Shown: piece after piece, positions 1 to 64,000 of the stretch
Layout: each line of letters begins with the position of its first letter
Numbering within the stretch: position 1 is the first letter of the stretch
Origin: Pseudanabaena mucicola str. Chao 1806
GTDB lineage: Bacteria; Cyanobacteriota; Cyanobacteriia; Pseudanabaenales; Pseudanabaenaceae
Length of the DNA: 64,000 nt
Direction of reading: 5' to 3'
Assembly (NCBI RefSeq): GCF_030323025.1
Contig: NZ_CP097329.1
Coordinates: 1,023,001-1,087,000 of the forward strand
The notes under the pieces: generated by a model
Seen by the model: the letters and a program-made list of their open reading frames with translations, nothing else
What the model was told of the DNA's origin: nothing
Databases searched by the model: none
Made by a program: the position numbers and the translations under genes

Positions 1-2
1 AG

Positions 3-572
3 GTAGATTTACCAAATACTTGCAGTCTCGGTTTACATCCATGGTTTGTTGATGAGACATGGGAAGATGCTTGGCAGAATCTCGAAGCATTGGCTAGCTT
101 AGAACAAGTAGTAGCGATCGGCGAATGTGGCTTAGATCGGCATATTAATTTGCCAATAGAAAAGCAAATTATGATTTTTCAGAAACATCTAGAACTTGCA
201 GAGTCAATTCGCAAGCCATTAGTAATTCATTGTGTAAGAGCCTTTGCTGAATTAATTGCACTCAAAAAAAGCTCTAAATCTTCTGTTCCTTGGATTATTC
301 ATGGCTTTCATAAGAAAATAGAAGTCTTTCAGCAATTACTGAGGCATGATTTTTACTTCTCTTTTGGTGCGGCAATTTTAAGTGATCGCGCTCCTGTGAT
401 TCAGGCGATCGCTAATGTTCCCGATAGCAAATTTCTCCTCGAAACCGATGATCAACAGGATCTTAATATCAAGCAAATTTATGATCGTGTCGTTACATTG
501 CGTCAAGTGTCCCTCGAAACTTTGCAAACGCAATTACTCGAAACTTATCACCAATTGACTAGATTGTGTTGA
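3..572 (+). CDS. TatD-family metal-dependent hydrolase, 5' end outside window
   Basis: This is the C-terminal part of a TatD-type (COG0084) hydrolase, a family of divalent-metal deoxyribonucleases or related phosphoesterases with a TIM-barrel fold. The frame is open to the left edge, and the residues before the first in-window start candidate include SLGLHPWFV, the typical TatD G-x-HPW segment. Further family landmarks are AIGECGLD, the PLVIHCVRA strand with its metal-binding histidine, IIHGF, and the late LLETDD. The gene therefore starts upstream of the window. Its 3' end overlaps the end of the convergent SbcD-like gene by 39 bp. Exact substrate is not readable from sequence. Confidence 0.85.
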   Translation, partial: VDLPNTCSLGLHPWFVDETWEDAWQNLEALASLEQVVAIGECGLDRHINLPIEKQIMIFQKHLELAESIRKPLVIHCVRAFAELIALKKSSKSSVPWIIHGFHKKIEVFQQLLRHDFYFSFGAAILSDRAPVIQAIANVPDSKFLLETDDQQDLNIKQIYDRVVTLRQVSLETLQTQLLETYHQLTRLC

Positions 573-1820
573 TTCAGGAGCAAGATCGATGCCATCTATT
601 CCTAAACCAATTTCGCTGAGCAATTCTTGGGCAGCATTGAGCATTTCAGATTCGAGATTTTTAAGGTCTTCGCGAGTACTGAGATAGGTTTTTAGTGCGG
701 TCATCGGATCGAGAGCCTCGGCGGTACTGAGATCGGGTAAGCGAGTGCGAGGATTTTGGCTGACGACTTCAGGGATGAGGGAATAGTTATGAGCATTTTC
801 CATTGCTTCATGCAAGATGCGATCGTCAATCAGGGATAACTGTTCAGCTCTAATTTTGTAGATTAAACGAGCGATCACATTGTCGATTTTGCCTTTCAGA
901 ATTGCTTTGAGTAACTTCCCCTGTGGATCTTCGGATTGAGTAACATCAACTTCTATCGTCCGAAAGCCCCGAGTGGGAATAGGACAAAATTCAAACCTAA
1001 CATTCCCCTTTTCGACTTCTAGCCAACAATAGCCCTTAGATTCATTCTCCTCTCCAAAATCCACTCTCTCAATGCTCCCTGGGTAAACTACAAGTGGCTG
1101 TGTGGCAAGAATTTGATGGCGATGCACATGACCAAGAGCTACATAGTCAAATGCTTCACGGGTGAGCATTGACAGGGGAATGGTGAAGCCTTTTCCTGCG
1201 GCAAGAAATCGCTCTGCCCCATAGGTTGCGGTATCAACCATTACATGAGCTAATAAAATCGTAGGTAATTTGGAATCAAGTTGACGGATTTCACCTTCGA
1301 GAACTACTTGCAATCGATCAATCAGAAATTGACTGACTTCACTCATGGAGAATCCTTCTGTTTCTGATTTCGTAAGCAAAGTTGATCGCGTAATCCAAGG
1401 TAACGTAATAATCTGAATATCGCCTGCATTGGTGGCAATCCGATGGGTAGCGATCGTGTCGCCAACGGTGAAGTTCGGCACAGCAAGACTGCGATATATA
1501 GCAAGACTTGCGCCGCCAATCCCTTGTGAATGTTGGTCATGGTTGCCTACTAATAGCACTGTTGGGATACCTGCATCGGCGAGGCGGCGAAATTGATTGG
1601 CGAAGGCTTGCTGAACTAATGGTGGTGGTGTAGCATCAGGGAAGGCATCACCACCAAAAAGAACGATATCGGCAGGTTCGTTAATTGCGCGATCAATGCA
1701 GATAGTAAGCGCTGATACAAAGTCCTCTAGACGAGTGTTTAGCCCTGTTTGAGGATTGACTTTGCCGTGTGTAATGCTGCCGAGATGGATATCGGAGAGA
1801 TGTAAAACTTTTATCGCCAT
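534..1820 (-). CDS. sbcD: SbcD/Mre11-like DNA exonuclease subunit
   Basis: A 428-residue calcineurin-like phosphoesterase of the SbcD/Mre11 type, the nuclease subunit of the SbcCD complex that processes hairpins and double-strand ends. Metal-binding motifs are in order: LSDIHLG near residue 8, FGGDAFPD near 55, VGNHDQH near 92, LAHVM near 190 and ALGHVHRH near 228. The region after about residue 290 matches the family's capping domain and is poorly conserved. The partner ATPase SbcC is not in the window. The 3' end overlaps the convergent tatD gene by 39 bp, so the two transcripts are antisense over that stretch. Confidence 0.85.
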   Translation of the reverse strand: MAIKVLHLSDIHLGSITHGKVNPQTGLNTRLEDFVSALTICIDRAINEPADIVLFGGDAFPDATPPPLVQQAFANQFRRLADAGIPTVLLVGNHDQHSQGIGGASLAIYRSLAVPNFTVGDTIATHRIATNAGDIQIITLPWITRSTLLTKSETEGFSMSEVSQFLIDRLQVVLEGEIRQLDSKLPTILLAHVMVDTATYGAERFLAAGKGFTIPLSMLTREAFDYVALGHVHRHQILATQPLVVYPGSIERVDFGEENESKGYCWLEVEKGNVRFEFCPIPTRGFRTIEVDVTQSEDPQGKLLKAILKGKIDNVIARLIYKIRAEQLSLIDDRILHEAMENAHNYSLIPEVVSQNPRTRLPDLSTAEALDPMTALKTYLSTREDLKNLESEMLNAAQELLSEIGLGIDGIDLAPESTQSSQLVISFE

Positions 1821-1931
1821 GCGCTTGAGGGATTAATAGAATGCTAATTTTCTCTGGTGATGATGGCTAAAATCGTTGGTTTGAGACTATTTTGGCATAG
1901 TTTAATCTGACTGAATGGTGATTGCTTCATA

Positions 1932-1970
1932 AGTAGCAAAAAGCTTGACTTCGACAAGCTTTTTGCTACT
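1932..1970 (-). terminator. Hairpin terminator of the J-domain gene
   Basis: Arms AGTAGCAAAAAGCTTG and CAAGCTTTTTGCTACT are perfectly complementary over 16 bp with a 7-nt loop. The minus-strand gene's stop codon lies inside the outer arm, so the hairpin forms at the very end of that transcript. Confidence 0.7.
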
Positions 1971-2991
1971 GGAATTGCGACAGAAACTCTAACATTAATT
2001 CTTCTTCCGACATTTGCTGTTTTCTCATAAATTCGGGACCTCTCAAAAAATCTTTAATCGTGATGCGGCGATCGCGAAAATCGACAACAAATTGATACAT
2101 TTGTTCGACAATTTCAATATGAGACTCAAATTCAAGTAAAGCTTCACCAATCAGGTCACCACCATGCTTGCTAAATTTCTTGAAAACCGCAGTCATCTCA
2201 CCCTGTTGTGTTTTTTTCGTAAGTTTTAGTTGGCGCTTTAAAGTTTCCAATTGCTCCTTAAGATAAGTATTTTCTGCTTCTACCTTAGAGCAGTGCCGTG
2301 TTAGATCATCAGAGCTATCGCGATCGATAATCGCCCCCAACTCTTGCTGCTTTTCAATCGCCAATAGCCTTGCCAAATCACCATTTTGATAGGCAAGATT
2401 AATTTCCTTCATAATCTCTGTACGATATTCCTTTTCTGCTTCATCAGTCACCTTGTCAGGATGAAAGCTATCAGCTAACCGCAAAAAAAGCTGACGAATT
2501 TTTTTTAGCTCATCACGATCTGGCCTAGGTATATCTTCTACAAATTGCTGATGAGTGCGTCCTTTATAACTATCCCAATTAGGCTCACTTTCAAAATCAT
2601 CACCATGTTCAAATATCTCTTCAAATCTATCTGATACTTTTGGCAAATGTTTAGGACTGATGATCCCATCGATTTGGAGATGATAGTAGACCATCTCAAT
2701 ATCTTTACGAGACTTCTTGCCAAATTTTCGACTAGTGAATATTTCTTGAAAAGTTGCATGAATTTGTGCATCTAGTTCTAAAATCTTTTGTCGAAATGGA
2801 GCTACACGCTGAGCTATCTCAATCTCAACATCTTTAATACTATTGTTAAGATTATTTAACTTGATGCGGTTAGTTTCAATTTGTTTGATGAGCTTACTAT
2901 TTTCTTTCTCTAAAAAGTTGAGACGAAGACGCAGATCCGAAAGCCCAAGCTCATTATTAGTATCTGTGGCAATTTTAGATTTTCGAGCCAT
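1966..2991 (-). CDS. J-domain protein with coiled coil
   Basis: A 341-residue protein whose middle holds a J-domain-like segment: LFLRLADSFHPDKVTDEAEK with the HPD tripeptide that stimulates Hsp70 (DnaK) ATPase activity, followed by a helix ending NLAYQNGDLARLLAIE. The N-terminal 75 residues (LEKENSKLIKQIETN) and residues about 235-260 are heptad-rich and predicted to be coiled coil. There is no zinc-finger or C-terminal DnaJ domain, so it is a class III J-protein with an unknown client. J-domain helix I is acidic and divergent, so the fold boundaries are uncertain. The gene stands alone, with a terminator hairpin overlapping its stop codon. Confidence 0.75.
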   Translation of the reverse strand: MARKSKIATDTNNELGLSDLRLRLNFLEKENSKLIKQIETNRIKLNNLNNSIKDVEIEIAQRVAPFRQKILELDAQIHATFQEIFTSRKFGKKSRKDIEMVYYHLQIDGIISPKHLPKVSDRFEEIFEHGDDFESEPNWDSYKGRTHQQFVEDIPRPDRDELKKIRQLFLRLADSFHPDKVTDEAEKEYRTEIMKEINLAYQNGDLARLLAIEKQQELGAIIDRDSSDDLTRHCSKVEAENTYLKEQLETLKRQLKLTKKTQQGEMTAVFKKFSKHGGDLIGEALLEFESHIEIVEQMYQFVVDFRDRRITIKDFLRGPEFMRKQQMSEEELMLEFLSQFQ

Positions 2992-3114
2992 CGATTTGAA
3001 TAGGAAACTGAATCAATATTCTAATCTAAAAATCCTAATTCGATGGCTCAGTGGCTTAGCGCAATCGGAGTTGTGAAGTACATTTAGCTTAAAACATAGC
3101 TTTTGAGCTGATGC

Positions 3115-4659
3115 TTAAATCAGATCACCTAATAAACTCGATACTTCACCTTGCATATTAGTGCGGTTATCGTCATAGAGCATTAAGGTATCTAGCTTCT
3201 TATGGCGCGAAAGTTTTTGAACTTTGCGGACATTACCATTAGTAGCATCAAGAGCAGCCGTGATCGCCGAGTGGCGAATACGGTGGGGAGACATTTTTTT
3301 AGTAATTCCTGAGTCTTTGGCTAGTTGATTGACAATTTGGTAAATTGCCGATCCAGTCAATCTATGTCCGTGATTGACTGGATCGAGAGAGTAAAATAAA
3401 GGTTGATCGCTATTTTTTGTCTTAGCTTGAGACAACCAGTCTTGAATTGCGTTAGCGGTTCCCATACTAAGACTAATAAGACTCTTTTGAGAGCCATGTC
3501 CTTTGCTTAGAATTTGTAGCGATCGCGCTTCATAATCAAAATCACCAATATTCACACTAACAACCTCATTGCGACGCAGGGCATTGTCCCAAAGAAGTCT
3601 CAAAATGGCAAAATCACGCTTTCCCTTCACAGTATTCCGATCAATTTTTAACAGCATCGTGCGTATACCATCGGGCTTAATTCCAGTCGTATCACGATAG
3701 GTTTGGACTGTCTCAGTTTGGATATCATCAAGATTCCAAGTACATTTGCCCAGTTTAGCAGCGAAATTTACCAATGACTTGAGAGCCGATAGACGACGGT
3801 TAATAGTTGATTCTTTTAAGCCTTGCTTAATCAGATCTGACTTGTAACGTAGAGCGATCGCGATCGCCTCAAAGCGGTTTAATTGCAAAAATTGGGCAAT
3901 CACTGTCTCGTTTGGCTTTTTTTCGTAGGCAGCTAGAAAAAAGTAACGTAAATCATTCTCATAGGCGCGTCTAGTGTTGAGACTGCGTTTATCTGCAAGA
4001 AGAGCCTTAAGAATATCTACATTAAAGGCAGTCAAGGCATTGGGGTTTGAACTATTTACAGCGATTATTTGAGACTCATTAGTATCTTCATAAGTCCCAT
4101 TTTGATTCTCAGATTCTAAATTAGATACATTAGTCAGTCTTAATTGAGTCTCGTTAGTCGCAATTATAGTCTTATCAAGTATCTCAAGTTCTCGATTTAA
4201 GATATGCTTTTCTTGCTTGAGTCGCAATTGCTCAGGAGTGATCGCCTCAGTAATACCCACATTAGTCGCCGCCCGTTTAACAATGCCATAGATCGCTGTT
4301 CCCGTAAGCCGATGCCCGTAGTTTGCACGGTCTAGGGATATGAATAAAGGAGCTAGGATATCTTCATTCTCGCTAGGAAGATGCGTTAAATTGAGCCAGT
4401 CTTGTAATGCGTTGGCTGTGTCTAAACTGAGACTAATTATTTCTTTCTGGTTTAATTGCCCTTGTCGTTTATAGCATTTGTCAACCCGTAGCGATCGCCT
4501 CTCATAATCGACATCATTAATATTAATCGCGGTAACCTGCTGTCGCTTGAGAGCATTCTCAATGAGTAATCGCAAAATCGCATAATCACGCTGACCTGCC
4601 AATGTACCAAGATCGCAAGCCCTCAGAAGTTGTTCTGATAAGTCGCTCTGTAAGGTCAT
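3115..4659 (-). CDS. Tyrosine recombinase with duplicated, degenerate N-terminal catalytic half
   Basis: A 514-residue phage-integrase-family protein. The C-terminal part is complete: a SAM-like core-binding domain (about residues 215-310, with RRAYENDLRYFF) and a catalytic domain carrying Arg in NALRRNE, Lys in SKGHGSQK, the HxxR box SPHRIRHS, the second His in LSRHKK and Tyr in LMLYDD. Residues 1-165 repeat the first part of that catalytic domain (GQRDYAILRLLIENALKRQQ; NYGHRLTGTAIYGIV) but lose the HxxR box, which reads TPEQLRLKQE, and have no Tyr. The architecture is thus pseudo-catalytic half, linker, SAM-like, active catalytic domain. Possibly a chromosomal XerC/D-like or mobile-element integrase; no attachment site was identified. 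Confidence 0.85.
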   Translation of the reverse strand: MTLQSDLSEQLLRACDLGTLAGQRDYAILRLLIENALKRQQVTAININDVDYERRSLRVDKCYKRQGQLNQKEIISLSLDTANALQDWLNLTHLPSENEDILAPLFISLDRANYGHRLTGTAIYGIVKRAATNVGITEAITPEQLRLKQEKHILNRELEILDKTIIATNETQLRLTNVSNLESENQNGTYEDTNESQIIAVNSSNPNALTAFNVDILKALLADKRSLNTRRAYENDLRYFFLAAYEKKPNETVIAQFLQLNRFEAIAIALRYKSDLIKQGLKESTINRRLSALKSLVNFAAKLGKCTWNLDDIQTETVQTYRDTTGIKPDGIRTMLLKIDRNTVKGKRDFAILRLLWDNALRRNEVVSVNIGDFDYEARSLQILSKGHGSQKSLISLSMGTANAIQDWLSQAKTKNSDQPLFYSLDPVNHGHRLTGSAIYQIVNQLAKDSGITKKMSPHRIRHSAITAALDATNGNVRKVQKLSRHKKLDTLMLYDDNRTNMQGEVSSLLGDLI

Positions 4660-4672
4660 TGATCATTACGCA

Positions 4673-4858
4673 TCATGATTTACTGCTAAAAACTTTGTAG
4701 GCGATCGCACCTAAAATGATTAAGCCAACAGAAGGAACCCAGTTATAGCGAATCCAGTACAGCAAATTATTAAAAAAGTAGCTAAATTCACGAGATACCC
4801 AAGCAGCAATCGCAATTGCTCCTACAAACATTACAAAATACATAACTATTTTTGTCAT
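4673..4858 (-). CDS. Small membrane protein
   Basis: A 61-residue protein with two hydrophobic segments: MYFVMFVGAIAIAAW near the N-terminus and SVGLIILGAIAYKVF near the C-terminus, joined by an aromatic amphipathic stretch (FSYFFNNLLYWIRYNW). It is probably an inner or thylakoid membrane protein of unknown function. The frame extends 19 codons further upstream, but the ATG at 4858 is preceded by AGGA about ten bases away and begins directly with the first membrane helix, so that start is preferred. It lies 13 bp upstream of the recombinase gene on the same strand and may be co-transcribed with it. Confidence 0.55.
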   Translation of the reverse strand: MTKIVMYFVMFVGAIAIAAWVSREFSYFFNNLLYWIRYNWVPSVGLIILGAIAYKVFSSKS

Positions 4859-5090
4859 TTTCTGTTTTCCTAAAGAATTCCTTTCAAAAATGAGTCCATT
4901 ATAAACGTGATACAAATCAGTTTAATTACTCCATATTGCTCACCAATACCCAAGCTTAGCCATTTTTTTAGAGATTGAGCAATATATGAGCCACTGCCAG
5001 CAAGACTTTCAGTAAAACGCATCATAATATTAAATGCAATATGGTTAAGACTAATGACTAAAACCTTGCTTATTAGGTTTTTATTTATTC

Positions 5091-5810
5091 ATGTTTTATA
5101 TAAAATTCATGCACAATCACAACAAAAAGTCTATGTCGCGTACTGCCCCCTACCAACCTGCCCTTTTGCGATTGCTCCATAGCGCGATCGCTTTATTAGT
5201 ATTTGGCTCATTGATTACAGGCTTTATGGTTTATGACAGATATGACAAAAGATTTGGAACACTTAATTTACCAATTATCCGTAATACACAAGGCATTCAT
5301 GGCACGATCACTCTAACATTTTTATGCCTCTTGCCAATCTTTGCCATTTACTGCTTTCACATAGGGGATCGTCGTTTAATCCAAAAAGAATCGCTTAAAC
5401 AATTACAAGAAGTGGGAAAACCGATTTGGTGGATCTCATTACAGCGATTTGCCAATAGCCTATTGCTGCTATCTGCAACCTTTGCTGTGATTACAGGACG
5501 GATGATGCAAGAGGAATGGCTACCCACTGGAGAATTTAATCACATTTGGTATATCGGGCATCTAATAGGATGGCTATTGATGATTGTGAGTGTCGCTATA
5601 CATCTATTAATGAGTGCCAAGGTTGGCGGCTTACCTCTATTGCTATCTATCTACAATTGGAAAATCAGACCCGATGATATGCCCAAGTTCTGGCTACGCG
5701 GATTTAAACTCAAACCTTCCACCATATTTCTCTTCTTTTTTGAAGCCATAGTAATTGGTGGCATCGCGATCGCCTTTATCTTGCCGTTAATATTTGCATC
5801 GCCTCAATAG
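5091..5810 (+). CDS. Cytochrome b561-like membrane protein
   Basis: A 239-residue protein with about five membrane helices and histidines positioned as haem ligands: LLRLLHSAIALL in helix 1, QGIHGTI before helix 2, GHLIGWLLM in helix 3 and VAIHLLM. This is the pattern of the bacterial cytochrome b561 / Ni-hydrogenase b-type family, di-haem proteins that pass electrons across or within the membrane. The electron partner cannot be named. The C-terminal helix (FFFEAIVIGGIAIAFILPL) is an extra anchor. Start alternatives are ATG codons at 5109 and 5133; the latter begins MSRTAPYQP, close to helix 1. Confidence 0.75.
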   Translation: MFYIKFMHNHNKKSMSRTAPYQPALLRLLHSAIALLVFGSLITGFMVYDRYDKRFGTLNLPIIRNTQGIHGTITLTFLCLLPIFAIYCFHIGDRRLIQKESLKQLQEVGKPIWWISLQRFANSLLLLSATFAVITGRMMQEEWLPTGEFNHIWYIGHLIGWLLMIVSVAIHLLMSAKVGGLPLLLSIYNWKIRPDDMPKFWLRGFKLKPSTIFLFFFEAIVIGGIAIAFILPLIFASPQ

Positions 5811-5915
5811 ACCTAGCTAATGCAATATTAACCAATCCTTTACAATGACCATTGTGTCTTAATCATTTTGTGAATTGGTGTTACTAACTGTATTGATAAA
5901 CTAGTGGGCAGAAAT

Positions 5916-6470
5916 ATGATCAAAAAAGACTTAACTTTACACAGCGATCATGGTTGGAAGTCCGAAGAAGGATACAAGATTTTTGTTGCCGATCGAGGTG
6001 CGGTAAGGTTTGATTTTCCTAAAGATTGGATAGTAAAGTTTAAAGAAAAGTCAGTTAGTTTTCATGATCTCGAACCACCAGATGACACTGGCGCATTAGA
6101 AATGTCCTTTAATCGTCTTCCACCTAACGATTGGAGTACTTTTCCTCTCAAAAAAACTCTGCATCAAATTCTTGAGGATGATGACCGTAAAATTACCCAT
6201 AAAAGCAAAGTTACTAGTGCCAATCGCGATGGGATGCGGCTAGTTTGGGCAGATATTCAATATATTGATGCTACTGAAAAAAGACCCGCCACATCTCGAA
6301 TTTTGGTGGGTATCGGTAGTAATGTCCAAGTCCTTTTTACCTTTGACTATTGGATAGAAGGCGAAGAACAAATGCGTGAAGTTTGGGCGGTCATGTTGCG
6401 CTCTCTGAGGCTTGGGCTATTTATACCTGACCCAACGAGAGGTCATGTTGTAAATCCTAGCTTCAACTAG
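5916..6470 (+). CDS. Conserved hypothetical protein
   Basis: A 184-residue soluble protein without a signal peptide or membrane segment. The sequence alternates beta-strand-like stretches (AVRFDFPKDWIVKF, RILVGIGSNVQVLFTFDYW) with a C-terminal helix (QMREVWAVMLRSLRL). The general layout, with FDFPKDW near the start and VWAVMLRSL near the end, recalls the PsbP/Mog1-like or DcrB-like fold, but this is only a visual similarity. The ATG at 5916 (MIKKDL) is preferred over a GTG at 5904. It precedes parA by 156 bp on the same strand with no terminator visible between them. Confidence 0.55.
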   Translation: MIKKDLTLHSDHGWKSEEGYKIFVADRGAVRFDFPKDWIVKFKEKSVSFHDLEPPDDTGALEMSFNRLPPNDWSTFPLKKTLHQILEDDDRKITHKSKVTSANRDGMRLVWADIQYIDATEKRPATSRILVGIGSNVQVLFTFDYWIEGEEQMREVWAVMLRSLRLGLFIPDPTRGHVVNPSFN

Positions 6471-6626
6471 CCAAAAGTGGCAACTTTGTACAATGTTCAG
6501 CTACTTTTAGTTTTTGGTGTATTGTTAACTCACTCAAAGTGATTTAGGATAAACGGCGCAAGGTGTCTGCAAATGTCTGATTTAGTAGATCAGCTTTTGA
6601 TGGGTATTTAAACTGGGTATAAAAAT

Positions 6627-7589
6627 ATGGCTCAAGTAATAGCGACAGTCAATATGAAAGGGGGTGTTGGTAAAACCACCTTAACCGTCAATATTGCCAC
6701 CTGTTTGGCGAAAATTCATCGCAAAAAGGTTTTAGTCGTAGATTTAGATACCCAAATCAGTGCCACCCTGAGCATGATTTCCCCCGCCGAATTTGCTAAA
6801 TGTCGTAAAGAAAATCGCACTCTGAGATATTTAGTTAGTCAATCGATCGCTCGTTACGGTGTGCAGGTCGAAGATCCTGAAGAAAGAATCTACCAAATTA
6901 AAGATATTGTCATCCCCCATGTGTGTAAAGTTCAAGGCTTAGATCTGCTGGTTGGCGATATCGACCTATATGATGAGTTTTTAGTCTCAGAGATGCTCTA
7001 TAACCGTTCGCTTTTATACGAAGAAAAACAAGCCTTCCAAAAGACATGGAGCAAATTTGAACAAGGTTTAATCAAAGGTATTCTGGCTCCTGCACTCAAA
7101 AATTACGATTACATTATTCTTGACTGTGCCCCTGGCTATAACTTGATTACGCGAAGTAGCATAATTGCTAGTAACTATTACCTGATGCCGTCTAGACCTG
7201 AACCTCTTTCCGTCGTCGGTATTCAGTTATTAGAAAGACGAATTGAGAAATTGCGAGAAGTCTATCGAGATGATAATTCGGTGAATATTCAGTTGTTAGG
7301 AATTATCTTCAGTCTATCGGCAGGATTTACTCTCAGTCGCTATTACAATAAAGTCATGGATCGCGTAAGTGCCGATTTTAGTAGTGCTAAGATTTTCAAA
7401 ACAAAAATTCCCAATGATGTAAATATCGCTAAAGCTGTAGATGATTTCGTCCCCGTATCCCTCTCTAACCCCAATTCAGGTGGAGCAAAAGCCTTTGCAG
7501 AAGTAACCGTAGAACTTTTAAAAAAGTTAGAGATCTCTCTAGGTATGAAGGAGCAAACGTCAAGGTTGAGTTTAGTAGATTTAGAATAA
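6627..7589 (+). CDS. ParA-family ATPase
   Basis: A 320-residue ParA/MinD-superfamily ATPase. The deviant Walker A box MKGGVGKTT with signature lysine lies at residues 10-18, VVDLDTQISAT follows at about 38, and YIILDCAPGYN is the Walker B region. The signature lysine supports dimerisation-dependent ATP hydrolysis, as in ParA proteins that position DNA or large cargo. The protein lacks an N-terminal HTH. No parB is adjacent. The next gene encodes a tiny zinc-ribbon protein. Because the signature lysine is present, a McdA (carboxysome-positioning) assignment is not supported. Cargo unknown. Confidence 0.85.
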   Translation: MAQVIATVNMKGGVGKTTLTVNIATCLAKIHRKKVLVVDLDTQISATLSMISPAEFAKCRKENRTLRYLVSQSIARYGVQVEDPEERIYQIKDIVIPHVCKVQGLDLLVGDIDLYDEFLVSEMLYNRSLLYEEKQAFQKTWSKFEQGLIKGILAPALKNYDYIILDCAPGYNLITRSSIIASNYYLMPSRPEPLSVVGIQLLERRIEKLREVYRDDNSVNIQLLGIIFSLSAGFTLSRYYNKVMDRVSADFSSAKIFKTKIPNDVNIAKAVDDFVPVSLSNPNSGGAKAFAEVTVELLKKLEISLGMKEQTSRLSLVDLE

Positions 7590-7664
7590 ATTCTGTGGTG
7601 GTTTAGATAAAGAGCCTCAACCGTAGTATCTTTGTGGCAAGGCTAAGAATTAGGAAAGATCATA

Positions 7665-7832
7665 ATGCAGCGATTACTATCATCTCTACAACAAATAGCT
7701 AAACCCTGTCATCACTGTGAAGGCAAAGGCTATATTGAACTACGCGACTGTTCTGGAGAGATTCAACGAGAAGAAAACTGCTCATTTTGTAATGGGAAAG
7801 GCAAAATAGAGCAAGATGAGCTATCAGATTAA
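7665..7832 (+). CDS. 55-residue DnaJ-type zinc-ribbon protein
   Basis: A short ORF with a good Shine-Dalgarno (TAGGAAAG, 6-7 bases before ATG). The product has two cysteine pairs, KPCHHCEGKGYIEL and NCSFCNGKGKIE, each of the C-x-x-C-x-G-x-G form known from the DnaJ cysteine-rich domain, where such repeats bind zinc. The acidic tail ends EQDELSD. There is no J-domain or any other module, so it is a stand-alone zinc ribbon. Such small proteins occur in cyanobacteria and often lack annotation. It follows parA by 75 bp on the same strand. Function unknown. Confidence 0.7.
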   Translation: MQRLLSSLQQIAKPCHHCEGKGYIELRDCSGEIQREENCSFCNGKGKIEQDELSD

Positions 7833-7926
7833 TCTACGAGGCGATCGTTGAATTTTTAAGGTAAGCCAGTAAAGATTCTATATAATTTGCTATACCTTAC
7901 TTGAAATATCATGACTAGGAGCAATA

Positions 7927-8580
7927 ATGTCCGATTTGATCAGCAGCCACTATGATGACCAATATTTTGACTGGCAAGCTCCGATTGGTGAGTTTGGAGG
8001 ATGGGCAAATCAAACCAAATTTATTAAATACATATCAGAGCATAGTGAAGTATTAGACTTTGGCTGTGGTGGTGGATTTCTGTTGAGAAATCTGAAATGT
8101 GCTAAAAAAGTCGGAGTCGAAGTAAATCCAGCCGCCGCTGCTACTGCAAAGAAAAACGGGCTTGAGATGTTTCGCAGTGTCGATAAAATCCCTGATGATT
8201 ACGTTGATGTGATCATTTCTGACAACGCTTTGGAGCATACTCTCCAACCACTTCAAGAACTCAAATCACTATATAAAAAGCTGAAAACTGGCGGCAAAAT
8301 CATATTCGTTGTTCCTTGTGAAGCGATTTCCTATAGCTACAAACCTAATGATATTAATCATCATCTTTATAGCTGGAGTCCCATGTGCATAGGCAATCTT
8401 TTCACCGAAGCAGGATTTTCAGTAATTGAGTCTAAACCTTATATTCACAAGTGGCCACCAAAATACCAACTAATCGCCAAAATTGGCGGCAGACCTCTAT
8501 TTGAAATCGCCTGTCGTATTTTTGGGAGGATTGAACGAACTTGGTTTCAAGTAAGGGTCATTGGCGAAAAACTTTCATAA
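7927..8580 (+). CDS. SAM-dependent methyltransferase
   Basis: A 217-residue class I methyltransferase of the Methyltransf_11/23 type. Motif I is VLDFGCGGGFLLRNL (about residues 42-56), motif II includes VGVEVNPAAAA, and the post-motif DVIISDNALEHTLQPLQEL is followed by the GGKIIFVVP strand. Substrate is not predictable; the family includes methylases of quinones, sugars and small molecules. AGGAGCAAT just before the ATG gives a convincing ribosome binding site (TAGGAGCAATAATG). A hairpin lies directly after the stop codon. Confidence 0.85.
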   Translation: MSDLISSHYDDQYFDWQAPIGEFGGWANQTKFIKYISEHSEVLDFGCGGGFLLRNLKCAKKVGVEVNPAAAATAKKNGLEMFRSVDKIPDDYVDVIISDNALEHTLQPLQELKSLYKKLKTGGKIIFVVPCEAISYSYKPNDINHHLYSWSPMCIGNLFTEAGFSVIESKPYIHKWPPKYQLIAKIGGRPLFEIACRIFGRIERTWFQVRVIGEKLS

Positions 8581-8586
8581 AGTAAA

Positions 8587-8629
8587 AACAAAGATTGTGG
8601 CGAGGCTTTGCTTCTCTACAATCTTTGTT
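8587..8629 (+). terminator. Hairpin after the methyltransferase gene
   Basis: AACAAAGATTGT and ACAATCTTTGTT form a 12-bp perfect stem around a 19-nt loop, 7 bp after the stop codon. There is no strong T tract, so termination efficiency is uncertain. Confidence 0.5.
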
Positions 8630-8718
8630 ACGCACAAAGTACGCACAAAGTACGCTTGATTACTCATGTTAAATATGACACCATCGTTTACTGGTTCACC
8701 TATTCTTATAACGTAGTA

Positions 8719-9465
8719 ATGAAAAGTTATCTATTCATAGCTGCTGCTGCAATCGCTTTATTTGGATGTGAGTCTCAACCTAGTTCAAATCCTAGTCCTC
8801 CTGTACCTAGCGCTACAACGAGTAATTCTCCTACAAATCAAGCGATCGCTAAGGTGTCATTGATTGAAGATAAGCCAGTGTTTGTCGCATCTCAACAAAA
8901 TCCACAGCCTAAAGAAATTGATGCTCAGGTAGGAATGGATTTATATGTAGCTGATACAGTTCGTACTGAGGCAAATGGCAAAACGCAGATTGAGTTTAAT
9001 AATGGGGTGGGCTTTCGGATTGGAGGTGATTCCATTTTGCAAATCCAACCTCAAAATCGCTTGCACCTAAAATCTGGAAAGATGATTACTTGGATTAAAC
9101 CTGGTTTAAAAGTTCCAACAGAAATTTCTACGCCCTACGCAACTGCTGCTATTCGTGGCACAACAGCTTTTGTGGAAATTCCTAAGGATATCAATCAAGG
9201 TGTCAGATTTTTCTCTTGGGAAGGAACAGTATCAGTGAAGCTACCTAACCAATCAAAGGAAATTGTGTTGGTGACTGGCGAAGAAATTCTGATCAAACCC
9301 AATGATACCAAGCCTCCAGTTGTCCGCCGTTTAGACTTGCAAGAGTGGAAAGATAACGTCTCTAGAAAAAGTTCCTTTCTACGAAGCTTTAAAACACCTC
9401 TACCCACTCAACCAATCATCGATAAATTAACCCCTGGACAGCCGAGCCTTGATAAAGCTAATTAA
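8719..9465 (+). CDS. FecR-domain lipoprotein
   Basis: A 248-residue lipoprotein. The start at 8719 places a signal peptide MKSYLFIAAAAIALFGC with lipobox L-F-G-C at the N-terminus, followed by a Ser/Pro/Thr-rich linker. An earlier in-frame start at 8608 would fall inside the preceding hairpin and bury the signal peptide. A FecR-type beta domain follows (about 60-210): GFRIGGDSILQIQP, GKMITWIKPG, STPYATAAIRGTTAFVEI and FSWEGTVSV. FecR domains in this setting are usually structural periplasmic modules, not sigma regulators, and no sigma factor is adjacent. The stop codon TAA coincides with the first three bases of the inverted-repeat element that follows, so the native C-terminus may have been altered. 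Confidence 0.75.
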   Translation: MKSYLFIAAAAIALFGCESQPSSNPSPPVPSATTSNSPTNQAIAKVSLIEDKPVFVASQQNPQPKEIDAQVGMDLYVADTVRTEANGKTQIEFNNGVGFRIGGDSILQIQPQNRLHLKSGKMITWIKPGLKVPTEISTPYATAAIRGTTAFVEIPKDINQGVRFFSWEGTVSVKLPNQSKEIVLVTGEEILIKPNDTKPPVVRRLDLQEWKDNVSRKSSFLRSFKTPLPTQPIIDKLTPGQPSLDKAN

Positions 9466-9611
9466 CGTCAGTTCGGGTTAAGCTGGCAAATTTTAAAAGC
9501 CCAAAAGTAAAAGCCTTGCTAGGCAAGACTTTTACTTTTGGGCTTTGAGAGAGGGTTTGCGTAGCAAACCCTCTCTCAAAGCCTGTTTCAAATTATCCCG
9601 AACTCACGTTA
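9463..9611. mobile_element. 149-bp inverted-repeat element (MITE-like, family R1)
   Basis: The ends TAACGTCAGTTCGGG and CCCGAACTCACGTTA are imperfect inverted repeats. Inside are two stacked hairpins: AAAGCCCAAAAGTAAAAG pairing with its complement around 9497-9546, and GAGAGAGGGTTTGC with its complement at 9547-9577. A 98-bp relative lies at 37072-37169, and a right half at about 60235-60274. It encodes nothing. It sits between the FecR gene and a truncated gene and touches both coding ends. Confidence 0.65.
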
Positions 9612-9898
9612 CGCTTAGCATAACTTCGCCGATTCCAAGGTATTTTTTTTAGTATCTGGACATATACAAGCTTATTTTCTCGTTTAAACCATGAACGATG
9701 ATTTTGTGTTTCAAGCAGTATTAGTCCTTGAGTTATTTGCTCGCATTCAATCGCATAACCTTCATAGTTATCCCTTGATAGATAAATTCGGTTGTTTGTA
9801 TCCCAATTCCAATAATTTTCTTCCTCCTGAGTAGACTGTATCCGCGATCTCCAAAATGCTTCAAAATCATCCAAATGTTTTTGGTCGATTTTTGTCAA
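9593..9898 (-). pseudogene. N-terminal remnant of a GNAT-like acetyltransferase
   Basis: A 101-codon frame (FEAFWRSRIQ...; YEGYAIECEQITQGLILLET; LVYVQILKKIPWNRR). The YEGYAIE...GLILLET and LVYVQ...PWNR segments resemble the first half of a family of GNAT proteins. In that family the sequence then continues into the acetyl-CoA binding loop (R/Q-x-x-G-x-G/A), which is absent here. The last residues (YAKRNVSSG) are encoded by the end of the adjacent MITE-like element, so the gene appears cut off by it. Family recognition is from memory of sequence patterns and is moderate. Confidence 0.5.
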
Positions 9899-10321
9899 TA
9901 GAGCAGTGACAAGCTGGTTATCAGCTACTAACGCAATTTATCTGAAATTGAAATTTTACGAGCTTTGAATATTGTACATTATTCTTTGATATTTTAAAAG
10001 AACTTAGCTAGAATTGACTGCTAAAACGTTTAAAAAATAGGTTTGCTTATGAATTTATCCTAGCTTATGTAAAGAGCCATTATCGCAAGCAAAGTTACTA
10101 GATAGACTTTTTACATAAATTCGTAAGCTTGCGAATTTATGTTTACTTAAAGCCCAAATTCCGCTCGTAATGGAAGGGAAAAAACAATTACGAAAGTAAA
10201 TACTAACGTTGGAAAACAAAGGCTCTTTGAGGAAACGATAGCCCAATGCGGCAAATCTTAATGACCGCAAGGGTGCAACCTTGGTTTTTTAAAAACTTAA
10301 AGATTCTGGTCTGTGAGTAGC
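9899..10321. other. Non-coding gap with inverted repeats
   Basis: No convincing gene. AAAGAGCC at 10071-10078 is mirrored by GGCTCTTT at 10221-10228, and ACATAAATTCG (10113-10123) pairs with CGAATTTATGT (10132-10142). The 71-codon minus frame here lacks a ribosome site and looks accidental. It may be the remains of another small element. Confidence 0.4.
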
Positions 10322-11488
10322 TTAACGCTGAATAATTTGTTGGGTACTATGCACTGCTGTAATCAAGATGTTTGCTGCACGATCAATTTCTGCATCGGTT
10401 GTGAATTTGCCGATGCTAATTCGTAAGGCTCCTTCAATAAGATTTGTGGGTAGGTTAATGGCTTGCAAAACATGAGAAGCAGTCTCAACACCTGATGAAC
10501 AAGCTGAGCCTGTGGCGATCGCCAGTTGATCGCGAATTCTGGTAATGATCGCTTTGTTGGGAATATTTGGGACGGAAATATGTAGGTTTCCCGCCAGTCG
10601 GTTGAGGCGATCACCATTGATCGTTAGATCGGGAATACTTTCTAGTAATAAAGATTGGAGGCGATCGCGTTTAGCTGCAATTGCTTGTTCGTCGGCTAAC
10701 ATTTCTTGCTGACGCAAGCGGCAAGCTTCACCCAGACCAGCAATACCTGCGACGTTGAGCGTCCCTGCTCTGATCCCTTTTTGCTGTCCACCACCATAAA
10801 TTAATGGTTGAAGATGATAGCCTTTACGCAAAATTAAGGCTCCGATGCCTTTAGGGGCATACATTTTATGTCCTGAAAGCGTTAGATAAGTAATGCCCCA
10901 ATCGCGAAAGTTAATCGGGATTTTGCCAACGGCTTGGGTAGCATCACAAAGAAAGGGGGCGTTATAACGTTGAGCGATCGCGCCGATTTCTGGCATAGGG
11001 TAAATAGTGCCGATCTCATTATTGGCTGCCATCACACAAATTAAATCTATGCCTTGAGTGCAAGTTGTTTCTACATGTTCGAGGTCTAGTTTGCCTTGGC
11101 GATCGACTTTTAAAAGGATCATCTCGGCAATTCCCTTTTTTGCTAGGGCATCACAAGTATCAAGAACAGCTTTGTGTTCTATGGGTAATACTGCAATTTT
11201 TAGCTTATGGGTGCTAGGTGATTTTTGGGTTAGTCCTTGCAGCACCAGATTAATGCTTTCGGTCGCACCCGATGTAAAAATTACTTCTCTAGGTACGGCT
11301 CCGACTAAATCAGCGACTTGTTTGGCGGCTTGTTTGACTGCGCGATCGGCTTTGTCTCCATAGGTATGGTCAATGCTGCTGGCATTGCCAAATTCTATCT
11401 GCATATATTCCATGACTACGGAAGCGACACGCGGATCAACTGGGGTAGTGGCGTGGTAATCAAGGTAAATGGGGCGATCGCTTTGCAT
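10322..11488 (-). CDS. Cysteine desulfurase (IscS/NifS/DndA type)
   Basis: A 388-residue PLP enzyme that takes sulfur from cysteine as an enzyme persulfide. Visible landmarks are the N-terminal YLDYHATTP, TSGATESINLVLQG, the PLP-lysine box TLSGHKMYAPKG and the catalytic-cysteine loop TGSACSSGVETASHVL. Length and the GSACSSG loop fit the group I (NifS/IscS) branch, which also includes DndA and SspA of DNA phosphorothioation systems. It is 11 bp downstream of the DUF2357 gene on the same strand and so is likely the last gene of the HNH-McrB-DUF2357 operon. That context suggests a role in a sulfur-dependent defence pathway, but a general Fe-S or tRNA-thiolation role is possible. Confidence 0.9.
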   Translation of the reverse strand: MQSDRPIYLDYHATTPVDPRVASVVMEYMQIEFGNASSIDHTYGDKADRAVKQAAKQVADLVGAVPREVIFTSGATESINLVLQGLTQKSPSTHKLKIAVLPIEHKAVLDTCDALAKKGIAEMILLKVDRQGKLDLEHVETTCTQGIDLICVMAANNEIGTIYPMPEIGAIAQRYNAPFLCDATQAVGKIPINFRDWGITYLTLSGHKMYAPKGIGALILRKGYHLQPLIYGGGQQKGIRAGTLNVAGIAGLGEACRLRQQEMLADEQAIAAKRDRLQSLLLESIPDLTINGDRLNRLAGNLHISVPNIPNKAIITRIRDQLAIATGSACSSGVETASHVLQAINLPTNLIEGALRISIGKFTTDAEIDRAANILITAVHSTQQIIQR

Positions 11489-11499
11489 ATTTGGGATTT

Positions 11500-13554
11500 T
11501 TAATAACTTCTTCGATAGCTTCCTGTGTTTCTGAGGTCAGCCTCAGAAGGATCGCTCCCGCATTCTGGACAGATAAACATCCATTTATCACGGTGTTCTG
11601 GGTGGTCAGATTTATGGTGAAAGTAGTTACTGAATTTGAGTAAATGATGATGAGTGCCATAACAGCTATTCACAACCCAAAAATCACCACATTGAGGGCA
11701 GCCGTAATATGTGCTTAATCCTTGCCTGAAAATGTTTTCTTGAGGAGCAAGAGAATAGCCACAGGATATACAGGTTGAAATTAGAGATTCATGGAGATGA
11801 TATTGCAGTAATAAGCGAATAATTTTTTTGAGTTGTTGATTGGCTTTCTCAGGATCAGAATCAGGAAAGAGCGCGATCGCCCCATATTGATGTCCAACAT
11901 AGTCATTTTTATTTTGACTAACTCGAAATTTCTCTCTAGCAAAGCGACTAAATGGTACTTCACCCCAATAGTCATAATTTCTGTCAGTATGGAGGACAAA
12001 GCAAGCTTGAAGCTTTAATTCTTCTTGATATCGAGATTTGGCAATGTCGATGACATCTTTTTGAAAACGGTCATAGCCTTGATCTCGGTAGTTGCGATAT
12101 TTAGCATCAAATCCAAATTTAGATACTGACATTCCATTTATCGAAACTTCAATTAGAATATCTGGCTTTCGCAGTTTGCCATAGAGGTTGTATTGTTCGG
12201 ATTCGTAAGTGAGCGTTACTGTTAGTTGACGGCGATCGCCTAATTTTTTGCTTAATCGAAATGGTCTATTTTTAGGGATTTGGATAGTTCCTATTGATAC
12301 TGTCAAGTTCTCAAATAAACCTTCTGATGGCTCGTAGCTCATGCCAGCATAGAGAATAAAGGCACTATAAATACTAACAAAGCACCAGATCTCATAGATT
12401 TCCCAAACTGGTTTGATATTTTTGGGCGTGAGATTTTCAAAGGAAAGAATTTGCTGTTGCAAGTTCTCTAGTAAATGTCCTTGAGTACTGCTATAGCAAG
12501 CGTAGATAGCTCCATAAGCAGGTGCTCCCGTTAATCTTAAAGAATGATTTGGTAAGGTGTGAGGGGTGGAAATATTTCTTAAAAACGATGAATTGCGAGC
12601 ATATTTTGCCCAGATTTGACATTCTTGCAGTTGCTTGATTTTTTCCTTGACTGATAATTCAAATTGATTAATTCTTTTAGTGCGTTGATTGACGGTTTTT
12701 TGAATATTGTCTCGAAACTTAGTAAAATCAGAATCGCTACGACGGCTAGGAATCAAGCGGCTTTCTACATTATCAATTTTTAACGCCTTTAGGCTAGAGA
12801 TAACTCCCTGTGCAACATCCTGCAAATAAATATCTAGCAAGTAACAGAGAAATTGATTTTCGGAACAGTTAGTGGTTTCTGTCCGAACCATGCCCATAAA
12901 ATTTTGCTTTGCGGGTTGGCTATAGGCTTTGATTAATAATTTAGGAGATGTATAAACCCTAGAGCGGTTGACCTTGCCTATTGTGGTTTCAATATCTTTG
13001 AGCGATCGCTTTTCGAGAGCAATCCAATTTTGTTGCATGACTGATGTAAGTTCAATCAGTGCATCGGCGGTTGTCAGCATTCCTTGATAGGGAGACCATT
13101 TCTGTCCATAGCCAGTCTCTCCTGATGCTTGGGCAGTAAGAATCTTAATTTCCCGATTCACACAACTAGATACTGATAGTGCGAGTGTGCCAATATCCGC
13201 AATCATCCGATCCAATTGACTATCAGTTAAGCTCGCAGGATGGATAGCTAATCTAGTTTTTGTTGCTTCAATTTGGTTTCCCTTGTCATCAATGAGAATT
13301 ATTGTCACAATTCCTGCACTACTGATAATTGAAGGTGGAATTTGATTATTTTTAAACTGCCAATAGTTAGTTTTTGCGACATTTAATAAATCAATATTCG
13401 GATTACCTAGCAGCCTAACTTTACCTAGCCAGCGATCGCTCAGACAAACTTGCCAAAATTGCCGAAATTGTTGGATATGTTGCAGCCCATCTTCGTCAGT
13501 GGGTAAGACATTACCGCGATCGTCCACAAATTTTATAGTGGGATAGTTAGCCAT
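11500..13554 (-). CDS. DUF2357/DUF524 PD-(D/E)xK nuclease-like protein (McrC-like partner)
   Basis: A 684-residue protein of the DUF2357 plus DUF524 (COG1700) kind, predicted to be the nuclease partner of McrB-like ATPases. The nuclease core is visible at about residues 465-490: KPDILIEVSI, then FGFDAKYRNYRD, a D...E/D-x-K arrangement. The C-terminus (about 597-680) is a treble-cysteine region with CISCGYS, YGCPQCGD and FICPECGSD, likely two zinc ribbons, not part of every family member. It starts 6 bp after the McrB-like gene and precedes the cysteine desulfurase by 11 bp. Likely role: cleavage of invading DNA, with the AAA protein as motor or sensor. Confidence 0.8.
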   Translation of the reverse strand: MANYPTIKFVDDRGNVLPTDEDGLQHIQQFRQFWQVCLSDRWLGKVRLLGNPNIDLLNVAKTNYWQFKNNQIPPSIISSAGIVTIILIDDKGNQIEATKTRLAIHPASLTDSQLDRMIADIGTLALSVSSCVNREIKILTAQASGETGYGQKWSPYQGMLTTADALIELTSVMQQNWIALEKRSLKDIETTIGKVNRSRVYTSPKLLIKAYSQPAKQNFMGMVRTETTNCSENQFLCYLLDIYLQDVAQGVISSLKALKIDNVESRLIPSRRSDSDFTKFRDNIQKTVNQRTKRINQFELSVKEKIKQLQECQIWAKYARNSSFLRNISTPHTLPNHSLRLTGAPAYGAIYACYSSTQGHLLENLQQQILSFENLTPKNIKPVWEIYEIWCFVSIYSAFILYAGMSYEPSEGLFENLTVSIGTIQIPKNRPFRLSKKLGDRRQLTVTLTYESEQYNLYGKLRKPDILIEVSINGMSVSKFGFDAKYRNYRDQGYDRFQKDVIDIAKSRYQEELKLQACFVLHTDRNYDYWGEVPFSRFAREKFRVSQNKNDYVGHQYGAIALFPDSDPEKANQQLKKIIRLLLQYHLHESLISTCISCGYSLAPQENIFRQGLSTYYGCPQCGDFWVVNSCYGTHHHLLKFSNYFHHKSDHPEHRDKWMFICPECGSDPSEADLRNTGSYRRSY

Positions 13555-13560
13555 AGTTGA

Positions 13561-15702
13561 TTACCCCCAATAGCGCACTATTTGGCGGCGCTCATCGTTA
13601 AGTTGACGTTCTAGGCGATCGAGAATATTGGCGGGATCGTAGGTTTTGTAATTTTGTTTGAGTTCCTTGAGCCATTCTTGAAAGAGACTATTAGTTTGAT
13701 TATCTTTAAAGAAAGTGATTCTGGGCAATATCTTTGTAAATAGAAAATGACCAAAAGCTTCTTTTTGATTAAGTTCTAGCCAATCAGCGATCGCACAAAA
13801 TACCGCATAATCTTTCATGGTGCGATAGCCTAGAGGGATACCTAGTGCTGACGCTTCGGCAAAATAATCTTTTTGCCATTGCTGAATTTTTACCCAGTCC
13901 TGAGATTTTCCATTGATAACCAAATCCCAATTTTTCTTATATCCATCGTGGAGAACTTGCCTAAGTTTGGAGCTAGAGATGGAATTAATTTGGGTTGCTG
14001 CTTGATTGGTGACTTGTTTAGGTAATTGATTAAAATCAGCGATCGGATAGGTAATTGTATAGGAGCGATCAATTACCTTGGGACTAAGATCATAGGTAGT
14101 TTCATCAGAATTTAATGTGCCCAGTAAAATCATGTTTTGTGGTACAGGTTGATGCGATCGCCATTTTTGCAAAAATATTTTTAATCTTTGTTGTCTAGCT
14201 TTTTGCTTTGATTCAAGTTGTTCCTGTTTTTCTAAATAATCAATTTCTTGCCATAGTTCTCTTTCTATATCATCAGAAAAAAGGAGTATGGAGTTATCAT
14301 CTTTTGCTTCATCTAACTCATTAGATTCACGGAATTCACGAGAATACTCTAGCTTTGACAACAAATCTGAAGCATAGTTCTCAATTTTGGCTAGATTCAA
14401 CTCATCTAGACAAATTAAGTTTAATCTTTCTCGATCTGTTTCGGCATTTTTTAAAGCTGTGAGAAAGCTAGTAGGGCGAAATATCTCATGAATTGGATCA
14501 AAGAATCCCAATAAATCCGCAGGCTCAATCCATGCAGGACGTACAGGAATAATCGCACAGGAACCACCGATCAATTTTGCTGAATGCTTGACAATACTAG
14601 TTTTGCCAACGCCTACAGAGCCATTGAGCAGTACAATTCCCCCTGAATAAAATCCTGATAGCATAGACAGCAGGAAGCTATTGGCGATATTTCGGGATAC
14701 CTGCAAACCTTCTTTTTGTAATTGCTGATGCCATTTAGTACCAAGTTTACTGGGTAATTGCACTGGCTCAATCACTCGATTTGGTAAGATCTCAACAGGA
14801 ACTGCAAGACGATAAGGCTCTATTTGTTGCCTAATCTCCAATAGTTGGGCTTCCTGTAGCTTTAGCTGTTCTTGTCGGACTAGAAATTGTTTAGTGCGAT
14901 CGGCTAAAGATTGAATTTCTCTAGTCAATTGCTTCTGTTTAGCTTCAAACTGTTCTTGAATTTCTCTAGTTCTAGTAGTAGCAAGTTCTTCTACTTCTTG
15001 GTTAAGGTTATGCCGTTGCAGGTTAAGAGACTCTTGTTGCTTTTTGACAGATTCACGCTCACGATTCAACTCAGATAATTTTTCCTGAACTTGTTTAGTG
15101 AACTCTGCCGTTCTAGACTTAACCAATTTGGCAACCTCTTCAGGAATAGCAATTTCTCGCATTTCCAGTTCTTTCTCTTTCTGTTTGAGAAACTCTTCTT
15201 CCCGAATTAGTTGTTTTTTATACTCTTTCAACTCGTTAAGCTTTTCTTCTGTCCTAACTAATGCAATCTCTTCCGCATGAGCATTGATATTAGCTTTTTT
15301 CTCTTCTATGAGGCTTAGATGTATATCCCATTGCTCCCTTAGTTTATTAGGATGTAATCTTCTAAGTTGAGTTGCAACTTCTTCAGCAATATTTTTAGTG
15401 ACCACCTCAATCTCAATTGCTTCAGGATCACCTTCTTCCTCACGTTTGCGATCATAACTGCGTTCACCGACATTCCGCCAATCAAAGATCACATAATCAT
15501 CTTTAATCAATTTATCACTGGAGCAATTCTTTCTTAGACCAAAGAATTTTTTAACTTTAGTACCATCAGATAAAGTTATAACCAATAAAGGCTCAATAAG
15601 AACAATAGCATCTGTAACGATCTTTGCTCGTCCTGCTAATTTCCCCCCGTATAGGCAATTAAGCCATCTCGCATCAAAAGGATCTTGATTTAATTCAGTC
15701 AT
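13561..15702 (-). CDS. McrB-like AAA ATPase with long coiled coil
   Basis: A 713-residue protein. Residues 1-100 form a small N-terminal domain. Residues about 130-300 are a charged heptad-rich coiled coil (EEKLNELKEYKKQLIREEEF; QEKLSELNRERESVKKQQ). The AAA module follows: Walker A LLNGSVGVGKTSIV near residue 360, LICLDELNLAKIENYASDLL near 430 with the DE-x-N-x-A-x-x-E signature of the McrB group, and LLGTLNSDETTYDLSPKVIDR as sensor 1. McrB proteins hydrolyse GTP or ATP and drive an McrC nuclease; here the partner is the DUF2357 gene 6 bp downstream. The coiled coil in place of a known DNA-binding head is notable, since target recognition cannot be read. Confidence 0.8.
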   Translation of the reverse strand: MTELNQDPFDARWLNCLYGGKLAGRAKIVTDAIVLIEPLLVITLSDGTKVKKFFGLRKNCSSDKLIKDDYVIFDWRNVGERSYDRKREEEGDPEAIEIEVVTKNIAEEVATQLRRLHPNKLREQWDIHLSLIEEKKANINAHAEEIALVRTEEKLNELKEYKKQLIREEEFLKQKEKELEMREIAIPEEVAKLVKSRTAEFTKQVQEKLSELNRERESVKKQQESLNLQRHNLNQEVEELATTRTREIQEQFEAKQKQLTREIQSLADRTKQFLVRQEQLKLQEAQLLEIRQQIEPYRLAVPVEILPNRVIEPVQLPSKLGTKWHQQLQKEGLQVSRNIANSFLLSMLSGFYSGGIVLLNGSVGVGKTSIVKHSAKLIGGSCAIIPVRPAWIEPADLLGFFDPIHEIFRPTSFLTALKNAETDRERLNLICLDELNLAKIENYASDLLSKLEYSREFRESNELDEAKDDNSILLFSDDIERELWQEIDYLEKQEQLESKQKARQQRLKIFLQKWRSHQPVPQNMILLGTLNSDETTYDLSPKVIDRSYTITYPIADFNQLPKQVTNQAATQINSISSSKLRQVLHDGYKKNWDLVINGKSQDWVKIQQWQKDYFAEASALGIPLGYRTMKDYAVFCAIADWLELNQKEAFGHFLFTKILPRITFFKDNQTNSLFQEWLKELKQNYKTYDPANILDRLERQLNDERRQIVRYWG

Positions 15703-15750
15703 GATTTTTTTAGTTCTATCTGTATTGATTAATCGCTTGGATGATGCAAA

Positions 15751-16881
15751 CTATCTTTCTATTTTATATAGCCAATTAGCAATAAATCCATGACTAATTG
15801 CAATATTAAGCTGTGGCAAAATGACTGAAGCATAAGCTTTATGTAGCTTTTCAAATTCTAGTAAGTCACTTTTGTTTGATACTCGCAACTCTGCTATAAA
15901 AGGCTCAATGTAGCGATACCAAGTTCTCTCAGTCATATTTGCATGGGATACAATCAAGCCTTTATGTTGTATACCTACGAATAAATCAAAATAAATATTT
16001 GAGGGTAGATTATCAGATTTAGAGGAATTAACTTCTTTAGACGTTGGGATAAGATTCCATAAAAGATCATGAGTTACAAAAGACCAAGGCAAGTAATGAT
16101 CTAGCGAAAGATTATCCGTTGTTAGAGTCTGATTAGAGTAAATGCAGGTCAGATTTTGATGCTCTAAAACTTTTTTCCAGTATTCAGTCTGATTTTTGAG
16201 AGAATCTCTTTGTATTGGAGCAAATAGCTTATTACTGATAGCTGGTGTACTAGGATTGCATTTTTGCATATATTTTAGCCATTCCCAAGAAATCCAACCT
16301 CTTATAATTGAGTAATTTATTTTGAAGTAATCTATCCATTCAGGATGAACTATTACTGATAAGCAATCATCACTATACTTTAGTAACGGCTTACGAGTTT
16401 CAAAATACTGGTTTGAAAGTTGAATAACAGTTGCATTGACCTTACTATCTACAAGACCCCGTAACTCTCCACGAAAAAAAGCAGTATTGATACGAAAAGG
16501 CACATAATCCATTAGCGAATAGTCCAGTTTTTGACTTGAAATATTTGCTCTTAAATTTTCTTTCCCCGCGTAATCTCCTTTTATGCTTGTTTTATCTACA
16601 TTTAGATTTAATTTTTCTATTTGAGAAAGAATCATATCTTGGTTTCCAAATGAAAGTTTGCAAAAACTGTATGGATACCAAGCATTTGCAAGCATTTCAA
16701 TGATTAACTCCTGAAAGCTGATTGATTGAGAAGGAGAAAATCGTCTTCTATTGATAATATCTAAAAGAGATAGAAGAAAAATATACTTATATGAGTTAGT
16801 TGTTTTATCAAATAGTCGGGACAATGCGCTTATATCCAAGCTTTCCGATATTAGCAATTGTGAAACAAGAGGATTTTCCAT
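15751..16881 (-). CDS. HNH endonuclease-like protein
   Basis: A 376-residue protein with an HNH-type core at about residues 240-290: CIYSNQTL, then LSLDHYLPWSF, LLWNLIPTSKEVNSSKSD. The D-H pair, the central N and the later N/K match the beta-beta-alpha-metal fold, in the D-H-x-x-P-W-S form also seen in several defence nucleases. The zinc-binding CxxC of classic HNH proteins is mostly absent. It is 48 bp upstream of the McrB-like gene and is probably the first gene of a four-gene unit. An IS66 element sits 34 bp upstream of its start, and its first 35 codons are duplicated on the far side of the element. Confidence 0.75.
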   Translation of the reverse strand: MENPLVSQLLISESLDISALSRLFDKTTNSYKYIFLLSLLDIINRRRFSPSQSISFQELIIEMLANAWYPYSFCKLSFGNQDMILSQIEKLNLNVDKTSIKGDYAGKENLRANISSQKLDYSLMDYVPFRINTAFFRGELRGLVDSKVNATVIQLSNQYFETRKPLLKYSDDCLSVIVHPEWIDYFKINYSIIRGWISWEWLKYMQKCNPSTPAISNKLFAPIQRDSLKNQTEYWKKVLEHQNLTCIYSNQTLTTDNLSLDHYLPWSFVTHDLLWNLIPTSKEVNSSKSDNLPSNIYFDLFVGIQHKGLIVSHANMTERTWYRYIEPFIAELRVSNKSDLLEFEKLHKAYASVILPQLNIAISHGFIANWLYKIER

Positions 16882-16915
16882 GCTAGATTTAGGTTATAGT
16901 TGATGCGTAATGTGA
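16775..16915. repeat. 141-bp direct repeat, left copy (includes start of HNH gene)
   Basis: Identical base for base to 18505-18645. It contains the first 35-36 codons of the HNH gene and 34 bp upstream of it, and abuts the left end of the IS66 element. The two copies lie exactly at the two element boundaries. Confidence 0.95.
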
Positions 16916-18504
16916 GTAACTACTCAGGCTGGAGATTTGGGAAGAAATGGTTTCCAAGAAACACTTGTTTGAGAGACTCCAGAACATTAACACCTTGCTT
17001 TCTGAGAGTCGAAATATAGCCACGAATGCGACAGAACATTTGAGCGCCCTCAAGAGAGCGAAAAGTGCCAGATACTTTCTGTTTGAGTTTCATCATACGT
17101 AAATCACGTTCCGCCTGATTGTTATCAAAAGGAACACGAAAATCATACATAAAAGCTAAAACAGCCGATTGATTTTTTTGAAGACGGTCGAGTAAGTTCT
17201 TGGCTGGACTTTGTTTAAGACGACCTTTCCTTGGTGGGATATCTGGATCTATGGGAGGCGGCGGATTAGCTTTAAGTCCTTGGTCAATTAGTTCCTGATA
17301 ACGTCGCTCAAAATCTGCTGATTTTTCTGAGGGTAAAGCGCTGAGTCCATCAGTTTTGGCAACTCCTATCTGGTCTTTGATTTCAACCAATAACGAGAGC
17401 ATCAACTCTGCCCATGGCTGTTGGTAACGTTCAACGATAAACGTCAATTCCCGTAAATGATGTGCATTGCACAAAGCATGTTTACAATCATATTGGGCAT
17501 AACTAGATAAACCATCATGGACACTGATACCGTCAAAGTTGGGCAGAATATCCATCGCATCCATAGCTATTTGACCCCGTTTGGTATGCATAAAGTAGTA
17601 GGTTAACCCTGATGTACTTGCCACATGCAACCACATCAGTTTTCCTTTGACCCGCATCCCTGTTTCGTCAAAATGTCCTACTTCGGCAGCTTGTATCCCC
17701 TCTTTTAGATACTGTTCTACGGTTTCTAATTGCCCATAGCAATATTCTCTTGCGTTGTAGATTGTCCCTTCCGATAGTTTGCAGTCAAATATTTCGCTGA
17801 TTAGTTCCCGCACCCTCTCTGTTGGCAGTAATTGTCCCTCCATCAGATAGACTATTAATCCCTTTAGTCCTGATCCATACTGCACTACGTTGCTCACATC
17901 GGCTGGAAATTTTCCGCGATTTAATAATCCGCAGTGGTTACAGCATTTTACTTCGGCTTGATGTTCTGTTACTTTTAGGACTATTGGTGGTAAATCATGC
18001 ACTTGTCTCAAGTCCCAATTTAATATCTCTGTGCCTACTAACGAGGCTCCGCAACTTTCGCACTGGTCTACCCGATGCACGATGGTTTCATCGATTTCTT
18101 CTCGCCACTCTAAGGTGTTGCCTTCATGCCCAATTTGTCCTCCGCTTTGCCGTTCACTTTTTCCTCGCAAGCTTTTTGTTCGCTTTCCAAATCCGTCACT
18201 TGATGGTGGTTTGCTACTGTTTTGACTATCTTTCTTTGCCTGATTTTCTAATACTTCTAATCGCTCTTCTAGTTGCTCTATCTTGTGCAATAGTCCTTCC
18301 ACCAAAGCAATAACAGCTTCTTCGCCTTGTTGATAGATCCCTCGGATCTCTTCTCTACTGATTCTTTGCTTTGGTGGACTCTCTTTCATCTCGATTACGA
18401 TTCGCTCTGGCTTTATTCTTCAAATCCTACTTCTTCCTTGATTACTTCTTGGAAAATATTATTAAATCTTTAGCTTGAATTAAATCTTTAGCCTGAGTAG
18501 TTAC
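16916..18504 (-). mobile_element. IS66-family insertion sequence, 1589 bp
   Basis: The ends GTAACTACTCAGGCT and AGCCTGAGTAGTTAC are perfect 15-bp inverted repeats bounding one transposase gene. IS66 elements normally duplicate 8 bp of target, but the immediate flanking octamers (TAATGTGA left, AGAAAAAT right) differ; instead a 141-bp direct repeat abuts both ends. The element looks intact. Confidence 0.95.
16920..18389 (-). CDS. IS66-family transposase (TnpC-type)
   Basis: A 489-residue transposase. The N-terminal leucine-zipper region (LLHKIEQLEERLEVLENQ) is followed by QNSSKPPSSDG, a zinc-binding part (CESCGAS; KCCNHCGL) and the DDE catalytic core with HFDETGMRV (D), ISVHDGLSSYAQY (D) and FDNNQAERDLR (E). 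The C-terminus reads GYISTLRKQG, typical of IS66. The accessory genes tnpA and tnpB of larger IS66 elements are absent, so this is a single-gene variant. The frame is complete and likely functional. Confidence 0.95.
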   Translation of the reverse strand: MKESPPKQRISREEIRGIYQQGEEAVIALVEGLLHKIEQLEERLEVLENQAKKDSQNSSKPPSSDGFGKRTKSLRGKSERQSGGQIGHEGNTLEWREEIDETIVHRVDQCESCGASLVGTEILNWDLRQVHDLPPIVLKVTEHQAEVKCCNHCGLLNRGKFPADVSNVVQYGSGLKGLIVYLMEGQLLPTERVRELISEIFDCKLSEGTIYNAREYCYGQLETVEQYLKEGIQAAEVGHFDETGMRVKGKLMWLHVASTSGLTYYFMHTKRGQIAMDAMDILPNFDGISVHDGLSSYAQYDCKHALCNAHHLRELTFIVERYQQPWAELMLSLLVEIKDQIGVAKTDGLSALPSEKSADFERRYQELIDQGLKANPPPPIDPDIPPRKGRLKQSPAKNLLDRLQKNQSAVLAFMYDFRVPFDNNQAERDLRMMKLKQKVSGTFRSLEGAQMFCRIRGYISTLRKQGVNVLESLKQVFLGNHFFPNLQPE

Positions 18505-18645
18505 AGAAAAATATACTTATATGAGTTAGTTGTTTTATCAAATAGTCGGGACAATGCGCTTATATCCAAGCTTTCCGATATTAGCAATTGTGAAACAAGA
18601 GGATTTTCCATGCTAGATTTAGGTTATAGTTGATGCGTAATGTGA
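18505..18645. repeat. 141-bp direct repeat, right copy
   Basis: A perfect copy of 16775-16915. It carries an orphan 5' fragment of the HNH gene (ATG at 18611, minus strand) that runs into the IS end. Confidence 0.95.
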
Positions 18646-18655
18646 TGGGTTAAGT

Positions 18656-19012
18656 ATGCAAGTTAAGCTGAGTAAATATACATCAAAGTTGTTGCTTATA
18701 TTAAAAGAACATCTTGATTCTGAAGATATAGATGTTATTGAGTTAGCAATTACAAACTTGTATGATCAGTATGTTAAGGAAGGAAAAATAGAAGATATAC
18801 AAGACGGTAAACCTTTATCATTAATGGAATCACTTGACTCTGCTGGTTTGCTAGATCGTGACTTTAAATGTGTGATTAACTCTAACTTGGAAGAATATTT
18901 TGTTACAGCTAAAACAGAAGAAGATGCTTGGCAACAAATGGCTATTAAATTTCCTGAAGAAGTTGAAAGTGGTTTTATAATTACAGAACATGAATTTAAG
19001 CTAAATTTTTAG
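18656..19012 (+). CDS. Hypothetical protein, only plus-strand gene in the island
   Basis: A 118-residue acidic protein (HLDSEDIDVIELAITNLYDQ; TAKTEEDAWQQMAIKFPEEV) not recognised. It has no membrane segment or clear catalytic motif; the second half reads like a small alpha/beta domain. It is divergent from the HNH gene: in the arrangement before IS insertion the two start codons would be only 44 bp apart, leaving little room for two promoters. It converges on the DUF4007-like gene with an 8-bp gap. Codon use is like its neighbours. A regulator or antitoxin-like role is possible but unsupported. Confidence 0.6.
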   Translation: MQVKLSKYTSKLLLILKEHLDSEDIDVIELAITNLYDQYVKEGKIEDIQDGKPLSLMESLDSAGLLDRDFKCVINSNLEEYFVTAKTEEDAWQQMAIKFPEEVESGFIITEHEFKLNF

Positions 19013-19020
19013 ATAAATAT

Positions 19021-19890
19021 TCAAGCAAAGATAAATTGAGATATCCACAGATCAAAGGTTTTTAATGCTTTCTCCAATAGATCTAGAGGATTATGCCAAC
19101 GGCGGACAGTTTCGGCGGGGGAGACAGCGCGATTCTGCTCGATGATGGCTTTGGCTTCTAGGCGATCTAAAATCGTCTGAAGTGAATCTGCATTAATGCC
19201 AAGAACCTCTGTTAGTCCTAGTTTTTGTTGTAAGATTTCGCGGGTTTGGACAGAGTTAGTGTCGCCGAAGTCTCGCTCCCAGAGTTGAGACAGCAAGTAA
19301 GCAATGAGATAGTCATTGGGCTGATTGGCTTGACCAACTGCAAATTTGTCTTTCTCGATCGCTTTGACAAAGCCGCAACCAAAAAGGGCATGAGGTTCTA
19401 TGTAAGCACGCAGCAAAATATTGAGGTCTTTGGCAATATTTTTGGCTGCTTTGGTAAATACTGACCCTGCATAGCTTTCGAGTTCTTGGCGAGTAAAAGT
19501 TTTGCGTTGTGGCAAGAAGCTATAAACAAACCATGTCCAGCCGCCCCATTCGGCGGGATCGGGGGGTGGTGTGGCTAGTCCTTTGTCGCTGAAGCTGAGA
19601 TAGAAGTGCATCAGCCAATCGGTGATGGGTGATTGGAGATAAGGATCCTGTTTGCGGGCGATCGCGCCTTGTGGTGTGAGTTTGCCTGTCTCTCGATCAA
19701 CTAATCCAGAACGAATAGACCAAGACTTGATGGGACTAACTTTTTTATTGCCTAAGCCAGTTTTAGCCATGAGATTCTCTTGAGAATCCTTAACTCCTTT
19801 TTCTTCTTCTTCGGCAACTTTGATCATTCTCAAAATATCTTCTTTTTTGAGTGAAAAAGTTGTATGAAAGCTGAGATTTAATTCTGACAT
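19021..19890 (-). CDS. Divergent DUF4007-family protein
   Basis: A 289-residue protein built like DUF4007: LSFHTTFSLKKEDILRMI near the start, TGLGNKKVSPIKSWSIRSGL at about 45-65, then LTPQGAIARKQDPYLQSPITDWLMHFYLS, the usual G-x-x-x...DPYL...WL-x-H layout. DUF4007 proteins occur in defence islands beside PAPS-reductase-like genes; their activity is not known. It is the last gene of the run that includes the PAPS-reductase-like gene and is separated from hicA by 69 bp. A second, more typical DUF4007 gene lies at 31379-32314. The two share layout but little identity. Confidence 0.6.
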   Translation of the reverse strand: MSELNLSFHTTFSLKKEDILRMIKVAEEEEKGVKDSQENLMAKTGLGNKKVSPIKSWSIRSGLVDRETGKLTPQGAIARKQDPYLQSPITDWLMHFYLSFSDKGLATPPPDPAEWGGWTWFVYSFLPQRKTFTRQELESYAGSVFTKAAKNIAKDLNILLRAYIEPHALFGCGFVKAIEKDKFAVGQANQPNDYLIAYLLSQLWERDFGDTNSVQTREILQQKLGLTEVLGINADSLQTILDRLEAKAIIEQNRAVSPAETVRRWHNPLDLLEKALKTFDLWISQFIFA

Positions 19891-19959
19891 AAGTTTAGAT
19901 AGAAAAGATTGTTTGTGGGGTTAGCTGAAGTTCTGGAAAAGTATAAATAAGGCGATCGC

Positions 19960-20190
19960 TTATTTTTGCAGTAATTTAAAAAACGTTTCTTTGTCTAAGT
20001 CGATATCTTGGAGCATCCCTGATAAAGTGCCTTGTTTGATATCTTTCCCAGAATGGATTGGAATGACAACCCTTTTACCTTCAGCATTTTTATAAATGGC
20101 ATGACTACCCTTCTGGCGATCAAAGTAAAATCCTAATTGTTCAATCACTTTGATGAAATCTTTTGCTTTAACGCTTGGATAATTGCTCAT
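19960..20190 (-). CDS. hicA: HicA-type toxin
   Basis: A 76-residue HicA/YcfA-like mRNA interferase. The dsRBD-like fold is recognisable from VKAKDFIKVIEQLGFYFDRQ and the catalytic-histidine segment KGSHAIYKN, then VVIPIHSGKDIKQGTL. HicA cleaves mRNA and is neutralised by HicB. The gene overlaps the end of hicB by 4 bp (ATGA), so translation is coupled. Here the antitoxin gene comes first, the reverse of the second HicAB pair at 30938-31382. Confidence 0.9.
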   Translation of the reverse strand: MSNYPSVKAKDFIKVIEQLGFYFDRQKGSHAIYKNAEGKRVVIPIHSGKDIKQGTLSGMLQDIDLDKETFFKLLQK

Positions 20191-20417
20191 ACCAACACAC
20201 TCAAGGGTTTAACGATTAAATTTTCTTGAGGGATTGGTTTCTGATCGGCAATGAGACTTTCGATATACAACTCAATTGCTTCTGTAATATTTTCGATAGT
20301 CTCTTCAAAGGTATCCCCTTGAGAATGACAGCCTTTTAGCATAGGGCAGAAGGCATGATATCCACCCTCTTCCTCTTTTTCTAAAAGTACAGTGTAGTTA
20401 TAGGCTTGTTTTTTCAT
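20187..20417 (-). CDS. hicB: HicB-type antitoxin
   Basis: A 76-residue HicB: the partial RNase H-like fold is seen in YNYTVLLEKEEEGGYHAFCPMLKGCHSQGDTFEETIENITEA (given in short: Y-x-V-L-L-E, GGYHAFCP, GCHSQGDTFEE). It lacks a C-terminal DNA-binding domain, so autoregulation through HicB alone is not expected. It overlaps hicA and follows a Uma2 gene by 3 bp. Confidence 0.9.
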   Translation of the reverse strand: MKKQAYNYTVLLEKEEEGGYHAFCPMLKGCHSQGDTFEETIENITEAIELYIESLIADQKPIPQENLIVKPLSVLV

Positions 20418-20420
20418 GAT

Positions 20421-21029
20421 CTAGGCTCCTTTTAAGATTATTCGTGGGGTTAACTGAAGTTCGGGAAAAGTTGGAGAAATCAGGCGATCGCTATCAAAGA
20501 ACTCAGTTATGTCATACCAGCCATCGGAATTAATTAAGACTGAGACTTTTGACTCTAGCGGATCGATGATCCAATATTCAGGGATATCACGGGCGGCGTA
20601 TTCAGTGCGTTTGGCTCGGTAGTCAATGTTTTTGGTGGGAGGGCTGATTACTTCGATGACAAGTAATGGTGCAGATAGATCAAAATCAATCACAGCCTCC
20701 CGTTCTTGCAAAGCTTGCCAATTATCTTGCTGCATCACTACCACATCAGGAATCCTGACCGTATCTAGTCCAATGCCACGCGGACAACGTACACCTATTT
20801 GTCCTTGCCGAACAATCCACGGTTGTGCAGTACGATTTATCTCGGCATTAATTGCTTGATATGTACGATCAATTGTTTCCCCATGTAAGCCTGTTCCTAA
20901 TGACATTGCTACAAGTTCTCCGTCAACTAATTCATATTTTGTATCAGACCCGTCAAAGTAAGTCAGGTAGTCAGCAAAGGTGACTCTGGGCTTAGCGTTT
21001 TTTGTGGTTTTGGCGATCGCCATAGTCAT
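20421..21029 (-). CDS. Uma2-family (DUF820) nuclease-like protein
   Basis: A 202-residue Uma2 protein. The PD-(D/E)xK-like core reads RIPDVVVM, then SAPLLVIEVISPPT (E) and YRAKRTEYAARDIPEYWIIDP (K at the start of the helix). Uma2 proteins are numerous in cyanobacteria and are thought to be endonuclease-like, with no settled role. It sits 5 bp after the PIN gene and 3 bp before hicB, so it is within a co-directional run of toxin-antitoxin genes. It is of a different Uma2 subgroup from the array at 23054-25494. Confidence 0.85.
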   Translation of the reverse strand: MTMAIAKTTKNAKPRVTFADYLTYFDGSDTKYELVDGELVAMSLGTGLHGETIDRTYQAINAEINRTAQPWIVRQGQIGVRCPRGIGLDTVRIPDVVVMQQDNWQALQEREAVIDFDLSAPLLVIEVISPPTKNIDYRAKRTEYAARDIPEYWIIDPLESKVSVLINSDGWYDITEFFDSDRLISPTFPELQLTPRIILKGA

Positions 21030-21034
21030 CTAAA

Positions 21035-21481
21035 CTATCCTCCAATAATTTGGTAAAACTGTTCAATGGTTAAAATTGGACAGTTGAAATTATTGGCAAG
21101 GCAAAGTAAATCTTGATCTCCTGTTATCAGATAATCAGCATTTCCAGCTATAGCTAACTCTAAAAACATTTGATCTTTAGGATCTCGACATTCACAATTT
21201 ACTACTGGTTTTTCTGTCATCTGAACTGTGTCACAAAATGGTAAATAGTCTGCTAATAAATCTTCTTGTTCACTAGTTGATAATTTGAACTTTGGATAGG
21301 CGAGTACTCTGATTAGTTCAGTAATCGTGTCCTTAGATGCCAAAGGATATATCAAATTTTCTTGCCAAGATAATCGAATTCTTGCAGTCTTACCACCAAA
21401 TATTAAAGCCGACAAAATCAAATTAGTATCAATAACAATCCGTGGCGGTGGATTTAAGGCTTGCAAAGAGCGAATGTTCAT
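21035..21481 (-). CDS. PIN-domain toxin
   Basis: A 148-residue PIN-family ribonuclease of the PIN_3 toxin group. Acidic residues sit at the expected places: VIDTNLILSAL (first Asp), ELIRVLAYPKF (Glu), CRDPKDQMFLELA (Asp) and YLITGDQDLL (Asp). The ATG at 21481 overlaps the AbrB antitoxin stop (TAATG), which supports this start over the upstream one. It likely cleaves RNA when released from the antitoxin. Confidence 0.88.
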   Translation of the reverse strand: MNIRSLQALNPPPRIVIDTNLILSALIFGGKTARIRLSWQENLIYPLASKDTITELIRVLAYPKFKLSTSEQEDLLADYLPFCDTVQMTEKPVVNCECRDPKDQMFLELAIAGNADYLITGDQDLLCLANNFNCPILTIEQFYQIIGG

Positions 21482-21699
21482 TATTTTCGCGCCCAAGCAA
21501 CAGCATCAGCAATATCCTGTTCAGTGATTTGTAAATCTGCCAGTTTCGCTCGTACAGCATCTGCACGATGGATTTTAACTGGAGTCAAAATAATTTGCCC
21601 ATGTTCTACCTTGACATCAAAATATTCTGACTCGCCAATCTCTTTGGTAATACTTTTGGGAAGTGTAAGCTGGTTTTTGGTAGTTAATTTTGCAAGCAT
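21481..21699 (-). CDS. AbrB/SpoVT-type antitoxin
   Basis: A 72-residue swapped-hairpin AbrB protein (LAKLTTKNQLTLPKSITKEI) with a C-terminal tail that would wrap the PIN toxin (AVRAKLADLQITEQDIADAV). The start at 21699 places the AbrB strand at the N-terminus as is usual and has GGTGG upstream; an ATG at 21729 is an alternative with AAGGA. It precedes the PIN gene with TAATG overlap and is expected to repress the pair's promoter. Confidence 0.85.
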   Translation of the reverse strand: MLAKLTTKNQLTLPKSITKEIGESEYFDVKVEHGQIILTPVKIHRADAVRAKLADLQITEQDIADAVAWARK

Positions 21700-21786
21700 G
21701 GTAAAGCCACCAATTTGTAAGGAATACATGACGTAAGATTTCCTTACTTTAGCATGATTTTTATAATAAAGGCTCAACAGATTTAG

Positions 21787-22575
21787 TTACAAATGGCAAG
21801 CTAAACAAGGCATTTCGTCATCTTCATCGTCTAGTACTGATTCTAATACTTCGGCAAGGCTAAGCTTGGGAGATGTTTTCTTTTCTCTAGCGATCGCCTT
21901 TTCATGATCAGCAATAACTTGGTCTTTACGAGCAATGAGTTCTAAGAGTGTTTCTCCTTGAGTCCAAGTATATGTTCTCCCATCTTTATGATCTCTTTCA
22001 TAGGCAACCGCTTGAGCGAATTCTTCTGGATGTTTTTCAGCAAGCTTTACCCATTCATATTTGCGCTGAAAAAAACAAAAAGAACATCCTGATCGACTTC
22101 GCCATTCATAATAACTAGGTAAGCCAATTCCGCTATCATCAAGAATATTAAGAATATCAGATTTGACTAAACCTCTTTCTTTAAATGGATAAACTGGATA
22201 AATATTTGGTTGTGCCGATACATAACCTTCTCGATTTTCGTCTGCTCTTATACCAATGTAACTAACAGCTTTGTCGTCTCCTACAAATTTTTCAAGAGGC
22301 TCTATTTTAAGCTTTCGGGTACACCATCTAACTCTTGGTGAAGGAAGAACACCGTTGAACACTTCTAACCAATGATCGAAATCTCTTTCGGCATTCAGAT
22401 ACTCGATTTTGATTCCCAAACGCGCCTTAATCCTTTCCAAATATTCGTATGTTTCAGGAAGTTCTTTACCTGTATCGCAAAAGAAATATTCCATTTGTGG
22501 GACTTCTTTGTGCATCAAAATTGCTAATGCTGTACTGTCTTTCCCTCCTGACAAGCCTAAAATATGTCTAGTCAT
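21787..22575 (-). CDS. PAPS-reductase/DndC-like PP-loop ATP pyrophosphatase
   Basis: A 262-residue member of the PAPS-reductase superfamily (COG0175). The PP-loop SGGKDST is at residues 9-15, YFFCDTGKELPETYEYL follows, and YIGIRADE is the later conserved strand. Three cysteines are placed as in DndC-type Fe-S proteins: WCTRKLK (C85) and SGCSFCFFQ (C164, C167); the C-terminus adds CLACHL (C257, C260). DndC/SspD-type proteins activate DNA with ATP and pass sulfur to the backbone; BREX type 4 loci also carry a PAPS-reductase-like protein. It starts 2 bp after the HARE-HTH gene. The cysteine desulfurase at 10322 is a plausible sulfur donor. True sulfate assimilation is unlikely because the CysH active-site tail is absent. 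Confidence 0.85.
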   Translation of the reverse strand: MTRHILGLSGGKDSTALAILMHKEVPQMEYFFCDTGKELPETYEYLERIKARLGIKIEYLNAERDFDHWLEVFNGVLPSPRVRWCTRKLKIEPLEKFVGDDKAVSYIGIRADENREGYVSAQPNIYPVYPFKERGLVKSDILNILDDSGIGLPSYYEWRSRSGCSFCFFQRKYEWVKLAEKHPEEFAQAVAYERDHKDGRTYTWTQGETLLELIARKDQVIADHEKAIAREKKTSPKLSLAEVLESVLDDEDDEMPCLACHL

Positions 22576-22577
22576 AA

Positions 22578-22949
22578 TTAGTTGTTCTCTAAATCTTCCA
22601 AATCGAATAGGTAATCATATAAAGATGCTTCAAAATCAATTATTTGTAGTTCAGTTTCGTTACTACTTGAACTAGATTTTTCTATTAGAGTCCATTGATT
22701 TCCATCTTTATAAAAATATTTGTTAGGAGATGAATGCTCTTTGGTTTTGCTGCTATGTCTCCAAAGAGCGTTGTAAACCATGCCTTGAGTATCGTCTGTC
22801 TTAAATTGATAGAGATTTCTATCTAGAATCAATTGACAAATCTCTTGGGAAGTCATCGGGTGACTAGTCTCACCCATCACCTCTAAAATAGCCTGAGCGA
22901 TAGTTTTTTTCTTTATTTTCTGACTATTACCCCCAGATATATCATCCAT
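22578..22949 (-). CDS. HARE-HTH domain protein
   Basis: A 123-residue protein carrying a HARE-HTH (HB1/ASXL/restriction-endonuclease helix-turn-helix) domain: TIAQAILEVMGETSHPMTSQEI, then DTQGMVYNALWRHS and YFYKDGNQWTL. This winged helix is known from restriction endonucleases, RNA polymerase delta and chromatin proteins and is thought to read modified DNA or recruit factors to it. The tail (EASLYDYLFDLEDLENN) is acidic. Immediately upstream (2 bp) of the PAPS-reductase-like gene, so the two likely work together, perhaps as DNA-recognition and modification components. Confidence 0.8.
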   Translation of the reverse strand: MDDISGGNSQKIKKKTIAQAILEVMGETSHPMTSQEICQLILDRNLYQFKTDDTQGMVYNALWRHSSKTKEHSSPNKYFYKDGNQWTLIEKSSSSSNETELQIIDFEASLYDYLFDLEDLENN

Positions 22950-23053
22950 AAACCATAAATCTTTTATATTATATCAACATAATATACATAACCAGTGCAT
23001 ATTCGCAATCAAAAATCAGCAAATTGAACTAATATTAAGCATAAACTGCCAGA

Positions 23054-23629
23054 TCATAGATTAATTCCTTTACGAAACTCACGGAGAGCCGCTAAAGGTG
23101 AACTCAGCAATAAACAACGGCACAGTAAAGTTAAATCTAAATTTGGTAAAACTTGACTTTGACTCACTTTTACATATTGATGATTTTCTAGACAATATAT
23201 GGCGATCGCGCCATCCTCCCAAAACCAAACTTCAGGAACCCCACGCAATTGATATTTGCGTAACTTACTAGGACTGCCACTAGTAATTACGACTTCAATA
23301 CATAGATCAGGAATATCCTTATCTTGACCGAAGCAATAGGAAAGATCGGATTGAAATTCTGTTACATTCGGAATAATTTGACTATAAGCACCGCTAGGGA
23401 AAAACTCAATACCATAAATTTCAAAATAAGCACTTAGTAAGCTGCTTAATAGACTGGTATACATTTCATGAGCTTTCCCAATCCCCATAATCTCTAAAAT
23501 TCTTTCACAATAAGTTAACCGTAGATTTGGGACATTCTCAAACCCAGACTGAATCACCTTAAACTGTTCCCAAGATATAGCATCATGGGCAAAATGGCGA
23601 TCGCAATTTCTCTCTAAGGCTTGAACCAT
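23054..23629 (-). CDS. Uma2-family protein, array member 1
   Basis: A 191-residue Uma2 protein (WEQFKVIQSGFENVPNLRLTYCERILEIMGIG; VTEFQSDLSYCF; DLCIEVVITSGSPSKLRKYQL; GVPEVWFWEDG). Core residues D, E-V and K are in place. It is clearly paralogous to 23636-24232 and 24916-25494 (shared WEQFK-QS-F, GVPEVWFW). Function unknown. Confidence 0.8.
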   Translation of the reverse strand: MVQALERNCDRHFAHDAISWEQFKVIQSGFENVPNLRLTYCERILEIMGIGKAHEMYTSLLSSLLSAYFEIYGIEFFPSGAYSQIIPNVTEFQSDLSYCFGQDKDIPDLCIEVVITSGSPSKLRKYQLRGVPEVWFWEDGAIAIYCLENHQYVKVSQSQVLPNLDLTLLCRCLLLSSPLAALREFRKGINL

Positions 23630-23635
23630 GACAGA

Positions 23636-24232
23636 TTACTCCTTGTCTTGATATTTTTCCTGAAAAGCTAGAAATGGCTCTAAGTTTGAATCCATCAATA
23701 GGCATTGCTCCAAATGTTCAATGTCAAGTTCAGGCAGCCAAAAACTTGATAGGCTCTGTTCATACTGCCCATCTTTCATCAAATAAATGCTAATTTTGCC
23801 ATCTTGCCAAAACCAAACCTCTGGCACACCAAGAAGTTGATATTTCCTGAGCTTTTTAGTACTGCCACTTGTGACCACAACTTCTACACAGAGATCCGAA
23901 GCTTCTTTTTCGGTTTCAAAATTGTAGGAAAGATCGGCTTGAAATTCAGTACTGCCAGATAATTGTTGAGTATATGCACCTGTTGAAATGCACCGTATGC
24001 GTTTTAATCCACAATATACACCGATGAGCATTACCAGCATCGTTACAACTTTCTCATGCAGTCGCCCAATACCCACAATCTCTAAAACTCCCTCACAATA
24101 ATTTAGCCGCACCCCACCGATATCATTAAAAGCAGATTGCAACGTCTTGAACTGTTCCCAAGTCACAGGCTGCTTAATCAAATATTGATTTTCGATTTTG
24201 ACTAAAGTTTGACTCATAGCTTCAATCACCAC
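23636..24232 (-). CDS. Uma2-family protein, array member 2
   Basis: A 198-residue paralogue of its neighbours (TWEQFKTLQSAFNDIGGVRL; EFQADLSYNFE; LCVEVVVTSGSTKKLRKYQLL). Follows the frameshifted member by 21 bp and precedes member 1 by 6 bp. Core nuclease-like residues are present. Function unknown. Confidence 0.8.
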   Translation of the reverse strand: MVIEAMSQTLVKIENQYLIKQPVTWEQFKTLQSAFNDIGGVRLNYCEGVLEIVGIGRLHEKVVTMLVMLIGVYCGLKRIRCISTGAYTQQLSGSTEFQADLSYNFETEKEASDLCVEVVVTSGSTKKLRKYQLLGVPEVWFWQDGKISIYLMKDGQYEQSLSSFWLPELDIEHLEQCLLMDSNLEPFLAFQEKYQDKE

Positions 24233-24253
24233 TTTTAGATTTCTTATTATATC

Positions 24254-24893
24254 TTATCCGCGAAGCCAAGCCCGAAATTCTCGACATAAAGCACTCATTG
24301 GCAAATCACCACTGCGCTCTAAAAATAGTGAAATCCCCTCAATAATTGGCACTGATGGGAAAACTTTGCTAGTTGTCGAACTCACATACTTTCCATCCTG
24401 CAACAAATTAATTTCTAATCTATCATTGCGAATACGCCAAATTTCCGCAACTCCCAAAGCTTCATAAGCACTTACCTGAGTCTGAGAAGTTAGATCCACC
24501 TCGATCGCCAAATTAGGCACAGGATCAACATCAAGATTGATGCGCTTTATTCCAGTCACTACTTGATAGTTCTGAATATAGTAACAATCATCAGGCTCAA
24601 TACCTGCCTGCATCCTACGATTTTTAAAAGTTGTCGAACCCAAAGATTCCCACTCTAAGCCGAGTTCATTTAGCAAAACCACTAACAAATGTGAGACTAA
24701 CATTTTATAGCGTTCATGTTCTCGTAATGGCATCCTAAACTCTAAAACTCCTTTGTAATAGGCAACATGAGAATGACGATGCTCGCCGAGATCCTCCAAA
24801 AATATCTTCAAACTCTTGCCAGCCAATCCTATCAAGCACAACTCGCTGACCTGCTTGTAATTGGATTTGGGCGATCGCTATCTTTACAGTCAT
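24254..24893 (-). pseudogene. Uma2-family gene broken by a one-base frameshift
   Basis: The open part (24254-24841) lacks a normal Uma2 N-terminus. Reading upstream in another frame from the ATG at 24893 gives MTVKIAIAQIQLQ...GWQEFEDI, which joins LEDLGEHRHSHVAYYKG if one T is removed from the T5 run (A5 on the plus strand, 24798-24802). The restored protein is about 213 residues, with PNLAIEVDLTSQ and YEALGVAEIW as core. It belongs to a different Uma2 subgroup from the flanking genes. It could be a true pseudogene, a phase-variable run, or a base-calling error. Confidence 0.75.
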
Positions 24894-24915
24894 AAGAGCT
24901 TCCTGCTTTCTCCGC

Positions 24916-25494
24916 CTAATTGACTTGATACTTTTGCTGAAATGCCAAAATAGAATCTAGCTGAGACTCGATTAATAAACATTCTTCTAAATGCTCAATA
25001 TCCAACTCAGGCAACCACTCACTGCGATCGCTCTGTATATATTCACCATTAACGAAGCGATAAATGCTAATTTTGCCATCCACCCAAAACCAAACTTCTG
25101 GAATACCTCTTAGTTGATATTTTCTTAACTTTTTAACACCACCGCTAGTAACTACAATTTCGATGCATAGGTCAGTATTTGCAGGATCATTACCAAAAGC
25201 AAAGGATAAATCTGCTTGAAACTCAAGATTGGGTTCGATTTTCTGGGTATAAGCACCTGTTGATGTGAATCGGATACGTTTGGTAACGAAGTAGTAACTT
25301 AATAAGATTCCAAGTAGACTGGATATCATTTCATGATGTAAGCCAATACCCATAATTTCTAATTCTCCTTCACAATAACTAAGCCGCACACCGCCAATCT
25401 CATCAAAGGCGGATTGCAAAGTTTTAAACTGCTCCCAAGTGACAGCCCATTTAACTAGATATTGGCTTTCGGCTTTAGCTAAAGTGTTGATCAT
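24916..25494 (-). CDS. Uma2-family protein, array member 4
   Basis: A 192-residue Uma2 protein, close paralogue of the gene at 23636 (TWEQFKTLQSAFDEIGGVRL; EFQADLSFAFG; LCIEIVVTSGGVKKLRKYQL; GIPEVWFWVDG). First gene of the array in transcription order, separated from the large ATPase by about 120 bp containing heptanucleotide repeats. Function unknown. Confidence 0.8.
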   Translation of the reverse strand: MINTLAKAESQYLVKWAVTWEQFKTLQSAFDEIGGVRLSYCEGELEIMGIGLHHEMISSLLGILLSYYFVTKRIRFTSTGAYTQKIEPNLEFQADLSFAFGNDPANTDLCIEIVVTSGGVKKLRKYQLRGIPEVWFWVDGKISIYRFVNGEYIQSDRSEWLPELDIEHLEECLLIESQLDSILAFQQKYQVN

Positions 25495-25530
25495 CGCTTT
25501 ACCTTTACTGCTGAATGTTCTTAGTATAAC

Positions 25531-25634
25531 TGGGGATTGGTAATTGGTAATTGGGGATTGGTAATTGGGGATTGGGGATTGATTAGCTCACCCATTACCC
25601 ATCACCCATTACCCATCACCCATTACCCATTACC
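25531..25634. repeat. Short tandem heptanucleotide-type repeats
   Basis: GGGGATTGGTAATT units at 25531-25580 are followed by CCCATTACCCATCA units to 25634. Heptamer repeats of TTGGGGA/CCCCAAT type (STRR) are known from cyanobacteria. The right half runs into the 3' end of the large ATPase gene. Confidence 0.8.
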
Positions 25635-28600
25635 CTCTCCGCTAACTTAGCAATAAGTGCTTGCTTTAAGCGATCGCTACCTTGCACGCTCTCCTCACTC
25701 AAGATCTTTTCTACCAATACCTCAAGGCGATCGCTATCCTTGGGATCGAGCCAAATTAGCTGATGAACTTCCTGACCATCAGGACGAGCGATCGTAATCC
25801 GCCTCGCATCAAAACTTTGCGCCCCAGAATGTGCTTTACCAGAATATGTTTTATATGAAGCCGCCATCTCTTTATGCAAAGATTCCAAATTCATAAACCT
25901 ACGCGCCAAATCCGTTAGCTTTGGCTCAAAGCTCCGCACATCGATATCAGTCCAAGACTCCGCAGGCTTATCCGCAATGATCATCAGCAAAGACTCTAAC
26001 CATTGGCGATCGTCCACAGTCTCATCAGCCGCCGCCAATACAAACCGTTTCAGAAGACGTTCTGAACAATTATCCGTAAGATAACTTGCTCTCATCCGCA
26101 AGTCTTCGCGCAATTTCGCCTCATCATGCCGCACCGCAAAAGCATCATGCAATAGGCTTTGACAATCAGTGAGTAACCGATCATAGGCAGTTTGGACTTC
26201 TTGTAATATCTGGACTAACTTCCCTTTAAACTTTTTGGCAGTGGTTCCATCATCTTCTTGATTTGAGGCAATCGCTGTTAATCCACAAGCCACAGGTAAA
26301 GTCTGAAATAGCAAGACATCAGGCTCCTGAGCAGTTTGCAATGTTCTTACCACCGCTTGCGCCTCTGTACTAATGCGCGTGGTTTTGGTGGTGTATGCAG
26401 GTAACTTTTTCACAAACTGAAATAAGGGCTTGACCACCGATAGCATGGTTGTATTGCGTAAGTTTCTAGATGCTACTTTAGGATTGGATTTAGGGTTAGA
26501 TTTAGGATTAGCATTTGGCGATCGCAATACATTTTCTAACTCACGAAAGACCTGCGATCGCAAGCCCATAATCTCAAAATGCTTGACCGCAAAGCGTTGT
26601 GGATGCTTGACTAACAGTTCAAAATGTTCGCTTCCCAATACAGGAATAAAGGTTCCATCCTTATATACACTCACATCATCCATATGATGTAACCACACTG
26701 CTGCTAAAAGAATGGGAATTACGCCACGCTTTACGCCATAGGGGGGAGCATCAAGAATTGCATAGAGTTGATCGATTGTGCGGGGTTTCTCTAAAGATTC
26801 CAAACAGAAGTTCTCAATGGCTTCCCAGACTGGTTGTATCGGTGGATAAGTCGGTGCATAGAAGCCCAAAGATTCATCCTCTTGACGATGAATCTTTGTT
26901 TCGCTTAATACAGAGGTGTAAATACTCACCTCTGGACTATTACCTGTTAAACCTAATTGAGGGCGATCGCTATGGTCTAACATTGCCTGAATCAGTGTCC
27001 GCAACGCTCTCACCATCTGTGAGCTTAACTCGCGGCGATTAATCAACTCATTCCAAAGCGTCAGTCCCTTGTCATAAACGCGATCACAAACAGCCGACAA
27101 TTTAGAATTAAAATCAATGGCGCGATTAATTTCAATTCGTTCTCCCTCAATCCAGCATACATTCCCCCATCCATTTTGCTGCTGATTCATTTCAAAGGAT
27201 TTTCCTAGATCTTCATCAAAAATCCTCTTTGCCTGTATCAGCCGATGCCGCACCTCTAGAGATGCGACTCGATCTAACCCCTTTGCCTGACTTTGGATTT
27301 TCTGGAGCGCTATATATTCTAGCGCCGCCATTTGTAAGAACTTGAGATTAGACGCCATGACCACAATTAAAGGCTTACCGTCACTGGTGATGCTGGGCAA
27401 TGACTGCGGTGGTTCTGCACTTACCCAGTAGCCAATCATGCCATCAAAACTATAGTGAGAGCAGCGCAATTCTGACCAATTTACATCAGCATCAATATAG
27501 ACTCTCTCAAAATAACGGGTTGTGCCAGTGGTGTAGCTATGACGTTGCGCCACTACAGGCTTTAACTTAGAAATACTAGTTAAAATTTTGGCGAGAGGCG
27601 ATCGCTCCTGTTCAATATAAGTATTGATCGCATTTTGCACATCAAAATCTGAGCCTTCCCAGATTCTTAATTCATCAATTTGTTTGCGATGATGGAGAAT
27701 TCCCTTTTGATTGAGAAGCTCATCAATTAAACTATCGATCACTACTTGCTGTGATTGATCATTCGCTTGATCACATAACGCCCACTTCACCATCGCTTGC
27801 GAAGCCTTCAGTCCACCTGTCGAAGTGATCAAATTTAGAATACCGACAGTTTTGAGGAGTTTCACTCTTTCCGTATCAAGCTTACTCGCATCACTAACTA
27901 AGTTCTGAATCTCTACCCACTTTTGGAGTTGGGGGCGGTTGGCTAGCCCCATCCCTGCGGATTCAATAAAGTAGTCATAAACGTGATCCAGTTTTAGTAA
28001 AGGAATGCGATCGCCATCAAAGTTAAATTCCTTTAGATAACTCTGCAAGCCATAGGGTTCAGAGCTAGTTAAAAATGTAAATAATGAGCGATCGTTTTGA
28101 GCATAACGAGTACAAAGAATCGGCAAGACTAAAGCGGCGATCGGGTGCAAAGGATAAGCTGCCGCTAGAAGTTCAGGCGAAATATCCTCAATCTGCGATC
28201 GCAGCACTTCGCACCAATTTTTTGCTTGATTTTTGATCAGAGCATCATATTTCTTTGAAGATGTATGGGCGATCGCCTTCCCAATTAACCAAGTCATCTG
28301 GCGTGGTGACTCCGTAAAAGGAATATCTTGAAATCTCCCTTGAATCTTTGCCCATTCATTACGCTGCAAAGAAGCTAATCTTTCGCCATAGTCAGCAAAA
28401 GACTGATGTAATAGACCAATTAAATAGAATTTTAAATCAAGAGAACGCGAAGCCTTCTCTTGATTTGGCTTTAACTCAGCTAATTGCTGTAATAAATAAA
28501 GGTCTGATTCACTAGGATGTAAAGACGCATATTCTAAGTTTTTCCCTAACTCATCAATTATCAAGATCACATCAGTTTGAGCAGATGTAATTACTTCTTG

Positions 28601-29170
28601 AATGATTGATATTACCTTCTTACTATCAACTATTCTTCCACCTAGTATTTCTGCCGACAAATCGGTTAAATCCTTGACAAGACTAGGAGCTTTACTAAAA
28701 GATTTCTTTCGCCAAAAACGACTTGCCCCATAGTCTAACGCTCGAATAATTGTGTGGGCTAGAGGTTCTCTCTGGGCTGTGGCGATCGCCCTAAAACAAC
28801 CCTTTTCAGGTAGATTCTGATGCAACTTTTGAAAATCTGTGGCTGTTAATGTAGTCTTGGCGATCGCTAAAGCCTTTTGCTTAACTGACTCTTCCCCTGC
28901 ACATAAGCAAGCCAAAAAATGAGCAAAGGCAGATTTCCCCGTACCATATACCCCTGTTAACGTCACTGCCTGTGTCTGCCCAGATTCTGGACTATTAACC
29001 AAAATTTGTTTGAGCGCATACAGCGATCGATCTGTTAACACATAACCAGCCACAGAGTTGGGGTTATCAAGATCTCGTTCTAGATTGATCGATCTAGCAT
29101 AACGGCGATCGATTTGAAAATATTCAGCAAGCGATTTCAATTTTTTTCCTTTAAAAAACTTGATAGACAT
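25616..29170 (-). CDS. Large P-loop ATPase of the defence island
   Basis: An 1184-residue protein. Residues 1-40 (FFKGKKLKSLAEYF) precede a P-loop, TLTGVYGTGKSAFAHFLA near residue 74, and a hydrophobic strand with acidic end, VILIIDELGKNLEYA near 205. Later landmarks are AAYPLHPIAALVLP near 340 and a repetitive linker PNANPKSNPKSNPK near 890. The size, single N-terminal ATPase and long variable body recall the BrxC/PglY ATPases of BREX, but no PglZ or BrxL is present and I cannot place it in a named family. It starts 1 bp after the AIPR gene. The last codons (MGNG) lie inside the heptamer repeat tract, so repeat slippage would change its C-terminus. Confidence 0.75.
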   Translation of the reverse strand: MSIKFFKGKKLKSLAEYFQIDRRYARSINLERDLDNPNSVAGYVLTDRSLYALKQILVNSPESGQTQAVTLTGVYGTGKSAFAHFLACLCAGEESVKQKALAIAKTTLTATDFQKLHQNLPEKGCFRAIATAQREPLAHTIIRALDYGASRFWRKKSFSKAPSLVKDLTDLSAEILGGRIVDSKKVISIIQEVITSAQTDVILIIDELGKNLEYASLHPSESDLYLLQQLAELKPNQEKASRSLDLKFYLIGLLHQSFADYGERLASLQRNEWAKIQGRFQDIPFTESPRQMTWLIGKAIAHTSSKKYDALIKNQAKNWCEVLRSQIEDISPELLAAAYPLHPIAALVLPILCTRYAQNDRSLFTFLTSSEPYGLQSYLKEFNFDGDRIPLLKLDHVYDYFIESAGMGLANRPQLQKWVEIQNLVSDASKLDTERVKLLKTVGILNLITSTGGLKASQAMVKWALCDQANDQSQQVVIDSLIDELLNQKGILHHRKQIDELRIWEGSDFDVQNAINTYIEQERSPLAKILTSISKLKPVVAQRHSYTTGTTRYFERVYIDADVNWSELRCSHYSFDGMIGYWVSAEPPQSLPSITSDGKPLIVVMASNLKFLQMAALEYIALQKIQSQAKGLDRVASLEVRHRLIQAKRIFDEDLGKSFEMNQQQNGWGNVCWIEGERIEINRAIDFNSKLSAVCDRVYDKGLTLWNELINRRELSSQMVRALRTLIQAMLDHSDRPQLGLTGNSPEVSIYTSVLSETKIHRQEDESLGFYAPTYPPIQPVWEAIENFCLESLEKPRTIDQLYAILDAPPYGVKRGVIPILLAAVWLHHMDDVSVYKDGTFIPVLGSEHFELLVKHPQRFAVKHFEIMGLRSQVFRELENVLRSPNANPKSNPKSNPKVASRNLRNTTMLSVVKPLFQFVKKLPAYTTKTTRISTEAQAVVRTLQTAQEPDVLLFQTLPVACGLTAIASNQEDDGTTAKKFKGKLVQILQEVQTAYDRLLTDCQSLLHDAFAVRHDEAKLREDLRMRASYLTDNCSERLLKRFVLAAADETVDDRQWLESLLMIIADKPAESWTDIDVRSFEPKLTDLARRFMNLESLHKEMAASYKTYSGKAHSGAQSFDARRITIARPDGQEVHQLIWLDPKDSDRLEVLVEKILSEESVQGSDRLKQALIAKLAERVMGNG

Positions 29171-29171
29171 T

Positions 29172-30941
29172 CTATCGTTGAGTTAATAATTTATCGATAA
29201 TTGAGTCATCTTCGACAATACCAGCTTTCAGATTATATTCAAACCTACACTTCGCCTTCCGAAAATAACCACTATAGGAAAATGACTTGTCTTGTGTTTT
29301 GTATATCGCCATTTGCTCACTGATGCTTTGATCGATCAAACTGAGAACAAATTGATAGGCTATTTCTATAGATTCTGGATTATCAATAGATTTTAAATCA
29401 TTTTCTAAATACTTATAAATACCATAGGCAATCAATTCCGTAGCGTGACTGATATATTCTTTTGCTTCGCGTTGTGATTCTTTTTTAGTTTGCACATAAC
29501 GATAAATTGTATAGGTATAAATCAATTGCTGATAGATAGGCGAATCTTTTTCTCCATTAAATAGTCGATGTAATGGATGCAAGTAATTGTTGGTAGCATC
29601 AAAAACTACTTCCATCACTTCATAGACACTATTTTTTGCTGTTTCTGGCTGTTCGTAAAAGGTTGCATACCAAAATCGCAAGAGTGTATCACTTTCAATA
29701 GCAGAATTTAACTGTTTACTAAGTTGATTAGCAAAAACTTCACCACGCTTAGTAATATAGGCAATTTTTTTATTAGCAAAAATCTCTTTAGTATATAAAT
29801 TAAAATCTTTATTACTTACTTTATCTTTATAGGAAATAGGTGTTTGAGTATTGGTAGCATCTGTAATTTTTTCGACTATTTCTAGATCGCTAGTTTCATA
29901 TAATCTTACGTTCACAAATACATTTTCGAGGTTACTAATTCCCTTGCGCTGATTCTCTTTAAAGATCTCATAAAGAACGCGAGTTGTTTGTAAACCATTG
30001 ACAATTATAGGATTATGAGCTGGTAAAATATACTTGCCACTTTGTAATGTCGATGGTATTTCCATGCGCTCACAAACAATTGTAATACCATTATTTAGAA
30101 AAGGAAAATAAATTGATGAGTTAGGATCATTCAAGGTTTCTTTCATTCTTTGATTAGGTCTAACTTTAAAACCTAAAAACGAACGTATATTGTCAGAAAA
30201 TAGGAATTCATAGGTATTATTTCCCGCTAGTTCTTGTTCAACTAATTGACAAAGTTCATTTGCTTCAATCCGAAAATTTGCTGCTCTAACATTACCCACT
30301 GAGTAAGTATATAACCCCTGACCTTGGCGATCGGCAGTAATAATATTTGATGTCTGAGGATTAAAAATAAACTTAATATGTTTACGTTTTGACTGCGCTT
30401 TAATTAGTTGACTAATTTTTTCATAAATTGTATCTATATCCCAAATTTCGTATTCATCAGGCTTATGATAGGCACGAAAATTCTGGCTATTTGCGGCATT
30501 ATTGCGATCGCTATTAGAGCCAGCATAGATAAAGTAATATTTAATATCAATAATGAAGCCATCTTTTGATAGCTGCTGATATTCATTGATCCTTGGTTGA
30601 ATTAACTCAATATTTGGTTTACTAATGCCATAAACAAATAAATCATCTATATCATGGCGAAATTTTTCAATCTCATTTTGTTTTAGTTTTTGAGAGTTTT
30701 TACATTGAAATACCATGAAGGTATAATAACCTCCCTGTTCAACAAAGTAAGCACCATCAATGCCACCATCTCGACTGCCACCAATTAAGATATCGTCATA
30801 TATTTCTTGAAATGGACGCTCAGTAATTGCAGCAATTGAAAATATTTCAAAGGCTTTATCTCTATCAACTTGAAATTGCTCAGAAATTCTTTCTAAGTAT
30901 CCATTGATAAATAATTGTTTGTTATCCATTTCTACACTCAA
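29172..30941 (-). CDS. AIPR-family abortive-infection protein
   Basis: A 589-residue AIPR (abortive infection phage resistance, PF10592) protein. An N-terminal nuclease-like fold is suggested by SRDGGIDGAYFV (D58, D62) and FMVFQCKNSQ (Q79, K81), a PD-(D/E)xK-type arrangement. The AIPR core is marked by FPFLNNGITIVCE near residue 290 and NPIIVNGLQTTRVLYEIF near 325. AIPR proteins occur with restriction-type systems and cause growth arrest on infection. It overlaps hicB by 4 bp upstream and is 1 bp from the ATPase gene downstream, so it belongs to a tightly coupled operon. Confidence 0.85.
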   Translation of the reverse strand: MSVEMDNKQLFINGYLERISEQFQVDRDKAFEIFSIAAITERPFQEIYDDILIGGSRDGGIDGAYFVEQGGYYTFMVFQCKNSQKLKQNEIEKFRHDIDDLFVYGISKPNIELIQPRINEYQQLSKDGFIIDIKYYFIYAGSNSDRNNAANSQNFRAYHKPDEYEIWDIDTIYEKISQLIKAQSKRKHIKFIFNPQTSNIITADRQGQGLYTYSVGNVRAANFRIEANELCQLVEQELAGNNTYEFLFSDNIRSFLGFKVRPNQRMKETLNDPNSSIYFPFLNNGITIVCERMEIPSTLQSGKYILPAHNPIIVNGLQTTRVLYEIFKENQRKGISNLENVFVNVRLYETSDLEIVEKITDATNTQTPISYKDKVSNKDFNLYTKEIFANKKIAYITKRGEVFANQLSKQLNSAIESDTLLRFWYATFYEQPETAKNSVYEVMEVVFDATNNYLHPLHRLFNGEKDSPIYQQLIYTYTIYRYVQTKKESQREAKEYISHATELIAYGIYKYLENDLKSIDNPESIEIAYQFVLSLIDQSISEQMAIYKTQDKSFSYSGYFRKAKCRFEYNLKAGIVEDDSIIDKLLTQR

Positions 30942-31171
30942 GCAACCATGCTTACTGTTTTTGGTTCTGGTAATTTATCACCAGATAATTCATACGCCAT
31001 AATTAGCGATTCTAAAGCCTCAATTCCATTATTTAAAGCTTCAGTGTATGTATCGCCATGCGATCGCCATTTTTGATTAGGAAAATCAGGAAATCCTACT
31101 AAAAAGCAATCATCTTCATCTGACCATTGAATAATCATTTGATACTTAGGCTGATATTTGAGTTTATTCAT
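30938..31171 (-). CDS. hicB: HicB-type antitoxin, second pair
   Basis: A 77-residue HicB (YQMIIQWSDEDDCFLVGFPDFP; HGDTYTEALNNGIEALESLI) with no DNA-binding tail. It overlaps hicA by 8 bp and the AIPR gene by 4 bp, so translation is coupled on both sides. Confidence 0.9.
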   Translation of the reverse strand: MNKLKYQPKYQMIIQWSDEDDCFLVGFPDFPNQKWRSHGDTYTEALNNGIEALESLIMAYELSGDKLPEPKTVSMVA

Positions 31172-31382
31172 CCTTTTGGTTTCTCCTTACTTCTTTTAAG
31201 GCATCTTGTACAGCTTTTTCTAAATAGCGTTTTGCATCATCTCCATCTTTACCCGATATCGTCAGTTTACCATTATACAAAGGGTGTATCCAGTTGGTAT
31301 GACTACCCTTTCCTGTTAATTCGGTAAATCCTTCCTGCCGTAAAATCTGTTTTAGCTCTCGTACTTTTTTAGGCATCGTCAT
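31164..31382 (-). CDS. hicA: HicA-type toxin, second pair
   Basis: A 72-residue HicA mRNA interferase (KKVRELKQILRQEGFTELTG; GKGSHTNWIHPLYNGKLTI) with the catalytic histidine in GSHTNW. Overlaps the end of the DUF4007 gene by 4 bp. Toxin gene precedes antitoxin gene, the more usual HicAB order. Confidence 0.9.
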   Translation of the reverse strand: MTMPKKVRELKQILRQEGFTELTGKGSHTNWIHPLYNGKLTISGKDGDDAKRYLEKAVQDALKEVRRNQKDE

Positions 31383-32314
31383 TTCCCATAATATCTATTT
31401 AAAACTGTGTGACTAAGCTTTGCGGGATCTTGAGTAAAAGACATCTGAATTATGCCAGCACTGTCAGAAAAAGTAATCTCATTACACCATCTTGCTACCT
31501 GCTCAATTGCATCACAAAGAGCAGACTCCGATAACTTAAATACCATTCCGGGGCTACCTTCATCAAATAATAAACTCGACAAAGAGATTGTCCTCTGCGT
31601 AGTACTAACCGTTTTCGCAAAATCTAGACAAGCTGATACTAAGATTTCATGAGGGAGACTAGTCTTAGCACCTGTGCGAAATAAATAATGCTTACCATCT
31701 CCTGCTTTTTGAATCAATCCTAATTCTGCAAAGGGACAGTCTAAGTTATCTTCATTCAAACTCAAATCATCACCTTGTCTAACATACATTCGCAAAAGGC
31801 AAGTGATATCTTTTTTTAATGAAGCTTCCACAGTGCGATTGCCTGCTGTATCACGATACTGAATGAGCATCAACAGCAAATCCTCAATAGTAAATTCTGT
31901 TTGATGTAAGTTATTAAAGATTGCGTACCAAGCTGAGGCTTTACAGGGTTGCTGCAATAGATGCCAATGCAATAACCATAGGGAAGCAGGATCTTCTAAA
32001 AAGGAATCGTAACCATCTTCACCTAGCAGTAATCGTCCAAATTGCGATATTTGGGGTGATGCTTGCGGTGATGACTGTCCTGCGCGATCGTCTTCAATCA
32101 GCTTAAATGCCCCACACCAATAGCGAATTGCCTTCGCCATGTTTTTTCCCACCCCTAGCTGAATGTGAGCATCTTCTTCTAAAAAAATGTTGGAGTTAGC
32201 ATTAACCGCCTCAAATCCTTTCTTTAGCCAGCCATAACGAGGATAAAATGTCTCATGACGAGCAAAAATTAATTCCGTGACAGTAGGAATATTGCTGTTG
32301 ATAGTATGAACCAT
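31379..32314 (-). CDS. DUF4007 protein
   Basis: A 311-residue DUF4007 protein with the family's opening FARHETFYPRYGWLKKGFEA, then LGVGKNMAKAIRYWCGAFKL at about 53-72 and ASLWLLHWHLLQQP at about 107-120. The middle part (VGKNM...IRYW) looks like a helix-turn-helix-like segment. The family accompanies Dnd- and PAPS-reductase-type defence genes; its biochemical function is unknown. It overlaps hicA by 4 bp and follows the 93-residue gene by 2 bp, so it is translationally coupled to both. Confidence 0.8.
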   Translation of the reverse strand: MVHTINSNIPTVTELIFARHETFYPRYGWLKKGFEAVNANSNIFLEEDAHIQLGVGKNMAKAIRYWCGAFKLIEDDRAGQSSPQASPQISQFGRLLLGEDGYDSFLEDPASLWLLHWHLLQQPCKASAWYAIFNNLHQTEFTIEDLLLMLIQYRDTAGNRTVEASLKKDITCLLRMYVRQGDDLSLNEDNLDCPFAELGLIQKAGDGKHYLFRTGAKTSLPHEILVSACLDFAKTVSTTQRTISLSSLLFDEGSPGMVFKLSESALCDAIEQVARWCNEITFSDSAGIIQMSFTQDPAKLSHTVLNRYYGK

Positions 32315-32316
32315 AT

Positions 32317-32598
32317 TTACTCTTGAATTTGCTTTGCCATCTTAACCCAACTCTCAATACCCTTTTGAGTGGGAACACCACTATCATTAAATGCACGAAT
32401 ATTTCGTTTGTGCAGAGATCCATAGCTAATATGCAGCGATCGCTCTAAGCCATAAAAGTATAGCGAATCAAAGGGTAATCGGTTTGTCAAAATCCAGTCT
32501 ATAACCACATCACTGGGAATGTTTGTGATCTTAAAATCGCAGGCTGTTCCTAAACGGGAACAGTAGTAATTGCCATTTTTATTCACTTCTTGAGCCAT
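32317..32598 (-). CDS. Short protein at head of the DUF4007-AIPR operon, perhaps truncated
   Basis: A 93-residue protein (DFKITNIPSDVVIDWILTNR; LPFDSLYFYGLERSLHISYG; GIESWVKMAKQ). The FDSLYFYG...LHISYG part slightly resembles the end of M15-type peptidases, where FDQLI and HVSY carry a metal ligand, but the rest of such an enzyme is absent. Its start codon is flush with a transposase remnant on the other strand, so the 5' part of the gene, or its promoter, may have been lost. Alternatively it is a complete small protein. Function not assigned. Confidence 0.55.
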   Translation of the reverse strand: MAQEVNKNGNYYCSRLGTACDFKITNIPSDVVIDWILTNRLPFDSLYFYGLERSLHISYGSLHKRNIRAFNDSGVPTQKGIESWVKMAKQIQE

Positions 32599-32785
32599 AT
32601 GTTATCGATGTCTGGAGCAACACGTCCGGCTCTGGTGCTGTCGAATCTTCGATTAAGCAAATTGGGCGGCGCATTAAGATTTCTGGCGCTCAATGGAATC
32701 AAAAAAATGTCCCACAAGTTTTGACGCATCGCTATGCTTATCTCAATGGCTTACTTGATTCTTCTATATATAATTACTCAGCGAC
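32598..32785 (+). pseudogene. C-terminal remnant of an ISKra4-like transposase
   Basis: The frame reads GSGAVESSIKQIGRRIKISG followed by AQWNQKNVPQVLTHRYAYLNGLL, which matches the C-terminal end of ISKra4-type transposases as I recall them. There is no start and no upstream catalytic region. It is bounded on the right by the 104-bp hairpin element. Confidence 0.65.
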
Positions 32786-32889
32786 TAAGTATCTCAACTT
32801 AATTAAAACCCAAAACGAGAGTTTGTTCCGCCCGCTACGCGGGCGGAACAAACTTCTCGGTTTTTAGTTTACTTATGTCTAGCTACTTA
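32786..32889. mobile_element. 104-bp hairpin element, copy 1 (family R2)
   Basis: Inverted-repeat ends (TAAGTATCTCAACTTAATTA left, GTCTAGCTACTTA right) enclose a strong stem: GTTTGTTCCGCCCGC pairs with GCGGGCGGAACAAAC. Near-identical copies at 41801-41904, 43981-44084 and 50897-51000; partial or divergent ones at 54981-55065 and 34171-34266. Confidence 0.85.
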
Positions 32890-32933
32890 GCTGAGATGCT
32901 CCCCCATTAATCCCTTGCTCTAAATATTCTGTT

Positions 32934-33812
32934 ATGGATAAACTTTCCCTTTTCCCAACCGAAGATGGTTCGATTACCTTTTGGTCAGAAACCTTTCAAG
33001 AAACCTTTCATAGCTCTCATGGCGCAAAGCACGAAGCCGAAGCAAAATTTGTGATACCTGCCAAGATTGCCGAAAAAGCTCAAACTCAAACCAAACTAAA
33101 CATTCTTGATGTTTGTTATGGCTTAGGTTACAACTCGGCTGCCGCGATCACCTGCGTCTCGGATTTAAAACAATCTAGTCAAACTTCCGTTGCTAATCTC
33201 CACATTATTGCCCTAGAAAATAATCTCGAAGTACCTCAAAAAGCGATCGCCTCAGGATTGGTAGATATTTGGCAACCTATAATCGTACAAATTCTTTCAA
33301 AAGCGGCGGAAGCCCAAATTGTTGAAACAGAAAATTTAACTCTACAACTTCTCATCGGTGATGCCCGTCAAACCATTAGCCAAGTTCCTCAACGATGGGC
33401 TGATGCCATTTTTCTCGATCCCTTCTCGCCTCCCCATTGTCCCCAACTTTGGACAATCGAATTTATCCAACTGTTAGCCAACAGCCTTAAAGCTGATGGC
33501 TATCTCGTTACATACTCCGCATCCGCCGCCGTGAGAACCGCCATGCTGATGGCGGGATTACAAATTGGTGCGATCGCTCCCATCGGACGCAAGTCCCCCA
33601 GTACGATTGCCGCATTTGCTCCCACAGCAATACCACCTATCTCCAGCACCGAATCAGCTTTTCTCAAGACTCGTGCCGCTATCCCCTATCGTGATCGCAC
33701 TTTACAAAGCCATGCCTCCGAAATTATTGCCAACCGTAAAGCTGAACAGAATAATAGTAATCTTCCTTCCAGTTCAAGTCTTCGCAACAAAAAAAAGCAA
33801 TCATCTACTTAG
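32934..33812 (+). CDS. MnmD-like tRNA methyltransferase
   Basis: A 292-residue protein of the MnmC N-domain/MnmD (Methyltransf_30, DUF752) family, which methylates aminomethyl-uridine at the tRNA wobble position using SAM. The opening matches the family: EDGSITFWSETFQETFHSSHGAKHEAE. Motif I is LNILDVCYGLGYNSAAA, and WADAIFLDPFSPPHCPQLWT is the characteristic catalytic-loop strand with D-P-F-S-P. The final 45 residues are low-complexity and variable. There is no C-terminal FAD oxidase domain of the bifunctional MnmC, as in Gram-positive and cyanobacterial stand-alone forms. Confidence 0.85.
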   Translation: MDKLSLFPTEDGSITFWSETFQETFHSSHGAKHEAEAKFVIPAKIAEKAQTQTKLNILDVCYGLGYNSAAAITCVSDLKQSSQTSVANLHIIALENNLEVPQKAIASGLVDIWQPIIVQILSKAAEAQIVETENLTLQLLIGDARQTISQVPQRWADAIFLDPFSPPHCPQLWTIEFIQLLANSLKADGYLVTYSASAAVRTAMLMAGLQIGAIAPIGRKSPSTIAAFAPTAIPPISSTESAFLKTRAAIPYRDRTLQSHASEIIANRKAEQNNSNLPSSSSLRNKKKQSST

Positions 33813-33816
33813 TATA

Positions 33817-34056
33817 GGCACTGGTTCCGTAATACAGCGCTTTGCACTTACTCAAAACCCAGAAATATTTAAGGAAGTGGCGCAAAGCGCCACTTCCTTA
33901 AATATTTCTGTACTACTCAAAGCCTCAATAGGCTGTATGGAAAAAGCCATGAAACCCTTTTGATGCCTAGATTTCGATAATTTAGCCTTAAAACGCCTAA
34001 AGCCTTTGCCTGACAAGGGTTTTAGGCAAATAATCCTATCAGACGGAACCAGTACC
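33817..34056. mobile_element. 240-bp inverted-repeat element with another repeat nested inside
   Basis: GGCACTGGTTCCGT (33817-33830) and ACGGAACCAGTACC (34043-34056) are inverted repeats with one mismatch. Inside lies a copy of repeat family R4 at 33833-33938. No gene inside. The rest of the gap to clpB is non-coding and holds a divergent R2 element. Confidence 0.6.
33833..33938 (-). repeat. Family R4 repeat, copy 1
   Basis: From TACAGCGCTTTGCACTTA to AGCCTCAATAGGCTGTA, with a central stem in which AAATATTTAAGGAAGTGGCG pairs with its complement. The same framework is found at 60112-60218 and 63139-63240, and as a half copy at about 37170-37215. Confidence 0.7.
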
Positions 34057-34170
34057 AACCAATTGAGACAATGTGAAAGGATTTCTTCAAAAATCAGTTT
34101 ACTAAGTGTTGTTACCTTGCTACTTAATCCATTAATGGGCTGTAATAGAGGAGGTGATCGCACATAGTTG

Positions 34171-34266
34171 TAAGTAGCTCACCATAGTTATAAACATTGC
34201 TGTTTCGCGCACATAACGCTTGAGAAAGCAATTTGGGTTTTAGGTTTACTTATGCCTAACTATTTA
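34171..34266. repeat. Divergent relative of the 104-bp element
   Basis: The ends TAAGTAGCTCACC and GGTTTACTTATGCCTAACTA match family R2, but the core stem GTTCCGCCCGC is missing and replaced by unrelated sequence. Lies about 130 bp before clpB. Confidence 0.55.
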
Positions 34267-34394
34267 GCAGCTAACCAAGATATACCAAATCAGAATAGAC
34301 AGTTAGTAACGGGGTTTGATAGGCTTTGACGATAATGTAAACTTATTTTAATTAACATTAGTAATCACCATCGCTCCTGCTGTAACCAAAGCCA

Positions 34395-37070
34395 ATGCAA
34401 CCAACCGATCCGAAAAAATTTACCGAAAAAGCATGGGAAGCGATCGTCAAATCGCAAGAAGTCGCAAGGCGATCGCAACATCAGCAACTTGAAGTTGAGC
34501 ATTTAGTAATGGCGTTACTGGAGCAGGAAGAGGGTTTGACGAAAACCATCTTTACTGTGATGGCAGTGCCAATGGCACGAGCAAGGCGGCAGGTGGAAGA
34601 ATTTTTGCGGCGACAGCCCCGCGTGGCAAGTCCAGAGCAGTTATATCTGGGGCGCAATCTAGAGGTATGGCTTGATCGCGCTGAAGAGAGTCGCAAGAGC
34701 TTTAGTGATGAATTTATAGCGATCGAGCATATGCTGCTTGGCTTAGCTGATGATGATCGGCTCGGCAAAAGACTCTACCGTGAACTAAGCATTGATCGTA
34801 AAAAGTTAGAGGATGCTATTAAATCAGTTCGTGGTAGCCAAACCATTACTGATCAGAACCCTGAAGCGAAGTATGCCGCTTTAGAGAAATATGGGCGGGA
34901 CCTGACGGAACAGGCAAAGGAAGGTAAACTCGATCCTGTAATTGGGCGCGATGATGAAATTAGGCGAGTCGTGCAGGTCTTATCTCGACGTACCAAAAAT
35001 AACCCTGTCTTGATTGGCGAACCAGGGGTAGGTAAAACAGCGATCGCCGAAGGGCTAGCTCAGCGAATTATTCGTGGAGATGTACCAGAATCTCTCAAAG
35101 ACCGCACAATTATTAGTCTTGACATGGGTTCGCTGATTGCAGGTGCAAAATATCGTGGTGAATTTGAAGATCGCCTTAAAGCTGTGCTCAAGGAAGTTCT
35201 CAATTCCGACGGTCAGATCGTGCTGTTTATTGATGAATTGCATACTGTTGTTGGTGCGGGGGCAACGCAGCAGGGGGCAATGGATGCAGGAAACTTGCTC
35301 AAACCAATGCTAGCGCGGGGAGAACTCCGTTGTATAGGCGCGACTACTTTAGATGAATACCGCCAATATATTGAAAAGGATGCTGCCTTAGAGAGAAGAT
35401 TCCAGCAAGTTCTCGTTGATCAGCCCACTGTGGAAGATACGATTTCGATTTTGCGGGGCTTGAAAGAACGCTATGAGGTACATCATGGTGTGAATATCTC
35501 TGACTCAGCTCTAGTAGCAGCAGCAACGCTTTCTAATCGCTATATTACCGATCGTTTTTTGCCAGACAAGGCGATCGATCTCGTTGATGAGGCGGCTGCA
35601 AAGTTGAAGATGGAAATCACATCGAAACCCTTAGAACTTGATGAGATTGATCGCCGCCTAATGCAATTAGAGATGGAAAGACTCTCCTTGCAAAAGGAAG
35701 GTGATTTTACGCCCATTGAACGGGTAGAGGCTGAAGGTAAAGTTGTTTACAAAACCAAGAGTGGTAAGGCTGTTCAAGATAGACTTGATCGGCTTGATAA
35801 GGAGATGAATGAATTGCGCGATCGCCAAGTTTCCCTTGATGATCGTTGGCAGCAAGAAAAAGACACGATTGATAATTTGCGAACTCTGAAAGAACAAATC
35901 GATCAAACTAAGTTGCAAATTGAGCAAGCTGAACGGGAATTTAATCTCAACAAGGCGGCTGAGTTGAAATACGGTAAATTAACGGAACTAGAGAAAAACC
36001 TTGATGAGGCAGAGCTAGAACTGAATCGGGCTAGGGCTGATGGCTCGATTTTGTTCCGTGAGCAAGTTACCGAAGATGATATTGCCGAAATCGTAGCGCG
36101 TTGGACAGGCATTCCTCTCAAAAAGTTATTACTATCTGAACGCCAGAAATTACTCACACTCGAAACCCATCTTCATGATCGCGTAATTGGGCAAGAAGAA
36201 GCCGTAAGCTCTGTAGCCGCAGCAATTCGTCGCGCCCGAGCAGGCATGAATGATCCCAATCGTCCCCTTGGGTCATTCCTCTTTTTAGGTCCTACAGGTG
36301 TTGGGAAAACGGAACTTGCTCGCGCCCTTGCCGAATTTCTATTTGATGCCGATAGCTCGATGATTCGCATTGATATGTCGGAATATATGGAAAAGCATTC
36401 CGTATCGCGCCTAATCGGTGCGCCTCCGGGATATGTGGGCTATGAGGAAGGCGGACAATTCTCAGAGGCAGTGCGTCGTCATCCCTATTCAGTCGTCCTT
36501 TTTGATGAGGTCGAAAAGGCTCATCCTGATGTATTTAATATTCTATTGCAAGTTCTCGATGATGGACGTATTACCGATAGTCAAGGACGCTTAGTTGATT
36601 GCAAAAATACTGTAATCATCATGACTAGTAATATTGGTAGCGATCGCATTCTTGAAGTATCTAAAGATCTGCCATCTGAGCTTGATGGTGATTCACGCTA
36701 CGAGGAAATGCGCGATAAAGTTCTAGATGTGCTTCGCAATCACTTTCGTCCAGAGTTTCTCAACCGCATTGATGAGACGGTGATTTTCCATGCCCTACGT
36801 CGTAATGAGATCCGATCAATTGCCGAGTTACAAATTAAACGTATCGAAAATCGCCTTAGCGATCGCAAGATTTCTCTTAATCTCAGTGATGAGGCAAAAA
36901 ATTATGTTGCAGCCGTTGGTTACGATCCTTCCTACGGTGCGCGTCCTCTGAAACGAGCTATTCAGCGAGAGATTGAGAACCCCATCGCTACAAAAATCCT
37001 TGAAGGAGTTTTCACTGAAGGTTACAGCATCTATATCACTGTCGAGAATGACAAATTAGTTTTTAGCTAA
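34395..37070 (+). CDS. clpB: ClpB disaggregase
   Basis: An 891-residue Hsp100 chaperone that, with DnaK, rescues aggregated proteins. Order: Clp N-domain ([18 protein letters not shown]), AAA-1 with [13 protein letters not shown] and [14 protein letters not shown], a coiled-coil middle domain (about 400-540, [21 protein letters not shown]), then AAA-2 with [14 protein letters not shown] and [14 protein letters not shown]. The middle domain separates it from ClpA and ClpC, and no IGF/IGL loop for ClpP is evident. Length is slightly above the usual 860-880. No CIRCE element is seen in the upstream gap. The stop codon is one base before a R1 element. Confidence 0.95.
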
Positions 37071-37071
37071 A

Positions 37072-37169
37072 TAACGTCAGTTCGGGTTAAACTAGCAAAC
37101 TTTAAAAGCTTAAAAGTAAAAGCCTTGCTCAGCAAAGCTTTTACTTTTAGGTTTTCCCGAATTCGCGTT
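37072..37169. mobile_element. 98-bp R1 inverted-repeat element
   Basis: TAACGTCAGTTCGGG at the left and CCCGAATTCGCGTT at the right. A single internal stem, TTAAAAGTAAAAGC with its complement. Related to 9463-9611. A half copy of family R4 (ACTCAAAGCCTCAATATTCTGCA) follows to about 37215. Confidence 0.6.
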
Positions 37170-37249
37170 TTTTAAAATATTTCTTTACCACTCAAAGCCT
37201 CAATATTCTGCAATTGCACATGTAAAAAGAGATATGCAGAAATATACAA

Positions 37250-37282
37250 AAAGAAGGGCTTGGCAATGCCAAGCCCTTCTTT
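37250..37282. terminator. Bidirectional terminator between clpB and ileS
   Basis: AAAGAAGGGCTTGGC and GCCAAGCCCTTCTTT form a 15-bp perfect stem with a 3-nt loop, flanked by A and T runs on both sides. Confidence 0.85.
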
Positions 37283-37300
37283 ATTTGTGGGATAATTTTT

Positions 37301-40186
37301 TTAAAAAATACCTGCTAACGCACCAATACAGCGATCGCAAATATGGGGATGCTCGGCAGACTCTCCGATATGGGTGGAGTAATTCCAGCAACGGGGGCAT
37401 TTCTCACCGTCAGCCTTGACTACGGCGATTTTAAGGTTATTCACTTCACCTGTGAAATCAGCATTAGGCAAATCTTCGACAATCTCAGCTTGGGAGACGA
37501 TAAAGAGATAACGTAATTCTGCACCAAGGGAAGCTAAATAATCCTTTTGCATGGGATCGAGTACTGATAGTAGAACTTTGGCCTCTAAGGGAGCGCCGAT
37601 CAGTTTACCAGTTCTGGCGGATTCTAAGACTTTATTTACCTCAGAACGCACATCACGTAGATATTCCCATTTGGAGGCTAGTTCTGGCTTGTACCATTCA
37701 GGATGGATTATAAACCAGCCAGACTGGAAAACGGATTTAGTGGGTGCGGCATAGGGCAAGTGCTGCCAGATATCCTCGGCAGTGTGAGCAAGCACTGGGG
37801 CGATCGCTTTGGCAATAGCCTCTAAACAATACATCAACACGGTTTGACAACTGCGGCGACGGGGCGCATTGGGCGCACTGATATAGAGGCGATCCTTAGC
37901 AATGTCTAAATAGAAATTTGATAAATCGACGGTGCAGAAGTTTTGGATGGTTTGGAAGAATCGCGAGAATTGGAATTTCTCGTAGGCTTCGGTAATATCT
38001 TTAGTGACTTCGGCGAGACGATGCAGGATGTAGCGATCGCTTTCAGTAAGTTCAGCATAGGGAACTAGATGTTCCGCAGGCTTAAAGTCAAAGAGATTAC
38101 TGAGTAAGAATCTGGCGGTATTGCGAATTTTGCGCGACACATCGGACATCTGCGCCAAAATCGTCTTTCCGATAGGAACATCACCGTTATAATCAACACT
38201 CGCCGCCCAGAGACGGATTACATCTGCACCGTAAGGAGGTTCTTTCTTCTGATCTTTACCACCATTGATCACCACCATCGGATCGACGATGTTACCTAGG
38301 GATTTACTCATCTTCTGTCCCTTTTCATCAAGGACAAATCCGTGAGTTAACACAGTTTTATAAGGCGCGTAGCCATTAGTTGCCACGCTGGTTAAAAGCG
38401 AAGATTGGAACCATCCGCGATGTTGATCTGAGCCTTCGAGATAGATATCTGCTGGATAATTCATCGTATAGGGAACAGTGCGCGAATTATGACTTTCACC
38501 TCCAAGTACGCCTGCCCATGAAGAACCAGAATCGAACCAAACATCCATCGTGTCTGTACCTTTGCGATACTGACGACCATTATTTTTGTATGATTCAGGC
38601 AGTAAGTCTTCCACTTCCCTTTCCCACCAAACATCGGAACCATGCTCACGAATCAGTTCTTGAATGTGATTGACGGTTTCTTTGGTCAGTAAAGGCTCAT
38701 TGGTTTCTTCATCATAGAATACAGGAATTGGTACGCCCCAAGTGCGCTGACGAGAAATACACCAATCTGATCGCTCTTGTACCATTGAGGTAATCCGATT
38801 CTCACCGATCGCAGGAATCCAGTTAACCTCTTTAATCGATTTCAAAGCTTCTTCACGGAAACCATCCACAGAGGCAAACCATTGCTCTGTAGCACGCACA
38901 ATCACAGGTTTTTTGGTGCGCCAATCGTAGGGATATTTATGGTTATAGGCTTCTTCTTTAACTAAGGTTCCATTAGTAGTCAAGATTTCTACAACCTTAG
39001 CATTACCTTCCTTAAGAACGCTCAAACCTGCTAACTCTGTACCTGCATCCTCATTGAAAATACCGCGATCATCGACAAGAGATATCATACCCAAATGATA
39101 TTTTCTGCCCACGATAAAGTCATCCTGACCATGATTAGGTGCTGTATGCACTAAACCTGTGCCTGACTCGGCGGTGACGTGGTCGCCTAAGACGATGGGA
39201 CTAGGGCGACCAACAATTGGATGCTTCGCAATGGTTCCTTCGAGAACATCTCCATTGAAAGTATATTTCACTTCCAAAGCTTTCTCAAAGGTGGTGGCTA
39301 ACTTCTCCACTAATTCTGTAGCCACGATGTAATTTTTATCATCCGATGCAACAATGCTATAGCTGAGATGGGGATTGGCACTAATGCCCAAGTTAGCGGG
39401 AATTGTCCAAGGAGTAGTTGTCCAGATTACGGCATGGAGATTGGTTAGATCGGTGATCGCCTTCAATTTCTCGCTAGGTTGAGTGACTGGGAAAGCAACG
39501 TATATACTCCGCGACACATGATTTTCAGGATATTCTAATTCTGCTTCTGCTAGAGCCGTATGGGAACTAGGTGACCAATAGACGGGCTTGAGCCCCCGAT
39601 AGATATAGCCCTTGAGCACCATCTTTCCGAAGACACCGATTTGAGCGGCTTCATATTCTGGCTTGAGGGTATAGTAGGCATTCTCATAGTCACCCCACAC
39701 ACCCCAACGCTTGAAGCCTGTCGCCTGTTCGTTTACCGTTTGCAGAGCAAATTCCTTAGCTTTTTTGCGTAATTCTAAAGGCGTTAAGTTAGCACGTTCT
39801 TCGGCTTTGATGTTTTGTAAAACTTTCAGCTCAATCGGTAACCCGTGGCAGTCCCAACCCAAGACATAGCGGACTCGATAGCCACGCAATAACTTATATC
39901 GATTAATAATATCTTTTAAAATTTTGTTTAAGGCATGACCCATGTGTAATGTGCCGTTGGCGTAGGGAGGACCATCATGGAGGGTAAATACATCGCCTTT
40001 GTTATTGTGGGTCAGGTCTTCAAAAATACCTTGCTCTTGCCAAAATTTTTGAATCTCTGGTTCACGAATAATTGCATTTGCCCGCATCGAAAAGTCTGTT
40101 TGGGGCAAGTTAACGGTGTCCTTATATTCGCTTGATTCGGCAGGACTCTCAAGATTCTTAGATTTGGCTTTAGGCGCAGAGGTCAT
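37301..40186 (-). CDS. ileS: Isoleucyl-tRNA synthetase
   Basis: A 961-residue class I synthetase charging tRNA-Ile. The HIGH box appears as PPYANGTLHMGHALNK near residue 80, KMSKS as GQKMSKSLGNIVD near 620, with the editing domain (CP1) between them (TTTPWTIPANLGI; GTGLVHTAPNHGQDD). The C-terminal zinc finger is complete: CPRCWNYS and CDRCIGAL. Length fits bacterial IleRS of the eubacterial type. No T-box was expected or seen. Confidence 0.97.
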   Translation of the reverse strand: MTSAPKAKSKNLESPAESSEYKDTVNLPQTDFSMRANAIIREPEIQKFWQEQGIFEDLTHNNKGDVFTLHDGPPYANGTLHMGHALNKILKDIINRYKLLRGYRVRYVLGWDCHGLPIELKVLQNIKAEERANLTPLELRKKAKEFALQTVNEQATGFKRWGVWGDYENAYYTLKPEYEAAQIGVFGKMVLKGYIYRGLKPVYWSPSSHTALAEAELEYPENHVSRSIYVAFPVTQPSEKLKAITDLTNLHAVIWTTTPWTIPANLGISANPHLSYSIVASDDKNYIVATELVEKLATTFEKALEVKYTFNGDVLEGTIAKHPIVGRPSPIVLGDHVTAESGTGLVHTAPNHGQDDFIVGRKYHLGMISLVDDRGIFNEDAGTELAGLSVLKEGNAKVVEILTTNGTLVKEEAYNHKYPYDWRTKKPVIVRATEQWFASVDGFREEALKSIKEVNWIPAIGENRITSMVQERSDWCISRQRTWGVPIPVFYDEETNEPLLTKETVNHIQELIREHGSDVWWEREVEDLLPESYKNNGRQYRKGTDTMDVWFDSGSSWAGVLGGESHNSRTVPYTMNYPADIYLEGSDQHRGWFQSSLLTSVATNGYAPYKTVLTHGFVLDEKGQKMSKSLGNIVDPMVVINGGKDQKKEPPYGADVIRLWAASVDYNGDVPIGKTILAQMSDVSRKIRNTARFLLSNLFDFKPAEHLVPYAELTESDRYILHRLAEVTKDITEAYEKFQFSRFFQTIQNFCTVDLSNFYLDIAKDRLYISAPNAPRRRSCQTVLMYCLEAIAKAIAPVLAHTAEDIWQHLPYAAPTKSVFQSGWFIIHPEWYKPELASKWEYLRDVRSEVNKVLESARTGKLIGAPLEAKVLLSVLDPMQKDYLASLGAELRYLFIVSQAEIVEDLPNADFTGEVNNLKIAVVKADGEKCPRCWNYSTHIGESAEHPHICDRCIGALAGIF

Positions 40187-40309
40187 TTTTCTAATAGGTC
40201 AAATTTTGCTAAGGTTTGCTCCCCATTATGACGCAATATTAATCAAACAGTGATCTTTACCGTTTTAACTGAGATAAAATCATCTTAGCCATTACCTTTA
40301 AACCAAAGC

Positions 40310-41803
40310 ATGACCGCGATCGCCGATATTCCTTACACCGCATCATCACAACCTATTGATTGGCAAGCGATCGCTAACGCCTTTATTGAGATTGTAGGAG
40401 ATCGCTATGTTGTCCGTAAACGCGAAGAGCTACTTGCCTACGAGTGTGATGGATTGACCAGCTACAAACAACAACCTGCGATCGCAGTTTTACCGAATAC
40501 AACCGAGGAAGTAGCCGCAATTGTCAAAATATGCGATCGCTACAGGATTCCCTTTGTGGCGAGGGGTTCGGGGACAGGGCTATCAGGTGGCGCGTTACCC
40601 TTGCCTGAATCAGTACTAATTATTACGTCACGGATGCGGAAGATCTTAGAGGTTGATCTAGAAAACCAACGCGTCATCGTGCAACCAGGGGTAATCAATA
40701 ATTGGGTGACACAAGCTGTCAGTGGGGCAGGCTTCTACTATGCGCCCGATCCTTCCAGTCAAATCATCTGCTCTATTGGTGGTAACGTTGCTGAAAACTC
40801 AGGGGGCGTGCATTGCTTGAAATATGGGGTGACGACCAATCATGTACTGGGTGCAAAAATAGTGCTACCCGATGGCTCAATTAAAGATATCGGCAGCAAG
40901 ATTCCCGAAAGTCCAGGCTATGATCTTATAGGTATTTTCGTTGGCTCCGAAGGAACCCTCGGCATTACGACCGAAGTTACATTAAAAATCCTCAAGTCGG
41001 CAGAATCGATTCAGGTTCTTTTAGCAGATTTCACTACCATTGAAGCCGCAGGATCAACTGTATCTGATGTAATCAGTGCGGGCATCATCCCTGGGGGGAT
41101 GGAAATCATGGACAACATGAGTATCAATGCTGTCGAAGATACGGTTGCTACCAATTGCTATCCCCGTGATGCTGCATCGATTCTCTTAATTGAAATTGAT
41201 GGTTTAGAGAGTGAAGTTACTGAAAATGCTAAGCGAGTTGAAGCCATTTGTTATCAGAATGGGGCGCGAAATGTGACTACGGCTAATGATCCTGAGCAGA
41301 GGCTCAGACTATGGAAGGGCAGAAAAGCTGCTTTTGCAGCAATGGGTCGTCTCAGTCCTGACTACTATGTGCAGGATGGGGTAATTCCTCGCACCAAGTT
41401 GACCTATGTATTACAGGAGATAGCCAGACTAAGCGAAGAATATGGTTACTATGTTGCCAATGTTTTCCATGCAGGTGATGGGAACTTGCATCCATTAATT
41501 TTATATAACAATGCAGAAACTGGTGCTTTAGAAACCGTAGAGAAGCTAGGCGGCGAGATCCTGAAGCTCTGTGTGCGTGTTGGTGGTAGCATTTCGGGAG
41601 AACATGGCATTGGTGCGGATAAGAAATGCTATATGCCAGAGATGTTTAGCGAGGTAGATTTAGAAACGATGCAATGGGTGCGTGAGGCGTTTGACTCACA
41701 AGGGATTGCTAATCCTACCAAGATTTTGCCAACTCCGCGCACCTGTGGAGAAGGTGCAAAACCTAATCATGATGTTAAGTATAAATTAGTTGATCGGTTT
41801 TAA
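40310..41803 (+). CDS. glcD: FAD-linked oxidase, GlcD-like
   Basis: A 497-residue FAD-binding PCMH-type oxidase of the glycolate/D-lactate dehydrogenase group. FAD-binding parts are seen in PFVARGSGTGLSGGALP and GGNVAENSGGVHCLKYG, and the C-terminal FAD-oxidase domain in ANVFHAGDGNLHPLILY and GGSISGEHGIGADKK. Cyanobacteria use GlcD-like enzymes to oxidise photorespiratory glycolate to glyoxylate; D-lactate is an alternative substrate. GlcE and GlcF are not adjacent. The stop TAA is the first three bases of the downstream 104-bp element. Confidence 0.9.
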   Translation: MTAIADIPYTASSQPIDWQAIANAFIEIVGDRYVVRKREELLAYECDGLTSYKQQPAIAVLPNTTEEVAAIVKICDRYRIPFVARGSGTGLSGGALPLPESVLIITSRMRKILEVDLENQRVIVQPGVINNWVTQAVSGAGFYYAPDPSSQIICSIGGNVAENSGGVHCLKYGVTTNHVLGAKIVLPDGSIKDIGSKIPESPGYDLIGIFVGSEGTLGITTEVTLKILKSAESIQVLLADFTTIEAAGSTVSDVISAGIIPGGMEIMDNMSINAVEDTVATNCYPRDAASILLIEIDGLESEVTENAKRVEAICYQNGARNVTTANDPEQRLRLWKGRKAAFAAMGRLSPDYYVQDGVIPRTKLTYVLQEIARLSEEYGYYVANVFHAGDGNLHPLILYNNAETGALETVEKLGGEILKLCVRVGGSISGEHGIGADKKCYMPEMFSEVDLETMQWVREAFDSQGIANPTKILPTPRTCGEGAKPNHDVKYKLVDRF

Positions 41804-41904
41804 GTAGCTCAACTTAATTAAAACCCAAACCAGAGTTTTGTTCCGCCCGCTAAGCGGGCGGAACAAAACTCTCGGTTTTTAGTTTACTTATGTCTAGCTA
41901 CTTA
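41801..41904. mobile_element. 104-bp hairpin element, copy 2 (family R2)
   Basis: TAAGTAGCTCAACTTAATTA at the left, TATGTCTAGCTACTTA at the right, central stem GTTTTGTTCCGCCCGC pairing with its complement. Supplies the stop codon of glcD and probably acts as its terminator. Confidence 0.9.
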
Positions 41905-41906
41905 GC

Positions 41907-41951
41907 AAATAGAGATGCCCTTATGCCGAAGTGATAGGCGCATCTCTATTT
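41907..41951 (-). terminator. Hairpin downstream of dusA
   Basis: AAATAGAGATGC and GCATCTCTATTT pair around a 21-nt loop. A second stem overlaps the end of dusA: ATAGATTCATCCTC with GAGGATGAATCTAT, about 41987-42027. Confidence 0.6.
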
Positions 41952-41995
41952 ATTACAGGTTGCAATTTCTCCAATCAATCCATGCAAAGATAGAT

Positions 41996-43042
41996 TCATC
42001 CTCCTACTATGTGAGAGGATGAATCTATGTCCATAACTGCTCTTATTGCCTCGCGGATCACCTTGGAATCTGCTCCTACCATGCAGGATTTATCGGTGAG
42101 AATGCGCTTCCAAATGCGACTACCAGCTTGACCGTGAAACAGTTGCAGCATATGGCGCGTAATTTTATTTAGCTTCAATCCCTTACTAGTCCATTCATCA
42201 ATATAGGGAATCATCGCTTCCACAACTTCTACCCGATCGCGAATGGACGACTGATCATCAAAAAACTGGCGATCACTAGCTGCAAAGAGATAAGGATTGT
42301 CATAGGCGGCGCGTCCAATCATCACTGCATCGACGTACTGCAACTGTTCATGGGCTTTCTCTAGAGTTGTAAACCCACCATTAATTTCAATAAATAAATG
42401 GGGAAATTCTTGCTTCAATCGATGCACATCGGCGTAACGCAAAGGGGGGATTTCGCGATTATCCTTGGGGCTGAGTCCCTGTAACCATGCCTTGCGTGCA
42501 TGAACTGAGAAACGCTGACAACCAGCCTCTGAGAGAATGCGGACAAAGTTTTGCATATCCTCATAGCTGTCTAAATCGTCAACGCCAATGCGATGCTTAA
42601 CTGATACGGGAATCCGCGTCGCTGCAATCATCGCCTCGATACATTTCGCGACGAGATCGGGAGTTTTCATTAAACAAGCGCCAAAATGACCACTCTGAAC
42701 GCGATCGCTTGGACAGCCCACATTTAAATTAATTTCGGTATAGCCCATCGCTTCGGCAATTCGTGCACATTCGGCGAGATCTTGGGGATTGTCGCCACCC
42801 ACCTGTAAAGCGAGGGGATTTTCCGCAGGAGAGAAGCCTAGGAGATAGTCTTTATCACCATGCTTAATCGCGGCACTTGTCACCATCTCGGTATAGAGTA
42901 AAGTCCGTCGCGTAATTTGGCGCATGAAATATCGGTAATGGCGATCGGTGCGATCCATCATCGGTGCGATGCTGAGGGGATAGGTTGGATAGCGAGCACC
43001 TAATTTCTGTAAAGAAATTGGCATTTCCGAGAGGGTCGTCAT
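41996..43042 (-). CDS. dusA: tRNA-dihydrouridine synthase DusA
   Basis: A 348-residue flavin enzyme reducing uridines in the tRNA D-loop. DusA hallmarks: SIAPMMDRTDRHYRYFMR at the N-terminus, LGFSPAENPLALQVGGD, INLNVGCPSDRVQSGHFGACLMK with the catalytic cysteine, and ARKAWLQGLSPKDNREIPPL, which is specific for the DusA branch. Length and NNNPYLF-type late segment (YDNPYLFAA) agree. Start ATG at 43042 gives a short N-terminal extension; an internal ATG (MPISLQKL) is an alternative. Confidence 0.93.
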   Translation of the reverse strand: MTTLSEMPISLQKLGARYPTYPLSIAPMMDRTDRHYRYFMRQITRRTLLYTEMVTSAAIKHGDKDYLLGFSPAENPLALQVGGDNPQDLAECARIAEAMGYTEINLNVGCPSDRVQSGHFGACLMKTPDLVAKCIEAMIAATRIPVSVKHRIGVDDLDSYEDMQNFVRILSEAGCQRFSVHARKAWLQGLSPKDNREIPPLRYADVHRLKQEFPHLFIEINGGFTTLEKAHEQLQYVDAVMIGRAAYDNPYLFAASDRQFFDDQSSIRDRVEVVEAMIPYIDEWTSKGLKLNKITRHMLQLFHGQAGSRIWKRILTDKSCMVGADSKVIREAIRAVMDIDSSSHIVGG

Positions 43043-43120
43043 GGCAAAGTCAAAGCGTTATAGTTGCGGCTCACAACGAAGCACGGCTCCTAATATATTA
43101 CCAAAGCTGACTATAGCAGG

Positions 43121-43158
43121 TTTCTGGAATCGCACCCCTTCAGGTGCGATTCCAGAAA
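43121..43158. repeat. Palindrome between dusA and purN
   Basis: TTTCTGGAATCGCACC pairs with GGTGCGATTCCAGAAA (16-bp perfect stem, 6-nt loop). It lies between divergent genes, so it is not a normal terminator; it may be a small repeat or regulatory structure. Confidence 0.6.
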
Positions 43159-43262
43159 GGATTGGGTTTTAATCCAAGAAAGTGTGACTATACTTTATTG
43201 AATTGGTATAAACTTGTGTCTGCATTTTGTGTTTGGATTTGTTTGAGAGGCATCGAAGATTT

Positions 43263-43835
43263 GTGAGCGTCAAATTAGCCGTATTAGCTTCTGGCAGTGG
43301 TAGTAATTTGGAGGCGATCGCCCAAGCTATTAATGATGGAAAACTGTCAGCTAAAATCGCTGTAGTGATCTATAACGAGCCTGATGCATTTGCGCGTCAA
43401 CGGGCTGAAAAGTTTGGGATTCCTGCAATTTTAGTCAATCATCGTGATTACAAATATCGAAAGGCTCTCGATCTAGCTATTATTGATATTCTCCAGCAGT
43501 ATGATGTCGAGCTAGTGATTATGGCGGGCTGGATGCGAATTGTCACGCAGGAGTTAATTGATGCTTTTCCTGAACGGATTCTGAATATTCATCCGAGCTT
43601 GCTTCCGAGTTTCAAAGGTATTCATGCGATCGAGCAAGCTTTCAATTATGGGGTGAAAATCACGGGCTGTACGGTACATTTGCTGAGTCTCGAAGTCGAT
43701 AGTGGCAAAATCCTCAAACAGAAGGCTGTGCCTGTCTTACCTGAAGATTCTCTTGCAGACTTGCAGAAGCGGATTCAATTTCAGGAGCATATTATTTATC
43801 CAGAGGCGATCGCGGAATATATAAATAATTTCTAA
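43263..43835 (+). CDS. purN: Phosphoribosylglycinamide formyltransferase
   Basis: A 190-residue GAR transformylase using 10-formyltetrahydrofolate in purine synthesis. Conserved pieces are VLASGSGSNLEAI at the N-terminus, VIMAGWMRIV, the catalytic NIHPSLLPSFKG (Asn, His) and GCTVHLLSLEVDSGKIL with the final catalytic Asp. The GTG at 43263 (VSVKLAVLASG) starts the protein just before the first strand; an upstream TTG would add 12 non-conserved residues. It stands alone here. Confidence 0.93.
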   Translation: MSVKLAVLASGSGSNLEAIAQAINDGKLSAKIAVVIYNEPDAFARQRAEKFGIPAILVNHRDYKYRKALDLAIIDILQQYDVELVIMAGWMRIVTQELIDAFPERILNIHPSLLPSFKGIHAIEQAFNYGVKITGCTVHLLSLEVDSGKILKQKAVPVLPEDSLADLQKRIQFQEHIIYPEAIAEYINNF

Positions 43836-43980
43836 TTGGCTATAAAACTCAGTCTATCCATATTTCAACAAATAACGCGATCGCTTCAATTAGTTTTTTC
43901 TGATAGTCAAAAAAAGGAAAGGATTTTATTGTGGTAAGAATGGGCGAAGTCGAAGCCCTTCAAAATTTATTCAAAACAAC

Positions 43981-44084
43981 TAAGTAGCTAGACTTAATTA
44001 AAACCTAAAACCAGAGTTTGTTCCGCCCGCGTAGCGGGCGGAACAAACTCTTCGGTTTTTAGTTTACTTATGTCTAGCTACTTA
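43981..44084. mobile_element. 104-bp hairpin element, copy 3 (family R2)
   Basis: TAAGTAGCTAGACTTAATTA at the left, TATGTCTAGCTACTTA at the right. The central stem is GAGTTTGTTCCGCCCGC with its complement; the loop differs from the other copies. The gap around it (43836-44361) contains no gene. Confidence 0.9.
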
Positions 44085-44123
44085 TAATTGCTGATTTAAG
44101 GTTATATTTGGTCTCTAAATAAA

Positions 44124-44279
44124 TAACTGATGTTACGTGGAAGTTTCTAAGACCCTCACCCCTAGCCACTCTCCCTTAATGGGAGAGGGGAACAAGAAAT
44201 TAGTCTAGCTCCCCCTCTCCCTTGATGGGAGAGGGGGCAGGGGGGTGAGGGTGATATTTGTTCCACGTAACATCAGTTA
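44124..44279. mobile_element. 156-bp element with 19-bp inverted ends and probable target duplication
   Basis: TAACTGATGTTACGTGGAA (44124-44142) and TTCCACGTAACATCAGTTA (44261-44279) are perfect inverted repeats. AATAAA occurs directly outside both ends, consistent with a target duplication. The core holds two CTCTCCC...GGGAGAG stems. Confidence 0.8.
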
Positions 44280-44361
44280 AATAAATGTAAGGTATTGATT
44301 TGGGCGACCTCACACTTGAGGTGTGAAAATCAAGATAAGTCTCAAGATAAATCTAAGGTTA

Positions 44362-46020
44362 ATGACTGTGAAAGCGAAGAATATTTTAAAAGCGATCGCC
44401 AATTATGTAAAACTGAAACCGCAGATGTGGCGGTCTTTGCAGATATTCGTAGCTTTTGTGATGACTTTTCTGATTGCCGTTTCTCCTGCATTCTTACATG
44501 TCGTGGCACAGGAGAATCGGTTCTCAATAAGGATTTTGCATACAAATGATCATCATGCACATTTAGAACCTATCAAATATGGCGATCGCTTCTTGGGAGG
44601 TATAGCCCGTCGGCGTACTCTGATTGATCAAATTCGCGTTGAGAGTAAAAATGATCATGAGCCTCTGCTGCTATTGGATGCAGGTGATATTTTTCAAGGC
44701 ACGCTCTATTTCAATCAATATCAAGGACAGGCTGATCTCGATTTTTACAATACCCTTGCCTACGATGCTGGAACCATTGGTAATCACGAATTTGATCGCG
44801 GTCAGCAAGTCCTCGCCAACTTCATCACTAAAGCCAAATTTCCAATCATTTCTGCAAATCTTGACATCGCGTCATCCTCACCTCTCTATGGCAAAGTTCG
44901 ACCTTGGCATATTCTTGATATGAAAGGAGAAAAGATCGGAATATTTGGTTTGACAACGACCGATACGGAGATTTTATCCAGTGTGGGCGATGGCGTGAAG
45001 TTTACAGATCCAATCGCGGCAGCACGGACTTCAGTACAAAACCTGAAGCAGCAAGGAATTAATAAAATTATTGCCCTGACTCACATTGGCTTTGAGAATG
45101 ATGTGGTACTCGCACAAAAAGTCCCTGATATCGATATCATCATTGGCGCTCACAGTCACACGCCAGTTGGCAATATTCCCAATGCTAATCATCCCTATCC
45201 ATTGGTGCAGAAGAATGGAAAGAAGGAACCTGTACTGGTCGTTACAGATTGGGAATGGGGCAAGTATCTAGGGGATCTATCAGTGAGTTTTGATCGCGCA
45301 GGTAAGTTGATTGCATGGGCAGGTAAGCCCCATGCGATTGATGCAAGCATTAAACCCAATCCAGAATTTGCGAATAAGCTCAAAGCCTATGCTGCTCCCA
45401 TTGAATCATTGCGCCAAAAAGTGATTGGTCAAGCTTTGGTCGCTCTTGATGGCGATCGCGTGAAAATGAGAACTGGCGAAACGGCTTTAGGAAACTTAAT
45501 TGCGGATGCGATTTTGGCAAAGACTCAAGGTGATCGCGTCCAAGTAGCGCTGATTAATGCAGGAGGTATTCGTAGCAGTCTTCCCCTAGGTAATATCACG
45601 ATGGGCAATGTGCTAGAAGCACTGCCATTTGGCAATACGATTACAAGGGTGGAATTAACTGGTCAGCAGTTGATAGAAGCATTAGAAAGTGGTGTGAGTA
45701 AGGCTGAGCAAGAAGAAGGTAGATTCCCGCAAGTAGCAGGTATGCGCTTTGTTTGGAATGCGAAATTTCCCGTAGGTAAGCGCGTTACGAAAGTAGAAGT
45801 TAAGGATGCTTCAGGTAAGTTCCAATTGTTAAACCCCAGGGCGATTTATAAGGTAGCTACCAATAACTTTCTTGCTTCTGGAGGTGATGGATATCGTGTT
45901 TTTGCGGAAAGTAAAAATCTATTAGAAACTGGCTATCTCCTATCGGATGCGATCGCCGAATATATCACCGCAAATTCACCACTACATGTGACAACCGAGA
46001 ATCGTATTGTTCGTCAATAA
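44362..46020 (+). CDS. 5'-nucleotidase / 2',3'-cyclic phosphodiesterase, exported
   Basis: A 552-residue metallophosphoesterase with an N-terminal membrane-spanning signal (IFVAFVMTFLIAVSPAFLHVVA). The N-domain has metal-binding motifs ILHTNDHHAHLEP, LLLDAGDIFQG, TIGNHEFDRG, IALTHIGFEND and IIGAHSHTP. The C-terminal 5'-nucleotidase domain carries GETALGNLIADAIL, INAGGIRSSLPLGNITMG and NNFLASGGDGY, where F and Y stack on the base. It is likely periplasmic and recovers phosphate and nucleosides. The start at 44362 follows AAGG; a GTG at 44323 is an alternative. Confidence 0.9.
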   Translation: MTVKAKNILKAIANYVKLKPQMWRSLQIFVAFVMTFLIAVSPAFLHVVAQENRFSIRILHTNDHHAHLEPIKYGDRFLGGIARRRTLIDQIRVESKNDHEPLLLLDAGDIFQGTLYFNQYQGQADLDFYNTLAYDAGTIGNHEFDRGQQVLANFITKAKFPIISANLDIASSSPLYGKVRPWHILDMKGEKIGIFGLTTTDTEILSSVGDGVKFTDPIAAARTSVQNLKQQGINKIIALTHIGFENDVVLAQKVPDIDIIIGAHSHTPVGNIPNANHPYPLVQKNGKKEPVLVVTDWEWGKYLGDLSVSFDRAGKLIAWAGKPHAIDASIKPNPEFANKLKAYAAPIESLRQKVIGQALVALDGDRVKMRTGETALGNLIADAILAKTQGDRVQVALINAGGIRSSLPLGNITMGNVLEALPFGNTITRVELTGQQLIEALESGVSKAEQEEGRFPQVAGMRFVWNAKFPVGKRVTKVEVKDASGKFQLLNPRAIYKVATNNFLASGGDGYRVFAESKNLLETGYLLSDAIAEYITANSPLHVTTENRIVRQ

Positions 46021-46029
46021 TCAATCACA

Positions 46030-46053
46030 ATGGCGGCGCTTTAGCGCCGCCAT
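46030..46053. terminator. Hairpin between convergent genes
   Basis: ATGGCGGCGC pairs with GCGCCGCCAT (10-bp stem, 4-nt loop). It lies in the 34-bp gap between the convergent nucleotidase and TPM genes. Confidence 0.7.
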
Positions 46054-46054
46054 G

Positions 46055-47482
46055 TTACCAATCGCTACCAGCACCACCACCATCACTACCGCCGCCACCA
46101 AAATCGCTAGAAGAAGAGCTACTACCATAATCATAGGAATCATAGCTGCTAGAACTACTTGATGAATCATAACTAGAACTGTAATCACTAAAGTAACTAG
46201 AACTACTTACAGGCGCAACATAGGGATAGACTGGCTCCTCATGAAAACAATTCTGACATTGCAGAATCGCAGTTGCTTCTTGAGAACCCTGTTTGGGAAA
46301 CTTCTTCGATTTGCGAGTCTGTTTTGGCGTGACCCGAATTACCGTCGGGTAGCTACATCTCGGACAAATTACCTCATCTTGAATATGGGGATGACAATAG
46401 ATGTGATTGCGGAATTTTTTGCGATTAGTGGTAGTTGTAAGCGGATGATCTACTTCATAACGCTGTATGGGATATCCAAAGACTTGAGCTAATTGTTTGA
46501 GCCAAACCCTTTCAAGTCCCAGCCAAAGGGGAAGAGTGGCGATCGCGATGATCAAATTGACGAGTAAAGTTGCGATAAATTGGTTAAATGGATTAATGAA
46601 TAGGTTTGTCCAAGCCTCTTGGGACAAGATCCATGCATTAGTACTAATTGAAAGTGCTACTAGTCCTGATCCCATCAACCACATTTCTAAATTTGCAAAT
46701 TCCTCTAATTTAGGAATTTTGACTTGAAAAACAACAGGATTTTGGAAGTTGGGTTCAATAGTTGGTAATTTTTGGACCCATTCTTGAATTTTCTTATTAC
46801 ATAATATGCCACCACTAATGGCGATCGCAATACCCACGATCCCAAGGCTGCTATAAATCGGAGTGAAGGGGAAAGGATAAAAGTTGATTTTCTCGATGCG
46901 CCCTGCCATCTCCTCGACTCCATTGATAATGCCGCGATCAAAGTTCTGACGCTTAAACTCAGGGGTAATCAGATCCTTAATCACCTGGGCAACTTGGCGA
47001 TCGCTAATATATGGCGTAATGCCGCGTCCAGTTTCGATTTCAAGGCGACGTTCCTTGACCGCAATCAGAAATATCACTCCATTATCGATTCCTCGTTTAC
47101 CGATACCCCAAGTATTAAATAGCTCAGTAGCATAGGATTTGACAGTAATAGCGGGAGCTGTATTGGGAACTGTGACGACGGCAATTTCTGAACCATTTTT
47201 GTCAACCAATCGATTAATGCGTTGATTCAGTTGTGCTTCTGTCTCTGGGCTTAAGATATCCGCCACGTCGCTTACCCAAGTTCCATTCAGTTGACGCGGA
47301 TTGGGAATATCACTAATGGGAATTGCCCATACCGCATTTACAGGTAAAAGCACTGACAATTGTAGCAATAAGCTGGGCATAATTAAAAACCAATACCAAA
47401 ACCTGTGGCGCAAGCTGTGCTTGCGCCACAGGTTTTGAGTTCTTATATTTAATAAGCAAGTTTTGAACCAATTACCCTTCAT
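46055..47482 (-). CDS. TPM-domain (YgcG-like) membrane protein
   Basis: A 475-residue protein with a TPM domain: NGTWVSDVADILSPETEAQL, EIAVVTVPNTAP, LFNTWGIGKRGIDNGVIFLIA and RLEIETGRGI. A signal-like hydrophobic stretch (SLLLQLSVLLPVNAVWA) precedes it. Two or three membrane helices follow, then a zinc ribbon (CPRCSYP...CQNCFHEE) and a Ser/Tyr/Gly tail ending GAGSDW. TPM proteins are linked to photosystem II repair in plants and to acid phosphatase-like activity. The start at 47482 has GGAG upstream and overlaps a preceding gene remnant by 11 bp. A 41-bp perfect palindrome lies within codons about 16-29. Confidence 0.8.
   Translation of the reverse strand: MKGNWFKTCLLNIRTQNLWRKHSLRHRFWYWFLIMPSLLLQLSVLLPVNAVWAIPISDIPNPRQLNGTWVSDVADILSPETEAQLNQRINRLVDKNGSEIAVVTVPNTAPAITVKSYATELFNTWGIGKRGIDNGVIFLIAVKERRLEIETGRGITPYISDRQVAQVIKDLITPEFKRQNFDRGIINGVEEMAGRIEKINFYPFPFTPIYSSLGIVGIAIAISGGILCNKKIQEWVQKLPTIEPNFQNPVVFQVKIPKLEEFANLEMWLMGSGLVALSISTNAWILSQEAWTNLFINPFNQFIATLLVNLIIAIATLPLWLGLERVWLKQLAQVFGYPIQRYEVDHPLTTTTNRKKFRNHIYCHPHIQDEVICPRCSYPTVIRVTPKQTRKSKKFPKQGSQEATAILQCQNCFHEEPVYPYVAPVSSSSYFSDYSSSYDSSSSSSSYDSYDYGSSSSSSDFGGGGSDGGGAGSDW
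47397..47437. repeat. 41-bp palindrome inside the TPM gene
   Basis: CAAAACCTGTGGCGCAAGC and GCTTGCGCCACAGGTTTTG are perfectly complementary (19 bp) around TGT. It encodes NLWRKHSLRHRF in the TPM gene's long N-terminal region and has the look of an inserted REP-like sequence. Confidence 0.8.
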
Positions 47483-47695
47483 AAGCTGTAATCTCCACTC
47501 CTGAAACTTGATACTTGATTTCCCTAAAGCGACTGATATCGAGGCAATCCTTGAATGTTGCACTCAGATAGATCTTGCCGAATTCGCCTTTGTCCTGCGC
47601 CATTTTTGAAGCTAAATTTACAGGCATTCCCACAATATATCTTGTACCAACTGATAGATTAAAAATCAGTTCTTCACCGCATCCAGATCTCCATT
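47472..47695 (-). pseudogene. C-terminal remnant resembling a class III nucleotide cyclase
   Basis: Frame without a start: GCGEELIFNLSVGTRYIVG, MPVNLASKMAQDKGEFGKIYLS, then KYQVSGVEITAYEG and stop. The G-x-P-V-N-x-A-S-K-x-A-Q-D segment is like the end of a cyclase homology domain. The upstream side is cut off at a CTCTCCC-type repeat near 47700. Its last codons overlap the TPM gene's start by 11 bp, so the two were probably co-translated. Confidence 0.55.
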
Positions 47696-47792
47696 AAAGG
47701 GAGAGGGGGATGGGGTGAAGGCTTATTGATTTAGTTGCACATCACGTTAGGTTAAATAAATTCATAGAAAAAGGGTGCTAAGCAACCTTTTT

Positions 47793-48305
47793 CTACTTGC
47801 GTAATTTGATGCGTAGTGACGCTTTTTGTTCGGGATTGATACCTTCAAATGTGGGTGGGAGCCAAACTCTAACGATCAAGAGTAACGCTAGGGCAACTAA
47901 GAATGCACAGGTTGCTAATACCTGTTTCCATTCTACTTCTAGCAAACCTTTCACAATTACTTCCCGCAATACCGATACAATTGTCACCTCGACAGAAACT
48001 CCTATCGATACTCGTTGTTCTTGAAGATAAATAATCAATAGCCTAAATAATTCCACTAAAATGAGAATAAATAAAATATCGGCGGTAATTTCATGAAAGC
48101 GTAAGGTTGTGAGTAGCGACAAAAAGATCTCTTTCATCTGCAAGACCATAACGCAAAATAGTCCTATGCAAAGAGAGATAGCGATCGCATCTTGTACTAG
48201 TTCTAAAGTATTGACAATCCGAAAACGCAGGTTGCTTGCTTGCTGCGGAGTAGTGGTTAGCTCATTTTTGGGTGCATCTATTAACTGTTGCATTTTTGAT
48301 TTCAT
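47793..48305 (-). CDS. PsiE-like membrane protein
   Basis: A 170-residue protein with four membrane helices, of the phosphate-starvation-inducible PsiE family (PF06146). The second helix LLTTLRFHEITADILFILIL followed by VELFRLLIIYLQEQRVSI is typical, and VTIVSVLREVIVKGLLE is the conserved post-helix segment. Function unknown; the family name comes from the E. coli gene. A start two codons later (MQQLID) is possible. Confidence 0.75.
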   Translation of the reverse strand: MKSKMQQLIDAPKNELTTTPQQASNLRFRIVNTLELVQDAIAISLCIGLFCVMVLQMKEIFLSLLTTLRFHEITADILFILILVELFRLLIIYLQEQRVSIGVSVEVTIVSVLREVIVKGLLEVEWKQVLATCAFLVALALLLIVRVWLPPTFEGINPEQKASLRIKLRK

Positions 48306-48421
48306 CCACTCAGAAACTTTTTAGAAACTGTGACTCAAGTTAACATAGGTTATATTTATACTGCAATCATAATAACATTAGTTATACTAATGTTATCTAT
48401 AGGACAAGTACAACGGATAGC

Positions 48422-49306
48422 ATGGATTCTCAATTTTATTTAGGTTGTGCAGTTTGGGCTTTTAAGGGTTGGGTTGGTGATTTTTATCCAAAAGGGAGTC
48501 GTGCAACTGAATTTCTGTCGCTTTATAGCGATCGCCTGATGACTGTGGAGGTTAATTCCACTTTTTATGTGATCCATGATCGCCAAACAATCGAGCGCTG
48601 GGCAAAAGATACACCCACAAATTTTAAGTTTTGCCCGAAATTTCCCAAGCATTTCACCCATAATGGTTTGCTAATGCCCTATATTGAGCAGGCTTTTAAA
48701 TTTTTAGATTTGATATCGGGTTTTAGCGATCGCTTAGGTGTGTCCTTTATCCAATTACCACCCAGCTATAGCCCCTCCAATTTTGCTGATCTCGAAAATT
48801 TCCTCAAAGCATTACCAACTCGTGAATATCAAATCGCGCTAGAAGTGCGTCATGCTGATTGGTTTAAGCCGAATCATAGCGATCGGCTCAATCATTTATT
48901 ACAGAGCTTAATGATTGGGCGGGTATTGCTAGATTCGCGCCCAATCTATGATTTGCCCTTTGGTGATGATATTGATCCTGCTTTATTGCTCCCAGTCCAA
49001 CAGGAGCGCCGCAAACCCAATTTACCTTTACAGCCTGTGGTGACAGCCCCTTTTAGTATTGTGCGGTTTATCAGTCATCCTGAACGCGATCTGAATATCC
49101 GCTTTTGGCAAGAATGGGAAACTTATTTACGGGAATGGCTCACAAAGGGAACACAAATATATTTCTTTATGCACTGCCCAATCGAAGAGCGATCGCCCCA
49201 TAATGCAAATAACTTTCAGGAAATGTTGGAAAAAGCGAATGTGCCAGTGCCTGCATTGCCTTGGAACACTCTCACTCCGACACCTCAGCAATTAAATCTA
49301 TTCTAG
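48422..49306 (+). CDS. DUF72-family protein
   Basis: A 294-residue DUF72 (COG1801) protein with a TIM-barrel-like fold. The hallmark opening is LGCAVWAFKGWVGDFYPKGS, followed by VEVNSTFYVIHDRQTIERWA, FKFCPKFPKHFTHN and QLPPSYSP. Activity is unknown. Its end overlaps by 46 bp the earliest possible start of the next gene, but the preferred start of that gene is 17 bp downstream, so the two probably form one transcript. Confidence 0.85.
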   Translation: MDSQFYLGCAVWAFKGWVGDFYPKGSRATEFLSLYSDRLMTVEVNSTFYVIHDRQTIERWAKDTPTNFKFCPKFPKHFTHNGLLMPYIEQAFKFLDLISGFSDRLGVSFIQLPPSYSPSNFADLENFLKALPTREYQIALEVRHADWFKPNHSDRLNHLLQSLMIGRVLLDSRPIYDLPFGDDIDPALLLPVQQERRKPNLPLQPVVTAPFSIVRFISHPERDLNIRFWQEWETYLREWLTKGTQIYFFMHCPIEERSPHNANNFQEMLEKANVPVPALPWNTLTPTPQQLNLF

Positions 49307-49323
49307 ATGTTTCCAAATTAACC

Positions 49324-50892
49324 ATGAATCAATCTTCAACCTATTCCAGTTACGCAGAATTTATTCAACCTACGGATGAATACAATCGTGATTTGATTGC
49401 GAATGTGCATCCTCTCGATTGGGTAAATCCTCAACCTGAGACGCTTTATGATTTGGTCGTGATTGGCGCAGGAACGGCGGGATTAGTCTTAGCAGCAGGG
49501 GCATCTGGATTAGGTTTAGGTTTGAAAGTAGCCCTAATTGAGAAGAATCTTATGGGAGGAGATTGTCTCAATGTTGGTTGCGTTCCTTCTAAATGCGTGA
49601 TTCGTTCATCGCGAGTAGTTGCAGATATGCGTGATGCTGCAAGATATGGTATTCATCCACCTCAGAATATTGATGTCAATTTTGCTGCTGTAATGGAACG
49701 AATGCGAAAAATCCGCGCTGGTATTAGTCATCATGATTCGGTGGCAAGGTTTCAGAAGCTTGGTGTTGATGTATTTCTTGGTTCTGCCAGCTTTATTGAT
49801 GGTAATGCGATCACTGTTAATAACGTCAAATCAAACATCAAATTAAACTTTAAAAAAGCAGTGATTGCCACAGGCGCAAGGGCATCTGTGCCACAAATAG
49901 CAGGACTTGTCGAAGCAGGATATTTAACCAATGAAACTGTATTTTCCCTTACTGAGCAACCCAAAAGATTAGCCGTCATTGGTGGTGGTGCAATTGGTTG
50001 TGAATTAGCACAGGCTTTTCAGCGCTTAGGTTGTGAAGTGATATTACTACACAAAAATTTGCATTTACTTGATCGCGAAGATGCCGATGCTGGGGAAATT
50101 TTACAACAGGTATTTCTGCGTGAAGGGATGAATTTGATTTTGGACTGTGCGATCACGCAAGTCACTAAAACTAGCACTGGCAAAATTATCGATTATCAAC
50201 AAAATGGAATTAATCACCAAATAGAAGTTGATGAAGTTCTTGTCGGTGTGGGGCGATCGCCAAATATTGAAGGACTCGATCTAGAAGTTGTAGGTGTCGA
50301 ATACAACCAGCAAAGGGGCGTATTTGTAAATGATTATCTGCAAACGACTAATCCCCGAATTTTTGCTGCAGGAGATATTTGCATGGATTGGAAGTTTACC
50401 CATGCCGCCGATGCTGCGGCACGCATCGTGATTAAAAATACGCTCTTTTCACCCTTTGGCTTAGGCAAAAGTAAGCTCAGTGATTTAGTCATGCCTTGGG
50501 TAACTTATACCGATCCTGAAATTGCCCATGTGGGTTTATATGCCAAAGAAGCCAAAGCGCAAGGCGTTGAAACCAATGAAATTAAGATTCCTTTTAGTGC
50601 TGTCGATCGTGCAATTTATGATGGCGAGACTGAAGGTTTTGTCAAAATTTTGTATCAATGTCACTCTGATCGCATTCTTGGGGCAACAATTGTGGCGCGT
50701 CATGCGGGGGAAATGATTAGCGAAATCACCTTAGCGATCGCTTCTAAACAGGGATTAAATAAGCTATCCAACGTGATCCATGCCTACCCCACCCAAGCTG
50801 ATGCGATTAAAAAAGCAGCCGATACCTATCGCAGAACTTTACTTACACCACGAACTCAGGCATTTTTAAAAATGTTAACTAGATTAAGCTAG
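49324..50892 (+). CDS. FAD-dependent pyridine-nucleotide disulfide oxidoreductase (mercuric-reductase-like)
   Basis: A 522-residue flavoprotein. FAD-binding GAGTAGLVLAAG near residue 47, redox disulfide GGDCLNVGCVPSK near 80, NAD(P)-binding GGGAIGCELAQAF near 220, and FAAGDICMDWKFTHAAD near 350. The C-terminal dimerisation domain has VTYTDPEIAHVGL and IHAYPTQADAIKKAA. The CxxxxC pair identifies the family (dihydrolipoamide dehydrogenase, mercuric reductase, glutathione reductase). The heavy-metal domain and C-terminal cysteine pair of MerA are absent, so the substrate is open. The ATG at 49324 is preferred over an upstream start inside the DUF72 gene. Confidence 0.88.
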   Translation: MNQSSTYSSYAEFIQPTDEYNRDLIANVHPLDWVNPQPETLYDLVVIGAGTAGLVLAAGASGLGLGLKVALIEKNLMGGDCLNVGCVPSKCVIRSSRVVADMRDAARYGIHPPQNIDVNFAAVMERMRKIRAGISHHDSVARFQKLGVDVFLGSASFIDGNAITVNNVKSNIKLNFKKAVIATGARASVPQIAGLVEAGYLTNETVFSLTEQPKRLAVIGGGAIGCELAQAFQRLGCEVILLHKNLHLLDREDADAGEILQQVFLREGMNLILDCAITQVTKTSTGKIIDYQQNGINHQIEVDEVLVGVGRSPNIEGLDLEVVGVEYNQQRGVFVNDYLQTTNPRIFAAGDICMDWKFTHAADAAARIVIKNTLFSPFGLGKSKLSDLVMPWVTYTDPEIAHVGLYAKEAKAQGVETNEIKIPFSAVDRAIYDGETEGFVKILYQCHSDRILGATIVARHAGEMISEITLAIASKQGLNKLSNVIHAYPTQADAIKKAADTYRRTLLTPRTQAFLKMLTRLS

Positions 50893-50896
50893 TAGA

Positions 50897-51000
50897 TAAG
50901 TAGCTAGACATAAGTAAACTAAAAACCGAGAAGTTTGTTCCGCCCGCAACGCGGGCGGAACAAACTCAGATTTCGGGTTTTAATTAAGTTGTGCTACTTA
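50897..51000. mobile_element. 104-bp hairpin element, copy 4 (family R2, reverse orientation)
   Basis: TAAGTAGCTAGACATAAGTA at the left, AATTAAGTTGTGCTACTTA at the right. The core stem GTTTGTTCCGCCCGC is perfect. It starts 4 bp after the stop codon of the oxidoreductase gene. Confidence 0.9.
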
Positions 51001-51127
51001 GCTAAATAGCGTGCAATTCTAACTACTGTTACCTCTGCTACGGAAGTAATGTTACTTTTGAAGTCAGATCAAGCTTTGCCAAGAATTGAAACTCTGTCTA
51101 AATTACCAGTTAAATCACCAATATCCT

Positions 51128-52756
51128 ATGCCTAGCCTACCAAGCACGATCTATCCCATTGGCGCTTATAACCTTCGTGGTTTAGTGTGGCAAACTGATG
51201 CAAATAGTAATTCCAATCAGGGCAAACCCTATGCAATTTGCGTTGATGCCTACCAAGGGCATCTCCTCAAAATTGATCCATTGTCTGAAGGTGCAACGAT
51301 ACTAAATAATTACACTGCACCTCAGTTTCGAGATGCAAAAGGTTTAGCGATCGCAGGAGATACTCTGTGGATTACTAAAGACAATGGGATTTATTACTGT
51401 GATCTGGTTGATTTTGACTTACAACCCTTTATGGAATTGCCCAATCGGGTTGATGGCATTGCTGTATCTGAGGGCGGCGTATATGTGAGTTCTAGCGAGG
51501 TTGGAAAAATCTTTGTATTTGGACGTGCTACTCGCACATTACTACGGATTATGGATGCTCCAGGAGCAGGTTTTGAAGCCCTGACCTTAATTGGTGAAGA
51601 ATTATGGGTGAGCGATCGCACCGAAGAAACAGTTTATCGTCTCAAAGCCAAAACGGGAGAAATTCTCCATCGAGGTTTAACTCCTTTTGCAAATCCAATG
51701 GGCTTAGGCTTTTTAGGAAACGATCTGTACGTGGTTTACTCAGGTGATGAAAACTACATTCGCGAAAATCCTAACGACTTAGTAGAACCTTTTTCTGTGG
51801 CTGTGCGCGAAAAGAATTTTATCCATCGACTTAGGTTCGATCAATACCAAAATGGGAAGTTAAATTATACCCTTACCACTGGCTACAAAGTGGAAATGAT
51901 TTATCTCGAAGAACTATCTTCCGAAGACCCAACTTCAGTTTATAACCTCACATGGCGAGTTGCCTACCCCACCGATACCTATCGCCAGAAATTATTAGTG
52001 ATCGAGCCAATTGGCATTCCCTTTGCAGAAGAAATTGTTGATGGACAGAAGGTTGCTGCATTTAAGTTAGGTAATCTCAAGCCTGAAGAAGCGCGTATGT
52101 TTGGTTGGAAAGCAACTTTGGAACTGCATGGCATCAAATACGAACTCAAGGATAGTGAAGTAGAATTTGTGCCTGATCTATCTCCTGAAATGCAGAATCT
52201 CTATCTCATTGATGATGATGGCTTGAGCATGGATAATCCCATCATTCAAGCCGCCGCCAAGGAAGCCGTCGGAGATGAGACTAATATTTTGCGAAAAATG
52301 CTGCTAATTCGCGATTATGTCTATGATAAACTCTCTTATCGCGTTACACCATATATTGCGGCTCCAGAAGAAGTTTTACTTAGAGGTACAGGTTCGTGCG
52401 GCGAATATGTCGGGCTATTGCTCGCTCTTGCAAGATTGAATGGAATTGCCTGTCGCACAGTCGGACGCTATAAATGTCCCCATGATGGCGACTTGATATT
52501 GAACGTTCCCTTACACCAATACTATAACCACGTCTGGATTGAGTTCTATATTCCAAGTATCGGTTGGTTGCCAATGGAATCGAATCCTGATGATACAGGC
52601 GATCGCCCCTATCCTACCCGCTGGTTTATGGGACTTCCTTGGTATCATGTGGAAATTGGCAAAGGTATCTTCTTTGAAACGATTCAACCCCAGCCCTATT
52701 CCATTGGTGAATTAGCTCTCAACCATGTACGGTTCAAAGTTTTAGAAGAGATTTAA
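51128..52756 (+). CDS. Transglutaminase-like protein with N-terminal propeller
   Basis: A 542-residue protein. The first half resembles a beta-propeller (GHLLKIDPLSEGATIL; GLAIAGDTLWITKDNGIYYC; GEELWVSDRTEETVYRLK). The C-terminal half holds a transglutaminase-like cysteine-protease fold: LLRGTGSCGEYVGLLLALAR with the nucleophile Cys, RTVGRYKCP, and YYNHVWIEFYIPSIGWLPMESNPDD with the His and Asp. The ATG at 51128 follows the promoter gap and directly precedes the propeller. Activity may be protease or amidase; no partner is visible. Confidence 0.8.
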   Translation: MPSLPSTIYPIGAYNLRGLVWQTDANSNSNQGKPYAICVDAYQGHLLKIDPLSEGATILNNYTAPQFRDAKGLAIAGDTLWITKDNGIYYCDLVDFDLQPFMELPNRVDGIAVSEGGVYVSSSEVGKIFVFGRATRTLLRIMDAPGAGFEALTLIGEELWVSDRTEETVYRLKAKTGEILHRGLTPFANPMGLGFLGNDLYVVYSGDENYIRENPNDLVEPFSVAVREKNFIHRLRFDQYQNGKLNYTLTTGYKVEMIYLEELSSEDPTSVYNLTWRVAYPTDTYRQKLLVIEPIGIPFAEEIVDGQKVAAFKLGNLKPEEARMFGWKATLELHGIKYELKDSEVEFVPDLSPEMQNLYLIDDDGLSMDNPIIQAAAKEAVGDETNILRKMLLIRDYVYDKLSYRVTPYIAAPEEVLLRGTGSCGEYVGLLLALARLNGIACRTVGRYKCPHDGDLILNVPLHQYYNHVWIEFYIPSIGWLPMESNPDDTGDRPYPTRWFMGLPWYHVEIGKGIFFETIQPQPYSIGELALNHVRFKVLEEI

Positions 52757-52819
52757 TCTCGATATTCTTGACAAAGATAATTACATATAACGATGCATTA
52801 AACTTTGTTTGGTGCATCA

Positions 52820-52990
52820 TTATATGCCTGTTAAGTCTATGGTTTCAGCAATAGAATTTTCCTCTTCAGGTAAACCAATAAAGCGGTTGATTTCATTTAC
52901 ATCGGCATCTATTGCTTCTGCATTCCGATACAAGATTTTTGCTATCTCTTTGGTGCAGGTTTCAAGTCTTTCTATTTCTTCTGGTGTCAT
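52820..52990 (-). CDS. Possible 56-residue acidic protein
   Basis: A short minus-strand frame: MTPEEIERLETCTKEIAKIL, then YRNAEAIDADVNEINRFIGL and PEEENSIAETIDLTGI. It is rich in Glu and helical in character. The longer plus-strand frame here looks like its shadow. No clear ribosome site is seen upstream. The EEIERLE...EIAKILY pattern resembles the N-terminus of some cyanobacterial transposases, so it may be a relic. A stem between TGATGCACC and AATGCATCG (52791-52820) follows its stop codon. Confidence 0.4.
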   Translation of the reverse strand: MTPEEIERLETCTKEIAKILYRNAEAIDADVNEINRFIGLPEEENSIAETIDLTGI

Positions 52991-53056
52991 TTGCTTGGTC
53001 TGGTTAACTTTTTTCTATTTTACCTCTCATTTCTCTTAAGTATTTATACTCAGCGC

Positions 53057-53479
53057 TTAATTGAGGTGCTCCCTATAATATTCGCCTACGACCCTAACAC
53101 CAGACTTTGCATACTGAACAAATTGATACTCCCTAGACCATTGCGGTGTCTTAAATAAGTTAGACAGAAAGAATTTATAATTAACTTGTGTAGAGCTTAT
53201 TCGATTACAGACAGCATGAGTAATAGCCATAGGACTTACGCAAACCGAACGAATTTATTAGGATTGAGGTAGATGTGGTGCGGGCTTTGCCCGCACCACA
53301 TCTACCTCAATACGTAAGTCCTAAGCCATTGAGGTTTTGGTGTATTGAAAAAGCGGAAATAGACAACTTCCCAACCAAACAATTAGCCATAGAATAAAAC
53401 CTTTTAATTGTCTATTCTCTTTAGATGAAGTGAATATTTCTGAACTTGTTTGACGAGTTATTTTCTGAATTGTGTTCAT
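53057..53479 (-). pseudogene. Small membrane-protein gene interrupted by a 94-bp MITE
   Basis: The 5' part (53479-53324) reads MNTIQKITRQTSSEIF..., LKGFILWLIVWLGSCLFPLF, TKTSMA, then meets a stop codon in the element. The 3' part (53224-53057) reads ITHAVCNRISSTQVNYKF..., YAKSGVRVVGEYYREHLN and stop. Removing the element with one 5-bp target copy rejoins the two in frame, giving a 107-residue protein with one membrane helix. The family is not recognised. A truncated 52-residue product could still be made. Confidence 0.75.
53230..53323. mobile_element. 94-bp MITE, copy 1 (family R3), target duplication AGCCA
   Basis: TAGGACTTACG at the left and CGTAAGTCCTA at the right. The inner stem is GGTAGATGTGGTGCGGGC with its complement. 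AGCCA flanks both ends (53225-53229 and 53324-53328). Further copies at 56040 and 60275. Confidence 0.92.
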
Positions 53480-53658
53480 AAATTTGCACACGGAGCATTG
53501 TGAAAAATTGTAGAAGTTGAGTCAGCCAATCAGTTGTAAACGATTACTAAGTTTAATGAATTTAACTTAAGAACAATTTCCCGATGTCTGTACTTAACTT
53601 TAGGATTATGGCAGTTAAAAAATTTTTAATAGGTAATTAAACTCAGGAAATTAAATTT

Positions 53659-53931
53659 ATGACACACCTAACTCTTAACTTACTTGCCGCAGTTCCCGCT
53701 ACCCCAACATGGTCTGCTGGTGTTGGTTTAATCATGGTAACCGCTAACTTGTTTGCATTAGTTGTTGCTCGCTACGGCATCAAAGTTAAAGGTGTTGGTC
53801 CCAACTTACCTGTACAGTTACCTGGTTTATTTGAAGGCTTTGGTGTTCCTGAATTGCTTGGTGTAACTTGCCTAGGACATATCCTCGGTGCAGGTTGGAT
53901 TTTGGGCTTGTCTCAAGCAGGTTTGCTATAA
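53659..53931 (+). CDS. psaK: Photosystem I subunit X (PsaK)
   Basis: A 90-residue PsaK, a two-helix subunit at the edge of photosystem I that binds antenna chlorophylls and in cyanobacteria takes part in state-transition coupling. The sequence fits the family: TPTWSAGVGLIMVTANLFA, then ARYGIKVKGVGPNLP and GFGVPELLGVTCLGHILGAG. The short N-terminal leader (MTHLTLNLLAAVPA) is usual. CAGGA precedes the ATG by about 12 bases. A strong terminator follows directly. Confidence 0.97.
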   Translation: MTHLTLNLLAAVPATPTWSAGVGLIMVTANLFALVVARYGIKVKGVGPNLPVQLPGLFEGFGVPELLGVTCLGHILGAGWILGLSQAGLL

Positions 53932-53934
53932 GCT

Positions 53935-53971
53935 AAAAAAAGAGAGTTCGCTATGCGAACTCTCTTTTTTT
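53935..53971 (+). terminator. Rho-independent terminator of psaK
   Basis: AAAAAAAGAGAGTTCGC pairs with GCGAACTCTCTTTTTTT around TAT, with T7 on the plus-strand side. It also serves the convergent nitroreductase gene, whose stop is 5 bp away. Confidence 0.95.
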
Positions 53972-53975
53972 AGTG

Positions 53976-54575
53976 CTAGACAAACGTAGCCGAATTTCCC
54001 CATTCGCCTGTAAAGACGATACTCGACAAGGGATTACGCGCACGAGGAGCAGTTTCTCTCTCTTGTAGTTCTGCTGGCAAATTGCTAGGTTCTCCTGCAT
54101 AACCAATCGCGATCGCCGCAATTGGTTTCGCAGTTTCAGGGATATTGAAAGTAGCGATCGCCTTATCCGCATCAAAACCACCCATTTGGTGGACAACTAG
54201 CTCTAAAGCCGTAGCTTGCAAAGCCAAAGTTGCTGCTGCTTGACCTGCATCATATTCACCCCAAGCATTAGGCTTGCCATTGTGCTTAAAGTTTTTCTGA
54301 GCAATCACTAACCCTAATACTGGAGCTACTTGCGCCCACGACACATTAAAAGGTACAAGGCAATCTAGCATTTTTTGATAATTCACAGTATCGTCTTTGG
54401 TTGCTACGATAAATACCCAAGGTTGGTCATTAAAGCAAGAGGAAGCCCAACGTGCGGCTTCAAATAATTGGGCAAGTTTTTCAGGTTCTACAAGTTTGCT
54501 ATTAAAGGTACGAGGACTCCAACGTTGAGCGATTAAGGGATGAATTTCGTGATTGGTAATTGCAGGATTTTTCAT
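53976..54575 (-). CDS. Nitroreductase-family FMN enzyme
   Basis: A 199-residue nitroreductase. The N-terminal FMN-binding segment IAQRWSPRTFNSKLVEPEKL is followed by LFEAARWASSCFNDQPWVFIVA, and later by VHQMGGFDADKAIATFNIP and PIAAIAIGYAGEPSNLP. These proteins reduce nitro, quinone or flavin substrates with NAD(P)H as homodimers. Substrate unknown. It is a single gene with an unremarkable start. Confidence 0.88.
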   Translation of the reverse strand: MKNPAITNHEIHPLIAQRWSPRTFNSKLVEPEKLAQLFEAARWASSCFNDQPWVFIVATKDDTVNYQKMLDCLVPFNVSWAQVAPVLGLVIAQKNFKHNGKPNAWGEYDAGQAAATLALQATALELVVHQMGGFDADKAIATFNIPETAKPIAAIAIGYAGEPSNLPAELQERETAPRARNPLSSIVFTGEWGNSATFV

Positions 54576-54696
54576 ATTAAATTAAATCAATTATTTTGCG
54601 ACAAACTTCTAGATAGTGACATATATATCATTTCTAAGTACAGAACAAAAATTTGATGGAGTTAAAGAAGGCTTGGGGATTGAGATGAAGATCAAA

Positions 54697-54815
54697 TAGG
54701 AGGATGACCATGATTCTTGAGCTTGAGAGGATTTAGTTGAGTCAACCAAAGCCCAGAAGGAAAAGCCCAACACAAGGCAAGAATGAGTAAAGCAATAAGG
54801 GTAGTGTTTTACATT
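54697..54815 (-). pseudogene. Remnant of an IS4-like transposase
   Basis: The minus frame reads NTTLIALLILALCWAFPSGL then WLTQLNPLKLKNHGHPPI and a stop. This matches the late segment (CW...GEW...KLKKHGR) seen in IS4-group transposases. No other part of the gene survives here. Confidence 0.55.
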
Positions 54816-54861
54816 TATTGGAAAGCTAAATGAGAATGAATAGAAAAACCATATTTATTGA

Positions 54862-54966
54862 TATAGCGGTTTTCAAATGAGTACACACTCATTTGAAAAC
54901 AAAAAATCAGTCCCATTAAGAGTTTTGAGTTTTCATTTTGCCGTAGGCAAAATGAAAACCGCTATA
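54862..54966. mobile_element. 105-bp inverted-repeat element
   Basis: The ends TATAGCGGTTTTCA and TGAAAACCGCTATA are 14-bp inverted repeats. Two inner stems: TTTTCAAATGAGT with its complement, and TTTTCATTTTGCC with its complement. Confidence 0.75.
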
Positions 54967-54980
54967 AACAAACCAATGAC

Positions 54981-55065
54981 AATATAAAAACCGAGGAGTT
55001 TGTTCCGCCCTCGTAGCGGGCGGAACAAACTCTGGTTTTAGGTTTTAATTAAGTTGAGCTACTTA
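54981..55065. mobile_element. Truncated 104-bp hairpin element, copy 5 (family R2)
   Basis: The core stem GTTTGTTCCGCCC and the right end AATTAAGTTGAGCTACTTA are intact; the first 20 or so bases of the left end have been replaced. Confidence 0.8.
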
Positions 55066-55072
55066 AAAAACG

Positions 55073-56034
55073 ATGAATATCCGCAAAGAATTGCTAGATG
55101 AACTGCTGCAAGAATGTAAAACACCACCTGACTTATTCGGAGAAGGAGGAATTCTGAAGCAACTAACGACCGCATTGGTAGAACGAGCCTTAGAAGCAGA
55201 ACTATCAACGCATCTGGGGTACAAAAAGCATGAATCCAGACCATAAGGACAAACCAACAGTCGCAACGGCTATAGCCAGAAAAAGCTCCAAGGCGACTTT
55301 GGCATAGCTGAAATTGCAGTCCCCCGAGATCGTCAAGGCGAGTTTGAACCACAGATGGTAAAGAAAGTACAAAGCCGCTTGTCAGGACTAGACGAAAAGA
55401 TCATCGCCTTGTATGCTCATTGTGTTTCTGGACTGTCTAGTCATCTAAGCCCGAGCCAATGGTCGAGTGATTAACAAATCGCTGTACTTTGCATTGGCAG
55501 TAAACATAGACGGGTACAAGGAATTGCTGGGTATGTGGATTTCCCCTGATGAGGGTGCAAAATTCTGGTTGTCAGTTCTCACCGAAATTCACAACCGTGG
55601 AGTCCATATGGTGCGTAACTCGGTCGCTTTTGTGACATGGCAACAACGCAAGTAAGTTTGTGCTGATCTCAAGGCAATTTATGCTGCTGCGACCGAATCA
55701 GAAGCGGAGTTTAATCTCGAACTCTTTGCTGAAAAATGGGACAAACAATATCCGTCGATCTCTAAGTCTTGGCGCAGTCATTGGGCGAACATTATCCCTT
55801 TCTTTGCTTTCCCGTCCGAGATTCGTAGGGCGATTTATACCACTAAGGCGATTGAGTTGATGAATAGCAGTTTGCGGAAAGTGATTAAATCTCAGCAGAT
55901 TTTTCCTTCTGATGAGGCTGCTTTCAAATTAGTTTACTTGGCTTTGCGGAATATCTCCAAGAAGTAAACGAGGCTCTATTCGTGATTGGGAACCTGCTCT
56001 TAATCGATTTGCCATCCTCTTTGAGGATCGTCTC
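55073..56034 (+). pseudogene. IS256-family transposase, decayed
   Basis: Starts MNIRKELLDELLQECKTPPD and runs to a stop near 55242, then continues [31 protein letters not shown] and [19 protein letters not shown] deletion joins this to [20 protein letters not shown], and TEIHNRGV is joined directly to HMVRNSVAFVTWQQRK, so the part with the second catalytic Asp region (DGLKGF) is missing. After further stops the end reads FPSDEAAFKLVYLALRNISK and RDWEPALNRFAILFEDRL. Several disabling changes, so inactive. The 3' end is hit by an R3 MITE. Confidence 0.9.
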
Positions 56035-56039
56035 TATAT

Positions 56040-56132
56040 TAGGACTTACGCATTGGGTAGATGTGGTGCGGGCTTCGCCCGCACCACATCTACCTCAATC
56101 CTAAGAAATTCGTTCGGTTTGCGTAAGTCCTA
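56040..56132. mobile_element. 93-bp MITE, copy 2 (family R3), target duplication TATAT
   Basis: TAGGACTTACGCA at the left and TGCGTAAGTCCTA at the right; TATAT lies at both flanks (56035-56039 and 56133-56137). Inserted at the end of the IS256 remnant. Confidence 0.92.
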
Positions 56133-56315
56133 TATATCTAGCTTCTAGACTTTACACAATCTCCTTGACAGTCTCCAATGTGGGTTATATATTTCATACA
56201 TCCTTCTTTCGGTAGGGTAGGGGTTGTATATTCACCTGAAATAAAATAGTGATTACGGCTTACCATCCTGATTAAATCTGTATAAAAATTTTTGCGGGTG
56301 AATTATCTGCAACAA

Positions 56316-56345
56316 AAAGAGTCTCGCTTAGCGAGGCTCTTTTTG
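56316..56345. terminator. Terminator downstream of tkt
   Basis: AAAAAGAGTCTCGC pairs with GCGAGGCTCTTTTT (one mismatch) around TTA. It lies 12 bp after the tkt stop codon on the minus strand. Confidence 0.85.
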
Positions 56346-56356
56346 TTTAACCAAGA

Positions 56357-58360
56357 TTAACCGAGAACTTTGCGTGAAGTTGCGACAACGTTATCAACGG
56401 TGAAGCCAAACTTCTCATAAACAACTGGACCTGGGGCTGAAGCACCAAAGGTATCCATACCGATAACTGCGCCTTCAGAACCGACATACTTGTGCCAGCC
56501 AAAGGTGCTACCAGCTTCAACACTGACACGCTTCTTAACGGATGCAGGAAGTACGGATTCCTTATACTCATCAGATTGCTCGTTGAAGAGTTCTTGACAA
56601 GGCATCGAGACAACGCGCACAGCCTTACCTTCACCAGCGAGAATAGCCGCAGCCTTTGTTGCTAGCTCAAGTTCGGAACCTGTGGCGATGATGATCAATT
56701 CAGGATTAGCAACATCAACAACACTATAAGCACCCTTCTTCGCGCCTTCGATGGAAGTACCTGCTAGGTTCTTCACATTTTGACGGGTAAAGGCGAGGAA
56801 GCTAGGACGCTTACGGTTAGCGATCGCCACTTGATAAGCAGCTACGGTTTCATTAGCATCCGCAGGACGGATGGTCAAAGCGTTAGGAATTACACGCAAG
56901 GAAGCAATGGTTTCTACGGGTTGGTGGGTAGGACCATCTTCACCGAGCATTACGGAGTCATGGGTCAAGATATACAATGCACCGATTTCTGCCAATGCCG
57001 AGAGACGCATTGCGCCACGCATATAGTCAGCGAATACAAGGAAGGTTGCACCATAGGGGATTGTCCCGCCATGAAGCGCCATACCATTCATAATTGCGCC
57101 CATACCATGTTCGCGCACACCAAAGCGGAAGTTACGACCTTCGTAAGAACCGTATTGGAAGTCAGGCAGACCCTTAACATAGGTCATGTTAGAGTGAGCC
57201 AAGTCAGCAGAACCACCCAAAAATTCAGGAAGTACAGGAGACAATGCATTCAAGCAAGCTTCAGAAAGAAGACGGGTTGAGGTTTCCTTTTGAGCAACTG
57301 GTTCAAGCGCATTTTCCCATCCTTCAGGAAGTTCGCCAGCCATGATCCGCTTAAATTCAGCAGCTTCTGTAGGGTAGGCAGCTTCGTAAGCAGCAAAGCG
57401 CTCATTCCACTCAGCTTCAGCTTTAGCACCTTTTTCGATCGCTTGACGGAAACGAGCTAGAGCATCAGCAGGCACTTCAAAGGGTGCATATTCCCATCCG
57501 AGGTTAGCACGAGTTGCAGCAACTTCATCAGTACCAAGAGCCGCACCGTGAACGCCAGAAGTACCAGCTTTCTTAGGAGAACCGTAACCAATGGTGGTGG
57601 TGACAACGATCAAGCTAGGCTTATCGGTAACTGATTTTGCTTCTTCGAGAGCCTTAGCGATCGCATCAAGGTCTTCGTTACCATCAGCAACATAGGTAAC
57701 GTGCCAACCGTAAGCTTCGTAGCGCTTGCCAACGTCTTCAGTAAAGGCAAGATCGGTGCTGCCATCGATGGAAATGCTGTTGCTGTCATACATCATGATC
57801 AGCTTGCCGAGCTTGAGGTGACCGCCCAAGGAAGCCGCTTCAGAGGCTACGCCTTCCATGTTGCAACCATCGCCAAGGATGACGTAGGTATAGTGATCAA
57901 CGATGTTATGTCCGGGCTTGTTGAAACGGGCAGCCAAATGGGCTTCGGCGATCGCTAAACCAACGGCATTACCAACACCTTGACCGAGAGGACCTGTGGT
58001 GACTTCTACGCCTGCGGTTTCAAAGTTTTCAGGGTGTCCTGGAGTAGAGCTGCCCCACTGACGGAATTGCTTAATATCTTCAATACCGACACTGTCATAG
58101 CCAGTGAGGTGTAGCAAGGAGTATTGCAACATACAGCCATGTCCTGCGGAGAGAACAAAGCGATCGCGATCGACCCACTTAGGATTTTTAGGATTAAACT
58201 TTAAAAACTGATCGAACAGCACAAAAGTCATTGGTGCTGCCCCCATCGGCAGACCGGGGTGACCAGATTTTGCTTTTTCGACCGCATCGATCGACAAAAA
58301 GCGGATGGAGTTAATGCAGAGGGTCTCAAGAGTTTGAGGTTTCGAGGGTGCAGCGACCAT
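56357..58360 (-). CDS. tkt: Transketolase
   Basis: A 667-residue thiamine-diphosphate enzyme of the Calvin cycle and pentose phosphate pathway. Family marks: [19 protein letters not shown] at the N-terminus, [20 protein letters not shown], the ThDP/Mg motif [39 protein letters not shown] with the catalytic Glu, and [17 protein letters not shown]. Length is normal. Codon usage is more selective than in neighbours (for example few rare codons), as expected for a highly expressed gene. Confidence 0.97.
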
Positions 58361-58645
58361 AGTTACAATTGCTTAGAAAATTTTTGTACTCAATCAGGTA
58401 CATTTTCCCTCAAAACTGTCCCATAACAATAACAAATTTTAATATTTGGTAGCGTTTTACTCAATTTCTAGATACCAAAGGCATTTTGCCATATCTCTCC
58501 ATATTTCATTGGTGTGTCGAAACTCAAACAATTGTTACGGCAGCTTAAAATCAGTGATCCCAAACAATTTAAGTATTACCATATACACAGATAGGGAAAA
58601 AAACCTAAATCAAGTTCTCTAGATATTCCTCTAAAGGTGATAGTT

Positions 58646-58792
58646 ATGAACGGCTTAAAACAAAAATTCATTAATATGGTGGAATATTTAAGCGATGCGA
58701 TCGCTAAAATTTTCACTCCTAGTAAAGATGATTTTCCTGCTACAGGTGAACAACCTTTCACTGGTGATCCTGCCTCTGAGCATTCTAAGTAA
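58646..58792 (+). CDS. Small conserved cyanobacterial protein
   Basis: A 48-residue protein (MNGLKQKFINMVEYLSDAIA; IFTPSKDDFPATGEQPFTGD) with AAAGGTG about 8 bases before the ATG. The pattern, an amphipathic helix followed by D-D-x-P-A-T-G-x-Q-P-F, is one I recognise from other cyanobacterial genomes, where such proteins have no established function. The tail ends PASEHSK. It has its own terminator. The minus-strand frame over it is a shadow. Confidence 0.65.
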   Translation: MNGLKQKFINMVEYLSDAIAKIFTPSKDDFPATGEQPFTGDPASEHSK

Positions 58793-58865
58793 GTCTAGAT
58801 CTAAGGTCTAGGGATGTAGTTAGTCTTTCATCTTTATCCCTAAATTGAAGTATTGCTAGTTTTTA

Positions 58866-58904
58866 TAAAAAAGGGTTTCACTGCAAAGTAGTGAAACCCT
58901 TTTT
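58866..58904. terminator. Bidirectional terminator
   Basis: AAAAAGGGTTTCACT pairs with AGTGAAACCCTTTTT around a 9-nt loop, A run before and T run after. Serves both the 48-residue gene and the convergent ABC gene, whose stop is a few bases away. Confidence 0.9.
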
Positions 58905-58906
58905 GC

Positions 58907-59905
58907 TTAATCCTTATATCTCGATGCTTTGATTTGATCGATAAAAAACTCCTCTAAGGTTTGACGCGCTAGATCGATCGCGATCGCCTTTGCCCCAATA
59001 CTAGCAAGATAGGTTAAAAATTCAGGTAAGTCCTTAGCTAATTGACCGTGCCAAGTATCTCCTTGAAAAATGAGATGTTGTAACCAAGGTTGCAACTCCA
59101 CTTCAGTGCCACCATGTCCACTGACCTGATAGGACTGCTCTGTACCAAGTAACTCATTGAGTGTCCCCATAGCAATTAGCTCCCCCTTATTGAGAATGCC
59201 AATGCGATCACAAATTAATTCGACATCAGACAAGATATGACTGTTAAAAAATACAGTTTTGCCCTGTTTCTTGAGCATGAGAATAATTTCCCGTACTTGA
59301 TAGCGTCCTACAGGATCTAGCCCAGACATCGGCTCATCAAGAAACACAACTTCAGGATCATTGATCAGAGCTTGAGCAACGCCAATTCTTTGTACCATCC
59401 CCTTAGAATATTGACGTAATTGCTTTTTGCGAGCAACAGACTGCGACAGCCCCACCAGGTCAAGTAAATCGGCAATCCGTTGACGACGTAATGAGGCTTC
59501 AACACCAAACAAGCTGCCAATAAAATCTAGTAGCTCCCATCCTGTCAAATAGTCATAATAATAAGCATTTTCAGGCAAATAACCGATATACCGCTTTGCG
59601 GTGCGATCGCCAAGGGGATAACCTAAGATTTCACCAGTTCCCAAGGTTGGTTGCACAATACCAAGCAGAATCTTTAATAATGTCGTTTTCCCAGCGCCGT
59701 TAGGACCTAATACACCAAAAGTCTCGCCTTTACTGATGGTCAGTGACAAAGACTGTAAAGAACTAATTTTTTGATTTAGCCAAAAACCAGTACGGTAAAC
59801 TTTGCTCAAACCATCAGCCACAATGGCGTTGCTTTGAATAATTTGTTTTTGGGATTCGTTAGTCAATACTTCTACCATAGCTGCGATCAAAGCTGCCAAG
59901 TTCAT
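58907..59905 (-). CDS. ABC transporter ATP-binding protein
   Basis: A 332-residue ATPase subunit with Walker A GVLGPNGAGKTTLLK, Q-loop GYLPENAYYY, signature RQYSKGMVQRIGVAQ and Walker B VVFLDEPMSGLDPVGR, followed by SHILSDVELICDRI. This is the CcmA/NatA/ABC-2 type (COG1131), normally paired with a separate ABC-2 permease that is not in the window. The C-terminal 90 residues include the usual regulatory extension. Starts at 59905 or 59878 are possible; the latter (MVEVLTNES) is closer to the conserved domain. Confidence 0.88.
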   Translation of the reverse strand: MNLAALIAAMVEVLTNESQKQIIQSNAIVADGLSKVYRTGFWLNQKISSLQSLSLTISKGETFGVLGPNGAGKTTLLKILLGIVQPTLGTGEILGYPLGDRTAKRYIGYLPENAYYYDYLTGWELLDFIGSLFGVEASLRRQRIADLLDLVGLSQSVARKKQLRQYSKGMVQRIGVAQALINDPEVVFLDEPMSGLDPVGRYQVREIILMLKKQGKTVFFNSHILSDVELICDRIGILNKGELIAMGTLNELLGTEQSYQVSGHGGTEVELQPWLQHLIFQGDTWHGQLAKDLPEFLTYLASIGAKAIAIDLARQTLEEFFIDQIKASRYKD

Positions 59906-60111
59906 TCTTTTAAGCAATATTTTAAATCACTATTCGCATAACAGTACTTTGCAGTAACTTAAAAAACTAAAAATTTTATAAAAGTTGACTAATTTATAGT
60001 TGTTTTGAATAACTTGCAGATGGGCTTCGACTTCGCTCAGCCCTCAGTGTAAGCTAGCTGAGCAAAGTTGAAGCTGTATTTTTTATGAATTATCTATAGG
60101 ACTAGATCGGA

Positions 60112-60218
60112 TTACAGCCTATTGAGGCTTTGATTAGCTTAGAGAAACCTATAAAAGCGTTGCAGAGCAACGCTTTTATAGGTTTCTCTAGATTTAAATT
60201 AAGCGCAAAGCGCTGTAA
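60112..60218. repeat. Family R4 repeat, copy 2, with R1 half copy after it
   Basis: TTACAGCCTATTGAGGCTT to AAGCGCAAAGCGCTGTAA, with a 23-bp perfect inner stem (AGAGAAACCTATAAAAGCG side at 60141-60163). To its right, 60235-60274 matches the right half of R1 (AAATTATCCTGAACTTGCATTA). Confidence 0.7.
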
Positions 60219-60274
60219 GCTTGCAAATCCTTTCTCAAAGCTTGTTTTAAATTATCCTGAACTTGCATTAAGCA

Positions 60275-60367
60275 TAGGACTTACGCATTGGATAGATGTG
60301 GTGCAGGCTTCGCCCGCACCACATCTATCCAATGCGTAATAAATTCGTTCGGTTTGCGTAAGTCCTA
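60275..60367. mobile_element. 93-bp MITE, copy 3 (family R3), target duplication AAGCA
   Basis: TAGGACTTACGCA at the left and TGCGTAAGTCCTA at the right; AAGCA at both flanks. It has landed at the end of the R1 half copy. Confidence 0.92.
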
Positions 60368-60393
60368 AAGCAAAATTAATCAAATTAATCAAA

Positions 60394-62124
60394 TCAAAAT
60401 CCCAAATCCGCCTTAGCAACTTCCGCAACTCTTAGAACTTCCGGGGTAGAAATTTCTTCCCAAGGAACTTCGCCAATCTCACGATAGAAAGTTTCATCGT
60501 AGGGACGAGTTTGCACTACGACAGGCATCGGTACAGCATGACCTAGTACTAATGCTTGTTGTTTAGAGTCTAGTTTTGATAAGATTGTTCGCAAATTGCC
60601 ACTGCCCGCTACACCTGTAAAAATCGCATCAATATCTTTCTCATCGTTGAGCAAAGCTGTAATTCGGGTTCCAATCTGTGACATCACTTCATTATCAATT
60701 CCTGAAGGACGCTGATCGACGATTAGCAAAGTTACAAAATATTTCCGCATCTCACGGGCAATCGTTCCGAAAATAGTCTGTCTAGCTGTATTTGGAGCTA
60801 GAAAACGATGCGCTTCTTCAATAGTGATGGTTAACTGTTGTGGGCGATCGCTAATATTTTTTGTCTGCAAAAACTTTTCCGCTTGCTGTACATAGGAATG
60901 GTGAATCCGCCGCGTAATAATATTCGTCGCCAACATATAGGAGAGCAGATTGGACTGTGAGCCAAATTCAATCACGATATGTTTACCCGCCGCGATCGCA
61001 TCGAGAATCCGCTTAATATAATTTTCAGGGCAAGTCTGACGCAGATATTTGAGATCATCAAGGCGGGTGAGTTTACGCTGGAGAGCCATGATCGAGGATT
61101 TACTCCCCATTTTTTGCTCACAAAATTCTTGAATTTCCGAATTAGTCATCGCTAACAATCGTGAAATCCAAGTCTTACCAAATTCATTCCGCAGAATAAT
61201 CGCATTTTCTAAACTAGCTTCCGAGAGATTTAACTCATCACGAATTAGCATCAAGTCTTCTACATCAATTTGGTCATAGCTAATGTAAAGCTCCTGTGCA
61301 TCACGCACCCCGCGCCGCCTTGTCGAGTCAGGATCGAGGGTATAAATCTGAACCTGTGCAGGAAATAGCTGCCGTAACCCCTTAACCGTACTAAATCTTT
61401 TACCTTCAGTCGCCGCTTCCCACCCATATTCCGAGTGCATATCAAAAATCAGATTCACCGCCGCTTGTTTACGAATGATGCCTGATAGCAATAGCCGAGT
61501 TAAAAATGATTTACCAGTGCCAGATTTGCCAAATACACCGTTACTTCTTTCCACAAAACGATCAAGATCAAGACAAATCGGTACAGGCATATCAATGGGC
61601 TGCCCGACCGCAAAATTTCTCTTATGTGGATCATCCTCCCAGCCAAATACAATCCGAAAATCACGCTCTGTAGCATCAAATACCTGTGAGAAATGACTGG
61701 GAATTGTCTTTACTGGCAGGAGTTGAAAATCACTGATTTCTTCTACTGATTCATAAACTGGTGATTTTTTGCGCTTTGTCTTTTTCAGGCGATCACTACT
61801 TGCCCTTTGCGTTAGCAAATCAAAAGGATTAGAAGGGACAAACATTAACATTGGCGTTAAGTTAATTGTGCCAAAGGTTCCTGTTCCTGCCAAAATCTCA
61901 GTTAAGAAAGAGTTCTCAGGATCAGGCGGATTCATGAGAATGCGCGGACTAGCAGTACCAAGGGTGACATCGGTAAGAATGCAGAAAAAGCGCGTATGCC
62001 TACCATGCACGACCAAAAACTTACCGACGCGCATATCTTCGACTGAAATTTCACCATTCAGCCTTACTTCCAAACCGTCGCTTAAGGAACCCTGAACAAC
62101 AATGCCTAATGGTTGCAAATCCAT
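60394..62124 (-). CDS. HerA/DUF87-type ATPase
   Basis: A 576-residue HerA-like ATPase. After an N-terminal barrel-like HAS domain (about 1-90; GSLSDGLEVRLNGEISVEDM) comes the P-loop GVFGKSGTGKSFLTRLLLSG near residue 205, NLIFDMHSEYGWEA, and LTITIEEAHRFLAPNTA (Walker B) near 445, then LLIVDQRPSGIDNEVMSQIG with the arginine finger. HerA proteins are hexameric DNA translocases, usually with the NurA nuclease in archaea or with SIR2 or other effectors in bacteria. No nuclease gene is adjacent here, so the role is open. It is widely seen in cyanobacteria. Confidence 0.85.
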   Translation of the reverse strand: MDLQPLGIVVQGSLSDGLEVRLNGEISVEDMRVGKFLVVHGRHTRFFCILTDVTLGTASPRILMNPPDPENSFLTEILAGTGTFGTINLTPMLMFVPSNPFDLLTQRASSDRLKKTKRKKSPVYESVEEISDFQLLPVKTIPSHFSQVFDATERDFRIVFGWEDDPHKRNFAVGQPIDMPVPICLDLDRFVERSNGVFGKSGTGKSFLTRLLLSGIIRKQAAVNLIFDMHSEYGWEAATEGKRFSTVKGLRQLFPAQVQIYTLDPDSTRRRGVRDAQELYISYDQIDVEDLMLIRDELNLSEASLENAIILRNEFGKTWISRLLAMTNSEIQEFCEQKMGSKSSIMALQRKLTRLDDLKYLRQTCPENYIKRILDAIAAGKHIVIEFGSQSNLLSYMLATNIITRRIHHSYVQQAEKFLQTKNISDRPQQLTITIEEAHRFLAPNTARQTIFGTIAREMRKYFVTLLIVDQRPSGIDNEVMSQIGTRITALLNDEKDIDAIFTGVAGSGNLRTILSKLDSKQQALVLGHAVPMPVVVQTRPYDETFYREIGEVPWEEISTPEVLRVAEVAKADLGF

Positions 62125-62164
62125 GCTAAGCCTGCGTTAAACGTCATACTTTTGCTTAGCATAG

Positions 62165-62203
62165 CAAAATAGAGGTAGAAGCTAAGCTTTTACCTCTATT
62201 TTG
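62165..62203 (-). terminator. Terminator of the RRM gene
   Basis: CAAAATAGAGGTA pairs with TACCTCTATTTTG, with AGCTTAGCTT in the loop region. It follows the RNA-binding protein gene on the minus strand. Confidence 0.8.
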
Positions 62204-62249
62204 AAGAAATAAATATTACTGATTTTTGACAGTATTTATTTTTTTAAAT

Positions 62250-62573
62250 TTAGTAACGACCGCCGCTAGACTTACCATAGCCGCCACGACCGCCGCCGCC
62301 TCTGTTACCACCGCTAAACGAGTCATTATTCTCACGAGGCTTAGCTTTGTTAACTTTGAGGACGCGACCCATCCACTCAGCACCGTCCAACGCTGTGATT
62401 GCAGCATCTTCTTCGGTGTCTTGGCTCATTTCAACAAAAGCAAAGCCGCGAGCACGACCAGTTTCACGATCAGTAGGGAAATGAACACGTGTAACCTTAC
62501 CGTAGTCTTCAAACACTGGCTTTAGATGGTCTTGAGTAACTTCATAGGACAAGTTACCAACGTAAATAGACAT
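62250..62573 (-). CDS. Glycine-tailed RRM RNA-binding protein
   Basis: A 107-residue protein with one RNA-recognition motif: RNP2 IYVGNLSY at the N-terminus and RNP1 RGFAFVEM at about 44-51, followed by a glycine-rich tail (GGNRGGGGRGGYG). Such Rbp proteins are common in cyanobacteria; many are induced by cold and some help localise mRNAs. The long upstream gap (62574 on) could carry a 5' leader. AGAAAGC precedes the ATG. Confidence 0.93.
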   Translation of the reverse strand: MSIYVGNLSYEVTQDHLKPVFEDYGKVTRVHFPTDRETGRARGFAFVEMSQDTEEDAAITALDGAEWMGRVLKVNKAKPRENNDSFSGGNRGGGGRGGYGKSSGGRY

Positions 62574-63138
62574 TATGCTTTCTCCAAGAATTCAATGAGT
62601 ATGTAGAGTTAGAGATGTCGGAGAGAAGCTTGTCACGATGAAACAGAAAAAACTGCCAGTACAGAAAACAATTGCTACAACCGATAAATACTTTTACCTT
62701 TACAAATGCTAGTCTAACCCATATAGATTAAGTTTGGGGATATTGTTACATTTTATTTCTTTTTTCAGCGCCTTATCCTGATAACCACAATGGTTTGCCT
62801 CTTCGACTTAAGGATTTGTTGCCTAAATTTACAGAAATCGCTAGAGCCTAGTAAAGCCGTTATTTGTCTTTATTTGTCTGTAGATAACGGTAAGATAATA
62901 CCTAAAGAAAATACAAGCACTCAGTCTAGATAATTACTAAAAAATAATAAGCCTAACTGCTGAGGAAATACTCTTTAAATTCCCTTGTTTTGAATTATTG
63001 TTTAAAGGAATTAGAATTGATGATTAACTTCCTAGCGTAGGATTTTAGCAAGTATTTTAAAAATTCTCTTTCCACTTTCTGCTTATGCAGATAATATAGC
63101 TGCAAAACATTATAAGAGAGAGTTTTATATTTCTCGCT
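62574..63138. other. Gap upstream of the RRM gene
   Basis: About 560 bp with no gene that I can support. It is AT-rich and probably holds the promoter and 5' leader of the RRM gene, which in related genes is long and cold-responsive. No specific element was identified. Confidence 0.4.
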
Positions 63139-63240
63139 TACAGCCTATTGAGGCTTTGAGTAGTAAAGAAATATTTTTAAAAGTGACGTTTCGAGCCACT
63201 TTTAGAAATATTTCTGGGTTTTAAGTAAGCCTAAAGCGCT
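63139..63240. repeat. Family R4 repeat, copy 3
   Basis: From CTTACAGCCTATTGAGGCTT to TAAGCCTAAAGCGCT, with inner stem AGAAATATTTTTAAAAGTG and its imperfect complement. Confidence 0.7.
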
Positions 63241-63262
63241 TTATCAATAATCTTTTCTATGC

Positions 63263-63300
63263 TTGAGCTATTTGTGCAAACTGCTGCACAAATAGCTCAA
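63263..63300 (-). terminator. Terminator-like hairpin after the coiled-coil gene
   Basis: TTGAGCTATTTGTGCA pairs with TGCACAAATAGCTCAA (16 bp) around a 6-nt loop, 10 bp after the stop codon of the minus-strand gene. T run weak. Confidence 0.7.
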
Positions 63301-63309
63301 ACTCACTAG

Positions 63310-63939
63310 CTAATCCATCCAGCCAATATTCCGATTATTGATCCTTTGCAATTGCTCATTAGAACCTGTCGGACGATGGTAAGGATTGCGATCGCGATGG
63401 GGGTACGGTTGTTCAACGGGTTGCTTACGAGGTGTTGCCCGATGCCCATGGGGATTTTGCGAAACTAGTTGCGAAGACTGAGGAGCATCAATTACTGGTT
63501 GGCTAGCTGCTTCTAAAATTTTTATTTGTTCTGAAAGTTGAATATTGGCTTCTGCAAGACGGAAATTATCGCGTTTTACGTCCACCAATTGCTGATCTAG
63601 TTCATCTTTGAGTTGCTCGATCGCCGCCAATGATTTCTGTAAAATCTCCGCATTAGTCTGGCTAAATTGCAAATCTTTTTGTAAATGAGTGATCGTTTGC
63701 GAGAGTTCCGTTTCCCGTTTTTGGGACTGTGCCAAAGCTGATTCTAAAGCCGAGATTCTTGCCTTTGATTCATCATCAACATTCTGAGATTTCTCAGCAT
63801 TTAGCGCAGGAGGACTGGCAACTTTACTAACGGAATCAGTAACAGTTTCTGCTTGCACTTCAATTACTGCTGAATCTGTTACTTTTTGAACTTCATCACG
63901 CAATAAATCTCCAATTCCGACTTTCTTTTTAGTTGACAT
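63310..63939 (-). CDS. Coiled-coil protein of unknown function
   Basis: A 209-residue protein. A short conserved-looking head (TKKKVGIGDLLRDEVQKVTD) is followed by a low-complexity linker, then a coiled coil (about 55-145: ARISALESALAQSQKRETEL; LKDELDQQLVDVKRDNFRLA) and a basic, Pro/His/Arg-rich tail (PHGHRATPRKQPVEQPYPHR). The GIGDLLR(D/E)EV opening is seen in other cyanobacterial proteins as I recall. It might be a structural or nucleic-acid-associated protein; no catalytic motif is present. Confidence 0.55.
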   Translation of the reverse strand: MSTKKKVGIGDLLRDEVQKVTDSAVIEVQAETVTDSVSKVASPPALNAEKSQNVDDESKARISALESALAQSQKRETELSQTITHLQKDLQFSQTNAEILQKSLAAIEQLKDELDQQLVDVKRDNFRLAEANIQLSEQIKILEAASQPVIDAPQSSQLVSQNPHGHRATPRKQPVEQPYPHRDRNPYHRPTGSNEQLQRINNRNIGWMD

Positions 63940-64000
63940 ATTATTTAGTAATTATTTGGCAATTATTTATAAAGATTTACTGTACTTTGTGTAGCGAATC

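What the first reader, a model, noticed from the sequence alone, without database searches (positions are those of the whole stretch)
53057..53479. Small gene broken by a MITE, with frame restored on excision
Removing the 94-bp element plus one AGCCA copy joins 52 and 55 codons into one 107-residue frame with a membrane helix. The frame continuity is independent evidence that the gene was real. Precise excision would switch the gene back on.
Basis: seen in the sequence. Interest (0 to 1): 0.62.

Follow-up and report, generated by a model that had tools for sequence, protein, structure and literature searches.

The report
Dead membrane-protein gene carrying a MITE
A small mobile DNA element really does sit inside a gene in this cyanobacterium, but the gene was also cut by another mobile element and lost most of its middle, so removing the small element would not bring it back; this looks like ordinary gene decay, not a switch.

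Summary
A 94-bp MITE lies at 53230-53323 between AGCCA copies; dropping it plus one AGCCA leaves a 107-codon minus-strand frame. The MITE family is real: 33 of 42 sampled copies have exact 5-bp target duplications, against 9 of 1722 cross-copy pairs.

The joined frame is not a small gene but the first ~102 codons of a ~290-residue cyanobacterial membrane-protein gene; the profile supports the join (21.2 bits; halves 9.8 and 7.4; best of 500 shuffles 9.7). Its last five residues and stop come from the left end of an ISKra4-family IS remnant (about 52901-53073), which runs into the gene's last ~25 codons (52820 to about 52900). About 165 middle residues are missing. MITE plus duplication is 99 nt (3x33), so it never shifted the frame; it only adds stops.

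Excision therefore cannot restore the gene. A conspecific genome carries the same arrangement; of 10 other MITE sites sought there, 9 were found, all filled. No parent IS was identified. Most likely an IS insertion and a deletion killed the gene and the MITE landed later. Ordinary decay, low interest.

The parts
53324..53479 (-). First 52 codons of a ~290-codon membrane-protein gene (with the predicted membrane helix); 53324-53328 is one copy of the duplication AGCCA
   Evidence: the joined frame aligns with residues 1 to ~101 of the ~290-aa homologues
53230..53323 (.). 94-bp MITE, ends TAGGACTTACG / CGTAAGTCCTA, inner inverted repeat with 23-bp arms at 53263-53311
   Evidence: consensus of the sampled copies is 93 bp
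53225..53229 (.). AGCCA, 5-bp target site duplication (other copy 53324-53328)
53074..53229 (-). Codons ~53 to 102 of the same gene, up to the IS insertion point; a cysteine present in 20 of 20 distinct aligned homologues is tyrosine here
   Evidence: cysteine read by eye
52901..53073 (-). Left-end remnant (about 173 bp of ~1.2 kb; inner boundary approximate) of an ISKra4-family insertion sequence; supplies the last five residues (REHLN) and the stop (53057-53059) of the 107-residue frame
   Evidence: at least seven further copies in the own genome (87-92% identity) and copies in related genomes (down to 84%); a full-length copy in locus L018 encodes an ISKra4 transposase piece (244 bits, cut-off 205), its reading frame split in two
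52820..52900 (-). Last ~25 codons of the same gene (NEINRFIGLPEEEN...), in frame with the IS transposase start as a 56-codon chimeric ORF (52820-52990)
   Evidence: chimeric ORF 14.3 bits to the family profile; homologues end N-x-x-N-R-F-x-x-L-P-E-E-E-D-P-V-V-K

Best explanation
This is the wreck of a ~290-codon gene for a membrane-anchored protein of unknown function, found in part of Pseudanabaena and, distantly, in other cyanobacteria. An ISKra4-family insertion sequence entered after about codon 102. A deletion running from inside that IS into the gene then removed about 1 kb of IS and about 165 codons, leaving about 173 bp of IS welded to the last ~25 codons. A 94-bp MITE, with a 5-bp duplication, sits after codon 52; its own first codon in this frame is a stop. 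The MITE is probably the later event, so it landed in a gene that was already dead. Shown: the pieces, their order and strand, the repeat families, the duplication, homology at both ends, and the same arrangement in a conspecific genome. Inferred: a single deletion, the order of events, and the lack of function.
For: Joined frame 21.2 bits and chimeric tail ORF 14.3 bits to the same family profile; halves 9.8 and 7.4; best of 500 shuffles 9.7. Both ends lie on one strand in the right order. Homologues are 289-297 aa in the three genomes first hit, and four named Pseudanabaena records carry them. Window 52888-53073 is a multicopy IS end; a full-length copy in L018 encodes an ISKra4 transposase piece above the curated cut-off. 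In L018 the same IS also sits just before a lone gene tail of this family, with no N-terminal piece found in that locus. Invariant family residues kept: 16 of 33 in the N piece and 9 of 15 in the tail (13 of 30 for the N piece in the realignment). The second cysteine, present in 20 of 20 distinct aligned homologues, is lost (read). The profile finds no family member in the own genome at E <= 0.001. Order: the IS remnant has 7 private substitutions in 173 bp (19 other copies), the MITE none in 94 bp (41 other copies).
Against: The same profile search did not find the own-genome pieces themselves, and identity to the nearest homologues is only 24-32%, so subfamily divergence and decay cannot be separated cleanly. 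Of 14 distant members, 13 keep only 5-14 of 27-30 invariant residues (one keeps 21 of 30), so the low retention here is not proof of decay. Apart from MITE and IS, the N piece has no stop or frameshift. The order of events is weak: Fisher p 0.054 when a junction column is counted as an eighth IS difference, and the comparison sets differ in size. The three relatives closest in this region have no gene between these neighbours, so the undamaged gene at this site has not been seen.
Confidence: 0.9

Rival explanations
1. Reversible switch, as first read: the 107-residue frame is a working small membrane protein, and precise excision of the MITE turns it back on.
For: The joined frame is open and homologous across the junction; the membrane helix is in the kept part (low-confidence model of a homologue).
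Against: The frame ends in an IS end; the related genes are ~290 aa; a cysteine shared by 20 of 20 homologues is lost; the conspecific genome has the same filled state; 9 of 10 other sites were found there, all filled. No parent IS was identified, but the search for one was partial.
Confidence: 0.02
2. The MITE came first and inactivated a complete gene; the IS insertion and deletion followed in the dead gene.
For: The MITE's in-frame stop would kill the gene on its own; the N piece has no other stop or frameshift.
Against: 0 private changes in the MITE copy against 7 in the IS remnant; weak statistics.
Confidence: 0.2
3. The open frame and the protein similarity are chance, and this is plain intergenic DNA with a MITE.
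For: Each half alone scores about as the best shuffle (9.8 and 7.4 against 9.7); 17 of 2000 shuffles reach as long an open stretch; the profile does not find the pieces in the whole-genome search.
Against: Joined score 21.2 bits against 9.7 for the best of 500 shuffles, plus an independent match of the tail on the same strand beyond the IS.
Confidence: 0.03

Closest known systems
Bacterial MITEs as gene-inactivating insertions (reviewed in PMC10969869; passages seen, among them MITE inactivation of mcy genes in two Anabaena strains)
   Same: Short, non-coding, terminal inverted repeats, fixed-length target duplication, high copy number, insertion into a reading frame
   Different: Here the target gene is also broken by an IS and a deletion, so the MITE is not the sole or clearly the first lesion; parent IS not identified
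ISKra4-family insertion sequences (NCBIfam NF033572)
   Same: A full-length copy in L018 encodes a transposase piece above the curated cut-off; its left end matches window 52901-53073
   Different: The window holds only about 173 bp of about 1.2 kb
Unnamed ~290-aa cyanobacterial membrane-protein family (two members tested; no Pfam, NCBIfam or PHROGs match reached a cut-off)
   Same: N-terminal ~102 and C-terminal ~25 residues, in order, on one strand
   Different: Middle ~165 residues absent; second conserved cysteine replaced by tyrosine

Membership tests
MITE | Terminal inverted repeats | tested here: met
   TAGGACTTACG / CGTAAGTCCTA at the two ends
MITE | Many copies, too short to encode a transposase | tested here: met
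   239 exact end 11-mers against 5 for the control pattern; element is 94 bp
MITE | Target site duplication of fixed length | tested here: met
   Exact 5 bp in 33 of 42 sampled copies, one mismatch in 3 more; 9 of 1722 cross-copy pairs
MITE | Related autonomous IS with the same ends | tested here: inconclusive
   Not found, from capped lists: 20 loci taken at seemingly unpaired ends in the own genome gave none. ISAs1 copies in G024 with these ends outside proved to be nested in MITE-like elements
Reversible MITE switch | Excision restores a complete gene | tested here: not met
   Middle ~165 residues missing; frame ends in IS sequence
Reversible MITE switch | Both states seen | tested here: not met
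   One conspecific genome compared: same filled state, two bases different in 1201. No reads of a culture were available
ISKra4-family IS remnant | Transposase of the family in full-length copies | tested here: met
   244 bits against cut-off 205 for a 275-aa ORF of L018; an interrupted 176-aa ORF in L039 scores 84.7, below the cut-off
~290-aa cyanobacterial membrane-protein family | Profile match at both ends | tested here: met
   21.2 and 14.3 bits in a small search; not found by the whole-genome search at E <= 0.001
~290-aa cyanobacterial membrane-protein family | Two conserved cysteines (C-x-R...V-x-C) | tested here: not met
   Second cysteine is tyrosine; present in 20 of 20 distinct aligned homologues (read). 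Counted as a gene remnant, not a working member

The most novel reading that the evidence does not exclude
The truncated gene had become a small membrane protein of its own (107 residues, stop supplied by an IS end), and the MITE, whose 99-nt footprint keeps the frame, toggles it through rare precise excision in part of the population.
Probability: 0.015. Interest if true: 0.55.

Novelty: new member of a known kind. Interest (0 to 1): 0.13.

Why it matters
It is a worked warning: a frame that closes neatly when a MITE is removed need not be a whole gene. Looking at what supplies the stop codon, and at the length of relatives, turns an apparent switch into the visible end of a longer decay. The MITE family itself (5-bp duplications; 239 exact ends in this genome, so perhaps a hundred copies counting variants) is a fair case for tracing a parent transposase.

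Tried and rejected
Parent of the MITE: I first took a 1464-1466-bp ISAs1-family element in G024 as the parent, because its outer ends match and two of the three first fetched have 5-bp duplications, and only fragments of that transposase were found in the own and conspecific genomes. My second notebook entry still says so; the third corrects it. Rejected: 17 copies share different ends (CAGGGTGG...), and the 5 of 17 with MITE-type ends are insertions nested inside MITE-like elements. So the lack of an ISAs1 transposase says nothing about this MITE's mobility. An IS982 transposase next to a MITE end in L134 was also rejected, because that end belongs to a hairpin element beside it.

Function of the ~290-aa family: two members tested, no family-library match reaching a cut-off (NCBIfam gave one weak hit of 11.7 bits). 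The joined frame gave one weak Pfam hit (14 bits, cut-off 27), taken as chance. The structure model is weak (mean pLDDT 61.8) and no PDB match reached E 0.001.

Literature: the MITE end sequence was not found in the held papers (11-mer: 0 papers; 10-mers: 25 papers, 20 listed, none cyanobacterial by title). One search (MITE, cyanobacteria, Pseudanabaena) listed 12 papers, none on this by title. The listing and passages of PMC3281130 gave no direct-repeat length for ISAs1; on precise excision was seen as a listing only.

Rows dropped: one locus (L100) was dropped as a duplicate of a window copy; a 73%-identical copy listed was not counted; the sampled copies are the best-scoring ones (40 of 188 candidates were scored). 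In the cysteine count, L047 (same sequence as a row already counted) and L066 (same as L048) were left out as duplicates and L049 because it does not cover the site.

Full report
What was claimed.

The observation. It is exact. One search places AGCCA at 53225-53229 and 53324-53328 around a 94-bp element (53230-53323) with perfect 11-bp ends, and joining the flanks gives a 107-residue minus-strand frame. The element is one of many: its 11-bp end occurs 119 and 120 times on the two strands of the 4.53-Mb genome, the reversed control pattern 2 and 3 times. Of 43 copies compared (40 fetched, three in the window), one was a duplicate. Of the 42 left, 33 have exact 5-bp duplications and 3 more have one mismatch; in the control, 9 of 1722 left-right pairs from different copies match. 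These are the best-scoring copies, not all. The consensus is 93 bp; the window copy has one extra base. Element plus duplication is therefore 99 nt, 33 codons, so it never shifted the frame. In the gene's direction its first codon is TAG.

The organism. Contigs of three genomes of the same genus (G013, G019, G024) have the same lengths as named Pseudanabaena records, so the genus is inferred to be Pseudanabaena.

What gene was broken. Besides its own locus, the joined protein matches frames of 294-305 codons in three of 58 genomes, and the predicted proteins there are 289-297 residues. A profile of five of these scores the joined frame at 21.2 bits; the halves score 9.8 and 7.4, and the best of 500 shuffles 9.7, so the join is supported by homology. 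In 58 genomes the profile matches in 20, among them 10 of the 25 genus members G000-G024, some only in part; the own genome has no match at that threshold, which also means that its pieces are too short or too diverged to be found that way. Named carriers are Pseudanabaena sp. UBA1465, P. cinerea FACHB-1277, P. biceps O153 and a Pseudanabaena MAG. For the two members tested no curated family match reached a cut-off. A weak model (mean pLDDT 61.8) shows a helix at residues 23-54, a beta domain, a long helix region and a second beta domain.

The frame is not a whole gene. Homology ends near residue 92-95. Window 52888-53073 is a multicopy repeat with tip GGGAGCA(C/T)CTCAATTA at 53073. A full-length copy in L018, about 1.2 kb and bounded by that sequence and its reverse complement, encodes an ISKra4-family transposase, there split over two frames. 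Thus the last five residues and the stop of the 107-residue frame are IS sequence. Beyond about 173 bp of IS, the ORF at 52820-52990 changes from the IS transposase start into NEINRFIGLPEEEN, the C-terminal end of the same ~290-aa family (14.3 bits). Both ends of one gene thus flank an IS stump, and about 165 residues are missing. A related genome (G011, L018) also has a lone tail of this family beside a full-length copy of the same IS.

Signs of decay and order. The N piece keeps 16 of 33 family-invariant residues and the tail 9 of 15; a realignment gives 13 of 30 for the N piece. The second of two cysteines, present in 20 of 20 distinct aligned homologues, is tyrosine (read). Against this, 13 of 14 distant members keep only 5-14 of 27-30 invariant residues, so divergence alone could explain the low retention. 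The IS remnant carries 7 private substitutions in 173 bp (19 other copies), the MITE none in 94 bp (41 other copies). This suggests that the IS and deletion came first, but Fisher p is 0.054 even with a junction column counted as an eighth difference, and the comparison sets differ in size.

Is there a switch? Removing the MITE leaves a gene without its middle. A conspecific draft genome has the same arrangement, two bases different in 1201. Ten other MITE sites of the own genome were sought there with joined flanks: 9 were found, all filled, and one was not found among the 40 of 216 candidates that were scored; 29 further sites prepared were not tested. The three relatives closest in this region (97-98% identity beside psaK) have no gene between these neighbours, so no undamaged state is known here. 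The parent IS was not identified; an ISAs1 candidate proved to be nested in MITE-like elements.

Verdict. The sequence observation is right and the MITE is real, but the switch reading is not supported. The best account is a decaying gene with three lesions: an ISKra4-family insertion, a deletion across IS and gene, and a MITE. It is ordinary, with low interest.

Noticed in passing
L161-L163, L181-L194 (genomes G024 and G021): A 1282-1296-bp ISAs1-family IS shows 19-bp direct repeats in 16 of 17 copies, each beginning C and ending G; by eye about half of the targets are palindromes, and 5 of 17 copies lie between MITE-type ends. From memory, the family usually has shorter repeats; a hairpin-seeking IS may deserve its own look.
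   Followed up: partly
window 56040-56132 and 60275-60367: Two further copies of the same MITE, with 5-bp duplications; the first lies just beyond broken IS256-type transposase pieces.
   Followed up: partly
window 55073-55967: Broken pieces that by eye resemble the IS256-family (Mutator-type) transposase ORF of L039.
   Followed up: no
L082 right flank; about 30 places listed in G058: Another short hairpin repeat (about 90 bp), present in about 30 listed places in the conspecific genome.
   Followed up: no
L151 against window 53952-53954 and 55011-55015: Clustered differences between the two conspecific genomes; the first (TAT against ATA) looks like an inverted hairpin loop, the second is unclear.
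   Followed up: no
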